Under the pieces are notes generated by a model that did not search any database, was not told where the DNA came from, and saw only the letters and a program-made list of their open reading frames with translations. Position numbers and translations under genes: made by a program. A stretch of DNA of 64,000 nt from Dermatemys mawii (taxonomy: Eukaryota > Chordata > Testudines > Dermatemydidae), in the NCBI GenBank assembly GCA_007922305.1, contig ML677365.1, forward strand, positions 14,500,506 through 14,564,505. Reading direction: 5' to 3'. Below, in pieces: positions 1-64,000 of this stretch (the stretch's first letter is position 1; each line of letters starts with the position of its first letter).

Positions 1-224
1 TCAGCACCTGGGTCTGAAGCTGACCCCAGTGATTTCTGCAGGAAGAGCATTTTGAGTCTGAGTTCTCTGTCCTTCCATGCCCTGGAGCTAAGTTTAGTGC
101 AGTGGGCACATTTTGGGGGGACGTGGGTCTCTCCCAAACATCTGATACATTTTGAGTGGCCATCAGAAAGAGGGAACGGCTCCTTGCAGGTAGCGCAGTG
201 CTTAAAGTCTGGGGAGCCAGGCAT
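1..224 (-). CDS. DIRS retrotransposon gag-like ORF, 5' part, runs off window
   Basis: A minus-strand frame opens with ATG at 224-222 and stays open to the window edge (74 codons). It starts MPGSPDFKHCATCKEPFP and has three spaced CxxC pairs in the first 45 residues, a zinc-knuckle-like layout. The same Cys pattern and flanking residues recur in the plus-strand DIRS copy at about 61934-62080, which identifies it as the first ORF of a DIRS-type element. Its role is presumed nucleic-acid binding in the retrotransposon particle. Unlike the right-hand copy, this one has no stop in the visible part. The assignment rests on similarity between the two copies and on recall of turtle DIRS elements. Confidence 0.6.
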   Translation of the reverse strand, partial: MPGSPDFKHCATCKEPFPLSDGHSKCIRCLGETHVPPKCAHCTKLSSRAWKDRELRLKMLFLQKSLGSASDPGA

Positions 225-591
225 GTCGGAAGCGGCTGAGGCTGACAGGAATGGAGAAAAAGGGGTTTTGGTTTTTTGTTTTTTTCCCAAAAATCAGTGA
301 GAAAAAGGTAGCTAACTACAACTAACAACAAACTAACTAACTAGAAGGGTAATAGTAACGAGAGGAAGAAAGTTCTTACCAAGTCTGCTGAGCTCCGTCT
401 TAGGCCAAGGATGGTAGAGAAGGAACTGAGGAGACCGGCCGTGCGTACATACTGTTAAGGTACACAGAGCAGGGAGGCAGGCCCAGTGCATACACGGCCG
501 CTAGGAGAACTGCTGCAAAAATCTCCGAGCGAAGGTGCAGGGACGCACCAACACCTGGAGTGGAGCATCCACAGGGACATCTCTCGAAGCA
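1..591 (-). mobile_element. DIRS-type retrotransposon, 5' end (terminal repeat plus start of gag)
   Basis: Bases about 400-591 match, in inverse orientation, the terminal sequence at 63850-64000 (shared words such as gcagggacacaccgacacct). Such inverted terminal repeats are typical of DIRS elements. The element points leftward, with the gag-like ORF following its terminal repeat. No target duplication is expected for DIRS insertions and none is seen. The rest of the element lies outside the window. Confidence 0.6.
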
Positions 592-2753
592 GAAGCATTA
601 TTATTTAAAAAGTGCCTTGTTAATGAGACAACAGGAGCGATTTAGAGGATTCTAGGCAGCTAGATGTTAGGATATGTACTCCTGTATATATCTAAATAAA
701 GAAGACAGTTATGTTTAAAAGCTTCCCAGATCTCTTCTACTGCTAAGTACAGTTTAGAATAGCAATTATGCATCACTCCATAGCACTTACCAAGGCTCAA
801 CTACTGCTCTTAACTTTCTTTCAACCTTGAGAACACTAACTAATTTTCAAGTTCATAACACCTAGAAATTTGGTGCAATCTAGAAGGTAGATACAAAGTC
901 AGATAAAAGGGGTGCATTTCTTGAGGACTACCAGCATCTGGGAGGTGAAGCTAGCCGGCATGCATTTCCAGGGTATAGCTGGAGGGTAATGTTAGTCAGG
1001 TGACAGGTTATGCCATAGCAGCATATGCGGAAGTGGAAGCTAGTATAAGGGAGCTACATCCTGCCTTCCACAGACAAAGGGTAAGTTACTCCAAACCAGG
1101 GCCCTTATGGGGAAGAGGAACTAAGAGGATTCCTGGAAGCCTCTCAAGAAACAAGTATTAGAAGACAATTGTGTAAAACATTTTTGAGGTTTATTTTTTA
1201 CTTCAAGAATACAAGTACTATGCCATCCATGACCTTGCTGAAGTCAGTTATAAATCATTATTAAACTTTACCCATTTCTGTTGTGCTGCCTACAGCAAAT
1301 CTAGCTGACATATACATATTTGTTTAATATTGTTTCTATTTCCCATTCTTCCTAACTTCTATCTGTTGTCTCTGCTCATTGTGGCAGAAACTATACCTCT
1401 TTGCCTATACAGAAAGTGTATAGCATATTATGGGTAGTACCATAAATTAATATTATACTGATGATGATGATATAGGTTTCCACATAGAGAGAATACAAAA
1501 CACAGGTTCACAGTATTGTTTTCAATGGCAGAGTTATATTCAAAGAAACAGAACAAGCAATTTATTGCTATAATTTTGTAACTTAATTTGGTCAGTAAAC
1601 TTCTGTCTTTTTCAAATATCTTATATCTCCACCAATAACAACAAAGTTTAAATTATGCAGAGTATTAGAAAGTATATGAAAAAAATTGCTCATTCTAAGA
1701 AAACTCAAAGCAGATGGTAGACTATATACAATATGTTAACTTAATAAAAATTCAAAGCTAAATCTATATTATTATATCCAGTTATTAATATTTTTATACT
1801 CTAGCTGTATGTGTGTCACATTCTGGGGTACAATCCATAACAGTGAAGAATTCTGTCACCTTTTATCCAGTAACCCTGAGTGCCTCACAATGCCTTGTTA
1901 CTATGACTCTCTGCTTGGGACACCCACTGTCAGCAACAAGCAGGCACTCATGTCTACATATTGGGCTTGGATCCTGGGACCTGCCTGGTAAGGCAACTCC
2001 ACACTCTCCACAGGTCTCGATTGCCCTCCAGAACATTATAGCCTGGCATTACAAAAGAGGAAATTTGTTTGGCTGATGAGAGCTCTAACTGTATGGTATC
2101 CTGTTTAAAACCTGAAGCCTTACACTCATTAATCACTGCTTATGAAATTCAACTGAAATTTTAGGAAAAACAATAATATGTAAAGAAATGTGGGTTTTTG
2201 GAAGGGGGATTGAGGGTACCTGACTTTCAACCAATGGTGCTCTACAACAATACACCTTAAATAGACAGCAGAATTCTAGCTCAGTTTCTGAACACAATTG
2301 TAACAGATTGTGAATATGTTGAGTGTAGATGCAAAACAATTTTTACTATAAACATGCTTAAAAATGGTTTTAAACAAGGTTATTAGTCTTAGGGTGAAAA
2401 GAAACTATGTATAAATAACTATGGAGCATTCACAAATTATTCAGTAAAGAGCCTGTTTTCATTTAACATTAACATTTTGTTCATTTAAACCTTCCATACA
2501 TTTCTATGTACATTTGGGAAGATTTAATTGTCTTTACACATCAACTTAACAATATTCTTAAAATTACTTCTCCCCTAACAGTGAGTGATTCATAACATAT
2601 TTTAACAGATAAAGATTCCTGTCAATCTGACAAGGAACTAGCCCTTCCTTAGAATGACTCAGTTAAAATAGTACTTTAATAATGAGAAACCAATTAAAAA
2701 TGTTTAATCATCAATAGGAATGTTGTTTCCCTACAAGAAAGAGTGCTGTTTAC
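592..2753. other. AT-rich SPAG1 intron sequence, no recognised feature
   Basis: About 2.1 kb downstream of the last visible SPAG1 exon. I searched it for the next TPR-coding exon and found none. The short open frames here have no recognisable protein similarity and no supporting splice signals. Some of it may be decayed repeat that I could not classify. Confidence 0.5.
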
Positions 2754-2853
2754 CTGTTACAATCTTGAATGCAGTCACTGCAGTTGCCTTCTTTAAGGTA
2801 ACATGCTGCTCTATTTGAATACAAGATACTTAGATCATCTCGACTTTGTACTC
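2754..2853 (-). CDS. SPAG1: SPAG1 coding exon 11 (TPR)
   Basis: This exon is 100 nt and encodes DDLSILYSNRAACYLKEGNC then SDCIQDCNR, a well conserved TPR helix pair. It ends in a split Arg codon before GTAAAC. The next exon is not visible in the window. Confidence 0.93.
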
Positions 2854-5800
2854 CTAAAATTATATGCAAGTACAATGAAAGTTCATTATTTAAATATTAT
2901 TGAATAAGAATTTTAAAAAGACTTATCATATGTTCGGAGTGACACTGCACTGCTGCAGTTTGCTGATGATGCAAAGCTTCAAGAAGCTTTTGTTTATTCA
3001 GTATGTCACCTACAATACATATATTTTAATGTGTAAACATATATAAACATCCCTGTCACTAAGAATTATCAGTCTTTCTATTCATTTCACTCTATTGTAC
3101 CTTATGTGACTCATTTTGTAAACTGACTTTATTAGTCATCACAAAGGAATTTACAGCCTGGCAGTTTCTGTCAGAAATCTGTGGATAAGCTATGATGGCT
3201 AAATTGTGGTTCTTTTAACAATAACAACAATTCTACTCTTTTCATAAGGTATCACAACTCACCTAAACTGATGACATTTTCAATTGCCTCTGAGTACCTC
3301 AGCACAGCCTCTCCAAACTGTCCATTCTTAAATAACTCATTTCCTTCACTTTTCAGTTTTGCTGCAGTAGGAGGAAGCAAATTAGAAATGCTTTTCCCAG
3401 CTGATGAAGATTCTGTCTCATGTGAACTGGAGGTCTCCTTCTTTACATCATTGCTTTCATTCTTTTTTTTACCATTTAGATAACCATTAACTTCACCTTC
3501 ACGGTCGGGTAAATGTTCAATTGTCTTTTTCTCAGTTATGCCTTTTTTTATTCTACTCTCAGTGGACTCACTGTGCTTCTGCGTCTCTGACTTACAGCCA
3601 TCTCCTTTGCTGGAAAACTTTTTTTGTACATTCCCCATTTCACTTGTAGTTGCAATCTCGTCTCCCAGTAGTACATCAGTTTCTATAAGGAAGTTAATCA
3701 ACTAGGTCAGAGTTTGCATCATTGGAAGGAACTATTGTAAAGGCAAAGGAGGGGTGTATACCAAAGTCCACAGCATAAAACACTTCAGAAGTCTTCATTT
3801 ATAAACATTGATTTGCCACAGAAAACTCTCAGAACAGAGATTAATTTCTAGTAATAAACAATTTGCAATACATAGTAAGAATGTAATACTTTGTCAAATC
3901 TGTTTTCTCCTTGCTGAAGAACAACTTATAACCCCCCTTTTCTTACGTAATGGAATGGTACAAAATTTACCTTGAATTTAACCACTTAAACACTGAATGT
4001 TAAATAAAAGGCTGATACTTTAATTTACATGAAAATGCAGATTTGCAGTTTTTCCAATCAGCAAATCACAATTACTTGTCATGTTAGAATTAATACATCA
4101 GCACCAAATTAAACTGTTTTACTGATAGCTCATGAGCAAATATTACAGCTATCAAGGGATTCATTTTTTAATCACGATTTAATCACACTGTTAAATAACA
4201 GAATACTATTTACTTAAATATATTTGCATATTTTCTACATTTTCAAATATGTTGATTTCATTTACAACACAGAATACAAAGTATACAGTGCTCGTTTCAT
4301 ATTTATTTTCTATTACAAATATTTGCACAATAAAAACAAAAGAAACAGTATTTCAATTCACCTAATATAAGTACTGTAGTGCAATTTCTTTATCAGGAAA
4401 ATTTAACTTACAGTTGTAGAATTATGTACAAAAAATAACTGCACTCAAAAATAAAACAATGTAAACTTTAGAGCCTACAAGTCCACACAGTCCTACTTCC
4501 TGCTCAGCCAATTGCTTCGACAAACCAGTTTGTTTACATTTACAGGGGATAATGCTACCTGCCTCTTATTTGCAATGTCACGTGAAAGTGAGAACAGGTG
4601 TTTGCATGGCACTGTTGTAGCTGGCATCGCAATATATTTACGTGCCATATACACTAAAGAATCATATATTCCAGGGGTAGGCAACCTATGGCACGGGTGC
4701 CAAAGGCAGTAGGCAAGCTGATTTTCAGTGGCACTCACATTGCCCAGGCGCTGGCCACTGGTCTGGGGGGCTCTGCATTTTAGTTTAATTTTAAATGAAG
4801 CTTCTTGAACATTTTAAAAAACCTCATTTATTTTACATAAAACAATAGTTTATTTATGTATTATAGACTTATAGAAAGAGACCTTCTAAAAACATTAAAA
4901 TGTATTACTGGTGCACGGAACCTTAAATTAGAGTGAATAAATGAAGCTTCGGCACACCACTTCTGAAAGGTTGCTGACCCCTGATATATTCCTTTATGCT
5001 TCAACCACCATTTCAGAGGACATGCATCCATGCTGATGATGGTTTCTGCTCAAGAACGATCCAAAGCAGCGTGGACCAATGCATGTTCATTTTCATCATA
5101 TCAGTCAGATGTCATCAGCAAAATGTTGATTTTCTTTTTTGGTGGTTTGGGTTCTGTAGTTTCTGCATTGGAGTATTGCTCTTCTAAGACTTCTGAAAGC
5201 ATGCGTCATACCTCGTCCCTCTCAGATTTTGGAAGGCACTTGAGATTCTTAAACCTTGGGTCTAGTGCTGTAGTTATCTTTAGAAATCTTACATTGGAAC
5301 CTTCTTAGCATTTTGTCAAATCTGCTGTGACAGTGTTCTTAAAATTCAAATGAGACGGGTCATCATCCAAGACTGCTATAACATTAAATATATGGCAGAA
5401 TGCGAGTAAAACACGGAGGAGGCGGCATACAATTCTCTCCCAAGGAGTTCAGTCACTAATTTAATTAACACATTATTTTTTTAACAAACGTCATCACTAT
5501 GGAAGCATGTCCTCTGAAATCATGGCTGAAGCACGAAGGAACATACGAATGTTTAGCTTATCATTTAAATACCTTGCAAAACCAGCTACAAAAGTGCTAT
5601 TCGAACACCTGTTCCTACCTTCAGGGACATTGTCAATAAGAGGCAGGTAGCATAATCTCCCGTAATGTAAACAAACTTGTTTCTCTTAGCAATTGGCTCA
5701 ACAAGAAATAGGACTGTGTGGACCTGTAGGCTCTAAAGTTTTACATTGTTTTGTTTTTGAGTGCAGTTATGTAACAACAAAAAACCCCCACTACATTCGT

Positions 5801-8800
5801 AAGTTTCACTTGCACAATAGACTGCTCTACAGTCCTTGTATGAGATTAACTGAAAAATACTATTTCTTTTGTCATTTTTACCGTGCAAATATTTGTAATA
5901 AAAACATAAAATGAGCATTGTACACTTTGTATTCCCCATTGTAATTGAAATCAATATATTTGAAAATATAGAAAAACATCTAAAACATTGAACGAATTTC
6001 AATTGGTATTATATTGTTGTTTAACAATGGGATTAAAACTGTGATTAATTTTTTAAATCACAATTAATTTTTTTAGTTAATTGCATGAGTTAACTGTGAT
6101 TGACAGCCCTAGAATATATATATCTATCTATCCATCAGAAGTCCCCGTAAATAACATGGAAAGGAGAAATTTTTTGTTTTGTAATATATCAATATAGCTC
6201 AAGAAAGAGAGGTTTCATATGAAAGAAACATAAGGACAAAACATAGCCTTTTACGAGTTCAGATTAAAGACAAACAATAATGAAAATTAACCCTAAAATT
6301 AGCTTTAAACTATGTCCAGAAGATAAGAAAAAACACAAAAATCACTGTACCAGATGTAACCTTAGACAAATTCTTCATCTCTCAGAATGGCCTATCATCA
6401 GAGTATGTAGGTATTTAATTTTATTCATTAGAAGAGGTTTTGGAACAAATTGATAAACTAAACAATAGTAAGTCACCAGAACCAGATGGTATTCACCCAA
6501 GAATTCTAAAGAACTCAGATATGAAATTTTTAAACTATTATTTAAATTAACTTCTGTACCAAATAACTGGAGAATAACTAATGTGATGCCAATTTGTAAA
6601 AAGGGCTCCAGAAGTGATCCCAGCAATTACAGGCTAGTAAGCCCAACTTCGGTACCAGGAAAACTGGTTGAAACTATAGTAAAGAACAAAATTTTCAGAC
6701 AAATAGATGAACATAATTTGTTTGGGAAGAGTCAACATGGTTTTTGTAAAGGGAAATCGTGCCTCACCAATCGACTAGAATTCTTTGAGGGGGGTCAACT
6801 AGCATGTGGACAAGGGGGACCCAGTGGATATAGTGTACTTAGATTTTCAGAAAGCCTCTGACAAGGTCATTCACCAAAAGTTCTTAAGCAAAGTAATCTG
6901 TCATGGGATAAGAGTGAAAGTCCTCTCATGGACTGGTAACTAACTAAAAGATAGGAAACAAAAAGGTAGGAATAAATGGTCAGTTTTCAGAATGGAGAGA
7001 CGTAAATAATGGTGTCCCTCACGGGTTTGTAAAGGGATCAGTCCTATTCAACATATTCATAAATGATTTGGAAAAAGGGGTAAACAGTGAAGTAGCAAAA
7101 TTTGCAGATGACACAAAACTACTCAAGATAGTTAAGTCCCAGGCAGACTGCAAAGAGCTACAAAAGGATCTCACAAATCTGTGTGACTGGGCAACAAAAT
7201 GGCAGATGAAATTAAATGTTGATAAATGCAAAGTAATGCATATTGGAAAACATAATCCCAACTATACATATAAAATGATGGGGGCTAAATTAGCTGTTAC
7301 CACTCAAGAAAGATCTTGGAATCGTGGATAGCTCTCCGAAAACATCTACTCAATGTGCAGCAGCAGTCAAAAATGCAAACAGAATGTTGGGAATCATTAA
7401 GAAAGGGATAGATAATAAGGTGGAAAACTTTATATTGCCTCTACGTAAATCCATGGTACACCCACATCTTGAATGTTGCATGCAGATGTGGTCGCCTCAT
7501 CTCAAAAAAGATATACTGGAATTGGAAAAAATGACCTGCTATGACACATTATCAGTTAGTCCGTCTAACTTTGCCTATTATTCTAATCTCCAACAGGAAA
7601 GCAACATGTTCTCACAATAAAACACTTGTGAGAAGGCTCTCTAAAAAAGACTCAGATTGGGCAGAGAGAAAATTCAGACATGGCATAAAGATGCAAAAAG
7701 GAAGGAAATGGAGGTGCACCATAACATTTAACTGGAGGGTTGTGTCCTTCTCAATTATCAAGAACCCAGCAGCCCAGAGTAATGGAAAGCCATACTGGAA
7801 GTAAATGGATAACAGTCTTCAAAACAGTGGGAAAAATAAATTAAAGTTGGTTCTGTGGCCTTGGGTGCCACTGTAAAATTAGAAAAAAGACTGGGCTAAA
7901 GATACAGTGAGAGCTGGATATTCACACTGCTTAAAACCTTAAAATTGCTAAGATCTGTATCCCAGATAACAATTACATAGACAAACATATTACTTTTATC
8001 TCCACTGCCACTTTCATGTTCTTTTCCATTTCCTTCTCTTTCTTCATCACCATCCGACTCCTCTATATCTTGAATAAGTATTCTTTTTCCTTTGGTGTGA
8101 GTCTCAGATACAGGCTCTAAATCTTTCAGCTTCTGCTCAATATCTGACAGATTTTTCTGCAGTATAGCAATAATAGCAATTTAGAAGTCTTAAAAAAATT
8201 AGCATTTAGATAGTGCTTTACCTTTGCAAAGCACTTTCTATTGTCTAAATAATGCCTACAAAACACCTCTGAAGTAACTACTCAGTATTACCTTAAAAAT
8301 AAGAAAATATAAATAGGTTAAATGACTTCTTCAAGACTATATAGTGAGTCAGTTTCAGAACTGGGATTAGGACTAAATTGTTTCTGGCTCCCATTCCAAT
8401 TATATATCCAATGCCTACTGCATATACATATTATATAAACCCATATGTACCATTTGTTAATAAATTCTTTGGACCATAGATTGTGTCTACCCACCTCTGT
8501 GTGTAGATAGTGCAACACTGACAATGGAACCAATTGGCACAGTCTGTAAGGACAGAGACTAACTAATTTAAAGCCTAAAAACAATGAATTCCTACACTGG
8601 AACTTTAGAAAAGGCCTAAAAATAATTTCATCAAAATCCACAGTATGGAGAGCCCAATGTCTGCTAGGGACTTACTTTCTTTTCAAATAGTTTAACTAAC
8701 AGCTAGGATCAACCATAGAAAATTATAATTTCTTACAGAGTCTAGTAAAAACACACTGCTGGCTGAAGAAAAGTTATGCTGGTCTTACAAGAGCTACGAT

Positions 8801-11800
8801 TCTCTCATTTATTTCATTATCATAACCATATGAAAAATACCACAGGAATTCTAAAACTGCTAATTTCTGTTTGTAAATAGCTTCTAAAAGGCCAGCTTTG
8901 ACATATCTCCTAGACGTTACAGTTAATTATTAGAATTCAAGAACTTTGTTCCAATTAGTAACTCAGTTGATAATTGCATATTCTCAGGCAAGCCACTTAA
9001 CTTAATCAACCCAATTGTAAAACTTGCTAAAGCAAGATTTCTCTGCAAAGCAAATGCTGCATTTGAGTAGAGCTATCCTGAGTATATATTTTCTTCAACC
9101 TACCATACACACTCTGAGGCCATGGTTACACTTACAAGATTATAGCGGTATTGGTTATAGCTGTCCTCATATACGCTATAGGGATAGCGCTATAGCGTGG
9201 CCACATTGACACCCACCAGCGGTATAGCATGGCCACATTTGCGGCACTTCAGGTGGCATTGGGAGCAGCGCATTAGGGCAGGTATCCCAGCATTCAGCTG
9301 GGTGCAACGTGCTTTTCAAACGAGGGGGGTGAGGGGGGACGTGTTGTGTGTATGCGGAGGGAGAGAGCCAGTGGTTTTTCCGTTCTTCTGAAAGGCTGTC
9401 AGCGCATGTCCGTTCACAGAGGGCTTTGTTTTCACACAGGCTCCCTCCTTAAACATTTGCATTGCTTATCTGCCGAGTTAAGAGAGAAACTCTAAAAAGG
9501 TACTTCCACATTCCTCCAGCCGAGTTCAAAAGAAAGGGAAGAGACGTCAATTGCCTTAAATGGCTCTAGGCATCTCAAGAGATCACTTGTAGCGCAGTGG
9601 GTGTCCACATTCTCGCCGTAGCGCTACAGCGGGAGCACTACAGCACTTATTCCCCGTGCGGAGGTGGATTACCAGTAGCACTATAACTCCGAGGTTATAG
9701 CGCTCTACGTGCCTCGCCAGTGTGGACGGGTAGGAGGTTATAGTGCTCCTGGGGGCTTTATAGCGCTATAAAGTGCCAGTGTAACTAGGGCCTGAGAATG
9801 CCAGAGGAGAATGCCCCTTTGTGGATTACACATATTTTTGACTACACACTCTCTCTCTACACTAAGTCTTTAATAAAGAAAAATAAAAGAAAGTGTATTT
9901 TCAAAAGAAAAAAAAACAAAACACCTTATTCTGCTAAAGAAATGAGTACAGTATCTTGTACTCTTTCTAATACTTAATGCATGTTTAACTTCTGATGTTT
10001 AAATGGTGCAGCTAAGCAAAGAAGTAACAACTTTATTTGAGATGATGAACTTGTGACTTACCTGATACTTAAATGACGACTTGATGTCACCATTACCACA
10101 CAAACAAAAATAAAATCTGGCAAAAAGTTTGCCAGAAAATTGCATTTTCAATCATTTGCCACATTCCTATATAATCCTAAGAAAACATTAGCGTATTGTT
10201 GTGGAGATTTGTGACAGTAACTCCTCACTTAACATCTTGTCAGTTAACATTGTTATGTCACTGATGTATTAGCGACAAGGAGACCTGTGGCACCTTAAAG
10301 ACTAACAAAAGTATCGAAGCATAAGCTTTCGTGGGCTAATACCCACTTCGTCAGATGCATATTATTAAGGGGTTTTTTTATGTTGTACTTTTATCCAAAA
10401 GTGGGTATTAGCCCACGAAAGCTTATGCTCTAATACTTCAGTTAGTCTTTAAGGTGCCACAGGACTCTTTGTCTCTGATTCTTGACACTGATGTATTAGG
10501 GAACATATTCCTTTAAAGTTGTGCAATGCTCGCTTATAACATTCTTTTAAGGGTAGGGGGTTGTAACTACGGTGGGCTGGCAGCCCATCTCCACACGCAC
10601 ACACCCAGGGCCTCGTGCCCAGGGCCCCCGCGGATCCGCACCTTCTCACTCCTGAATGCTGTTTTGCTGTGTTCAAGAGGTGCAGGAAGGGAGGGGGATG
10701 CACTGCTCCACTGGGCCCGCCGGTGGGCAGGAGGCGCAGGGAGCAGAGGGGAGCTGATGTGAGGGTCTGGGAGTTCCAAGCCTTCACTTGCTACCTATGA
10801 TGGGTTGCTCTTCCAGAGAATCCCGCAAGTAGTGGACAAAGTACCATGCTAGCAGGTGATGAAAAGTTTCCCTGGAACCTAACCTCCCCACCCCCATTTA
10901 CATTGATTCTTATGGGGAAATTGGATTCACTTAACATCGTTTCACTTAGTCGCATTTTTCAAGAACATAACTACAATGTTAAGCGAGGAGTTACTGTAAT
11001 GATATTGAAGCACAAGAGAACCTTGCTAATGTGCACTGATGGTTAGTCATGGCACTCAAGCCAACTGCTTCCTGGTATACACAAGAAGGCTGCAGGCTGG
11101 GCATTGAGAGTGAAAAAACTTGAGCTCTTGAGCAAACTTCCTACATTCGTCCAATAAAACCCTTCATTTGTTGACTTTAAGGACATACTGTCAAGGACAA
11201 TCTACCTTTTTCTCCAAAGTCTTGGAGAATAGTTAACTGTTATGTATTTATTGGTGTATGTTTTATATGTTTTCATACTGTGCACAGTGCGCTCTCAGAA
11301 ATGATTCAGCAATGCCTCCTCTACAACTGACTATATCAGAGGTTCTCAAAATGTGGTATGTGGACCACACTCTATTCAGGTGGTCCACAGATAGTTCCCC
11401 CTAAGGTGCGCACTTGGGCAGCCACACAAGAGAGAATGAAGGGCCACCCACCTAATTAGGGGAGCCATGCACTAATTAGATCCTAGACCCTGGAGAAGAT
11501 GCACATGTAAGGTGAGGTGGTGACCTTGGGGGGAATAGGAGGTATGGGGCAGTGGCGTGATAAGAGAAAGTGGGGGGAATTTGGGACATGAAGTGCTGTG
11601 GTGACCAGAGAAAGAGGCAACTTTCCCCAGCTCCAGGACTGTAGCTGCCGGGGAGAGACCCACTCCTTCCCAACTCCAGCTCGGGGGCTGCCGCGGTGCG
11701 GGAGAGGGAGAGAGACATCCCCCTCCTTCCCAGCCTCAGCTCGGGGGCTATCACAGCAGGAGAGAGAGAGCACATCCATTGCATTACAAAGGTAAGACTA

Positions 11801-14800
11801 CTGATATTAAAATATGAGTTGTGTGCTTTTATTTGTAGAACAAAAAAACCTTATTATTAAGGGTTTTTTTATGTTGTGCTTTTATCCAAAACACTTTACA
11901 ATAGTTAGCTTAATGGTACAAACAACAAGCGGAAAGATCATTAAGTGATAAGCAAGACACTCAGCAATTTTCATGTGGTTCACGGAAAAAAAAAGTTTTA
12001 GACCCACTGGACTATATGATTAGACACATAAATCAGTCACACATTTTTATTATAATTACCATCTCATCTGTAGTCACAAACAGGATTATATTGTTTAGGG
12101 TGCATTTCAAAAAGTCATTTAAAATATGTATTATATATTAACATTTTAACAAGTATTTTAAGCTAGAATCTTTTATGGTTCATATTTCATATTTGCCATT
12201 ATAAAAAAATAGAAGCCCAGACCTCATCATAAAGTACATTAATTCAGAAAAGTGAAGTCAGTGAGCCAAACAGAATTTCATTGGAGTTTGCCTGAATAAA
12301 AAGTGACTAGATATACTATAGTATAATAATGGATGTATATTACTTTTATCTTGCATCAAACACATAATACAAGCAACATGCATCTTGGTCTATAAACACA
12401 CCTTTATTCTAGAAATAAAGAGTTACTTGTCTTTACCTTAGCTATGGCATTTTCTGGTTCAACATGTAATACTTTGGCCAAATCCTCTATAGCTGCCTCG
12501 TAATTCTGTAGATGCTTGTATACAGTAGCACGGCGCATAAGAGCTACAAATTAACAAAGAATATACTATTTATATTGTATTGTTCTAAATTATACTGCAG
12601 AATACAATTAATTCACATTTAATCAGCGAAAGTACAATGTGAAGTACAAAACAATTCCACATTAAATTTCATAAAGCCTTGCATCTACCTCATAATGGCT
12701 ATGTATTAAGTTACTGATTGTTTTTTAAATCACATAACTTGATATGACATACTCTATGTTTATATGGTGATACATGAACTATCATTCCACTTGATAATTT
12801 TCCAGTCTGTCCCACTCTCTCCATGTAAGTTTAGTTAGCTATTTACAAATACTTACCTCAGTAAGAAAGCATGCACTGAGCACCTTTCACTGCTGTTTTA
12901 ATGCAGTTGTTAAGCTTGTTAAAAGAAGTGCTTTTCTGTGAATATTAGGAGACCATGCATGTCACCAATATGATGCAATAATCATCATTTTGGAAGCATG
13001 ATCTTCCCAAACATCATCAACCTATTATCGCTTCAGCCCAGTCTTAGAATCTTGGACCAAAGATGTGCAGGACAAACTCACACAAATCCTCAACCTGCCA
13101 TTTAAACTATATAAGCAGAGCTAATCTGGGACTATTTTTCCCCACATTTGAGATCTGACAGCTGAAGTCAAAGGACTTGATTTCAATGGATGATAAACCA
13201 GGCCCGTGTTCCTCCCCAACCCTGCACCCCGGAAAAAAGACTTTTCTCTAGAAATAAAATTCTGATAAATGCTAGTTTACATTTCACCTTTTAGATTGCC
13301 AGGCTCCAAATCTAACACTTTCTCACAATCCTGACAAGCATTATGCCAGTTTTCAAGTTTGATTTCTGCTTGAGCTCTGTTATTATATGCTGCCACAGTG
13401 GGCAATACTGATATGCTCCTGAAAAAGACAAGACAAAGTGAGCTGTATGCTAGAAAGAAAACGAGAGTATACCTCATTAAAGTCAGTTTTAAATTGTAAA
13501 GAGTTATAATAAAATTAAAATCACTAAGCAATGCAATTTCAACCAGAGGACTGTGAAACAGTATGCAGGATAAATTTATTTTAAAATCATGGCAACACAG
13601 AATTGCACCAAAGCATGCTCTGTACAAAACTAGGATGACCAGACAGCAAATGTGAAAAATCGGGACAGAGATGGGGAGTAATAAGAGCTTATATAACAAA
13701 AAGACCCAAAAATTGGGACTGCCCCTATAAAATTAGGACATGTGGTCACCCTAGTACAAAAGTGATACATCTCTTAGAACAACTTAGAGAACTTTGAGGC
13801 TCCTCGTAAGGTAACTAAAATAAAACTTACTTTCTATTTTCAATTTTGAGTAGTAGGGCTGTGTATATGGTAGATAGGAGGAAGAAAGATTGATGTGCAG
13901 TATAATAGGTTATAATGACCTTATTCTATATAGCTGGACAGTAGTCACTTAAAATTGCTATCAATCCACTTTCAAAGACATTTTATTCAAATTTTATGAA
14001 TTTATAAACTTAAGCAAATAATAATTGCCATACTGAATCAGATCAGTAGTCCATTCAACATACTATCCTGTCTCTGACAGTAGCCAGATGTTTCAGATGA
14101 AGGTGGAAAAAAATAAAAACGAAACAAAACATTGTGATCAAATGTGGGGAAGTTTTTTCTAACCCTGCAAATTAACAGTTGACTCAGGCCCTGAAGAATG
14201 AGAGCTTATGTTCCTTCTTAAAAAAAAAAGAAATCTCATATGATGCAATTGTGGATGTTCTTAATATCCATATTATACCCCAAAAAACTACATTAAAAGA
14301 ACATTAAGGTTGCAAAGTCATGCACTCAAAAGATAGAAAACACGATAATTAAGGTTGCCTGTATGTCCTCTTTTTTGTATGCATTATGATAACCACTTTA
14401 ATTATGTGATTATACACTATTTTTGCCTCATTCAGTGCAAAGGATGAATGATGCTCACCGAATGGGTATCTAGACAATATTTATTTTTATCCTCATCATT
14501 TCATGTGTAGCCCCATCCTTTATTTATTCCACACCATTCTGCAATGAATACAGAATTAATTTCCTCATAGGCTTTTCTGTGAGATCATAGCATCTTAATG
14601 TTTTATGTAATATATTAATGGATTTCTCTTCACAACACCCTTGTGAGATGAGGTAGTATTATCCAAATTTTACACATAATTTCTGTGCCTCAGTTCCCTA
14701 AGACCAAAATGTCCATACATTTTTGATGTCCAATTTAGGAAGCCTAGGGCCTGACTTTTTTTAATTGCTTACCATTTATTAGCACATTACATGTTCAAAG

Positions 14801-17800
14801 CAGAATTCCCACTGACTTCAGTTGCATCAGTGAGTGCTCAGGATTTCCACAAATGAGAACTGGATGTTGCAATTTGCATATCCACAAAATGAGGAACACA
14901 CAGTGGCCACCCGTGAAAAGTTTGGTTTACAGACTTGCTCAGCATCACACACAAAATTTGTGGCAGAGGCAAGGAGAAAATCCAGTTCTCCAGAGTACCA
15001 TTCAACTGCTTTAATCACAAGACTATCTTATCTTCCTGCAGTTCCCCACCACACATCTTCCAACTTTTGTAATAAACGAGGCAGGAGGCCTACAAACAAT
15101 GACTCTTCCATTCACTACACAACATGATTCATTTTCAGAGCATAATTTATCCTGGGCACTTGAGGAAGAGATCCTGTGGAAACCCAACATTACTTTGTAT
15201 CTCAATCTTAATATATTTCCATTCTTGACCACTTAAGATCACGTAGAAGATGTTCTAATGGAGCTGTCCACGATAATGTTTTGTCATTTTCCTAAGCAGT
15301 TAATATTTACATTAGAACCCAACAGTGTATTACTAGCTGAAATTATTCCTGCCAATACATAATAGGTTGCACTTAACAATGAATTGCATTTGGCTCCATG
15401 CAGCTCATCTACCTACTTGTGTGGGGTCTGTCTGGAGTCTCCTCTAGTCTTGAATAACCTAAATAATTTTGTATCACCTGCATATTTTGCCACCTCACTC
15501 TTCACCCATTTTTCCTGGTCACTTATACATCATTAAGGACATGCAGAATGATGATACACCCCAATGTAAAATCTTTTGCCAAATTACAAAGTTGATCATC
15601 TGTTGCTTCAACAAGAAAGGCACTGAACTAGATTGATATATACATAATATTAATTAACAATTACAAGTTTTAAATAATGGTTCACATGGCATTAACTCAC
15701 CGAGTGTAGTATGTCACTGCCTCTTTATAATCCCCAATGGCAAAGGCTTCATTACCTTTTTCTTTTTCACGATTAGCAATAAAATTTCTCTCTCTCTTAG
15801 TCATACCTAGAACATAACTTTAGATATAAAAATAGCTAACTATTAACATGTAAAATATGACATTTTAACATGGAAGTATTTTAATTTCATTATATAGTGT
15901 ACATTGGTTTGAAAAGTGTGAAAACCCCTGAAACAAAAAAACAAAAAAAAAAAGGAAACTTTGTCAGTATCTGTATATTTCAGGATAGAAGATTTTATGT
16001 TCAACTGATTAGAGCACATTTTTCAAGACTCTGCTCAGTGGAAAATTTGTACTGAAATTTTCTAGGATGAATAGAGTTCAAGGGCAGACAAAATTTAGTA
16101 TGCATTAGAAAGGTAATACTTGAAAAATCTGTGCCTCTTGGTAGCATTTGAAACAAGACTTACGACCCTTGCCATCTTTCCATGCTACCAATAAATTCTT
16201 AGTTTCTTAAACTAGAGTTTAAATAAATAAAGTGAGCATTGGGATGCCCTGTCACAAGTTCTCTTTGTATATACTTGTCCATAAGCTGAAATTTTTAGTA
16301 GAAAAGGGAAGCAAAAGTAAAGGGGTCAGCTTATAAACAGGTATAGAGAGGGAGAGGTGGGATACAGCCCCTATCCCCAACAGAGGGGGCAAGGAGAGGC
16401 AGCACAGCTAGCAGAGCCAGAAGGAAAGAGTCTCTCCGCTTCTGGCCATGCTGCTCTCTCCTCAGCCTCCAAAGCAGCTGCAGCTTCGGGGCTGGCAAGC
16501 TGTGGCCACGCTGCGCAGCCCTGCCCATCGGAGCAGTCTGCGGCCGTGCAGCACCAGCCTCCCGGTGCAGCTCCACCCTCCCATGGCCATCCTCCCCTGG
16601 CCCATTCCAGGTAAGGTGGGAAGGGAAGAGGATGGGGAGAGTGTGGGAGTCCTGAGCTAGGGGTGTTGTCATGTGGGGGGTGGTCACAGGGATTACTCTC
16701 CTGACCTGCAGCTTCTTCCCTCTCCCTCAAATTTCTCCACCAGTTGCTGTTCCAGCCCATCAGGGTAAGCAGCTGGTGGGCCAAGACACTTTGTTTACTT
16801 AGGTTTATCTCGTGCCTGCAGACACTCGAGGTAAACAAACTATCTCAGCCCACCAGCAGCTTATCCTGATGGCCCAGGAGCCAAAGTCTTCCAATTCCTG
16901 AATTATAGGGTCAGCTTATGAACAGGTCATAAAAATTTTCAATTTTTACTTATCCATCTTGGGGGGTCGGCTTATAAATGAACCGGCTTATGATCGAATA
17001 TATACAGTACATTACATATAATCAGCAGGAAACAATGGGCTTAGTGTCTTTGCAATTTTCTTTCATTATGAATTATTAAACACACAGTATAATACATACA
17101 AAACATTAAACTTATTTTTAGGCTATTTCTATTTCAAATAGTCTTCTTTACCAAAAAAGAATGTGCTATCACTTTGATAAACTATGTAGAAAAACGTTTT
17201 CAGCTGAACTATTGATTTTTCTGCAGTTGTAGTAGAAGCTAGCATGCTTGGAATAACCACCACTAACACTCCAGAAGGATCATTTGTTTTGGCTAAAACC
17301 CGTTTTCCACTTTGCTAGGACAAGCTTCTATCATCTGGCCATCTGAGGAAATGGATCAACATGTTGAAAGGTGATGGGAAGCCAAGTCATCAGAGGAAGG
17401 AAGCTGGATGGTTGAAACAGAGAACAAAGTTCTCAGCAGACCAATTCAGGGTTGATCCAAGCAAGCCTTAAGCTTCACATTAACTTGCAACCATTAATAG
17501 ACAGTAAGCAGAACTAGACTCTCTCACTATTGCATGGTAGGCAATAAAACAGCACGTATGTACTGTCCCCAATTATTTTTATTCAGATAATTTAAAGACA
17601 ACTGTAGTTTCAACACTCTTTGAAACCACACTTACAAAAACCTTAATACCTTTAAACCACACACACACACACACACACACAGCATACCAACATGCATAAG
17701 CAATGCTACAACAAGAAAAATAAAGATCTGTTTCAAGCTTCCACTAGTTTGTTTTTTATAAACAGTAGAGGAAAGTGATTTTAAGCTCTATGAGAATATC

Positions 17801-20800
17801 ATAAATATGCCATGATACACTTTATATTTTGTTTACAATAGGACAAATCAATCTTGAAGTTGTATTTTTTTCCAGCATCCCCAGGCCCTATTTATTTCAT
17901 AAGCTTATATTTAAAGCAAATCTTTTTCAATAAGCATTATTAGAAGGCATATCACAATTTCTGCAAAATGGCCATTTTCTGGGATGACTTAGTAAGAACA
18001 TGGTTTGCTTTTATTTTCTCTGATGGTTGAAAAAAGCAAGGAGGATATATACAGCAAAAGTACATTTTTCCTCTACATTTCTTCAATTTGCATGAACATT
18101 CTACTGAGCAATGTTAATTCTATATCTAATTTTAAAAAAAGACAATTTTGATACTAAGTTATCATTTACCTGTTGTCTCTATTTTCTTTTCAATTACAGG
18201 TAAATTTGAACTAATTTTGAAGCATGCTTTTGAATTATTTTCTTCACAGACCTCATCAACTTTAGAACACTCCTTTTCCACATCAAACCTTAAAGTAAAA
18301 AAATACATAAATCTATATTACATACACACAGTAAAATGCAGCAAAACAAGATTTCTTTATCCATAAAACAACATACTACATTTCAGATATAAACTAAATT
18401 GGGTACAAGGAGTCTGTCGATCTGTTCAACAATCCAGAATTATTCAGGGAGAAACACAATATTTTAAACAATTTCTATTTCCTTTATGTGTGTCTTCTTC
18501 CATGCTGTCCACTACAAATACTCTTCAAACCCAGTACAGCATTCTAAGAATCAGGCAGAAGTCAAGAAACTATGTTTTAAAGGGCCAACCCTAAAAGATA
18601 CCAAGCATTTGTAACTCCTTTTGAAGACAACTTGGAGTTGCAGGTACTTTGCACTTCTCAGGAACAGACATACAGTGATTAAATACTGGAAATGGAAGAC
18701 CAAAGGGAAAAAACGGTTAACTATCTTTTTGTAACTGTTGTTCATGTCTATTCCATTTCAGGTGTGTGCGCACTCACATGCACAGTTGTTGGAGATTTCT
18801 GGCTTAGCAGCATCCGTAGAGCCAGCTGTGGTGTCCTCTAGAATGGTGCTCCCATGTGGCAATACATCAAACGCCGCTGGCCCTGCACCCTCTCAGTTCC
18901 TTCTTGCCAGCAACTCCGACAGAGAGGTAGGAGGCCGGGAAATGGTATAGACTTGAGCAACACATCTCAAAGAACAGTTAGTTACAAAAAGGTAGGTAAT
19001 CATTTTTTCTTCTTCACATGCTTGCTCATGTCAATTCCATTTTAGGTGACTCACAAGCAGAACCCACAGAGGTGGGCTCGGAGTTCCCAGCTTAGTGGCT
19101 TGCAGTACTGCCCTACTGAACCCAGCATTGTTCCGGGCCTGCTGGGTCAGTGCATAGTGGAATGGAAAGGTATGGACAGACATCCAAGTGGCCACTTTAC
19201 AGATGTCCTGGATAGGCACATGGGCCAGAAAGGCTGCCGAAGAGACCTGCACCCTGGTAGGGTGGGTGGTGATGATTGCTGGGTGTGGCACCTTCACTTG
19301 GTCACAGCAGACATGAATGCAGGCAATGATACAAGAAGAAATTCTTTGAGTAGATACAGGGTAACCTTTCACACTGTCAGTCACAGCAACGAATAATTGC
19401 GTTGACTTGATGGGACCAAGCCATTCCATAATATAAAAGGCCAGAGCCCTCCTGACATCCAGGGCATGTAGCCTAAGCTCCTCCTCCTACAACTTATGCG
19501 GCTTCAGAAAGAAGACTAGTAAGTAAATGTCCTGGCTCAAATGAAACTGAGAGACTATCTTGGGAAAAAAAGCAAGATGTGGTCTTAGCTGGACCTCGTC
19601 CTTGCAGAAGACCGTGTACAGTGGCTCCAAGGTGAGTGCCCGAATCTCAGTTATTTGGCAGGCCATCACCGCAACCAGGAATGCAACCTTCCAAGAAAGG
19701 ACAAGGAGAGAGCAGAAAGCCAGAGGCTCGAAGGGAGGGTCCGTGAGCTGTGACAGCACCAGATTCAAGTCCCATGGTGGGATGGGATCCCTGACTTGTG
19801 TGTAGAGACACTCTAGGCCATTAAGGAATCTGGCCATGATATCATGAGCAAAAACAAACTTGCCCTCGAACAGCAAGTGGAAGGCTGAGATGGCCACTAA
19901 ATGGACCTTGACTGATGAAGACACGCCCTGGATCTTAAGATGCAGGGGACAGTCCAGAATAAGCCGCAGTGAAGTCTGCTCAGGACGAACACCTTTGTCT
20001 GCTGATGAACTGTTTCCACATGGCCAGGTATGTCACTCTGTTGGAGGGCTTCCAACTTCCCAACAGGACGTGTTAAACATCAGCTGAGCACTGCTGCTCC
20101 TCGACATTTAGCCACACAGCAGTTAGGGCCTCAGCTGTAACGCCACCAGACTGTGATGCAAAAGACTGCTGTGATTCTCAGACAATAGGTTTGACCTGAG
20201 CGGTAGCTTGAACAGGGTTGCCACTGAGAGGAACAGCACAGTGCTGAACCAGTGTTGGCATGACCACATCAGCACTATTAGGATGATTCTTGCCCTGTCC
20301 TGTTTGATCTTTGTAAAGATCCTGGGTAGCACCACCACCAGAGAGAAGGCATATATCAAAATCCCCAACCACAAGGGCAAAAAGGGATCCTCCATCCATG
20401 CCCCCAATCAAGCAGAAGACGTGGCATTTCTTGTTTTGCCAGGACGCGAACAGGTCCACCCAAGGAGTTCCCCACCTGTGAAAGATGGAACTGACCACCT
20501 CCGGATGAAGGGACCAGTCATGGCGAAACGAGAACACCCTATGGAGGCAATCTGCCAAAGCGTTCTTGGTCTCTGGAAGATGAGTGACTATAAGATAGAT
20601 GTTGTGCTGCAGACAGAAGTCCCAGAGACAGAGGGCTTCCTGGCAGAGGGCAGACAACCTGGCTCTATCCTGCCTGCTGACATAGAAGAACGTAGCCATG
20701 TTGTCCGTCAGGACCTGAACGACCCTGTCTTGAACCTGAGGTAGAAAGGGTTTGCAGGCTAGTGTAGCCATCCTGAGCTCCCTGATATTGATATTCAGGG

Positions 20801-23800
20801 AATGATCGCAACTGGACCAACGATCTCGAGAGCTGAAAACGCCCAGGTGAGCTCCCCACCCCAGATCCGAGGCATTGGAGACCATGGTCACTGATGATAC
20901 TGGGGCCGCGAGGAGAATGCCTTCCAGCATTGACATGGGATCCTGCCACTACAGGAAAGATGACAGTATGCTGTCTGGAATCCAGATTACCTGGTCCATG
21001 CTGTGCCAAGTGGGGACACAGACCGACACCAGCCATACCTGAAGGGGATCTGAGGTGGAGTTGTAGATGCCGGACTACACATACTGCCAGGTAGCTCAAC
21101 AATCTCAGTAATTTAATCTGATATGCTGCTGCATGCGAGTATCACTCCAGAGGGCACAGCCGGACCTACAGATACCACAAAGGCAGAAATCTCCGACAAC
21201 TGGGCATGTGGACACACGCACACCTAAAATGGAATTGACATGAGCAAGCACTCAAAGAAGAAACAATCTTTCAACCATCACTCCACAACTGCTTTTCAGG
21301 GGCTTTTTCCAAAGATCTTCCATTAATTAATTTCAAGTAAATGTTTCTGTTGTAACACAATCCAACAAAAGAAAAGAAATGCAGTCAGAACCAAGTCATT
21401 CACTACCTACAAACAATAAAGACCATTCTAATTATAGCTGAATGGGAAACAAAATTTTCCATTTTGCAAGAATTTTCAAGATTTCAAAACTTATTGTCCC
21501 AACTCAAGTCAATCTTGACAAATTTTTTGAACGAAAAATTTAAAATATTCAAATCAGGTCAATCAAAAGGTTTCATTTTCACTTTGACCTTTTATAAAAG
21601 GTTTACCTTAAATTACCTAAAATTTCAAACTGAAAAGTCCTTTCAAAATGAAAAACAACTTTTAAATTTAGAAAATGTCAAAATGAGATTTTGACCATTC
21701 GAATCTATTATTTTCTAAATGTTTTCAGAATGAGAAATTCATGAAATCAAGCTCTTTCCCACAAACACTTTTGGTTTCTATGAATTGGCACTTTCTGAGG
21801 AAAAAAAAGCTTTGTTGAAAAACTTCCAACCAGCTCTAAAGTTAATTGATTTTCTATATGCCCAATCAAATTCAAGGATTCAAAGACAGACCAGATAAGT
21901 AAACCTGCAATAAATATAAAAGATATTACGCTGAAGTATTATAATACATCTTGTATTTTTCACAGCAAAAAATATAACAGATTCTTTCTAGCGTGTAGGT
22001 CAACAAGTAAAATAAAAATCACCCACTCCATTTATTCTTATGCAGGTTAATCTGTCCCAGGTTATCTGAAACTTAAATTGATTGACAAATAATTTTCCCA
22101 CTGATTGGCAAGAGACAAGACAGACAGGAGAGTGAATTTCTCTCAAAATTCTCTCTTGGCATCATATTTTCTAGATCATATGTAAACATTAAGGCCCTAT
22201 TTTCGTAAACACTTATGCATATAAGTATGTTTTGTAAGATTAGAACCTTATAGAATGGTCAGATACTGTATAAGGCCCTGCTCCTGCAACTGACTGTGTG
22301 AGGGCAAATTGTTGTGCCTGCACCAAGTCCAAGTCTTTGAAGTTAATGGAGTTCAGTGCAGGAGCAGAATTCCACCTGCTTGGTGTTTTAATGCTGAAAT
22401 AGGACCTAATGCACACAACCACCACATTGGGGAACATAAAATAAGTATCAACTGTTTTGTTTTTAAAGTTAAGGTAAAAATCACATATTAAATTTCCTTA
22501 CTTGTTTTATTAATATCTCCTTAGACTTTAAAGTCTTGTTGATTAAAAATAAAACTTGAAAAATTAAATTACTTATTATCTATGTTGTCTGTTTACTTTC
22601 TGGCCTATATATTTAGCTTGAACAAATAAAATGGACTTTGCAGCTTCACCTTTTGTTCTGAAGTACTGGTTCCATGCTACACTTTGTTGTAAAGGGAATG
22701 TTTATATTAAAATAAAAGCAAGTCTCACCTGTATTTTTACAGTTTCATGAAATATATTATTAGGTGCATGAAACATGTTTCTCTTTTAAAAAAAAAATCT
22801 AAATTATCACACATTACCTAGTAGTGTTCTATTACAAAAATAAAGTAAAAAAAAAAATCAATACAAAATTAAAAGATGATGATGTAACATACTTGTCCCA
22901 TTCCCTGTAATCTCGTGGTATATTTTTCTTCTTTCTTTCTTTATTTTCTTTGTTCTAAAACAAAAAGAAAGAGGCTGAGAATTCATTGTTTAACAAATTC
23001 CCTGAGTGGCAGTTTCGTTTTTTGTTCCCATAGTTATTCTCATCTGGGGTCAACACTATTCATGACTGGTCTCCAGCATATAGCTGTTTTCAAACTTTAC
23101 TTGTTGTCAAGACCTTCCTAGTTTTGACTTTTGTTTTAAGGGAAATCTGTTAGCTATTTGATATACAAGATTCCAACACTATACATTCATTCATGTATCA
23201 GTCATCAGGTTTCTTTTCAACCTAGAAATCCTAAACTTCAAACTTAAGGACACAGCACCCCGAATCACATGGTGAAACCCAAAGAAAGAAAACTCAGTGA
23301 GGTTTCACTTGTGCAGTTATCGTTCCAGCATGAGAAGATGGAAACAGGGTTTGCCCTCTTATGGAATGAACCAGAGACCCACCCCCAAAAACCTAAGAGC
23401 CCTCAATAGACAGGTCCTCATGCTCTTGGGAACCTAGCTCCCACATAAAGAATTGCTGCCTCAATAGAAACACAATATTAGGGACACTTCAGCTGCTGAT
23501 ACCCAAGAACCTGCCTTCACCTTAACTTTCTTCTGGTAACTGTACTGAACATAGGGAAACAATTCAGAATCACTGTCCTGTACATACCCTATTTGAACTG
23601 GGCAGAAAACAGTTTTCCTTTCCTATACACATTTTTTAAATTTCAGAAATTTTCCCTTTCTGCATTGGAACAAACCTGAAACCTTTCAAAGTTTTTCCCA
23701 ACAAAAGTGAGAGAGACCTAGCCTGAAACAGACAGATCAGAGACTCGAACCTGGGTTTCCCGAACCCCAGGTATCCTAACCACTGGGCTACCAGTTAGTC

Positions 23801-26800
23801 ATATTAGCTATTGAGCTGTCTCTCATTTTGACCAGAAATTCCATCCTCAGCCTGAAAAACCTTCCCTATTAAAATTGCCTCAAAACTGGTTCATTTCCAT
23901 GGAAAGTTTCCATTTAATGAACTGGCATTTAAAGATATATGTGATCAATATGATTGTAATCATTAACTAGTTTTGTTAATGCAGCTGCATTCTCAGACAA
24001 TGAATCAACTTAGCAATCACTTTAAGAGCCCTTATATACAAAAGATACAAATCAGAAGTTCAAATACTGTTAACACGTAAGGGTTTAGAGCTAGTTGGGT
24101 CTATCAGTGCTCCAAAATTCTGCATGCTGGGTGGGAATTAGATAGGATTATTTATGATACCACCACAGGATTCAAACATCTCATTGGCAACTCATATATT
24201 TCTATCAATCCATTCTACAGTATTGCATTTTGTAGGGAACTATTTTAAATATTATTTAATGTGTATCTTTTGTGAATATTTGTTAAATAGGTCTTATAAT
24301 TATATTAGGAAGGTGATGGTCTCTAAAAAAGCACTGGAAATAATTTGGGGTATAAAAAGTGAAGAGGTGGAGTACTGTACTAAAGAGATGGTTTTGTTTT
24401 AATTTTGATCCCTTTCAAGCATGGGCATTGCCTCCCCAAACTGCAATCCTCAGGCAACACTGGGGTGGGGCCAGATTTCTGCCTTCCATTTGGTACTGCT
24501 CCCTCCCCAAGTCCCACCACGACAACCAGAGCCCCTTAGCGGGGCACAGAAGAATAGCCTCTAGCTATACCCCTGACTGAACCCTGAGTAGTTTTCAAGT
24601 TTATGAGCTGACCACCTCCCTCCCACTTTGAATTACAATTTTTGGTCATCCCCTCTCCCAAACCCAGACAGACTGGGTGACCTGATGAGATGAGTCAGGG
24701 GACAGAGGGAGTAATCCCTCCCTGGGCCCTGCCACGCAGAGCTGATCTGAGCCCCATGGGACCCTGCCTCCCCATACATACAAGTGAAACTACGCCAGGG
24801 GTGGGCAAACTTTTTGTCCCGAGGGCCACATCAGGTTTGCGAAATTATATCGAGGGCCGGATAGGAAAGGCCCTGCCCCCCATCTAGCCCCTTCCCACTT
24901 CCCACCCCCTGAGAATCCCTAACCCATCCAACCCCACACTTCTCCCCTAACTGCCTAACTTCCATAGACCCCTAACCACCCCCTAGGATCTCACCCCCTA
25001 TCCAATTCCCTTGCTCCCTGTCCCGACTGGCCCAACCCCTATCCACCTTCCCACCCCCTAACCACCACCCCAGAACCCCACCCCCATCCAACCCACCATG
25101 CTCCCTGACTGCCCTCTCCAAAGCCCCCCGCTTTGCCCACAGGCACGGCTCCGGGGGAGGAGGGGGGCCCACGGCCCCGCAGAGTGGCCAAGCTGCGTGA
25201 CTCCGGGGGAGGGGCCAGTGGAAGCTTCCCCGGCCGCGGGCCAGATGGGACGGTCTCGCGGGCCAGATGTGGCCCGCGGGCCGTAGTTTGCCCACCCTTG
25301 AACTACGCCTATGCTTTCTAGGAAGACTGTACTAAGCTCACTGATATACGACTGGTTACAATAAACAATCAAGGCAGGCTCAATTAACACATTATTTATG
25401 TATAAAGGCATACATATCTCAGAAATAAAAACATGCATTTTCATTTGTTACACATTTAAAAAAAAAAAGAGAGATACCTGGCCACCATAAAGGCAGTCAT
25501 TTGAACCACGAATTGCTGGCAAATTGTCTAGTCTCTCATAGAGAGTTTCTGTTTTGGGAAATTGTATTTTATAATCATCTTCCTTCATTTCTGTCACCCA
25601 GCTCTGAAAAGAAACAGATAATTAGCTGCACCTCCAAATAGTAAAAGAGACCTCCTGATGATCTAATATAATATATGACCCTGTATATACCCAATTCAAT
25701 GAATGATATTGATGGATTTCAGTGGGAGTCATGTCTAGCACTCCTCTGTTGGTATGACAGTCATCCTAAACTGGGATTTGGGAAAGTAGTGGCAGGAACA
25801 AAGTTTTTTTAAAAAAATGTTTTTGACAAGAGCTTAGAGGATCCTCTTTGGGGAAATGGCAATAATTAATCAAAACCAGAAACAGTGTAAATGTGATTAG
25901 AACACAGACTAATATTTTTATGATTAAAAAATCCAGTAATAACTCAAAACATCAACCCATACACTGTTATTGTTAGGAATCCCTTTCCAAATCAACTCTT
26001 ACATGTTAAATCTCAAAATTTCATAAAATCTCTAACCAAAAATAAGGGAACTCAAAGCAATCATATTATTAAATTCAAAAAATTCCATAAGCACTTGATA
26101 CCTCAAAGGATCAACCCCAATATGACTCAGTTAGTAGCATACTCAACTCCAGTCCAGAAAAATCACAGGTTCATATTTCACATTAGGAGTTGCATCCAGT
26201 TGTGATTGCTGAGGTGCCAAACTAATAGAACTGCTGTCCTTAAGATGAAACATTAAAGCTAAAGGCTCTTTCACCTAAGTTCTCTCAACATTTTCAGCTA
26301 GATATGAAATTCTTCAGTTCCTAACCTAAAGTGTGGTGTAATGTTGCTGTGCCCCAACATAATCAGATGCTACATTTTTTTGGTTGAGAGTGATGTGTTT
26401 CCCTGAATATAGTTCGTAAATACTTTGTGATTCTTCTGAATCAAAGGTGGTACATAAATGTGTCATTATTTGTTGTGGCTGTTCAGATGGAAGTTAAAGA
26501 TTCAGAGGTCCTATTCAAATAAAAAGGATAATTAAGAGCAGGGATCTCAAACTCAAATCACCATGAGGGATACATGAGGACTAGTACATTGGCCCAAGGG
26601 CCACATCACTGGAACCTTTTCATATGACGATACAAAAGTATAGTCAAAAATGAAAAACATTGAAGAGTAATATAGCATGCTATTAAAATCAATACATTAA
26701 CTTTTTAAAAACTGTAATGCAAAAAGGTTTTAATAAACACCTGTAACTATTCCTTATATGGTCAGTAACACTGATGATGATCTACACTAACAGTCTATCA

Positions 26801-29157
26801 ACATAGCTGTAATGGTAGGAACTTTTTAAGGTAACTGTTCATACAAAATATGTTGCCACTTTTAACAAACATTCTTCCCCGCTACTCAAAACAAACATGC
26901 TGAACTTCATACTTCAGACTGCTCATCTAGTCCATGAGGCCCTGCCTCTTCCCACCCCCACTGCAATCCCTTCCCCAAAGTCCCCACCCCAATTCTGTCC
27001 CCTCCGTGTCCCTATTCCAACCTCTTCCCCAAATCCCCACCCCACCTCTTCCCCGCCTCCACCGCTGAGCCCACTATGTCCTCACTCCTTCCCTCTCCCT
27101 CCTGGAAAGTCCTAAGTGCCGGCAAACAGCTGTTTAGTGGTGGGAAGCGCTGGGAAGTAGGCAAGGCCAGCTCTAGGTTTTTTGCCACTCCAAGCAAAAC
27201 AAATTTGGCTGCCACCTGCGCCCTTTTTGTGGCTTTTACACGTTTACACTTTGCAATGTTTTGTTTTGGTTTTTTTACTATTCAAAATTAAAAAACAATT
27301 AAAACAGAGAATTTATAGTTAGAATAAGTAAATAAATAAATCCTCTACTCACCTTTACCAAGGTTTGATTACTCTGAAAGTTGAAATGATTTAAAATAAG
27401 TTCAAACACAAGCAAAATATTCAATACCACATGCTAAACCACTGGCACCAACGCGACATGGAAATTGGCATAAATGGTGCCGATAGGGCGGCAGAGTACA
27501 CACAAGTAATCGTGATTCCTGATTTAATTGATCAATAACCATTAATGTTAACACATTTACGCACGTTCACATGAGTGATCATGACATGATATTTTTCTCG
27601 TCACACTCCTATCGCACTACTGGAGATTTTTTGATCTTCATGTTTTTGTGGGTTTTTTTTGGTACATTGGTGGATTTTTTTTAAAAAAAAAACAAAACAA
27701 AAAACGGATGGCTGGCGCCGGAATGCTGCCCCTGGAAATCTGACGCCCCAAACATGTGCTTGCTTTGTTGGTGCCTAGAGCCAGCCCTGGAGGTAAGTGG
27801 AGGAGTGGGGACATGGCACGCTCGGGGGTGAGAGAGGGGGAAGAGAAGAGCTTGGCTGTTGGTGGAATCAGCGCCTATGGCAGAACACAGGAAATAACTC
27901 GGCAGGCCGTGTTTTTGAGACCTTTGATTAAGAGTGTTCTGGTCAATATTTCCTCACTTAATGAAACAGGTCCTAATATGCAAGGCCATGTGAACTATTA
28001 GCAACTGCAAATTGCTGCATTACTGACATGTAATCAGGCTGAGAACAACAGAGACAATCAAATTCTAAATAGGTTTACTAAACATATTTTATCACTAATT
28101 AATTACTTTAATATATTTACATTGTCGTACCATATTAAATTAAAGTTATACTTTACCTTCATTTCATCATGAATTTTTTCCCACTCTTCAGTTGTGAAGT
28201 CTGATGCAGAGGCTGGGGGTTTATCTTTTCGCAGGGCTCTGCTCCCTGGAGCTAAACATTCAATGCGTTTTTCACAGAATAATGTAAGATCAGGATAATA
28301 TCCTTCCTCCCCAGACCTTAAAAGTAAAAAGATGTCACATAATTTAAAAACTAAGCAAAGCAAAACGAATATTGCATTCTCCTCTAATTTTATATATATG
28401 ATACAATAGTGACTACAGCGGAGTTTTTTTACTTCCTCGTGACTGAAAGTTGTTATTACCATTCTACAGCAGTTTGATGACAACTATAAATTGAGTTGGT
28501 GGTCTTGGTCCAGTGTCTAATGGGCAAATGTTCACATTACAAAAACTATTGCAATTAGCACTAACTGTAAATATTCTTAGAGGACCAACATGGCTACAAG
28601 AACACTGCACATATAAATATTCTTGTCACTCTCACCAAAAATTGCAAGAATTAAATCAGCACAGTGTCTGAAATAACACCCCACCTCACTTGCCGCAAAT
28701 CAGGTACAGTGGTGGAACAATGAGAAGACTCTTCCACTGCTGCTACTCAAGCTGGACCCATTCTGTGGATTTAACATAGAACTTCTGTCTCCAATGCTGT
28801 CAGTAAGGAACCTTTCACAAGATTAATTACCTTTTTTATTTTAATTTAGAGATTGAACTTGTTAAGTCACCAACACTTTTAAGATAAATCAAGTATTGAG
28901 CCCAATACTCTTGGGCCAAATCCTCAGAATCTTACCAACAGATAAACTTTTAACCAAAAACAAAATTAAAAAAGCAGTAATGTAAATAATAATGAAGATA
29001 GAATTTTAAATGTTTACCTCAATATCATGAGAATTTTTTCCAGGTGTTTAACATCTGAGCACTTTTCAATGAATTTGTAGTCCAGATGATTAATAGGAAT
29101 TTTATATGTTTTTGTTGTTCCCTGGTCCCACAAACATGAAGCTGGCTGGTCACTCAT
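2754..29157 (-). CDS. SPAG1: SPAG1, N-terminal half (11 coding exons, partial gene)
   Basis: SPAG1 is a TPR co-chaperone that helps preassemble axonemal dynein arms in the cytoplasm through HSP90/HSP70; human loss causes primary ciliary dyskinesia. Eleven exons on the minus strand join in frame (1634 nt, about 544 codons): 29157-29018, 28316-28157, 25603-25478, 22954-22893, 18288-18170, 15806-15701, 13418-13288, 12543-12437, 8156-7994, 3682-3263 and 2853-2754. All introns have GT-AG ends and compatible phases. The protein has a conserved N-terminal region, a first TPR block at about residues 210-315, an acidic Lys/Glu-rich and Ser-rich linker, and a second TPR block starting at about 485. The C-terminal TPR block and RPAP3-type C domain lie off the left edge. 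Neighbours POLR2K and FBXO43 match human synteny. Introns of up to 4.3 kb are full of transposons, but no exon is interrupted. Confidence 0.93.
3263..3682 (-). CDS. SPAG1: SPAG1 coding exon 10 (linker plus start of second TPR block)
   Basis: This is the longest visible exon (420 nt). It encodes about 110 residues of low-complexity Ser/Glu/Lys-rich linker, including MGNVQKKF, and then AAKLKSEGNELFKNGQFGEA, the first helix pair of the second TPR block. The donor is TTAG|GTGAGT. Confidence 0.93.
4144..6111 (-). mobile_element. hAT-family fold-back element, copy 1 (degenerate)
   Basis: The ends resemble TAGGGCTGTCAA and its inverse (left tacagctatcaa, right ending tgacagcccta). They are flanked by similar 8-mers, gcaaatat and gaatatat (6 of 8). 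Minus-strand frames at 4493-4738 encode a hAT dimerisation-domain remnant (KYIAMPATTVPCKHLFSLS). Each end is an inverted copy of the other for roughly 550-600 bp. A 312-bp MITE is nested inside at 4672-4983. A second copy with the same layout lies at 33398-35038. Confidence 0.75.
4672..4983. mobile_element. hAT (Charlie-like) MITE nested in copy 1 of the fold-back element
   Basis: The terminal inverted repeats are CAGGGGTAGGCAACC and the inverse of GGTTGCTGACCCCTG. The target duplication atatattc is perfect (4664-4671 and 4984-4991). It is 312 bp and non-coding. Confidence 0.9.
6230..7625 (+). mobile_element. CR1/L2-like LINE fragment, reverse transcriptase remnants
   Basis: Broken plus-strand frames carry non-LTR reverse transcriptase motifs in order: SKSPEPDGIHPRIL (6470-6515), KKGSRSDPSNYRLVSPTSVP (6595-6655), KSQHGFCKGKSCLT, and FADDTKLLK with the catalytic F-A-D-D (7105). 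These are followed by the MKLNVDKCKVMHIG segment and the C-terminal region. Several frameshifts and stops separate the pieces, so it is dead. The 5' part is missing and both ends are approximate. Confidence 0.85.
7994..8156 (-). CDS. SPAG1: SPAG1 coding exon 9 (acidic linker)
   Basis: This exon is 163 nt. It encodes the end of the TPR capping helix followed by KGKRILIQDIEESDGDEE, an acidic linker conserved in SPAG1. It lies in a 4.3 kb gap between exons 8 and 10 that holds a LINE and a MIR. Confidence 0.9.
8205..8420 (+). repeat. MIR-like SINE fragment
   Basis: The pattern of tagtgctttacc, then ataggttaaatgacttcttc, then a -gagtcag-- -cagaactgggatta tail matches the MIR/CORE-SINE layout. It is diverged. 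Confidence 0.6.
9118..9792. mobile_element. PIF/Harbinger-like MITE
   Basis: The terminal inverted repeats are GGCCATGGTTACACTTACAA on the left and the inverse of TTACACTGGCAC...GGCC on the right. TGA flanks both sides (9115-9117 and 9793-9795), in line with a 3-bp duplication. The interior has several short palindromes built on gcgctatagc. It is non-coding. Confidence 0.7.
10273..10485. mobile_element. Palindromic Penelope-like (PLE) end fragment
   Basis: Two arms of about 75-90 bp lie in inverted orientation (10273-10361 and 10402-10485). They share the core CCTGTGGCACCTTAAAGACT and the CATAAGCTTTCGTGGG block, and surround a 40-bp loop. The 14-bp target duplication cactgatgtattag is perfect (10259-10272 and 10486-10499). 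The sequence belongs to a repeat common in reptiles that I attribute to Penelope-like elements, because the left arm, read on the minus strand, has a hammerhead-like core. The family name is from recall. Confidence 0.6.
10316..10354 (-). ncRNA. Hammerhead-ribozyme-like core in PLE fragment
   Basis: Read on the minus strand: CTGACGA (10354-10348), A, a 5-bp stem GTGGG/CCCAC with loop TATTAG (10346-10331), GAAA (10330-10327), then GC-TTAT-GC (10326-10319) and TT. This matches the CUGANGA / stem II / GAAA / short stem III / UH order of minimal hammerheads reported in Penelope-like elements. I could not see a convincing stem I, and activity is not implied. Confidence 0.5.
11337..12009. mobile_element. 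hAT MITE
   Basis: It starts CAGAGGTTCTCAAAATGTGG and ends in the inverse-type sequence gttttagacccactg. The 8-bp duplication gactatat is perfect (11329-11336 and 12010-12017). The interior contains a GC-rich stretch (about 11400-11770) and an AT-rich stretch whose 40 bp at 11851-11891 recurs in the loop of the palindrome at 10362-10401. Confidence 0.88.
12437..12543 (-). CDS. SPAG1: SPAG1 coding exon 8 (TPR 3)
   Basis: This exon is 107 nt and encodes ALMRRATVYKHLQNYEAAIE then LAKVLHVEPENAIAK, the third TPR of the first block. Splice borders are AG|CTC and AAG|GTAAAG. Confidence 0.93.
13288..13418 (-). CDS. SPAG1: SPAG1 coding exon 7 (TPR 2)
   Basis: This exon is 131 nt and encodes RSISVLPTVAAYNNRAQAEI and the next helix with DCEKVLDLEPGN. 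This is the second TPR, with the conserved N-R-A and LEP-N positions. Confidence 0.94.
13631..13753. mobile_element. Short hAT-like MITE (TAGGRTGACC family)
   Basis: The ends are TAGGATGACC and GGTCACCCTA. The flanking gtacaaaa occurs on both sides (left copy one base away). It is related to the element at 56980-57105. It lies in the intron after SPAG1 exon 6. Confidence 0.8.
13762..15700. other. SPAG1 intron, mostly unclassified, with a MIR-like SINE
   Basis: The stretch is AT-rich with no coding signal. A MIR-like segment is recognisable at about 14630-15030 (cttgtgagatgaggtagtat, then gacttgctcagcatcacaca and a gtggcagaggcaagga block). Nothing else could be classified. Confidence 0.5.
15701..15806 (-). 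CDS. SPAG1: SPAG1 coding exon 6 (start of first TPR block)
   Basis: This exon is 106 nt and encodes NREKEKGNEAFAIGDYKEAV, a canonical TPR helix A/B with the GN-A--Y--A pattern. It opens the first TPR block at about residue 210. Confidence 0.93.
16265..17007. mobile_element. Mariner/Tigger-like MITE
   Basis: The terminal repeats are TTGTATATACTTGTCCATAA on the left and, inverted on the right, CTGTATATATTCGATCATAA. TA follows the right end. A second internal inverted motif, gtcagcttata-aacaggt, occurs near both ends. The centre (16370-16700) is GC-rich filler with no transposase similarity, although it yields long chance open frames. Confidence 0.7.
17008..18169. other. SPAG1 intron sequence with an AC microsatellite
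   Basis: AT-rich sequence without a recognisable element. A short (AC)n tract is present at about 17657-17682. Confidence 0.6.
18170..18288 (-). CDS. SPAG1: SPAG1 coding exon 5
   Basis: This exon is 119 nt and starts with FDVEKECSKVDEV, continuing the conserved DYxEWDKFDVEKEC region. It encodes a poorly conserved acidic linker ending ...EKKIETTG. Splice borders are AG/GT and the phases are consistent. Confidence 0.9.
19040..19924 (-). pseudogene. DIRS tyrosine recombinase remnant
   Basis: Two minus-strand frames (19924-19487 and 19429-19031) together cover a DIRS tyrosine recombinase. The first has the N-terminal region (KVHLVAISAFHLLFEGK) and a hydrophobic KVAFLVAVMACQITEIRAL helix, where A-R-R-x-S-E is usual. 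The second keeps THPTRV (catalytic H-x-x-R) and HTFPFHY (candidate nucleophile Tyr). A frame break lies between them. Its usual role is integrating circular retrotransposon DNA. Confidence 0.75.
20178..20936 (-). pseudogene. DIRS RNase H domain remnant
   Basis: A 252-codon minus-strand frame. Visible motifs are VSNASDLGWGAHLG (the usual first catalytic Asp of the T-D-A-S motif reads Asn), INIRELRMATLAC (the Glu region) and VLTDNMATFFYVSRQ (the second Asp retained). The tail of the reverse transcriptase (RLHLRSPSG) precedes it upstream in another frame, so a frameshift has occurred. RNase H would degrade the RNA template during retrotransposition. This copy is very probably inactive. Confidence 0.78.
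21271..22192. other. SPAG1 intron, AT-rich, unclassified
   Basis: About 21440-21850 is rich in ttttcaa/ttgaaaa words and ends with a gaaaaacttccaaccagctc segment. It looks like an old SINE-type repeat, but I cannot place it. Confidence 0.4.
22274..22406. mobile_element. Short Harbinger-like MITE (GGCCCTGMTCCTGCAA family)
   Basis: It starts GGCCCTGCTCCTGCAACTGA and ends in a decayed inverse (aataggacc). TAA flanks both sides (22271-22273 and 22407-22409). A shorter related fragment precedes it at about 22193-22245. Related copies are at 46381-46491 and 46971-47103. Confidence 0.6.
22893..22954 (-). CDS. SPAG1: SPAG1 coding exon 4
   Basis: This exon is 62 nt and encodes the Lys-rich NKENKERKKKNIPRDYREWD, with the conserved IPRDY-EWDK motif of SPAG1 completed across the next intron. 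The donor is ACAA|GTATGT. Confidence 0.9.
23560..23930 (-). repeat. tRNA-derived SINE-like repeat
   Basis: On the minus strand an A-box-like TAGCCCAGTGG (23790-23780) is followed about 40 nt later by a B-box-like GGTTCGAGTCTC (23751-23740), then an AT-rich body. The spacing fits an RNA polymerase III internal promoter. There is no tRNA cloverleaf, so it is a SINE relic and not a tRNA gene. Confidence 0.6.
24796..25300. mobile_element. hAT (Charlie-like) MITE
   Basis: The ends are CAGGGGTGGGCAAACTTTTT and the inverse of GTAGTTTGCCCACCCTTG. The 8-bp duplication aactacgc is perfect (24788-24795 and 25301-25308). The interior is CpG-rich. The 29342-29834 element belongs to the same family. Confidence 0.92.
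25478..25603 (-). CDS. SPAG1: SPAG1 coding exon 3
   Basis: This exon is 126 nt, 42 whole codons (SWVTEMKEDD...). It has clean AG and GT borders in phase 0 on both sides. It lies just right of a hAT MITE that ends at 25300. Confidence 0.88.
26105..26480 (+). repeat. tRNA-derived SINE
   Basis: An A-box-like gactcagttagtagcatact (26124-26143) and a B-box-like caggttcatatttca (26166-26180) precede a conserved body (ctgctgtccttaagatgaaa). The tail is -gtggtacataaatg. This is the layout of tetrapod tRNA-SINEs. Confidence 0.6.
26539..27926. mobile_element. hAT element with a second hAT nested inside
   Basis: The left end is CAGGGATCTCAAACTC and the right end ccgtgtttttgagaccttt. The 8-bp duplication attaagag is perfect (26531-26538 and 27927-27934), which fixes the borders. 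The interior includes a C-rich stretch at 26940-27110 and the nested element at 27162-27789. No transposase frame is left. Confidence 0.85.
27162..27789. mobile_element. Nested hAT MITE
   Basis: The ends are CAAGGCCAGCTCTAGG and the inverse of CCTAGAGCCAGCCCTG. The flanks gaagtagg and gaggtaag agree at 6 of 8 positions. It sits wholly inside the hAT element at 26539-27926 and is therefore younger. Confidence 0.75.
28157..28316 (-). CDS. SPAG1: SPAG1 coding exon 2
   Basis: This exon is 160 nt and completes the Arg codon split by the preceding intron. It encodes RSGEEGYYPDLTLFCEKR followed by a conserved SRALRKDKP stretch. The acceptor follows a pyrimidine-poor tttacttttaag; the donor is AAG|GTAAAG. 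It ends in phase 0. Confidence 0.92.
29018..29157 (-). CDS. SPAG1: SPAG1 first coding exon
   Basis: ATG lies at 29157-29155, two bases after an AG acceptor, so there must be an upstream non-coding exon, probably in the CpG island at about 30.5-31.0 kb. The exon encodes 46 codons plus 2 nt and includes HLDYKFIEKCSDVKHLEKIL, the conserved N-terminal SPAG1 signature. The donor is AG|GTAAAC. Confidence 0.92.
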
Positions 29158-29341
29158 TCCTAAAAAAATTAAAGATAAAACTCATTATTCTGCTGCCTGA
29201 AGTGGTATTCAGATATACATACTTTGAGGCAATTTCAATGTTAGGAAATAGTCCAGCCCTTAATTCACACTTAATCCTTACTCATGTGCATAGTGCCATT
29301 GGCATGATGAAGTTGCCAACTTGAGGTCCTGGTCTTGTAAA

Positions 29342-29834
29342 CTGCTCCACCTGTCCAGAGCGCCACTAACTTCACTGGAAGGCACTGGGTGCGCCGGGCA
29401 GGCAGCACTCCAGGGGGCCAGGGCTGTGTGCTTCCCTCTCCCGCGGAGCCATGCTGAGCAGCTATGGCAAGGGGGGGGATAGGGGGTTCCAGGGTGGTGG
29501 TTGGGCATGGGGGCTCTGGAGGGGGCAGTCAAGGAGCAGGGTGGGTTGGATGGGGGTAGGGTTCCGGGGGCGTGGGGGTGTGTGTGGATAGGGGTCGGTG
29601 GATAGGGGTGAGGGCAGTCAGGGGAACTGGGTAGGGGGTGGGGTCCTGGGGGGTGGTTAGGAGTCTCTGGAAGGGACAGTCAGGGGTCAAGGCTGGGGGG
29701 GATTGGATGAGTCAAGGATTCTGAGGAGGCAGTCGGGGTGGCAAGTGGGAGGGGGGCAGATTGGAGGCAGGACCTTCCCTACCATTTTAAAAACCCGATG
29801 TGGCCCTCGGGCCAAAAAGTTTGCCCACCCCTGC
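29342..29834. mobile_element. hAT (Charlie-like) MITE, left terminus lost
   Basis: The right end reads aaaaagtttgcccacccctg, the inverse of the 24796-25300 family terminus. Flanks ttgtaaac (about 29335-29342) and ctgtaaac (29834-29841) suggest the target duplication. The expected left terminal repeat is absent. The interior is G-rich. Confidence 0.65.
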
Positions 29835-30399
29835 TGTAAACTCTTTAGTGCAGTATTCTTTTTGATCTTTTGCACAGCACCCAGCACAATGGGGTCCAGA
29901 TCCATGACAGGCTCCTAAGCACTCCAATAACACAAATAATATGTTTACTCATCTTTTGCACTGGGGGATACATACAGTTTTAATATTCAAATTTCATTCT
30001 TCTTACACCCATGTATTTGTACAACCACCTTGTGTTTTTAATCAGTCTTTTCTTAGTTCTATCTTTTATTGTAATAATGACAAAAGGCCACATTCTTTTC
30101 CTTAAGTAGCAAAGGCACAATGCCTGTCAGTAGGACTGTTACCATGTAATGCCAGCAGACCTGTGCTCAAACATATATCTTTGGTAATCTCTGCAACTTT
30201 CACAGCAAAGGGAATAATCCCAGCAAAACCCTCTCCCTAGTAGAGGACACTAGACCTGCAAAGCCCGCCCTCCCCTAGCAACTGTTTCTATGTACAGCAC
30301 GGCTTCTGGGCAGTCTAGTAGCACGGAGTATGGGGACCCAACCCCACCCCGCAGTCAGGCTGTGGCAGGGGAGGTGACATATTAACTCTTCAGTTCGGC

Positions 30400-31150
30400 C
30401 CCTTCCGTAGAGGATCGGGAAGCACCAAGAGTTAACGCCCTGCCCCCCACCTGCCATCGCCCCCCTTTCACACACAGCGAAACACCCAGCAGGGCTCTAC
30501 CTGCCACGATGATCGGTCCCCCCGGGAGGGGGCTACGGGTTGGGTGGGAAGCACGCTCCTCCCCCCACCCCCGCCACCCCGGCAGGGTCTTCGGCCCGCG
30601 GGCCCAGCTCCAGCGCAAGTCGAGTTGTTATCCCGCCCCAGCCTCCCTATCCCGTCCCGCCCCGCCCCACACACTCACCCGCCCCAGCCTCTCCGCGCAC
30701 CCCGGCCCGGCTCCAGGGGGGAACGGCGGGCGGAGGGGTCAGGAGCCGCGCTGGGGACCAAACGCCAGCCCCAAAGGAGCGGGGCGGCAGCCCAGGCCGA
30801 CCGGCCTGTCCAGGTGCCCCGCACTAACTCCGGGGGACGGTCGACAACTTCGCCCTCACCACGTCGCTCACCCGCCGTCCGGCGAGAGCAACTGGGCGCG
30901 GGACCCTCCCCGCGCCGCTCAGCACATGCGCAAACGGGGGCGGCAGCGCAACGCAACGGTTAGAATCGCGGGGCTGCACGCGCACCCCGCCCCCACAGCG
31001 AGGGGCTGGGCCGGGTGTCCGTCCGTCCCCCTCCCGCCCAGCCGCTGCTGGAATGGCTGCAACTTGCCCAGGCCCCTCCGCTGCGACCAGCCTGTTTCAA
31101 ATAGGGGAGCCGGAGCCTGCTGCGGAGGCGGGGCTAAGCAGGTGCCCTGT
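30400..31150. promoter_or_regulatory. SPAG1: CpG island, probable SPAG1 promoter and 5' exon
   Basis: The stretch is very GC- and CpG-rich, with several GC boxes (e.g. cccgccccgcccc at about 30655), and lies about 1.3 kb upstream of the first coding exon. On the minus strand there are good donor sites for a non-coding first exon, such as CGG|GTGAGT near 30676 and CAG|GTAGAG near 30500. I cannot choose between them. The plus-strand open frames here are chance frames in GC-rich DNA. Confidence 0.7.
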
Positions 31151-31404
31151 CCTCCCCTCTAGCCCGGGAGGAAAGCGAGGGAACTGAGGCGCCTATGACG
31201 GAGCATCAGCTGTACGTTGTGGGCCGATGGTGCCTGGCATGCCAGAGAGGAAGAGGTTGCAGGAGGGTGGAGGGAGATGTTGCATTGAATAATCCCAACA
31301 TTGTGGTGCAATAGGATCCTGTCCCAGGATCTCCCAGCCAAAGTCAGGGAAAAGCCTGAAGGCGAGAAACCCAAGACCTCACTCTAGCCCTCATTGCTCT
31401 AAGC

Positions 31405-31534
31405 CAGCGCTGTCCAATAGAAATTCAATACTAGCCCCATTGCCAGCCACAGTTGTGGTTTTGAATTTTTCTTATTAGCCACATGCATTAGCCACAATTC
31501 AGTAGTCTATTAGCGAATGTATTGGATACTGCTG
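31405..31534. mobile_element. Short hAT-like MITE (CAGYGCTGTCCAATA family)
   Basis: The ends are CAGCGCTGTCCAATAGAAAT and the inverse of TATTGGATACTGCTG. The flanks ctctaagc and ctctagcc are similar. It is related to 32192-32520. Confidence 0.65.
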
Positions 31535-32191
31535 CTCTAGCCTATTTTAGTCAATTAAATGAATTTTGGTAGATATATTTTAAAAGAAACTGAGCAGGGG
31601 ACAGGATACCAGCCCTGACAGAGTGAAGAGGGGAAGCAATCCTCACTCTGTTAGTTAAGCAAGGTGACGAAATATACTGTCCCATTAAAAAACATAAAAT
31701 GTATCTTCATTTAGCAAAACAACAGAAAAGTGGAAAACAAAATACCCTTGGGAAACTGCATAAGAAGAGCTCCTAGAAATAGTTTCCCTTCAAAAACCAA
31801 GGACAACTGATTAGTGAAAATGCATCATTTATGGGTCTTCATATGCTTCCCATTCCCTCTGACACCTCCCCCGCTTTGTCCATATACAAACATCAACATA
31901 CTTCTCACTTTCCCCCAGATATGTAGCATTTAGTCTGTCTATTTGGAACATAAGGGTTGGGTGAGGTCTCATTTCAGCATATGTATGACTTATTAAAAGA
32001 CAAATTTTAAGTAGAACTATCCTAAACTGCTTTGTGGTATTGCACCCAAACATTGCATTTCAATAGGGGATTCAACTTCCGTTATAGGAACAGACTCCTG
32101 AAACTGTTACCAGCTGACAAGTGTGGTCCATAGTCATGCAAACAGTCCCATTGTCTTCAACAGTATTGATCAAATGCTTAAGGGTTTGCAG

Positions 32192-32520
32192 CAGCAGTGT
32201 CCAATAGAAATTTGCTGATAGCCACACTTGTGATTTTGATGTTTTCTTATTTGCCACATTATAAAGAAGAATTAAAAGAGACATACTACCCATATACACT
32301 AGCACCTGTTGCTATTACATGCAGCACACACACATTCACGGTTGCCTATACTGTTGTCTCTCTCACACTATATCCTAGCCCCGTTAACAAGCTGTACATC
32401 AAAGCACTAGTCTTCCAGTACTGCTGTCTTCAATACACTAATGCAGTGCTCATGCATTAGCCACAATTCAATAGCCTATTCGCCACATGTGGCTAGTGGT
32501 GAACATATTGGACACCACTG
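32192..32520. mobile_element. hAT-like MITE (same family as 31405-31534)
   Basis: The ends are CAGCAGTGTCCAATAGAAAT and the inverse of ATATTGGACACCACTG. The flanks gtttgcag (32184-32191) and gtttacag (32521-32528) agree at 7 of 8 positions. It is longer than its relative because of an internal insertion. Confidence 0.78.
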
Positions 32521-33089
32521 GTTTACAGGATTAGGTTCCAAATTTGTAAACTGCTCTGGATGAAACTGACAATACTTGAGCTGCCAGATCAGAAGGCATT
32601 TCATTCAATAAACTTGGGCAAATGCGTAATAAATCTTAGCTCCGTAACCAAGATGAAGAATACATTTTCAGTAAAGTTCTTGGCAGACTCCAGAGGCAGC
32701 TGGCTGGTTTAAGGCTGTCAGTGTCCGGCATTATAATTTTCACTTATAAGTTTCCAGCTTTGTGGGTGAGAAAACGAGGCATTTGTTTTCTTTGTTTTGC
32801 TGCTTCAGTTCCAAACAACAAAATGCCTAGTTTGGCTGCAAAGAAGAATTCTAGGTACACTGGGGCCAACTCCTGATTCCCATCAGGCTGCAGAACTGGG
32901 CTGAGATGAGAATCCAAACATCCTCCAGTCAGTGCAAGCAGAGGCATTCCTCTAATGACTTGGACTTAATGTGATGCAATATGAATGCCACGGATTACTC
33001 AGACTAAGGGGGAGAAGGAGAATTAAAAACACTGTTTAAACGTGTTCCATCCCCATGATCCCGCCGCTCTTGAGGAATCCTGACCAGTG

Positions 33090-33166
33090 TAACAGCACAA
33101 TACATATGCTAACAAACTTAAACAGAGCCTTTGTTTAAGTTTGTTAGTGTATCTATTGTGCTGTTA
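33090..33166. mobile_element. 77-nt near-perfect hairpin, MADE1-like mini-transposon
   Basis: Two 35-nt arms (33090-33124 and 33132-33166) pair at 32 of 35 positions around a 7-nt loop (gagcctt). Both ends read TAACAGCACAATA, so TA flanks an inverted repeat, as in Tc1/mariner MITEs. Transcribed, it would fold into a long stem-loop. Confidence 0.65.
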
Positions 33167-33397
33167 AAGCCATATAAAGAATGAATATCCTCCCTAGCTC
33201 TGGATCATAGTGGAGCTAAAACTGGGACTTGAGTGCCTAAGTAGATTTGTGGATCTAGGCCACTGTAACCATACTGATGAAGTAACCAACTAATTTTCAG
33301 ATTATTCAAACTCAACTCTGAATTTCTTGATGATTAGGTACTTAATTTGTAAGTTTTCCTCTCTATAGAGAAGTGATGTCTTCAGATGACAAAGAAC

Positions 33398-35038
33398 TAG
33401 GGCTGTCAAGCTCTTTAAAATTAATCATAATTGAATGATTAAGAAAATTAATTGCACTGTTAAATACAATATTTTTGTATGTTTTTCTACATTTTCAAAC
33501 CTATCCATTTCAATTACAACACAGAATACAAAGTGTATACACAGTTCTCACTTCGTATTTATTTTTATTACAAATATTTGTACTGTAAAAAAGTTTTTTA
33601 AATTTACCTAATACAAGTACTGTAATGCAATCTCTATCATGAAAGCTGAATTTACAAGTGTAGAATTATGTACAAAAATACTGCATTCAAAAATAAAACA
33701 GTAAAATTTTACAGCTTGCAAGTCCACTCAGTCCTATCTCTTGTTAAGCCAATCACTCAAACAAGTTTGTTTACATTTGCAGGAGATAATGCAGCCCACT
33801 TCTTGTTTACAATGTCACCTGAAAGTAAGAGCAAGCATTCGCACAGCACTGTTGTAGTTGGCGTTCCAACATATTTACGTGCCAGATGCAGTAAAAATTC
33901 ATTTATCCCTTCATGCTTCAGCCGCCATTCCAGAGGACATGCATCCATGCTAATGATAGGTTCTGCTCTACAACAATCCAAAGCAGTGCAGATCAACACA
34001 TGTTCATTTTCATCATGTGAGTCAGATGCCACCAGCAAGGTTGATTTTCTTTTTTGCTGGTTTGTGCTCTGTAGTTTCGACATTGACTGTTGCTCTTTTA
34101 AGACTTCTGAAATCATGCTCCATACCTCATCCCTCTCAGATTTTGGATGGCACTTCAGTTTCTTAAATCTTGGGTCGAGTGCTGCCGCTATCTTTAGAAA
34201 GCTCACATTGGTACCTTCTTTTCATTTGGTCAAATCTGCTGTGAAAGTGTTCTTAAAATCAAATGTGCTGGGTCATCATCCGAAACTTCTACAACATAAA
34301 ATATATGGCAGAATGCAGGTAAAACGCAGAGCTGGAGACACAGTTCTCCCCCAAAGAGTTTCAGTCACAAATTTAACTAACACTTTTTTCTTTTTTAAAA
34401 CAAGCAACTTCAGCATGGAAGCATGAAGAGGCATACGAATATTTAGCAGATCCGGAATGTAAATATCTTGCAATGCCGGCTACAAAGTGCCATGTGAATG
34501 CCTCTTCTCACTTTCAGGTGACATTGTAAATAAGAAGTAGGCAGCAGTCTCTCTCCTAAACATAAACAAACTGGTTCAGCCAATCGCTAAGAGAAACAAG
34601 AAGTAGGTCCGAGTGGACTTGTAGGCTCTACAGTTTCACATTGTTTTGGTTTTGAGTGCAATTATGTAACAAAAAAAAAATTTACATTTGTAAGTTATAC
34701 TTTCACCATAAAGAGATTGCACTACAGTACCTGTATGAGGTGAATTGAAAAATACTATTTATTTTATCATTTTTACAGTGAAAATATTTGTAATCAATAT
34801 AAAGTGAGCACGGTACACTTTGTATCCTGTGTTGTAATAGAAATCAACATATTTGAAAATGCAGAAAAACATCCAAAAATATTTAATACATTTCAATTGG
34901 TAGTCTACTAATTGGTTTAATTGTTAATTAACAACGTGATTAATTGGGAGTCTATTAATTGGTAGTCTATTGTTTAACAATGCAATTAATTTTTTTAAGT
35001 TAATCGCATGCATTAACTACGATCAATCAATATCCCTA
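33398..35038 (-). mobile_element. hAT-family fold-back element, copy 2
   Basis: It starts TAGGGCTGTCAA and ends with a decayed inverse (tatcccta). The flanks caaagaac and tgaagaac agree at 6 of 8 positions. The left arm (about 33398-33955) and right arm (about 34413-35038) are inverted copies of each other. The centre carries a further upstream part of a hAT transposase. It lies between SPAG1 and POLR2K. Confidence 0.78.
33757..34206 (-). pseudogene. hAT transposase C-terminal fragment
   Basis: A 149-codon minus-strand frame has the hAT hallmark AAALDPRFKKLK and then the dimerisation-domain motif (LARKYVGTPTTTVLCE, usually ...P-A-T-S-x-x-x-E). The N-terminal zinc finger and first catalytic residues are missing, so it is only the C-terminal part. 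The plus-strand open frame over the same region is its antisense shadow. Confidence 0.75.
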
Positions 35039-35348
35039 TGAAGAACACATCATACACAGACATACTGTTGCTCTACAGCCCTTTTGCCTAGATTCAACCC
35101 TCAAGCCTACAAAGATTTATGCATGTTTGACTTTATGCAGCAAATACTCTCTTTGAAGTTTATGGGACTATTCAGTACATAAAGTTGAACATGTTTAAAA
35201 TCTCTATAGAATTAGTGAGGTTCTGAGATGAAAATAGAAAAAAAAAAAATCAGGGAACTTGGAGATATTGGGCCAAGTTTAGTTTTGGTGTAAGCAAGCA
35301 TAACTCCACTGAATTCAAAAGTGAAACTGAATATTTGGTATTAAAAAC

Positions 35349-35354
35349 TTTATT
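35349..35354 (-). terminator. POLR2K: POLR2K poly(A) signal AATAAA
   Basis: AATAAA on the minus strand, 130 nt after the stop codon. It is a plausible polyadenylation signal giving a short 3' UTR. Confidence 0.6.
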
Positions 35355-35483
35355 TGACTATTTGAATAATTTACAACTGATATCAGAATGAAAAGTATGT
35401 ATTTGTCCACAACAGATGTGTACACAAACCAAGAAGTTATACTAAAATGAACCAGGTCAAAACAGCTACATCTTGAATTCACG

Positions 35484-35506
35484 TTACCGAGCATCAAAGA
35501 CAACCA
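35484..35506 (-). CDS. POLR2K: POLR2K coding exon 3 with stop
   Basis: 23 coding nt after ctattacag. It completes Leu52, then VVFDAR and TAA (35486-35484), the invariant C-terminus of this subunit. Confidence 0.95.
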
Positions 35507-38079
35507 CTGTAATAGCTAGAGTTAAAGAAAATGAAAGGGAAATTAAAAAAAAAAAATACAATCACAAGGCAGTCATGCAAAATGTATGAAGGCTCATTTT
35601 TCAGTTATCACAGTTAGCATTTGTTTGTATGCTTTTAAAAAATGGAATATGCTTTGCATGAATGATAGTATCTTCTATCGGTGTGCTTTTTACCTGTTTC
35701 CAATGCAATGCAAGACTACCAAAGGTTTTTTTGTTGTGCTTTAATTAACAAGATCATCACTGAAAATAATTAAGCTGTTATGTGTTCTTCCTCACATTGG
35801 ACCAATTCTTCAGTACTATCCCAATTTTTCATTTTATTTACAGCAGTTATCTTCCCCTGCCCACTCAAAACAATTTAATAGGATTGGGTGAAAGGATACA
35901 TCTTTTTGTTCTTTTCTTGTACATTATTCTGTACCCACATTCTCGACATCTGATAGGATCTCTTGCTTTTATTTCATTTTCTGTGTGACATTCTGAGGGA
36001 GGGGAAAAAAAATAAATACAAAATGCAAGATGTTATTTAATTTTGGAAAAGGTAATGAAATTCAAGATCTGCATTTGTGGAAAACAAAACAACTTTAGTG
36101 AATTAAGATTACTGCGAAAATCGAGTTCTTGCTTTCTCTTCAGGGTAAGAACTTTAAGCTAACCTGTAAAGTTACAATTTATGTTCTATTATCTTTAGTG
36201 AAAACAAAGTATGTGGTATTCAAATTACCTAGACAAACCTATGGACATACTACAAAAATGTGCTCACAAATAATTGTCCATACTGTGCTAGCAGCTGAGT
36301 GGTTTCATATTGCAATCCAAAATATTATATAACTGACTAAAGTGACTATCTGTGCAGCATGGCCCTGTGGCACTAACAACCATTACTCAAATAGATTGGA
36401 GATATTAAGAAAGACTAAGTTTTGTGGAGTACAACCCTGCTCTCTGGTTGCTGCTAAACTATCTACAGAGATGGCTTCTTCTTGGATCAATGATATTTTT
36501 GAAGGACAAAATTATTTTGCCTTTTGATGGCTCCAAATGGAAGGCACAGTATTTCAAAAAAATTCCCCCTGAAAACAGTATCTCAGACTCAAAAAGTTAT
36601 TGAACACTGCCCATAACAATTTTAGCTAAAAGTGAAGTGACCATATAGGCTTTTCTCTGAGATGTGATGGATGTTTTATTCTTATTTACATAGAAAAAAT
36701 AGGAGGAAAATACTGTGCAAATATGCTCTACAAGCACTGCACATTACAAACAGAGCAAATAATAAAGGTACTTGGAGAGAACTGCAACGTGTGACCTGTG
36801 CCCAATGATGGAAGTTCTAAAGAGCTAATTCCATATTGCCATCACTCCATGAAGCAAAAATCCATCATCTTAGTATAATTATTCTGAGTTATTTGCAGTT
36901 AGATGGCATGTCACCCTGAGCAAATATCGCAACTTATTACTAATAGTGATATTAGGTTTAGCAGATATTATTTCTCTCTTTCACACACAGCATCTACAAA
37001 GCAACATTCTACAGAACCAGTTGTAGGTCCACAAGCCATTTCAAGGCCTCCTCTCTGACACTGTGGAGATCAAATTCACCTTTGAATCCATATTTGGGGC
37101 ACTGTGTTATGATGTAGCCAATGGTTTGCATGTTCCCACCACACAGTCAGAGGAAGGGATGTCTGATTTTTGTTTGGATGAGATTCAGTGTGGTCCATAG
37201 TCTGCATGGCAGGTTGAAACTAGGATAGCACCTTATTGAGTCAGTGATAACATGCTTGTTTGGGAATGGTAAATGAGGTTCAGACACTGCCATTCCCTAG
37301 ACAGATCCAGAGACATGAGGTGGTCATGTGTGGTCCTCAGTGGTTTTCACGATTTCAAGCATCATTGGAGGATGTTAACCATAGCCTGCCAGATGGAAAG
37401 TTCTGAGTAGTCTTCAGCATGTTTATATTTTGATTTTGCACCTACATCTTGATAGATGGATAGAAGTTCGATGTTTATTAATACAGAAAGCTACAGTAGA
37501 GGCATTGAATTTAATGTCCATGTGATGATTCACGTGCTATGATTCAGCTGCCTTTCCACCAATTGGGTATGGCAGCTTCTCGTCCACATCAATGCACAAT
37601 ACTCTGTAACTAAGTACACCAAGGCCAAGACTAATGTTCGTAGCATCAAAGCAGTGCACTTGCAACTAAGGCCCATAGCTCTGAAGAACCTGAAGTGGCC
37701 CTTACATCTGACCATAATATCATGGAGGAGTACATTCAAAAGTAGCAGCTGAGACCAAAATCAGTAGTCTCTACTTTTTTCCTCCTCAACAAAAGAATCA
37801 CACACAACACTCTCACTGTCAAGTTTGGTGGTAAAACTGCATTATGAACCAAAGCCAATATACCTCAGTGTTATTCCTGACCATACATTCACCTTTCAAG
37901 ACCACCTCCAGAAAACAGCCTTTAAAGCAAAGACTTGCATCAATATTATAGAAAAATTAGCAGGACCAAGCTAAGGATCAGCAAACAAACATTATTAAAC
38001 ATTAGGTTTTATTCTTACCTCCACAAATGTAAATCATTGGCTGTTGCTTTGGAGGCTGAACATCCTTTTGGGAATCCAT
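35484..38079 (-). CDS. POLR2K: POLR2K, RNA polymerase subunit RPABC4 (complete)
   Basis: A shared subunit (Rpb12/RPABC4) of RNA polymerases I, II and III. Three minus-strand coding exons, 38079-38019, 35992-35900 and 35506-35484, join to a 58-residue protein, the same length as the human one. It starts [14 protein letters not shown] and ends KRLVVFDAR. The zinc ribbon Cys residues are C19, C22, C36 and C39. All borders are GT-AG, and the split codons (GGA, Glu, Leu) join correctly. The ATG follows an AG acceptor by 3 nt, so a non-coding exon lies upstream, probably in the CpG island at 39.1-39.9 kb. Intron 1 contains an inverted LINE. The exons are too short to stand out as open frames. Confidence 0.96.
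35900..35992 (-). CDS. POLR2K: POLR2K coding exon 2
   Basis: 93 nt, acceptor tccctcag|AA, donor AGAT|GTATCC. It encodes [20 protein letters not shown] and then [11 protein letters not shown], holding the other three zinc ligands. Confidence 0.96.
36000..37019. other. POLR2K intron 1, unclassified part
   Basis: AT-rich sequence between exon 2 and the LINE. No recognisable repeat or coding potential beyond chance frames. Confidence 0.5.
37020..37980 (-). mobile_element. LINE fragment with 5' inversion, in POLR2K intron 1
   Basis: The minus strand from about 37755 to 37020 encodes the C-terminal end of a non-LTR reverse transcriptase protein ([32 protein letters not shown], then a Cys/His segment with HIx-type residues near 37130). 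The segment normally just upstream of this lies next to it in the opposite orientation, plus strand about 37790-37980 ([20 protein letters not shown]). Both parts are broken. The clade is uncertain. The right end stops about 40 bp from POLR2K exon 1. Confidence 0.65.
38019..38079 (-). CDS. POLR2K: POLR2K coding exon 1
   Basis: 61 nt from ATG to G|GTAAGA. It encodes [20 protein letters not shown], with the first zinc-ligand Cys. The acceptor upstream is ttattgacag|AAC. Confidence 0.95.
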
Positions 38080-38080
38080 G

Positions 38081-39139
38081 TTCTGTCAATAAGAGAAAAA
38101 AAAAATCCATGCTCTTGATTAGAGAGGGAGGACTGGGAGACAAGGACCTCTGAAGACAACCCTAATGCCAACTCAATCTTCATTCGATGTGCTCTTCTTC
38201 TTTGGATAAAGCTTGGGGAGCATTAGTTTCTCCCACTAATGAAAGATTTTGTTACAACCATATATCACTCAAATCTCAATACCACTCACCTGTCATCACT
38301 TAGGGAACAAACAACAATACTGCTTACATATACACAGGCTAAACCGAACTATGCTATTCTACCCATTTAAAACACTGCCTAATCCTGCACTAACTTTGAT
38401 GGATGTGCTGGACAGAAACCTGGGGGTCAGCATCAGGCACAAAGTAGTAGTACTTTGCCTCACAATCCTAGGGTAGCTGGATCTGACTGCCACACCAATC
38501 AACAGCAAAATAGTTAACAGGAACTTTTATATAACATTAACATTTAATTATACTGAATCAGTTAGTTTAAACACATTTTAGGGCAACATCTGCCCTCAGA
38601 ACGTCAGAATAAGATATTTTTGCACAGAGGATCTAGGCCCCATCTCCTCTGCAGACTTTTAACAGAGTTTGTAACAATTAGTTGCATCACTGGTTCTAAA
38701 CACAGTTGTGTCTATAACCATGGTTACTAAGTGGACCAACTAAGTCAGTTACACAGGAGATCCTATCCCTACAGAAAACTAATATACTTGGCAATGGTAG
38801 ACAACTATGTGCCAACTGAATACACTAGCAAGAGCCAACATTACTTACCAAACTTTAACCACATTGCGTGGATACAAACCACGTTTAAAATCAGACATCT
38901 CATTGACTGGTTACAGACTCTGTTAAACGCTATGCCATCGCCAGGCACCTTGTCAATGCATGTTCTGTAGGCAAACCACCCGGTCAGTAGCTGCCCAAAA
39001 CACGGATATGAGCGCAGTGAGGCAGGGTAATAAGCGCAGACGCATATTGTGGTGGTACGATTGTTTTATGAAGTCACTCGCCGCGTGGGTGAGACTCCGG
39101 TGAAAGAACTGTACCACTAATTGGTTTGAGCTCTGTACA
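38081..39139. other. POLR2K 5' intron, nothing recognised
   Basis: Sequence between the first coding exon of POLR2K and its CpG island. It has moderate AT content and no clear element. Confidence 0.5.
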
Positions 39140-39900
39140 TCCTACGTGCTTACGGCTGGGTCGCCTGTGTCTTCGCGGGGCCCGATCCGGGACCCCGCAT
39201 CACCTCCATCCACCACGCGCCTCTGCGGAGCAGCCACCCCAGGCAGAGCTGAGAAACCCCAGCAGCTTTACCACGTGTTCACAACCTCGCCCGCCCGCCG
39301 AACCGCGTCTGCCCCGGGGCTCTGCTCCGCACCCTCCCGCGGCGGCAGGAGCGCGGCACAGGGGGCAATCAGTGGTTTGCTGAATACACGCGCAGGCTGT
39401 GCTGGGGGAGCGGGGGTGTCAGGAGTGAGGACACCGCCGCTGGGGAAGAAGACGGGGACAGCAGCCGGCGAGACCTCGATAGCAGCGCGGCCACAGGGGA
39501 GCGGGATTCGGGGAGAAACGCGCGCGGGGGGGGGGAAGACACCGAAGCCGCTCCGTACCTGTCCGCAGCGGGACCCGCTCCGCTCCTCTGGGGCCCAGCC
39601 TAGGACGGGACAGAGCCCTGGCGAGCCGCGAGGCCTCCTCCCGGAACGCGCAGCCGCAGCGTTCGGGGCCAGCTCCGCCCCAAGCTGCTCTGACGTAGGA
39701 CGAGGAGGGGTGGAGCTCGAGGGGGTCACGGGGGTGGAGCTATTGCTCCAGGTGCTGCAGGGCGGCCCCCAGGCGTGTCTGCGTCCCCATCCGCATACCG
39801 CGTGCTCCCTGGTTCTGTGCCCTGCAACCTCTCGGGCCCAGGATACTCTCGCGTCTCGACCTAGCTCCGCCTGCCCCTGGGTGGGGCTGTGACTGCGCCT
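39140..39900. promoter_or_regulatory. POLR2K: CpG island, probable POLR2K promoter and 5' exon
   Basis: A dense CpG stretch about 1.1 kb upstream of the POLR2K ATG. A candidate minus-strand donor, ACAG|GTACGG, is at 39558 and would end a non-coding exon. Long open frames on both strands here are chance products of GC-richness. As POLR2K is a housekeeping gene, a CpG-island promoter is expected. Confidence 0.7.
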
Positions 39901-39972
39901 GAGCAGCTTCTCTCCCACAGGTTTCAACCCCCTTCGCCGTTACAGTGACTCCCCGTGTATCTTCTTCACTAA

Positions 39973-40252
39973 GGGCTGGTCCTCACTAGGGCGGGGGATC
40001 GACTGTAGATACGCAACTTCAGCTACTTTAATAACGTACCTGAAGTCGGTGTCTCTACAGCCGACTTACCTCCCGTCCTCACGGCGGCGGTGGGCGGCGG
40101 CGGCGCGCTCCCCGGTCGACTCCGGCTTACTCCTCGCGGCAAGCTGGAGTCGACCGCAGCGCCGCTGGTGATCGATTTATCACATCCTGACAAGACGCGA
40201 TAAATCGATCGCCAAAAGACCGATTTCTGCCGCGCCAAGTGAGGACAAGCCC
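39973..40252. mobile_element. PIF/Harbinger-like MITE
   Basis: The ends are GGGCTGGTCCTCACTA and the inverse of AAGTGAGGACAAGCCC. The flanks taa/aaa fit a 3-bp target site. The interior contains two further palindromes (one built on ggtcgactcc, one on cgatttatc). The arrangement resembles the right end of the Harbinger transposon at 61868. Confidence 0.75.
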
Positions 40253-43200
40253 AAAGAAAAAGGGTCAGCAGGTAACACCAATACATGTTGCCGACTTCAG
40301 GGACTGATGGACATAGGAGTGCCATGGCAAGGGCAAAGCAATACTCTGAGTAATAGGCAATACTACACAACAGCTCTTAAGGGCTATTGCAGCAGGGATG
40401 CAAATTAAGGGCTGCCCTGACCTGTGAGAGGGGGCTAAGCCATCCCCAGCAATGGGGAACACAAGCCACCATCACCCTTTGATCACTGCATTATTGTCCA
40501 TACCATCGTGGAGTGAATCTGGTTTCCGAAGCACATCACACTGAGGGAAATTGGGGCAACCAGTGCTGGGGTATCACCATTTTTCATTTTGAAAACAGGA
40601 AAAAAATATGAAATATAAACTTGCATATACATAAATGCATGGATTTCATAAGCAAATGCAAAGACAATTACAAGCTACAATGAAGTTGGAATCTACTGAC
40701 CTCAGTAGAATATATTTGACTGTATCTGAGCTGGTCTATATAGCTTGTGAAACACAAACATGTGACTCAGACATGATCAGATGACTGCAGAATTTTAACT
40801 CTAGGAGGGCTGGTCTTTGCCTGAAGCTCCTTTTTTATTTTCTGGAGTTATATCACTTAGGCTCCACAGAGAAAGATCCAGGTAAATGAAAATATAGCTA
40901 TATATTGTGTGGATCTTACCATATCCTCCCACATTAATTAAGATAAACTTTCAAGCCAAAATACAGATATATATTAAATGCAATAGAATGGGATTTTGTT
41001 ATAACATCAATTTTCAACAGTTTCAGTGCATACATCAGCAGTCACAAACTAAATTGTGAAAGAAAATACCAACTGCTCTCTTATTCACAGGCTCAACACA
41101 AATTGTAGGATAAATCCTGTGTATATGATGGTCATTTATAGGTTTAGCCATGGTACCTCAATGACACAAGAATTAAATTTTCCCCTACAAAATATGAAAT
41201 AAATATTGTAAAACATTCAGTATAATTTCAGCACTTCTTTTAGGAGTTATACCAGCACTCCTGAATGCTGAAAGAAACTTAGTTTGGTCTTTCTTCATTA
41301 AATTATCACACTTTTTGAAATGTGTGATGGTTTGGATGTTTTCCAGATGCTTGTCTGATATTGCCAAATTAACCTCGAATGTGATTGATAGTATATATAA
41401 AATAAACATTTGGGAATAAAACTAGTTAATCATTTAGGTTTACTTCATGTTTTCTAAATTTGGATTTATCTTTAAAATATTGTAAAAGGTGTGGGACATG
41501 TACTGTAAAACAGAACTAAGGTTCACACAACTCATGTGTAATAATGTTTCCATTATTATTATATTTATTTTTACCATAGCACCAAAATTCTTTCCCCACC
41601 AAAAATTCAAATCTTAAAATAATCAAGAATTTTTGATGGAGGAAATTGTTTTAAGTGCACTCTTGCAATCACACACTAATAATAATAAAAACTGGTGATT
41701 TACCCAGCCATTCTCTGTAAATGTCCTTAGCCAGTATCAGCAGTGTCCATTCAGCCTCTTCCAATTAGTTAACTCAATCATTATTTCTTTTCAGTAAACT
41801 TAGGTGCATTTAACTACAGGGTTTTTTTACAAACTCATAAATTATTTTCCTCCAGTATTACTCCTTCAGGGTCCATTCATATTGTCATGGTAATCTATTC
41901 ATAACCCAACTGTAAGAAAGGTGACTTAAACTATATTGTTTAACTGAAAATAAGGTTTAATAAATTAAGCAATAAATTAATAATTTAGCTTGTTCCCATG
42001 AGAGAACTTCGGGTTTGAACAAGACCTCAAGAGTTGACTTTGGCCACTAAACATGTTCCTGGCAGACTCTGCCCTGACATATGTAATTAACTGGGACCTT
42101 CCCTTTGGTGTAGTTTAAATGCCAAAAGCATGTGCTTTGGATCTGTAGAAGAAGATGGGAGGGGTGTGTGAAGAGTAAGGTTAAAAATGCTCTTTGCATT
42201 ATTTATTTTAAATATTCAGCATACAAAAATGAAAAAAAGAACCTCTTGCGTCCTTTTTTTGAAAGCTGATTATCCCCCACCCCTTTTATAAAGAGGGGAG
42301 ATATATGGGGCATTTTTTGTTTTGAGGTGAATATGTTGTTAGTCTAAATCATTCCAGTATGTCATGGACACATATACTGCTATATGCAGTGTTGTAGCCA
42401 TGTTGGGCCCTGGATATTAAGAGTTCAATAAAAGATATTACCTTGCTCACCTTGTCTCACTTATACTGCTGTCAAAGTTTTCCTTCTTTGCTGCTTTTGC
42501 ATGTTGATCAGGAGAGCACAAGCCTCTAAGTCCCACCACCACAATTTATTAGACCTTCTTAAAATTTTTTGACTGAAGTAAAAGAGTTCCACCTGGGTTT
42601 GAATATCTGAGTGGATTTTCCCACAACTTCTGGACAGGCTCATCTTTAAACAGCTAAACTCCAATAATGCCTCCCTCAAATGTTTTTTGTTTAGTCATAA
42701 GGATCTTCCAAATCTTATGAAACAGATATTGCTACAGTAAACATTTCCAGCCTATTTATTGTTAAAATACTAAAGTATTTCATTACTTTAGTTTCCCCTT
42801 CTGTTTTTTCCTTTTAGCTTTGCACCCTCTAATAATAACTAAAGGCTGTCAAAATACTGTAATAGAAAGGAATTTAAAAAATTTCCTCTCAGAAGGACAA
42901 AGAACAGTACCTATCAATAATTTTTTTTTCTTTTGCCCCAATACTTCAGTTATATTCCCCAGATGGGTCAATCTGATACATTTGCAGTTGCATTAATCTA
43001 ATACAATATTATGTTTTACATAAAAAATAAAATAAATGTAAGAATGTCCCATGCTTGATTTTGTAACATTTTAAATAAGATTTCCTCAGGCTCCCAAAAG
43101 TTGTGAGGTTTTGCAGTCTGTCTAGTTATTGATATCATTCTCATCACCAAGGAGTCAGAATATGTTGATGTTTTGGTTCAAAAGGCAGGAAAAATGGAAG

Positions 43201-43730
43201 TTAGTGTGAAAAGGGGGAGAGGGTAGGCACAATCTGCCAAATTTGGGATTTTGGCTTTACATTATTTCTGAGTCCTCCCCTTTTGTTAGAATGGATTTTG
43301 GAGTTTGTTTCAATGAGACATTTAAATCAATTTTTTTTCAGATCAGTAATTCAAATTTCACTCTGTCCCAAACATGGGAGAAAAATGGAAGTTGAAAGGG
43401 GAAAAGACCCAAGTAAAGACTACAATTTTAAGTAGAAAATGGGTAGACTATGACCTCTGAAATGGGGTAAATAATACCTAATATAGAAAAAGCACAACTA
43501 CCATTTACATCACACTATTTGGTATTTCACATGTCCTTGCATTATAAATGTCTTCCTTGCCATTGTAAAATTAGCTTTCAAGACAATCTGTCAAGTCTTT
43601 TCAGCCACTGGATGTCCTGCCTTGAGGTGAATTAATTTTGAGTATGTGTGAAGTCAGGGGCAGTGCAGAGGGTTTTTTTGGCAGCTCTAGAACAGGAAAG
43701 CAGATGTTTTGTTTGCTTTGTTTTAATATG
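40253..43730. other. Intergenic DNA between POLR2K and FBXO43, mostly unclassified
   Basis: About 3.5 kb of AT-rich DNA with no gene that I can support. A Penelope-like fragment with a small inversion is visible at about 42365-42455. The minus-strand frames at 41185-41409 and 42461-42679 have no recognisable similarity. Confidence 0.5.
42365..42455. repeat. Penelope-like end fragment with internal inversion
   Basis: The plus-strand piece gtgttgtagccatgttggg...ggatatta is followed after a few bases by aataaaagatattacc-ttgctcaccttgtctc, which is the reverse complement of the part that normally follows it. A short relative of the first piece is on the minus strand at about 28566-28606. The family assignment is from recall. 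Confidence 0.5.
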
Positions 43731-43739
43731 TTAGCTGAC

Positions 43740-44009
43740 ACGTTTTAACAGGGTGCTCGTTAGCACCTAGGGGTTATCTGTTCTTGGTTTTTGTTTTTTA
43801 AACTCAAGTTAACTGATTGTCAGATAACCCGAGAGAGCTACCACGTCTGTATATGCTAGTCTGGATACCAAAACAGCACAATACCCCACAAATGTTAATT
43901 GTTGCAGGACTATCACAAACAAATGTGTAGGCTAATTTGAGTTAATTGGCAATAATCCAAATCAAGTTAATTTTTTTAGTATGGATAAACTGCTCGTGTA
44001 GACAGGGCT
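43740..44009. mobile_element. Possible Harbinger-like MITE, left end unclear
   Basis: The right end, cgtgtagacagggctta, has the TGTAGACAGGGC motif seen at Harbinger MITE termini, and repeated gttaa/ttaac words lie inside. I could not fix the left border. Confidence 0.35.
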
Positions 44010-44429
44010 TAGCTCCTTTCAAAACATTTTGTTTGGTCATGCTGGAAGCTAGGCTTATTAGGGTGAAGCCTCGTCACCTCAGACAGGCTGTCTAGCAGCA
44101 GTACCCCCTTGGGGTGACTAGAGGTGCTGTATGGGAGAAGGGAGAGACACAGCCATAGAAAAGTGCGGGAAAGAGGGGAAGAGAAGCAGCCCCCCTACAC
44201 GTGTGGGGAGAAGCAGGAAAACGAGTCTTGCCCTGGAAAGGGAGGGGGAAAACGAGGAGGTAAAAAGCCTCCGAAGGTGCAGTGGGGATGGAGGGGGGGA
44301 CACAGCCCTGGAAGTATTGGGGGTGGGGGAAGCAGGGGTAGGGCTCTGGAACAGAGCCCCCTTAGATGCCCCCATCACACGCACTGTGTATTTTCTGACT
44401 GATTATTGGGGGTGGGGGGATCACAGCTA

Positions 44430-45190
44430 GTCTCCCGCTTTACTAGGTTTGCTCCTGAGCCCTTCTTTCCTCCCCCACTTCCCCCGCGGTGCCAGGAGGC
44501 AGCTCTGAGGGGGGAGGAGGAAAAGCTACAGCGGTTGATAAGGGCGGGCAGTTCAAATCCAAGCGAGGGAAACCAGCAGCAGCCGCATGCGGGGAACCGG
44601 TGCAGGCTAGAGGCGGCGGCTCCTCTCCAGGGCAACGCGCTGGGGCTGGGGGCTTGAGAGGCTCGGCGCTGCCGCGGTGAGAGGCAGAGAGCAGCGCCCC
44701 GCGGGGGTAGTAGGGTCGGTGCCCCTCCCTGCTCCCAGACCCAGTCCGGCCTGTACCAGGTTGTTAACTTCAGTCCCCATCGATTCCCTCCCCCGCACCC
44801 TTATTGTGGGACAGACATTTCCCTTTGCCCGCTGAGTTGCCGGAGGAGGATGCGGCTCCTGGAGCCCATCAGTCAAGGTGACCGAGAGCCCTACAGGTGT
44901 TATTCCTTAGGTGGCTGGTCTAGTCAATTAGCCTCGCTGCTGTCGTTACAGGCACTAATTGCGGAGGTTGCAGCTAATAAAGACGTCGACTACTTGGTTA
45001 AATTAATTATGTTGTGACTTGAACGGATTTTGCCTCTGAGCTGCCTGATACCTTTGGAATGCATTGATTGCCTTTGGCCCTGCCTTCGCCTTGCTCCGGA
45101 GCGCTGTCCCCCAGTCAAGTAGCACCGCTGTCCGCATCAGGGAGCACTTCATCAGCCGAGGATCTCAAATTGCTTCACAAAGCAGCGTAA
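44430..45190. promoter_or_regulatory. FBXO43: GC-rich region, probable FBXO43 promoter and 5' exon
   Basis: A CpG-rich stretch at 44430-44900 upstream of FBXO43 on the plus strand. A good donor (agcagc|GTAAGT) is at 45187 and could end the non-coding first exon; the first coding exon begins with an acceptor at about 50780. The distance implies a 5.6 kb intron. Support is positional only. Confidence 0.45.
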
Positions 45191-46377
45191 GTAACATACC
45201 CGGTGGGGGTGGGATTTAGCTACAGCATCCTCCATAGTAATTAATATTGTTGGGTTGTAATGACTCATTTTGGGTCAATGAGATTGGGATACTTGCACAG
45301 CTTGATGAATGTAGGAGAAGCTTCAGGTAAAGTTTGTTTGTGGCAGAGACCCGACTTGATTTAAATACTGTGGGGAAAAAAAACTATTAATCTTTATATC
45401 AAGAATTCTGCTCCATCCCTTTGCTTAAAATACCAGGTTCACTGACAGAAATAATTTTGGTGATGCAGGTAATATACACCTTTAAAATTACTAATCTAAA
45501 AGAAGCCAATGGCAGGGTCAGCTCAGGAGGACCCAGTCCTCTGACTGGTAGTTCTTTGTACTACACTATGCTCTTTCCTTTCCCAGTAACCCTTGCATCC
45601 TTGGGCCACTTCATAAGAGGGATCTTCACATGGAACCTCTCCTCTCTAGATATCCTAATCCTCCCATAGCTTTGTTGTCAAAATATTTCATCCTGTAGAC
45701 TGCCAGGAAGCACTCTGTGGCTCATTGGTGATCCATAGACCACGATTTGAGAGCCACTGGTCCTCCAGCTGGAGAGTGGGGTCAGAGCATGGGGGCTTGC
45801 TTCCCTCTCTGGCTGGAGGGTGGGCGGAGCAAGGTAAACCCCAGTGCCTTAACTCTGCTCCCCAGCAGGAGTGCTGGGTGGGCAGAGTGGGTTGGGGTGT
45901 GGGGCTCCCCAGTTGGCTGGAGCCCCCCAGTCTGCTGGGGCTTCTGGGCACAGGCCCATTGTCCTAGTGGCTAATACACCACTGGTTCACCATGTCTCAG
46001 TTTTCTCACATGTAAAATGAGGATAATGACACTTCCTTTTGCAAAGTACTCTGAGCTCTATGGTTGGAAAGTGCTGTGTGGCATCTAAGTATTATTATGC
46101 TTCTAAATTATTGAATTTAAACATTTCCTTATATTAAAGGAGAAAACTCTTATTGAAACACAAAACCTAGCATAACTTGAATAAAGAAAAGTTTGAAAAA
46201 GGAATACTAAAAGAGGTTTTAAATGTCTTATTGAATTACAAAAAAAAAATATTTCACTCCAGTGGGAGATATCTATCCTCAAATGAAATGAGACTTGGTT
46301 TGTATGAATTTGATGTGTAAATGTATACTAGTAAATTTTGAAACTTTTTTTTTCTCTTTAATGTTGGATTTACAACA
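45190..46377. other. FBXO43 5' region: hAT end fragment and MIR-like SINE
   Basis: A hAT-like terminus (inverse of CAGTGGCTCTCAAATCGTGG) ends at about 45766 and is followed by GC-rich filler to 45960. A MIR-like SINE is recognisable at about 45985-46110 (ctcagttttctcacatgtaa, then aatgaggataatgacac). The rest is unclassified. Confidence 0.5.
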
Positions 46378-46380
46378 TTA

Positions 46381-46491
46381 GGCCCTCAATTCTTCAGAAT
46401 CTTATGTACACGCTGAGCTTTACACTGTGAGTATTCCCACTGAAATGAAAATTAAATGTTTGCATAAAAGTTTGCAAGATTGGGGCGAGGG
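46381..46491. mobile_element. Short Harbinger-like MITE (GGCCCTGMTCCTGCAA family)
   Basis: It starts ggccctcaattcttcagaat and ends in gcaagattggggc. TTA flanks both sides (46378-46380 and 46492-46494). Confidence 0.6.
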
Positions 46492-46970
46492 TTAGGAAGT
46501 GTTATCAAGAATGATTACGGATCATATTCTGTTTGTCTGATCTATTGCAGTGCTTCTCACCTACAATTTTAAGAATATATAGTTTTGTCAATCCAAGAAA
46601 GTGTATAAGAAGATCAGAAGTGCTCTTCTCTCGCATCCTCCCTCCAATTTTTTGGATTAAGTTTGTAGTGCTTTGAGAGATTATTTTAATGTGTCGAAAA
46701 TAATTTGTGCCTTATCTATCTTCCAGGCCAAATCTCTGTTACAGTGTTACATGAGTTCTTTTTTTCCTTCACAATAACCTCCCGTTCCCTGATCAACTTT
46801 TACTTCTTAAAAGTATAGAGTCCTAATTACAGCTTTTGATATCCTCTACTTTCAGTTGTTACAGTCAAACTGTATTACAGTCACTGTATTACAGTCAAAA
46901 TACAGCAGGAAAGGTGGAGGAGAGGAGGACAATATTTACTTTTAGCTCTAACATTAATGTTAGAAAGCAA

Positions 46971-47103
46971 GGCCCAGATCCTGCAAACACTTATTCACAT
47001 GCTTCACTTTAAGTGCATGCATAGTCTTATTAAATGCAATGGAATTATTAATGTGTTTAAAGATAAGTATGTACAGTACCTATGTTTTTGCAGTATTGGA
47101 GCC
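46971..47103. mobile_element. Short Harbinger-like MITE (same family)
   Basis: It starts ggcccagatcctgcaaacac and ends in gcagtattggagcc. The 3-bp flanks are not identical (caa and tca), so the borders are less certain. Confidence 0.5.
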
Positions 47104-48409
47104 TCAAATGGCTATTTTAAAAGCTATTTAAAACTATTTATCAATTAATGCTAAAACAGCTTTGTCTCTTTCCCTTCTAGAAGGTTTTCGCAGTCTCTGC
47201 TGGAAGAGTGCCTTTCAATTCATCTTGCTGATTCATATTGCTTCTCTTAGCATGTTTTTGTTGTGTACTCTGTAGGGGCTCTGCTCTGAGCACTCCAGAC
47301 ATGTTCATCTAGGTCTACCAAGTCGCTGTGCCCTGTTCTGATCCACTTACTCTGGAGGTGTTTGGACCTCTTGCATGTGGTCCTCCCCCTCTGCTGGTAC
47401 TTGGTCCCAATACAAGCCTTGTTATGTATCATCTCCTCTTTACCCTAGCCTACACTTAAAAGCATTTATTATCCTACCGGCAAAACCCTACCTCCCACGT
47501 TACTGTTCAGCACTCTCTGTCTGCCTTATCCTTGCCCTTTACCTAAGCGTTAGTTTCCCCAGCACTGTGTGCTGTGATCTTGTTACTTCAAAGAAAAACT
47601 CTCCCCTTTACACATCCACCACTAGCAAATGGAATAACAACAACAAAAAAAAGACCTTTCATCTATGGGGTACTGGGTAATTCAATGCCCCAAATCCATC
47701 AAAGGAATATCCTACATAACAGAGGGTGGCACAACTACTTTCTTTTCTTTTCTAGTAGTGGGAGGCCCAACTGGCTCAGCATTCTTGGTACACTGAAGAC
47801 ATCCTACTCTGGTAAATGGCCTCTGAAGATGTATTTTTGTCTGGTATGAGAGACCAGTGACAATCTAGCAATTTGAGAAATATACCTAGAGTCTGAAACT
47901 GTTATACGCCACTGTAAAGCTTGGAATCAAAAGATGTGTAACTTTTTGCTAGCTTTGGTGGCTCATGAGATCTTTGTCCTTATGTTTACATTATTCAAAA
48001 TATTCTTACATATCTGCTGTGTCCTGGGTTTGCAAAATAGTAACTTGGCCTGTGATCTTGTAAGTCTGACCTGGGAAGGAGAGGGAATACTTTTTCGTAT
48101 GTATACGGAAATAGCAATCAGTGCCCCAGGTAATCCATATCCTTCAGAGAGAAATCACATAAGTATTTAGAAGCGTCTGTTGTTCCCTTGAAAAGAATGT
48201 GTCCTTTTTGACTGTGCAAAAAGCTTATTACTATGGGGCAGAGTATCTTTTTCTCCCCACATACACGGGGAAAGTGCTTAGTTCCCCAGTGCCCCAAAAT
48301 TGTATAACCACAGAGTAGGAACTATATTGCCCCATGTCACCAAGAGACTGAGCAGAAATTCTTGGAGGTTTCTGTTCAAAGTTATAAATAAAATATCTTG
48401 GAGCAGTGT
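47104..48409. other. FBXO43 5' intron, unclassified
   Basis: No recognisable element and no convincing coding frame in this stretch. Confidence 0.5.
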
Positions 48410-49199
48410 TGTCATAAGTGTGAAGTAGCCTAGAATTAGTGTTTACCTGTAAGGGGTTAAGCTAAAGGTAACCTGAGAGGTGGACAACTGACCAATGAGA
48501 AATTCCTCAGGAGACAAAGGATTTTAAGTTTCAGTTTCTCTCCGGGTCTCTCTCTGTTCACCTCGGCTATGGGATGAACACAGCTATGTCTTTCACTATA
48601 ACTATAAGATTCTATTAAGTATTGTAGTCAGTAAGTCTACCTTCTCTTTATCACTTGGAGAGTTCTCAGTGGTGAGTGTTGGCTGGGTGCTTCTTGATAT
48701 TGTAAGCTTCAGCAGAGATATCAACTGTGGGAGAAAATTGCCTCGGGGGAGAGGTTTGGTTTCTGAATCCTTTTGTTGATTATGGTAGATGCTGTTCTAT
48801 TGATGGTTATAAGGGATTTATTCCTTTCCTATTTTCTTTTATTAAAATCTTCCTTTTAAGAAGCTGACTGCTTGTTTTCCATTGTGTAAGATCCTGGTTT
48901 TGGATCGGGCACGTCTCGCAGGATCAGGCGAGGTTTGGGTTTTTTATTCTCTCAAGCTTTCCAGGGAAGGAAGAAGTTTGGGGGGGGTTAGTGGAAAGGG
49001 AAAGAAGGGTCCCAAACTACCCTAGACCTAGTTTGGTGGTGGCAGTGTACCAGGTCCAGATATAGAAGAATTTGTGTTCTGGGGAAAAACATTTTAACCC
49101 AAGCTGGTAAAATAGGCTTGGGGGGGGGGGTTATTTCTTTTTTCATGCGGGTCCCCACATCTGTACCCTAGAGTTCAGAGTGGGGAGGCAATCCTGACA
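48410..49199 (+). repeat. Long terminal repeat of the palindromic element
   Basis: 790 bp, with TGTCA at the start and TGACA at the end. A tattaaaatcttcc motif in its centre could belong to the R region, but the U3/R/U5 borders are not certain. Confidence 0.78.
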
Positions 49200-49217
49200 T
49201 GGTGGCAGAGGTGGGAT
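49200..49217 (+). promoter_or_regulatory. Primer-binding site, tRNA-Leu type
   Basis: TGGTGGCAGAGGTGGGAT directly follows the LTR. Its complement ends in CCA and, from recall, matches the 3' end of a vertebrate tRNA-Leu at 17 of 18 positions. Confidence 0.6.
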
Positions 49218-50317
49218 GAAATTTTGTGAATCTAAAACACAGAATTTTGCAGAAGCAGTTTTCTCAAAGGTGAGACCTCAGCAAGTACAAAGCAGGTAAG
49301 GGTGTTAAGTTAAACACTACAGGAAGTCACTCTGGTAAAACTTGTTCCGCAGGTCTTGAAGCTGTGATAGCTCCACGCTTTGTCTTTTTCAGTTGCCTGA
49401 GGGCAGGGAACTGAAGGTTTTTTTGAGTGGGTTTTCTCCTGCTGGATAGCAGAGAGTAGCCCAGGTTTGCAGTTAAGAGTTAATAGGCTCGTTAAGTGCT
49501 AGGCAACCATCCCAGGGGTCCCTGGGGTGGAGAGGGGGAACTAGTCAGTTCAGTTTTCTGAGAAACAGTGTAGGGGGTCTTTCTCCCTCTGCTGGTAGGA
49601 ATAAATCCCTTATAACCATCAATAGAACAGCATCTACCATAATCAACAAAAGGATTCAGAAACCAAACCTCTCCCCCGAGGCAATTTTCTCCCACAGTTG
49701 ATATCTCTGCTGAAGCTTACAATATCAAGAAGCACCCAGCCAACACTCACCACTGAGAACTCTCCAAGTGATAAAGAGAAGGTAGACTTACTGACTACAA
49801 TACTTAATAGAATCTTATAGTTATAGTGAAAGACATAGCTGTGTTCATCCCATAGCCGAGGTGAACAGAGAGAGACCCGGAGAGAAACTGAAACTTAAAA
49901 TCCTTTGTCTCCTGAGGAATTTCTCATTGGTCAGTTGTCCACCTCTCAGGTTACCTTTAGCTTAACCCCTTACCGGTAAACACTAAATTCTAGGCTACTT
50001 CACACTTATGACAAGTGTAGTGACCAACATTAGACAGTCCCTTTATGTAACTGGAACTCAACTGTATCCAGTGTTGAAGGACTGAAGGATTTGAACACAT
50101 TTGTGGAAGCTTGCTGACTCTCTTGATAATTAAGTAGGATTATCAGACAGCAGGGATCCCTCTTTCTTTAAACAAAGCAAAAGCATTTGTGGTAGTTTTT
50201 CTTTTCTCCCATCTTTCCATCAGCGCTAATAAAATAGACTAATTTAGTGAGTTTCAATCCCCTATTGGCTCTTAAGAACTGAACTGGGGGAGAGTAGAGG
50301 GACACTATGTACATGAA

Positions 50318-50390
50318 AGGTGAAATTCTGACCCTGTTGAAGTCAGTGGGAGTTTAGCTATTGACCTCAATGGGGGCCAAGATTTTGCCC
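50318..50390. mobile_element. Short palindromic MITE
   Basis: The left end GGTGAAATTCTGACCC and the right end gggccaagattttgccc are inverted copies. The inner words gaagtcagtggga and attgacctcaatgg pair as well. It is a common amniote repeat type, 73 bp here. Confidence 0.55.
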
Positions 50391-50804
50391 ATTGTCTATG
50401 TTCAGACTGAACCCATTCTCCATGGATGATGACTGGTAGATCAGATGTCTAATCAGATGTGTGGGGTTTTTTTCACTTAATTTCTCTTATGCCATGTTTT
50501 TTAAGCTGTTCGTCCCCATTATTTTGCATCAGCAAAGTATTTACCATCTATTTATCTTTTTATATATCAGTAACGAATCCATCATGCTAGAGTGTGAGTG
50601 CTGTTTCCACAGAGATGCAATAAAAATATTTTCACTATGGTTACTATTTTGATGGTGAAAGAATGTTATTTAAATTAAAGGAAATAATCTTAGATATAAT
50701 TTGATATCCATTAGTAACTATATTTAAAATAAGTTCTTTATGGCTCATTCTAGAGATAAAATGCTGTCTTCACTTTACAGAATCAGAGAAATTCCAAGTG
50801 AAAG

Positions 50805-52321
50805 ATGTCAGAAAGTCACTCAGTGCTGTCTATTCTTAAAAGAGGCAGGTTGACTTCTCCCAGCAACAATGTGAAATACTCCAGCTTTAAAGACTCTTGT
50901 TCCACCTCCATATTTCATGACAGTGGATATAATGCATCATTAAAAGATTCTAGCTTTGATCATACTGTTGCAGAACATAAAGATGAACTGAGACGTCTAT
51001 CTTTACTACATGAGTACTCTGAACATTCACACTCTAATTTAGTAATTCCAGTGTTGTCTCCCATTGAAAATGAAAAGTATTCTATCTCCTTATCTGAAAA
51101 AAAAGAGGCAAATGTAGCTACAGATTTTTTTGAAACTCCTAAAGTAAGTAAAAAAGACTCATCACTGCGTAGGAGACTGCTTTTGTCCAAAACTGCTTTG
51201 GGAGGAACTGTAGGATGCTTTGAAAGACAAGCCAATTCTTCAGATTGCAGTAGGAAAAAAACATTATCTCATGTTCTCAGTTTTGAAGAAAGACTTTCAA
51301 AAAGTTCTTCGTATTCTCCAAGAGATAACACTTACAAACCTCTAGCTACTAGCACTTTAAAAACTGAGGAGTCTAGTCCTGGTTGCCAAAAATTGAGGCT
51401 TGCCTTTTCACAGCAAAGGACTTCTACAGTAGATGAGTCCAAATGTAAAAACAACTTGTTGTCAGTACCTGAATGTTTATCTCCAATCCACCATAATATC
51501 TCTAAGGACACTATTATTGACAAGATTCCTAATGAGTTCAGTGATTGTGCTCTTACAAACATTAATGATCAAAGCACCTCCCTGGATTTGCTTAGAACTC
51601 CTACATGTATGTTGTGTGAGACAAATGAGGGTAAATTTCTGACTCCAGTCAGCAACCTAATAGCAGATTTTAATTTTGATTTACTTGACATAAATACTCC
51701 CCCTACTCATGTGGTAAGTGACTTGAACCTTTCAGTGCCTGAAGATAGTGGGTTTAATTCCCTTGGCTTAGATAAATCAGAAGATTCCTCTTCAGATCAT
51801 GAGGGATCTTTCCAAGAACTCCTTCAAAAACAGAAGGAAGTTTCCAAACTTCTGGATGCTAAAAGAAAGTCAAGAAAACTAGACCGAGTGAGGAGGTTAT
51901 CCACCCTTCGGGAACGGGGTTCACGATCAGAGACAGAGGAAGACTATGATATTACGCTAATTAATTCAGAATATAAATTAAAAGTAGCAAGAGACCCCGC
52001 CAGTGAAGACATTGGATTGGTTTTTAATGAGGAGAATAGTGGAGATTTGGTTCTAAATCTTGGGGATTTATCAAGAACACCTGCTTTACAAGTAGTCCAT
52101 GAAATCTTCATGCAAAGCAAAAGAAAAAGACCAGAGCAAAATGGACTTTTGGAGAACACCGAGAGAGCTGAAATGTCTGTGTTAGAATATATTCTTGCTG
52201 GACTCATAGGCAAGAAAATGGGCCTTGAAAAATTAGATATTTTAACAGAATTAAAATACAGAGATCTAAAGCATATTCTTGCTATAGTTTTAGGCGCTTT
52301 GACTGTGGAAAGCCTATGCAG
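50805..52321 (+). CDS. FBXO43: FBXO43 coding exon 1
   Basis: The large exon encodes residues 1-505 plus 2 nt. An acceptor (tcactttacag) at 50779/50780 lies upstream of the ATG, and the donor is GCAG|GTAAGA. It encodes the regulatory N-terminal region and the first half of the F-box, ending TVESLC. Confidence 0.95.
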
Positions 52322-54807
52322 GTAAGAAATATAACTGTATGTTCTTATCTTTTTCAAAATTTTGAAAATAAGGGTTTTTTCCGTGCTAATGAGTTGGGGA
52401 GCTGGAACAGTGGCCTGAATAGTATTATTCCTATGTAACAAAAATAACATTAATTTACTACTGATGTATTTGAAGTAACAAAGAGATTAAAAAACTTAAT
52501 TACAAGTGACATTCTATCCAATAATAAAGACTCAGGATATTAATTCCCATTTTTTTTGTAATTTATTAATATATTCATGAATGTTAAGCTCATCTTCACA
52601 GAGCATGTTTATGATGCTCCAATATTTTGTTGCAAGTCTAAGATATTATTTTAGTAAAAAATATCAGCAACATAACAAGACCCCAGAGACGTCTGGTGTA
52701 ATAATAGGTTGGGGCCTCTTCCCAGTTCCAAAATTCACCTCCCTTCAGTCCCATCCCCATCACCTAGGTCTTCTTCAGCTCCCTGCCTATCCAGATACCT
52801 AGCTTCTCCCCACAACTTCTGCTTCCTTCAGTCCAACCATAGCTCCTCCAGACCTGATGCAATCCTCCCACCTTAGTCCACTCCAGCCCTCTCCCACACA
52901 CACACTCAGTAGCCTTGTTCCAGCCCCCTAGTTCTGCTCCAACCCTCTTCCCCTCAGCTTTCAATGCGCCCCACTCTCCTACCCCATGCAAAGCAGTCAA
53001 TGATTTTGTTACCTTGTGTTTGGAGTGGGGGGAAATCTCCTGTATTTAATTCCACGTAGCGATGCAGAAGAATTTGTGAGGCAATTATGTTTCGTGTCAA
53101 GTCTATAAAGTGGAGTTTGTTACAGTATATTGCAATATTCTGCAAAATGATCAAGATAACTTTGTCATGATAAATTTGGAAAGGGTTAATTTTTAGTATT
53201 AGGATCTTAAACTATATCATTTGTAAAAATTTAAGCAAGATTTGAAAGGTGGGTGTTTTTTTGTTTTTGTTTTTGTTTTGTTTCAGTATTTGGAAAGTAA
53301 GCAAGAACTGGCGTGAAATTGTTATACAAGACAAAAATGCATATCTCAGGAGAAAGCTGTACATAAAACAGCTGAAGGCAGAAGCTGGGGTAATGTATCT
53401 CCCGAAGGAAGTATTTTTCTACCTATTGGGCATGTTGGAAAGATTTGGGGACAGGGAAAGAATATAAAGATCCTAGTGACAATGAGAGTTGTAAAATCTT
53501 TACCCAGTAGATATAATTGAGAGAACCATTCTGAGTAAAAATGTCATTTTTTAGTTGTGGGTGTGGTTTTTTTTGTGTGTTGTTGTTTTTTTTTCCTCTA
53601 GACACACTTCAAGGAAAATGTTTAAAATGTGTAGTGCTTGGAATCAACAGGACTTTCCTCAAATTATAACAAATTTAAAGTGAATGAGATTTTGGGCTTA
53701 AAATCCTGTCCCTTCCTCTTAATCTTTCATATGCCCCATTTTAACACTACCTTTTTTTTTTTTTTTCTTCTTCCATTTTAATTGCTGCTTGCAGGTCCAG
53801 TAGGACTAAAATTGTGACTCCTTCCCAATTGTTTGTTTTGTTTTTTCTTTGTGGCTTAATTTATCTCTAGGGTAGGGATTCTTTGAAGTGACCTGACGTG
53901 AATTGACTTCTAACCCTAACCCTTCCTATAAGCAGTTGGAAGTATTTACTATTCAGAAATCTGAAGTAGGAAAGATATCAGAGGGAGTTGCAAAGAGAGA
54001 TGAGGTCTTGTAAGTGGTATCCTGAACTGATATTTATAGACCACAATATTTCCTCCTATGGATCCTGTTTTGTCTACCTATCCATTAAATACTAAACGTT
54101 TACTTGACAACATTTACACATGTTTTGTACCTCTTTATTGTGAAAAATAAAAGTAGTTCTAAAACAAAAACAAACAAAGCTATATTAAACAAAGCCTGGT
54201 TATCCTGAAGCTGATTTTTCTTCTTATAATCATCATCTGTAACAGGGATGTCTCTTGCATGTTGAAGATGCTGCCACAAGACTTAATATTCTAAGTAGAT
54301 CTGCTTTAAGACCTGTTCAAGCTCAAGCTAAAACTGCTGTGTTACATACACCACTTTCTTGCAATGAGTTTTTAACACCTAGAGGATGCAGTTCTGTTCA
54401 CCAGTCAACTAGTAAGCAAGAAGAGTACCTTAAGGTAAGCAATGCAGCCAGTTGTTAGCATTGAAAATAAAGATTACTTAAGATGAATCTTAGACTGCTT
54501 AAGATGTACAGTAAAGAACTGCAGGTATTAAATGTCATTTTCTCCCCTCTTGACACAGATTGCCAAAACTCTTTTTATTGATGAAGCTTTAAAACCTTGT
54601 CCCAGATGTCAGTGCCCAGCTAAGTATCAGCCCTTAAAGAAAAGGGGACTATGTAGCCGAGAAGCCTGTGCATTTGACTTCTGTATTTTGTGTTTGTGCA
54701 CCTTCCATGGGTCAAAAGAATGCAGTAGTGCATCTGCAAAGCAGCGAAATAAAAAAGATGCTCTTCCAGGAAGTGCCCAAAGCAAGAGAAATTTAAAACG
54801 ACTCTAA
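50805..54807 (+). CDS. FBXO43: FBXO43 (EMI2/ERP1), APC/C inhibitor (complete)
   Basis: EMI2 holds vertebrate eggs in metaphase II by inhibiting the APC/C ubiquitin ligase, until calcium signalling destroys it. Four coding exons, 50805-52321, 53287-53389, 54246-54434 and 54559-54807, join in frame to 685 residues (human about 708). Visible parts are a DSGYNAS motif at residues 39-45 and DSGFNS at 314-319 (SCF-beta-TrCP-type degrons); basic RRRLLLS at 122-128 and RRLST at 363-367 (possible CaMKII/basophilic kinase sites); an F-box at about 472-520; a Cys-rich zinc-binding region with C617, C620, C635, C640, C645, C648, H653 and C658; and the C-terminal RL tail (residues 684-685) used to bind the APC/C. 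FBXO5 (EMI1) is the paralogue. The length, the tail, and SPAG1 and POLR2K as neighbours favour FBXO43. The start is the first ATG, 25 nt after an acceptor. Confidence 0.95.
52322..53286 (+). other. FBXO43 intron, no recognised element
   Basis: A C-rich stretch at about 52690-52990 looks like repeat filler but lacks terminal repeats. The rest is AT-rich. Confidence 0.5.
53287..53389 (+). CDS. FBXO43: FBXO43 coding exon 2
   Basis: 103 nt after tttgtttcag. It completes Ser506 and encodes [20 protein letters not shown] and [14 protein letters not shown], the end of the F-box and a RxxL stretch that resembles the EMI-family D-box. The donor is GGG|GTAATG. Confidence 0.93.
54246..54434 (+). CDS. 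FBXO43: FBXO43 coding exon 3
   Basis: 189 nt, 63 whole codons, from catctgtaacag|GGA to AAG|GTAAGC. It encodes a linker including [14 protein letters not shown] and [12 protein letters not shown]. Confidence 0.92.
54559..54807 (+). CDS. FBXO43: FBXO43 last coding exon (zinc-binding region and RL tail)
   Basis: 249 nt after tcttgacacag, ending in TAA. It encodes [19 protein letters not shown] and the rest of the IBR-like Cys-rich domain, then a basic tail ending KRNLKRL. Confidence 0.95.
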
Positions 54808-55844
54808 ATTTATAAGGAACATAGGTTTTCCTGCTCTCTATCAATTTCTGATCTTGTCTATAGTTTTTAATTCGCTGTGTATTTTGAAAGTAGTATTGTC
54901 ATTTTGCCCAATAATTAAGCCAATGATTTCTCATGTACATATCTTAAATTAACTTAGTGTATTTTGGTAAGTTTCTGAAAAGAGTGAAAAAATTTTAAAC
55001 TTTTAATGTCTTGTTTTACCTGTCATGTAGCCAGACACTTCCAACATCTTAATATTTCAATAAAGTACTTGCAATGTAGTCTTCAATATCTATTTTACAT
55101 CAAGTGAAAAATTAAAGTTGTGATTCTTGTCTCAATGGCAAATTAAAGAGAAAGTTTTAATGATTCATTCTTCTCTATAGGTTTTGTTATGAGATTTTTA
55201 TAACTACAATTTTTAAAAACATGCTTATCTAATGCCTCATTGTAGCACTGACTCAGGGGAAATACTACCACCTAGTCAATTGACAATGCTGCTAAGATTT
55301 TCTTTTTTTAAAAAAAAGCCAGATAGGACCATTATGATGGTTTAGTTTTGTCTCCTCTGTTACACAGGCTGAAGAACCTTACCCAGTAACATCTGCATCA
55401 AGCCCATACTTTCTGGTTGAGCTATAGCATATAGTTCTTCAGAAAGATATCCAGTCCAGATTTAAAGATTTCTGGTGCTGGAGTATCCACCACATCCACC
55501 TATGTAGTTGTTCTGGAGGCTAATTACCTTTATTTTAAAAATATGCACTTTATTTCTAGTCTGAATTTTGTCTAAAATCAGCAACATGGGACTTTGTTAT
55601 GCCCTTTTCTGCTAATGAGCCATCTGTCACTGTTTCAGGGTTAGCTGTACCTTAGCACACCCATTGCCCTCAATCTTACTTGAAGGCACCCCCTTAACGT
55701 TGGGCAGAGACCTGCATTTCTCTCTTCCTCATGATTGGACATTTAGGCTTGCGGTCCTTTGTGCAATCCCACATCTGTACCTCACTGTGATTTCCACGGC
55801 AGGTCTGACTGGGAACCAGCACCTATATTTAACCTTTCTCTAGG
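54808..55844 (+). other. FBXO43 3' UTR and downstream DNA
   Basis: The 3' UTR to about 55085 is followed by AT-rich intergenic sequence. The part from about 55310 to 55560 looks like an old repeat but is unclassified. Confidence 0.5.
55059..55064 (+). terminator. FBXO43: FBXO43 poly(A) signal AATAAA
   Basis: AATAAA 252 nt after the stop codon, in a suitable AT-rich context. Confidence 0.6.
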
Positions 55845-57730
55845 GGTTGCAACAATGTACTAACCAGCCTTCTTTAAATACATTGGAAGCAAGAGCCCGA
55901 CAAAGGAAAGCATAGGTCCTCTACTTATCAGGGAAGGAGAGCTAATAATTGATGAAATCAACAAGACTGAGGTGTTTAATGTCTGTCTTGCTTCAGTCTT
56001 CACTAAAAAGGTTAATGGTGACCAGATACTCAGCACAATTAATATTAATGACAAGAAGGAAGGAAAGTAAGCCAAAATAGGGAGAATATTTAGATACGTT
56101 AGGTGTATTCAAGTTGGCAGGGCCTGATTAAATTAATCCTAGGTTGCTTAAAGAACTAGCTGAGGCAATCTTGGAACCATTAGCAATTATCTTTGAGAGC
56201 TCATGGTGGTTGAATAGGGTCCTAGAGAACTGGAGAAAGGCAAACATAGTACCAATTTTTTTTATAAAGGGTACAAAAAAAACCCATAAATTGATTTTGT
56301 TTATAATTCGCTAACTTCAATACCTGGAAAGATACTGGAAAAAAGAAATAATCAATTTGTAAGCATCTATAGGAGAATAGGGTTATAAGGAATAGCTGCC
56401 ACCTATTTGTCAAGAACAAATCATGCTAAATAAACCTAATTTCCTTCTTTTGAGAGGGTTACTGACCTAGTGGATCAGCGGGAAGGGGTAGATGTGATAA
56501 GGCTTTTGACACAATCCCATGTGCCATTCTCATAAGCAATCTAGAGAAATGTGGTCTAGATGGAATTACAGTCAGGTGAGTGCACAACTGGTTGAAAGAC
56601 TGTACTCCAAAAGTGGTTATGAATGGTTTGCTGTCAAAGTGGGAGGGCATATCAAATGGGGTCCTGCGGGAGTTGGTCCTGGGTCTGATACTAGTCAATA
56701 TTTTCATTAATGACTTAGATAATGGAGGGAAGATAGTATGCTTACACAATTCGCTGAGTATACTAAGCTGGGAGAGGTTGCAAATGCTTTGGAGGACAAG
56801 GTTAGAATTCAAAATGATCTTGACAAGTTGGAGAATGGGTCTGAATTTAACAAGATGAAATTCAATAAAGGTGAGTTCAAAGTACTTCACATAAAAGGAA
56901 AAATTAAATACACAACTACACTATGGGGGAATAACAGGCAAGGTGGCATTACTGCTGAAAAGAATGTGGGGGTTATAATTAGGGTGACCAGGCAGCAAGT
57001 GTGACAAATCGGGACATGGGGGGGTGGGGTCAATAGGAGCCTATTTAAGAAAAAGACCCAAAAATCAGGACTGTCCCTATAAAATCGGGACATCTGGTCA
57101 CCCTAGTTATAATGGATCACAAATTGAATGAGTCCATACTGATGCAACTGTGAAAAAAGCTAATACCCTTCTGGGACATATTAACAAGAGTTTTGTACAA
57201 AAGCCAAATGAGATAGTTGTTCTACTCTACTCTGCCCTGGTGAGCCTCAGCGGGAGTACAGTGTGCATCCAGTTGTGGGTGTCACACTTTAGGAAAGATG
57301 TGGATAAATTGGAGAGAGTACAGAAGAGAGCAACAAAAATGATACAAGGCTTAGGAAAAGTTAAAATGTTGGTCATGTTTAGCTTTGAGCAAACAAGACT
57401 GAGGGGGATCTGACACCAGTCTTCAAATACATTAAGGGCTCTTATAAAGAGGAGAGGGATCAATTGTTCTCCATGTCTACTAGAACTAGGGCAAGAAGTA
57501 ATGGGCTCAATCTGCAGCAAGTGAAGTTTAGGTTAGATAATAGGAAAAACTTTCTAACTATACAAGTAAAGTTTTGGAATTGACTTCCAAGGGAGGTTGG
57601 ACCTCCATTAGAGGTTTTTAAGAACAGGTTGGACAAATACCTGCCAATGATGGTCTAGGTTGACTTTATCTTTCCTCATTTGCAGGGGACTTAACTTGAC
57701 TTCCTGAATCCCTTCCAGCTCTATGATTCT
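55845..57730 (+). mobile_element. CR1 LINE (5'-truncated, broken ORF)
   Basis: Broken plus-strand frames carry CR1 reverse transcriptase pieces in order: an endonuclease/RT linker near 55880-56110, NIFINDLDN (56700-56730), a FNKGEFKVLHIK segment (56860), and the C-terminal ANTLLGHINK...LERVQKRATKMIQGLG (57155-57355). The 3' end, cttccagctctatgattct, is the usual CR1 tail and fixes the right border. The catalytic F-A-D-D equivalent reads FAEYT. A MITE is nested at 56980-57105. Confidence 0.88.
56980..57105. mobile_element. Short hAT-like MITE nested in the CR1
   Basis: The ends are TAGGGTGACC and GGTCACCCTA. The 8-bp duplication gttataat is perfect (56972-56979 and 57106-57113). It is the same family as 13631-13753. 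Confidence 0.92.
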
Positions 57731-58229
57731 AAACAAAAAATTGCATTTATTCTTATGGTAACAATATTGCAGAGAAAACATAAAAACTATAAATGTTCCT
57801 GTACACACAACAAAAGCTTATTGGAGGTCACCCATCACTTTTATAGGGCTCTAGTAGACTAAAGGCCTTCCAGCCCTTCGGGGGCCCCTACGGGGCAAAA
57901 GTTGCTCTTCATTTGCTGAATCAAAAGAAGGCTTTATGCCCAGTTTAAACTTAGCCTTTTTATGCCAAAAGCCCTTTCTCTATCAGTCTTTGGAAACCCC
58001 AGTTTGAAACACTGTCCAAACCTTCTCAGGTTATCTTAATGGAGGTATTCACAGCCTGTATTATTCATCTTAATTACCCCCATATTCTCTTTTTATTTCC
58101 TGGAGAAGCCATGGTAACCTTGCCCCACTGGAGTTGCACACAACCCCTGGCTCACCGTGGCACAGAAACCATTCATAAACTTAAAACAATATGGTCCCCA
58201 AAAATACTGTGTGCTGTTGCGATATCTGT

Positions 58230-58840
58230 TGCATCATTCAGAAATGTCTTCCAATGTAGATAACTGCAGACTGTGCTCAAGCAAGTCACCACTTAAACTT
58301 CTCTTGGATAAACTACATGGATTGAGCTTGAGTTTCTTGCTATAAAACTTGCTTTGCAGACCTTGAATCACTCTTGCAGCTCTTCTCTGAACCCTTTTCA
58401 ATCTTTCAACATTCATTTGTGAAATGTGGGTATCAGAACTGAGTCACAATATTCCAGTAATAGTCACATTAATGTAATATATGGAGTGTAATAACACCTC
58501 CCTATTCTTATTTGATATTTTCCTGCTTCTGCATCCAAGGATCTCATTTGTCCTCTTAGCTATGGCATTGCAACTGCCATAACCCCTAACTTGTCTTCAG
58601 TGTTGCTACATTTCAGGATGCAGTCCCCGATCTTGTCTGATCTTTGTTCCATGTTCATAAATGTATGACTTTACATTTGGCTGTATTAAAACTCATGTTG
58701 CTGAAAAAAAGCCTATTTTACCAACTGACCCTGCTTGTCCTGTAATACTCACTTGTTCCTATCATTTAAAATCCCCCAATTTTTGTGTTATCTGCACCTT
58801 TGTGGAACTGTGTGACTTGCTTTCCCCTGTCCTGAACCAC
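58230..58840 (-). mobile_element. CR1/L3-like LINE fragment
   Basis: The minus strand 58416-58234 encodes a remnant of the CR1 C-terminus (VERLKRVQRRAARVIQGL). Upstream on that strand (58417-58840) the sequence resembles the adjacent part of a LINE (e.g. cagaactgag-cacaatattccag on the plus strand). The borders are approximate. Confidence 0.6.
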
Positions 58841-58859
58841 CAGAATACCAAGATGCAAT

Positions 58860-59690
58860 CAGCCGTCACAGTTCAAAAGCGAGTGGTGATAACCTTCTGG
58901 AAGCTTGCCACTCCAGACAGCTACCAGTCAGTCAGCAATTAGTTTGGAGTGGGTACATCTAAAGTGAGGGTTGCAGTGATGCAGTTGGCTAACGCAATCA
59001 TTGAACTGATGCTGTCAAGGGTAGTGACTCTGGGAAATGTGCAGGCCGTGGTGGATGACTTTGCAGCAATGGGGTTCCCGAACTGGCGGTGCTATAGACG
59101 GGACACATATCCTGATCCTGGCACCGGACAAACAGTGCTGCGAGTACATGAACCGCAAGGGGTACTTTTCCATGGTCCTGCAAGCACTGGTTGATCACAG
59201 GGGATGTTTCACCAACGTCAACGTGGGTTGGCCAGGCAGGGTTCATGACACTCGTGTCTTTAAGAACTCTAGCCTTTTCAAACAGCTGCAGGAAGGGACT
59301 TTCTTCCCAGACCAAAAAAATTATTATTGGGGATGCTGAAATGCCGATTGTTATCCTTGGGGATCCGGCCTACCCATTAATGCCCCGCTTCATGGAGCTG
59401 TTCAACTACAGATTGAACAAATGCAGAATGGTGGTAGAGTGTGCTTTTGGTCATCTCAAGGGACGCTGATGCAGCTTACTGACCTATTCAGATCTCAGCA
59501 CCAGAAATATTCCCATTGTTATTGCAGCTTGCTGCGTGCTCCACAATCTCTGTGAGAGCAGGGGAGAGGTGTTTATGGTGGGGTTGGAGGTTGAGGCAGA
59601 CTTCCTGGCCACTGATTATGTGCAGCCAGACACCAGGACGGTTAGAAGGGCCGCCCCGACACTGCGTGCATCAGAAAAGCCTTGACAACT
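58860..59690 (+). pseudogene. Harbinger (HARBI1-like) transposase remnant
   Basis: Pieces in three frames give a HARBI1-type order: a helix-turn-helix-like VVITFWKLATPDSYQSVSN segment, GAIDGTHILI (first catalytic Asp, about 59080-59110), GWPGRVHDTRVFKNSSL (second Asp), and RMVVECAFGHLKGR (catalytic Glu, about 59425-59465). The frame changes at about 59050-59100 and 59330, and a TGA follows GR at 59467, so the gene is dead. The three DDE positions themselves remain. HARBI1 enzymes cut and join transposon ends at 3-bp sites. Confidence 0.85.
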
Positions 59691-61868
59691 AGTTTCATGG
59701 CAGGGCAGGCTACAGTGTGAGACTTCACTTTGTTCCCACTTGTGCTGTTTGTTTATGCATCCTGAAAACCCACTCCCTCGCTCAGGCTAATGGTTTAAAG
59801 CTTTTTTTTTATTTCTATGTGTTCTTTTCCTTTCTCCTGCTCCCCTGCACTGAATTTTCAGGCACCCACCCTCCCTTTTGCATTCCCTCATCAATTGCTG
59901 AGCAATAATAAAGTCATTGATGTTTGAAAACCATGCATTCTTTATTAACAGGGTCACAGAAATGGGGGGATTGATGCTAATGTAGCACTGCAAAGGGTGA
60001 CTGTGGGGGGGTAGGCACTGGGCAGGGTGGCCCGTGAGGGGAGGACAGGAACACAGAACAAGTCATAACTTGGGGAGTGCCATCTTTCTGGTGTTTGGGC
60101 AGTCCTCAGGGGTGGAGTGGCAAGGTGCCCAGACCCTGCCCACCCCAAGGTTCTTCAGAGTGCAGGCGATGAGGCTAGGGAACTTGGGCAGGAGGCAGTG
60201 TAGTTACAGAGGGACTGCAGTGGCGGTCTTTGCTCCAGCTGCCTTTCCTGCAGCTCCGCCAGATGCCGGAGCATGTTGGTTTGCTCCTCCAGAAGATGGA
60301 GCAGTGCTTCCTGCCTTCTCTCTTCTCTTTCATCCCTCTGTTGTTTCCTTTCATCCCTTCTCTGTTCCCACTCATCCCTTCTTTCCTCACACTCAGTAAC
60401 TGCTTTCCAGCAGTCCAGCATTGACTGTCTCCAACCCCGAAGCTCTGCTCTCTCTATGCGGGAAGAGTGCACGAGCTCCATGAACATCTCATCCTGCATA
60501 CGTTTTTTTCACCGCCTTATCTGTGCGAGCCTGTGGAGGCTGGAAACAGTTTCAGCTGTCGGATGAAAGAAAAGGAGAGTGGTATTTAAAAAAACAGAAA
60601 ATAAAGAAGTTCTCTGTAATGAGAGTTGCACCCCGCCCCTCCAACGCCTGTCTGGTATCAGGTAAGATCCCTGCTAGCCAGATGGTTATAGCACGGTGTC
60701 TCTGCCCCACTCTCCTATCACGGTCAAAGAACGCATGGGCAAACAGTCCCAGATGCTGCTGGCCATCCAGATTCAACCCCCCGAGCCCAAAAAAAACCTT
60801 GGGGAATTGCTGGGAGGATTTCTTTGAAGACAGAGACACTCTTGCAGACACTCTTGCACCCCAAGTTCTCAGGGTACAGTAATAATTAAAAAAAAAAAAG
60901 CTTGTCAAGCAGGCACTCCATTGACGAAGGGACACTCACTAGGGCTGCCTTGCACACCTTTCCCATTCAGGATACCATCCTGGGAGGGTTGGGAAGTTAC
61001 TGGCTCCAGGGTGATGAACATCTCCTGGCTTTTGGGGAGATAGGTGTCTCCGCTTGCCTGTTCCCGTAGAGTCCTCGCCGTCATAGTCCTCCTCCTCCTT
61101 ATCTTCCTCATCCAGCATATCCTGTGCCATGCTGACAATCACCCCATCGGTGGAGTCCACAGACACGGATGGAGTAGTTGTGATGAACCCCCCTAGAATG
61201 GCATGCAGCTTAGTGTAGAAGCAGCATGTCTTGGGCTGGTACCTGGAGCATCCGTTGGCTTCTTTGGTTTTCTAATAGCCTTGCCTCAACTCCTTAATTT
61301 TAACATGGCACTGTTTTGTGACCTCTCTCCGTCAGGCCCTTGGAGACTTTGGCATACGTATTGGCATTTCTTTTTTTGGATTGCAGTTCTGCCTGGGGAT
61401 TCATCTCCCCACATGGCAATCAAATCCAGCACCTCCCCTGCGGTCCATGCTGGAGCCCTTTTTGGATTCTGGAACTGCATGGTCTCCTCTGCTGGTGGGC
61501 TCTCCATGGTGGGCTGTGCATGAGATGTCTCCACTCTGGCCAAAGAGGAAGTGAGATTCAAAAATTCCCGGGGCTCTTCCTGTCTAACTACCCAGTGCAT
61601 CTGCATTCAGAACGTTGTCCAGAGCGGTCACACTGGAGCACTCTGGGATAACTCCCGGAGGCCAGTAACATCAAATGACATCCTCACTAACACTAGTTCG
61701 AACTAGAAACGTCGATTTCAGTGCACTCCCCTTGTCGGGCAGAAGTTTGGAAATCGATTTGAAGACGCTTTTAGGTCGACCTAAATGGCATTGTAGTAAG
61801 GACGGCAAAGTGGAAGGATCGATTTAACATGGATAAATTCGACTTTACCGCATAGCATAGACCAGGCC
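58861..61868. mobile_element. PIF/Harbinger transposon with two divergent gene remnants, left end missing
   Basis: A plus-strand DDE transposase remnant (58860-59690) and a minus-strand Myb/trihelix-like remnant (61606 down to 60155) face each other in the usual Harbinger layout. The right terminus is tagcatagaccaggcc, followed by TTA (61869-61871). No matching left terminus is present. Non-coding termini at 61690-61868 hold internal palindromes like those of the MITE at 39973-40252. Confidence 0.85.
60155..61606 (-). pseudogene. Harbinger Myb/trihelix-like protein remnant
   Basis: Minus-strand pieces: APAWTAGEVLDLIAMWGDES (Myb/trihelix-like start, about 61480), an acidic DEEDKEEEDYDGEDS stretch (about 61085), and an Arg/Glu-rich coiled-coil-like tail (DEWEQRRDERKQQRDEREER, about 60375). 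Harbinger elements carry such a second protein, which binds the transposase and the DNA ends. Several frameshifts are evident. Confidence 0.75.
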
Positions 61869-61871
61869 TTA

Positions 61872-64000
61872 GTTAGTTAGTTAGACATAGTCCCTCTCGC
61901 CTCCACTTTACCTGGGAAATTTTTTTCATCTGTGATGCCCAGCATGCCCAGGTTTAAATGCTGTGACTCTTGCCGTGAGGCAATGCCAGTCTCTGACGAC
62001 CACTCGTGTGTCTGTTGCTTAGGGGAGACTCATATCCCGCAAAAATGTGCCCACTGTAGTAACCTGAAAACCAGGGCATGATGTGACAGACATCTCCACC
62101 TCAAGATCATTTTAGTGGAGAAGTCCCTTCAGCCTATCCCTCAGGGATCAAAACCAACACCAGCAGCTGGTTCCTCAAACAAACCCCTGCCAATGGGAGT
62201 GCTCAGTCTTCCAAAAGTTCGAGAAATGAGCCACGACTTATCTTTATAGGGACACTCAGAAAAAGAAGAGGTCCCTGGCGAGGTCACTGAGCACTAGAAT
62301 GAGAACCTTTGACAACTAGAATGAGCACCTCTGGTACCATCCTTCCGCGAACCTCTGCCAAGCCCCACCACATCGACATGGAGTCAAGGCATTCCCCTCC
62401 CACGGCACCAACCTCCCAAGTGCGGGAGTCGGCACTGAAACTGATACCACTGGCAATGCCACCAGTACCTACACCAACTCAATTGTTGGCACCGATTCCT
62501 CTTGCGGGTCGATCTCCTCTCACAGAACAAAGTCTGGATCTCCACGCAAATCCAGAAAAATGTCACCTCAAAGCATGGCTCCCACATGGTTCCAACACGA
62601 TGAATTAGCCTGTTCAGAAAGAGTGAAACATGTAATTAAATAGTAGGAGATCCACCACTCACCATACCTAACTCCAAAAATGGAAGAGAGTCTCACTATG
62701 GTGCCAACAAAAACATTTAACCTCAGTCGTGGAGCCTCTACATATTTCACTGCATACTGGAACTCGAAGAATCGGGCTTATCGTAAGCTCGAAGTACACC
62801 TACCGGCTATTACAGTCTTTCACCACAAGGTGGAGGGAACGTCAGTCTTTGCTCATCCAACCACTAGATACTTCCTTATTGGTATACAGAACATGTACCA
62901 TGAAGTCCGACAACTTATACCCCAGTGGGATTTTAATATTGTACTCAAATGCCCACCAGAGCATCTTTTGAACCACTGGAAACTTGTTCACTCCTTCATA
63001 TCTATGAAAGTTGCATTTTTTGTAGCGATTCACTCAGCTAGACAAGTCAGTGAAATCGGGGCACTTATGGCTGAGTCCCCTTACACCCTGTTCACTAAAG
63101 ACAAGATCATGTTGTGGTCACACCCTACATTTTTACCTAAAGTAGTAACATCTTTCCATGTAAACCAAACCATACACCTGCCCATATTTTACCCAAAGCC
63201 ATATGAGAATACATAAGAGGCTATTCTACATACACTCAATATCAGGCGAGCCATAGCATTCTATTTAGACAGAACCAGACTCTTCCAGAAATCCCCAAGA
63301 CTGCTTATTTCCACCACAGAATGCTCCAAAGGCTGTGCAAATTCAACTCAGAGACTAACTAAATGGATCTCTACTTGTATCCAACTGTGCTACTGGTTGC
63401 ACAACAAGGAACCCCCACTGGGCATCCGATCTCATTCTACCTGTGCCGTGGCTTCACCTATAGCCTTCCTGAACAATGTCCCTCTAATAGATGTATGCAG
63501 GGCTTTCACGTAGGCATCAGAGCACACCTTTGCAAAACACTCAATGCTTATGCTTTGGAAAACACTCAATGCTCTATGTCAGATGCTATACTAGGTCTTA
63601 CTGTGCTCTCTGCCACAACACATATGACTCCAAAGCCCCTACCATCCACAGTAGGGCACTGCTCTATAGACCACCTAAAGTGGAGCGCCCGCAGGGACAC
63701 TACTTGAAGAAATTACTCACCTTGTATAGTAATGGTGGCTCTTTGAAATGTATGTCCCTTTGGGTGCTCCACTTCCCTCCCACCTTCCCTCTGCTTCAGA
63801 GTTCATTCATGGAGCTCTGCAGTTGAGAAGGAACTGAAGGGTGGGGTCACACACATGCTACATGAGACACCAACGGCACCATGAGATGACTACTGCGAAT
63901 GCGTGTCCTGACCAAGCACTGCTACCAAAATTCTCCGATCTGTGGCGCAGGGACACACCGACACCTAAAGTAGAGTACTACCAGGAATGCACATCTTGAA
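61872..64000 (+). mobile_element. DIRS-type retrotransposon, internally deleted, right end at the window edge
   Basis: It contains a gag-like start (61934 on, with the CxxC pattern of the 1-224 copy, cut by a TGA at about 62085), further gag-like sequence to about 62660, and then directly a tyrosine recombinase (62680-63570). Reverse transcriptase and RNase H are missing. The terminal repeat occupies about 63850-64000 and is the inverse of the one at 400-591. The left end is cut by the Harbinger element. Confidence 0.75.
62680..63570 (+). pseudogene. DIRS tyrosine recombinase remnant
   Basis: The frame 62680-63216 carries VHLPAITVFHHKVEG and KVAFFVAIHSARQVSEIGAL (the usual S-A-R-R-x-S-E region, with the second Arg reading Gln). 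Downstream, past a stop at 63214, SHSTCAVAS (about 63430) is the H-x-x-R motif with Cys in place of Arg, and the candidate nucleophile Tyr position (about 63535) also appears changed. It is therefore very probably inactive. Confidence 0.75.

What the first reader, a model, noticed from the sequence alone, without database searches (positions are those of the whole stretch)
48410..50013. Retroelement integrated with two U3 ends: a palindromic LTR insertion
Both outer ends are the same LTR start (TGTCATAAG), in inverted orientation, and a perfect 5-bp duplication (agtgt) flanks them. A normal element has U3 at one end and U5 at the other. The arms (48410-48825 and 49597-50013) are nearly identical, and there is a primer-binding site but no coding sequence. 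A simple route is that plus-strand DNA, extended through U3-R-U5-PBS-leader, switched onto another plus-strand strong-stop DNA and copied it back to its exact 5' end. Integrase would then see two valid U3 ends. The outer ends and duplication are seen directly; the mechanism is inference.
Basis: partly seen in the sequence, partly recalled or inferred. Interest (0 to 1): 0.82.

Follow-up and report, generated by a model that had tools for sequence, protein, structure and literature searches.

The report
Palindromic two-U3 retroelement insertions in turtle
In a turtle genome, one family of retrovirus-like elements has repeatedly made mirror-image DNA copies with the same integration end on both sides, and at least eight of them appear to have been inserted into chromosomes by the normal integration machinery.

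Summary
48410-50013 is a 1604-bp insertion with a perfect 5-bp duplication (AGTGT). Both outer ends are the U3 start of an LTR; the 416/417-bp arms differ by one substitution and one indel. Order: complete LTR, primer-binding site, leader, then U3 inverted.

It is not a one-off. The same turtle genome holds at least seven more U3-to-U3 insertions of this LTR family, each with its own perfect 5-bp duplication. Six inner junctions were read and give five switch points; at four of the five, leader and antisense U3 share 4-10 nt (one by eye). Ordinary copies read through. In three of the five copies whose two arms were compared, both arms carry the same copy-specific variants.

Best explanation: nascent plus-strand DNA extended past the primer-binding site, switched onto a plus strand (its own or a sister) and copied it back to the exact U3 end; integrase then joined two U3 ends to the chromosome. 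The molecular steps are inferred; the repeated ends and duplications are shown.

Palindromic unintegrated retroviral DNA is known (recalled). Recurrent germline integration with two U3 ends looks like a new variant; ten searches of a partial paper library listed no description.

The parts
48405..48409 (.). left target-site duplication AGTGT
48410..49199 (+). complete LTR (TGT...ACA, 790 bp); 28 solo copies elsewhere in the genome measured by script are 762-792 bp with exact 5-bp duplications
48410..48825 (+). left arm: nearly all of U3
48808..48815 (+). TATA-like box TATAAGGG; the predicted start of R is about 30 nt downstream, so the inverted arm would end near the U3/R boundary (by eye, inference)
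48841..48846 (+). ATTAAA, possible poly(A) signal of the LTR (by eye, inference)
49200..49217 (+). primer-binding site TGGTGGCAGAGGTGGGAT; complementary to a tRNA-Leu 3' end with one mismatch (tRNA letters recalled, not tested)
49218..49596 (+). non-coding leader; 89-93% identical leaders lie in 39 other scored places of the genome
49597..49600 (.). switch point: AGGA belongs both to the leader (ordinary copies: TGGTAGGATTAAAA) and to antisense U3 (AGGAATAAATCCC)
49597..50013 (-). right arm: inverted U3, LTR position 416 back to 1
50014..50018 (.). right target-site duplication AGTGT

Best explanation
The insertion is the germline trace of an aberrant reverse transcript with two U3 ends. Ordinary reverse transcription made plus-strand DNA U3-R-U5-PBS and, after the second strand transfer, extended it into the leader. 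There its 3' end left the minus-strand template, annealed through a few bases to U3 of a plus strand (itself or a sister) and copied it to the plus strand's 5' end, the polypurine-tract-defined U3 end. If the second plus strand is a separate molecule, the product is a duplex with a correct U3 end on both sides. Integrase then made an ordinary concerted insertion with a 5-bp duplication. The same kind of accident happened repeatedly in this family, at several switch points. Shown: two U3 ends, own 5-bp duplications, several junctions, short overlaps at most junctions, ordinary copies reading through. Inferred: strand polarity, template identity, timing and the enzymes.
For: Eight U3-to-U3 insertions in one genome, each with a perfect 5-bp duplication: window C43 AGTGT; C57 GAAAT and C70 AGGCT; C31 GTAAC and C71:7.39M GACCC; C71:0.53M CCTGT, C692 GGTTC, C18 GGAGT. 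Junction overlaps between leader and antisense U3: C43 AGGA, C57 AGAAAG, C31 CTGAGAA; C71:0.53M CAAAAGGATT (by eye; the 10-mer is shared by antisense U3 and an ordinary copy; the script reported a 5-base gap because of mismatches). Of 40 scored hits to the C57 junction only C57 and C70 run across it; 38 stop at query base 143-144, the junction. At least 2 of those 38 (C71:0.53M and C9:7.87M) are themselves rearranged farther on. 17 of 20 leader copies read downstream continue without inverted U3. Both arms share copy-specific variants in C43, C31 and C71:7.39M. The window copy carries LTR subfamily markers (134C, 537A, 551T, 706G, 716G) found wholly or mostly in LTR copies SL028, SL029, SL031 and SL042 and in neither C57 nor C70.
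Against: C57 and C70 share one junction, and C692 matches across the C31 junction at 93%; independent accidents would need hot spots, or these pairs share descent. At C71:7.39M the overlap is 3 nt by eye, and the script found a 4-base gap instead. C57 and C70 show no variant common to both arms, so they do not test self-copying. Gene conversion between arms could also create shared variants. An intramolecular snap-back would give a hairpin with one U3 end, needing a further step. Leader and antisense U3 are not more alike than leader and sense U3 (longest exact ungapped matches 11 against 10 nt, the sense control also has 13 of 14; local scores 18 against 19, and 10 of 300 shuffles reach 18), so no special complementarity explains recurrence. 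The number of two-U3 copies is not a census: each search scored 40 of 265-1525 candidates.
Confidence: 0.78

Rival explanations
1. End joining before integration: two linear cDNAs, one broken in the leader and one in U3, were joined head to head by microhomology-mediated repair, and the product with two U3 ends was integrated.
For: Short overlaps at most junctions are also typical of microhomology joining; it uses the same ends and gives the same 5-bp duplications.
Against: Both arms share private variants in three of five copies, so both broken molecules would have to be sisters. The six junctions read all lie between leader end or gag start and antisense U3, but my searches started from leader and U3 and favour finding such junctions, so this counts for little; I raised this rival from 0.12 to 0.14 for that reason.
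Confidence: 0.14
2. A self-propagating family: one founder with two U3 ends moves as such, by integrase or with help from an ordinary element, like a DNA element with long terminal inverted repeats.
For: C57 and C70 share a junction; C692 matches across the C31 junction at 93%.
Against: Five switch points among six junctions read. The window copy's LTR and both arms belong to another subfamily than C57 and C70. Leaders of C43, C57 and C70 are not closer to each other than to other rearranged copies: C43-C57 19, C43-C70 22, C57-C70 14, C70-C71:7.39M 12, C70-C9 13 differences; no ordinary leader was aligned there. In C43, C31 and C71:7.39M the arms share copy-specific variants.
Confidence: 0.06
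3. Rearrangement of ordinary proviruses after insertion (inversion or fold-back repair ending at the shared TGACA of the LTR ends).
For: TGACA is common to both LTR ends, so one such repair could land on the terminus without losing the duplication.
Against: Eight of eight copies end exactly at the U3 start on both sides with intact duplications; in-situ events would rarely stop there.
Confidence: 0.01
4. Assembly fold-back artefact.
For: Near-perfect inverted arms; no reads could be examined.
Against: Flanks outside the arms differ and carry target duplications; arms of the five copies compared carry 1-16 substitutions; the design recurs at eight loci on seven contigs.
Confidence: 0.01

Closest known systems
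Palindromic unintegrated retroviral DNA (Olsen and Swanstrom 1985; Olsen et al. 1990)
   Same: Inverted duplications of LTR and leader sequence attributed to aberrant reverse transcription (content recalled; neither paper is held; the 1990 title was seen in a reference list).
   Different: Those are unintegrated or cloned molecules (recalled); here eight integrated copies carry target duplications.
Autointegration products with an inverted segment (Shoemaker et al. 1980; title seen in a reference list)
   Same: Inverted LTR-containing retroviral DNA made before integration.
   Different: Autointegration joins an LTR terminus to an internal site (recalled). The six junctions read here contain no LTR terminus: leader or gag start joined to internal U3.
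Solo LTR
   Same: Same LTR family, same 5-bp duplications.
   Different: A solo LTR has one U3 and one U5 end and no leader. A two-U3 copy has no direct LTR pair and cannot collapse to a solo LTR by LTR-LTR recombination.
Foldback or MITE-like DNA transposons with long terminal inverted repeats
   Same: Inverted arms and a short target duplication.
   Different: The arms are U3 of an LTR family, joined to R, U5, primer-binding site and leader.

Membership tests
LTR retroelement (retrovirus or Ty3/gypsy type; which of the two was not tested) | LTR bounded by TGT...ACA | tested here: met
   37 whole LTRs of the family aligned; flush ends by script in 28 of 35 single LTRs
LTR retroelement (retrovirus or Ty3/gypsy type; which of the two was not tested) | constant short target-site duplication | tested here: met
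   5 bp at 8 of 8 two-U3 copies. Single LTRs: exact in 28 of 35; of the other 7, 2 are exact behind a changed LTR end, 3 match 4 of 5, 1 matches 4 of 5 after nine extra primer-binding-site bases, 1 LTR is truncated
LTR retroelement (retrovirus or Ty3/gypsy type; which of the two was not tested) | primer-binding site next to the LTR | tested here: inconclusive
   TGG-starting site directly after the LTR; C57 and C70 have one extra T in it; match to tRNA-Leu is recalled only, no tRNA was found in the window
Ordinary provirus | two LTRs in direct orientation, one U3 and one U5 outer end | tested here: not met
   both outer ends are U3
Ordinary provirus | gag-pol coding region | tested here: not met
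   longest stop-to-stop frame listed 83 aa
Palindromic retroviral DNA from aberrant reverse transcription | inverted U3 ends around a unique centre, with junction overlaps | tested here: met
   one of five switch points has only a 3-nt overlap by eye
Palindromic retroviral DNA from aberrant reverse transcription | made during reverse transcription, before integration | not testable with these tools
   inferred from ends, duplications and junction diversity
Terminal-inverted-repeat DNA transposon | one conserved inner structure, spread by descent from one founder | tested here: not met
   five switch points among six junctions read; leaders of C43, C57 and C70 do not group

The most novel reading that the evidence does not exclude
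Two-U3 palindromes are a regular by-product of this family's reverse transcription, and some of them (C57/C70, C31/C692) can be regenerated from their own RNA by the same switch, so that they form a semi-autonomous retroelement with two U3 ends. I first thought that built-in complementarity between leader and U3 programmes the switch; the sense control scores as high, so that part has no support.
Probability: 0.1. Interest if true: 0.85.

Novelty: new variant of a known kind. Interest (0 to 1): 0.65.

Why it matters
If right, it shows in a natural germline that an LTR-element integrase can insert DNA with two U3 ends precisely and repeatedly, so one U3 and one U5 end are not required. It offers sequence fossils of plus-strand fold-back or template switching, a step otherwise seen in unintegrated DNA (recalled). 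LTR finders that look for direct repeats could miss the class, and such copies cannot collapse to solo LTRs, so they may be over-represented among copies that keep internal sequence (inference). Long inverted U3 arms could also give double-stranded RNA (inference).

Tried and rejected
Secondary deletion in the window copy: after I read its short leader as an 80-bp deletion between AGGAATAAA repeats. The ordinary copies printed have AGGATTAAA there, so a direct switch at AGGA is simpler; the deletion is not excluded (C57 itself has AGGAATAAA).

One mobile palindromic family: considered, weakened.

U3 kept alike by resupply from a helper: U3 differs less than R-U5 among copies, but the 40 hits were selected for U3 likeness, so this is not evidence.

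Built-in leader/U3 complementarity: tested against sense U3 and shuffles, no excess over the sense control.

C9:7874328 has leader, gag start, inverted U3 144 to 7, then sense U3 204 onward: another rearrangement, not counted as two-U3.

Other inverted-arm repeats of the window (4168-6050, 33467-34945): diverged, different ends.

Viral-contig pattern scans found nothing. Ten paper searches were answered; none listed a description of the thing, one search returned nothing and unrelated papers. Searches (search; reading) were rejected for a short term. The search for the window copy's own junction did not complete (in a first form; 111, 114, 118, 121, 124, 126, 128, 131, 133, 135, 137), nor was one for the C71:7.39M junction, so whether other copies share those junctions is unknown.

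Full report
What was checked. The window sequence at 48201-50220 was read and its arms compared. The insertion is 48410-50013 with AGTGT on both sides. Left to right it holds a complete LTR (48410-49199), a TGG-starting primer-binding-site-like stretch (49200-49217), a non-coding leader (to 49596), and U3 inverted (49597-50013). The arms align over 416 positions with 1 substitution and 1 indel. No frame listed inside is longer than 83 aa.

Host. The open frame 50802-52325, 0.8 kb downstream, is F-box only protein 43, 92-93% identical to Chrysemys, Macrochelys and Chelydra and 86% to Pelodiscus: a cryptodire turtle (inference). The genome held is 1.81 Gb in 1030 contigs.

The LTR family. U3 as query gave 1457 candidates, 40 scored. 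They represent 38 insertions, because C43 and C57 each show both arms. Stretches of 4.5-9 kb were fetched for all 37 outside the window. 3 of 38 are two-U3 copies: window C43, C57 and C70. The other 35 show U3 and R-U5 of this family and no leader; one of them, L044, matches only LTR positions 1-663. 28 of the 35 have an exact, flush 5-bp duplication by script. Looking at the other 7: L034 and L036 have exact duplications behind a changed LTR end, L019, L022 and L038 match 4 of 5, L031 matches 4 of 5 after nine extra primer-binding-site bases, L044 is truncated. Most or all of the 35 are therefore solo LTRs of an LTR family with 5-bp duplications.

Three copies aligned. C43, C57 and C70 have the same order, LTR, primer-binding site, leader, inverted U3, with AGTGT, GAAAT and AGGCT duplications. 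C57 and C70 keep about 80 more leader bases than C43.

Ordinary copies and other junctions. The leader as query gave 299 candidates, 40 scored. I read up to 570 bases downstream in 20 of the 38 hits other than C43 and C57. 17 of 20 read on into what looks like the gag start (ATGACAGG..., by eye) with no inverted U3 match. 3 of 20 turn into inverted U3: C31, C71:7.39M and C9. C31 and C71:7.39M end in U3 on both sides with GTAAC and GACCC duplications. C9 is a different rearrangement. So 4 of the 22 leader-bearing loci examined (20 plus C43 and C57) are two-U3 copies.

More copies. The C57 junction as query (265 candidates, 40 scored) is crossed only by C57 and C70; the other 38 stop at query base 143-144. 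Two of those 38, C71:0.53M and C9, are rearranged farther on. The C31 junction as query (1525 candidates, 40 scored, 41 rows) revealed C692 (whole junction, 93%), an inverted U3 pair at C18:5.53M, and, together, leader followed by inverted U3 at C71:0.53M. Short stretches at their ends show U3 ends and duplications GGAGT (C18), CCTGT (C71:0.53M) and GGTTC (C692). The interiors of these three were read only in part: 141 bases at the junction of C71:0.53M, 324 plus 81 bases of C18, none of C692. In C18 the inverted arm, as far as read, runs from U3 through R and U5 to the antisense primer-binding site; its switch point was not read.

Junctions. C43: AGGA. C57: AGAAAG (C70 is at the same point; a base change shortens the exact overlap to one base by script). 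C31: CTGAGAA. C71:7.39M: ACC by eye, while the script reports a 4-base gap (ACTA). C71:0.53M: CAAAAGGATT by eye, while the script reports a 5-base gap (CAAGG) because of mismatches. On the U3 side two switch points lie near position 416-424, close to the predicted U3/R boundary, and two near 260-265; that of C71:0.53M lies elsewhere in U3 (the boundary is inferred). A search for special complementarity between leader and antisense U3 gave no excess over sense U3: longest exact ungapped matches 11 against 10 nt, with 13 of 14 for sense; gapped local scores 18 against 19, and 10 of 300 shuffles reached 18.

Arms. Substitutions between arms: C43 1 of 416, C57 2 of 416, C70 3 of 415, C31 1 of 259, C71:7.39M 16 of 264. 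The last is clearly older, so the event has recurred over time. Within the first 250 positions, variants absent from the 34 aligned single LTRs but present in both arms of one copy: 1 in C43, 2 in C31, 6 in C71:7.39M, none in C57 or C70. This fits arms copied from one U3; inter-arm gene conversion is an alternative.

Relationships. The window copy shares U3 134C and R-U5 537A, 551T, 706G, 716G wholly or mostly with LTR copies SL028, SL029, SL031 and SL042, and partly with SL038, whereas C57 and C70 have the other state in LTR and, at 134, in both arms. Leaders of C43, C57 and C70 do not group together against C31, C71:7.39M and C9; ordinary leaders were not aligned. C43's best leader hits after itself are two ordinary copies (609 and 606 bits) just ahead of C57 (605 bits): a near tie that gives no sign of a separate palindromic lineage.

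Mechanism. Precise U3 ends on both sides at eight loci need a template that ends at the U3 start. A PPT-primed plus strand has that end (established retroviral biology, recalled). Copying a plus strand from within U3, or in C18 from beyond U5, gives an inverted copy with that end. An intermolecular switch gives two duplex U3 ends directly; an intramolecular snap-back gives a hairpin that must still be opened. The direction of the switch cannot be told from sequence. End joining of broken cDNAs is the main rival.

Literature. Passages of PMC12789967, PMC1180852 and PMC1905944 were seen through term search; other papers only as listings. No listing described integrated copies with two U3 ends. 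The library lacks most subscription journals, so absence is weak.

Limits. No reads, no other turtle genome, no census. Each search scored 40 candidates and my queries favour junctions near the leader end. 

Noticed in passing
window 50802-52325 and 54532-54807: FBXO43: the first frame matches turtle FBXO43; the second holds an IBR-like zinc domain below the curated cut-off. The palindrome lies about 0.8 kb upstream.
   Followed up: partly
window 4168-6050 and 33467-34945: Two related, diverged elements with inverted arms of roughly 450-530 bp; they look like old long-inverted-repeat DNA elements, the first with another repeat inserted (by eye).
   Followed up: no
window 59028-59339: DDE_Tnp_4 transposase fragment (E 1.8e-17), Harbinger-like by recall.
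   Followed up: no
L068 and L052 (G000:C9, about 7.874 Mb): Copy with leader and gag start followed by inverted U3 144 to 7 and then sense U3 from 204 on; a different switch product.
   Followed up: partly
L031 (G000:C7, about 87.26 Mb): Single LTR followed by nine primer-binding-site bases and then a near copy of the left flank (4 of 5): perhaps insertion of an unprocessed or strong-stop-like end.
   Followed up: no
G000:C9:49329971-49335131: Leader and a sense U3 about 5 kb apart on one strand: probably an ordinary provirus (not read).
   Followed up: no
L024:1346-1700: R-U5 at 74% identity: a related, older LTR family near a single LTR copy.
   Followed up: no
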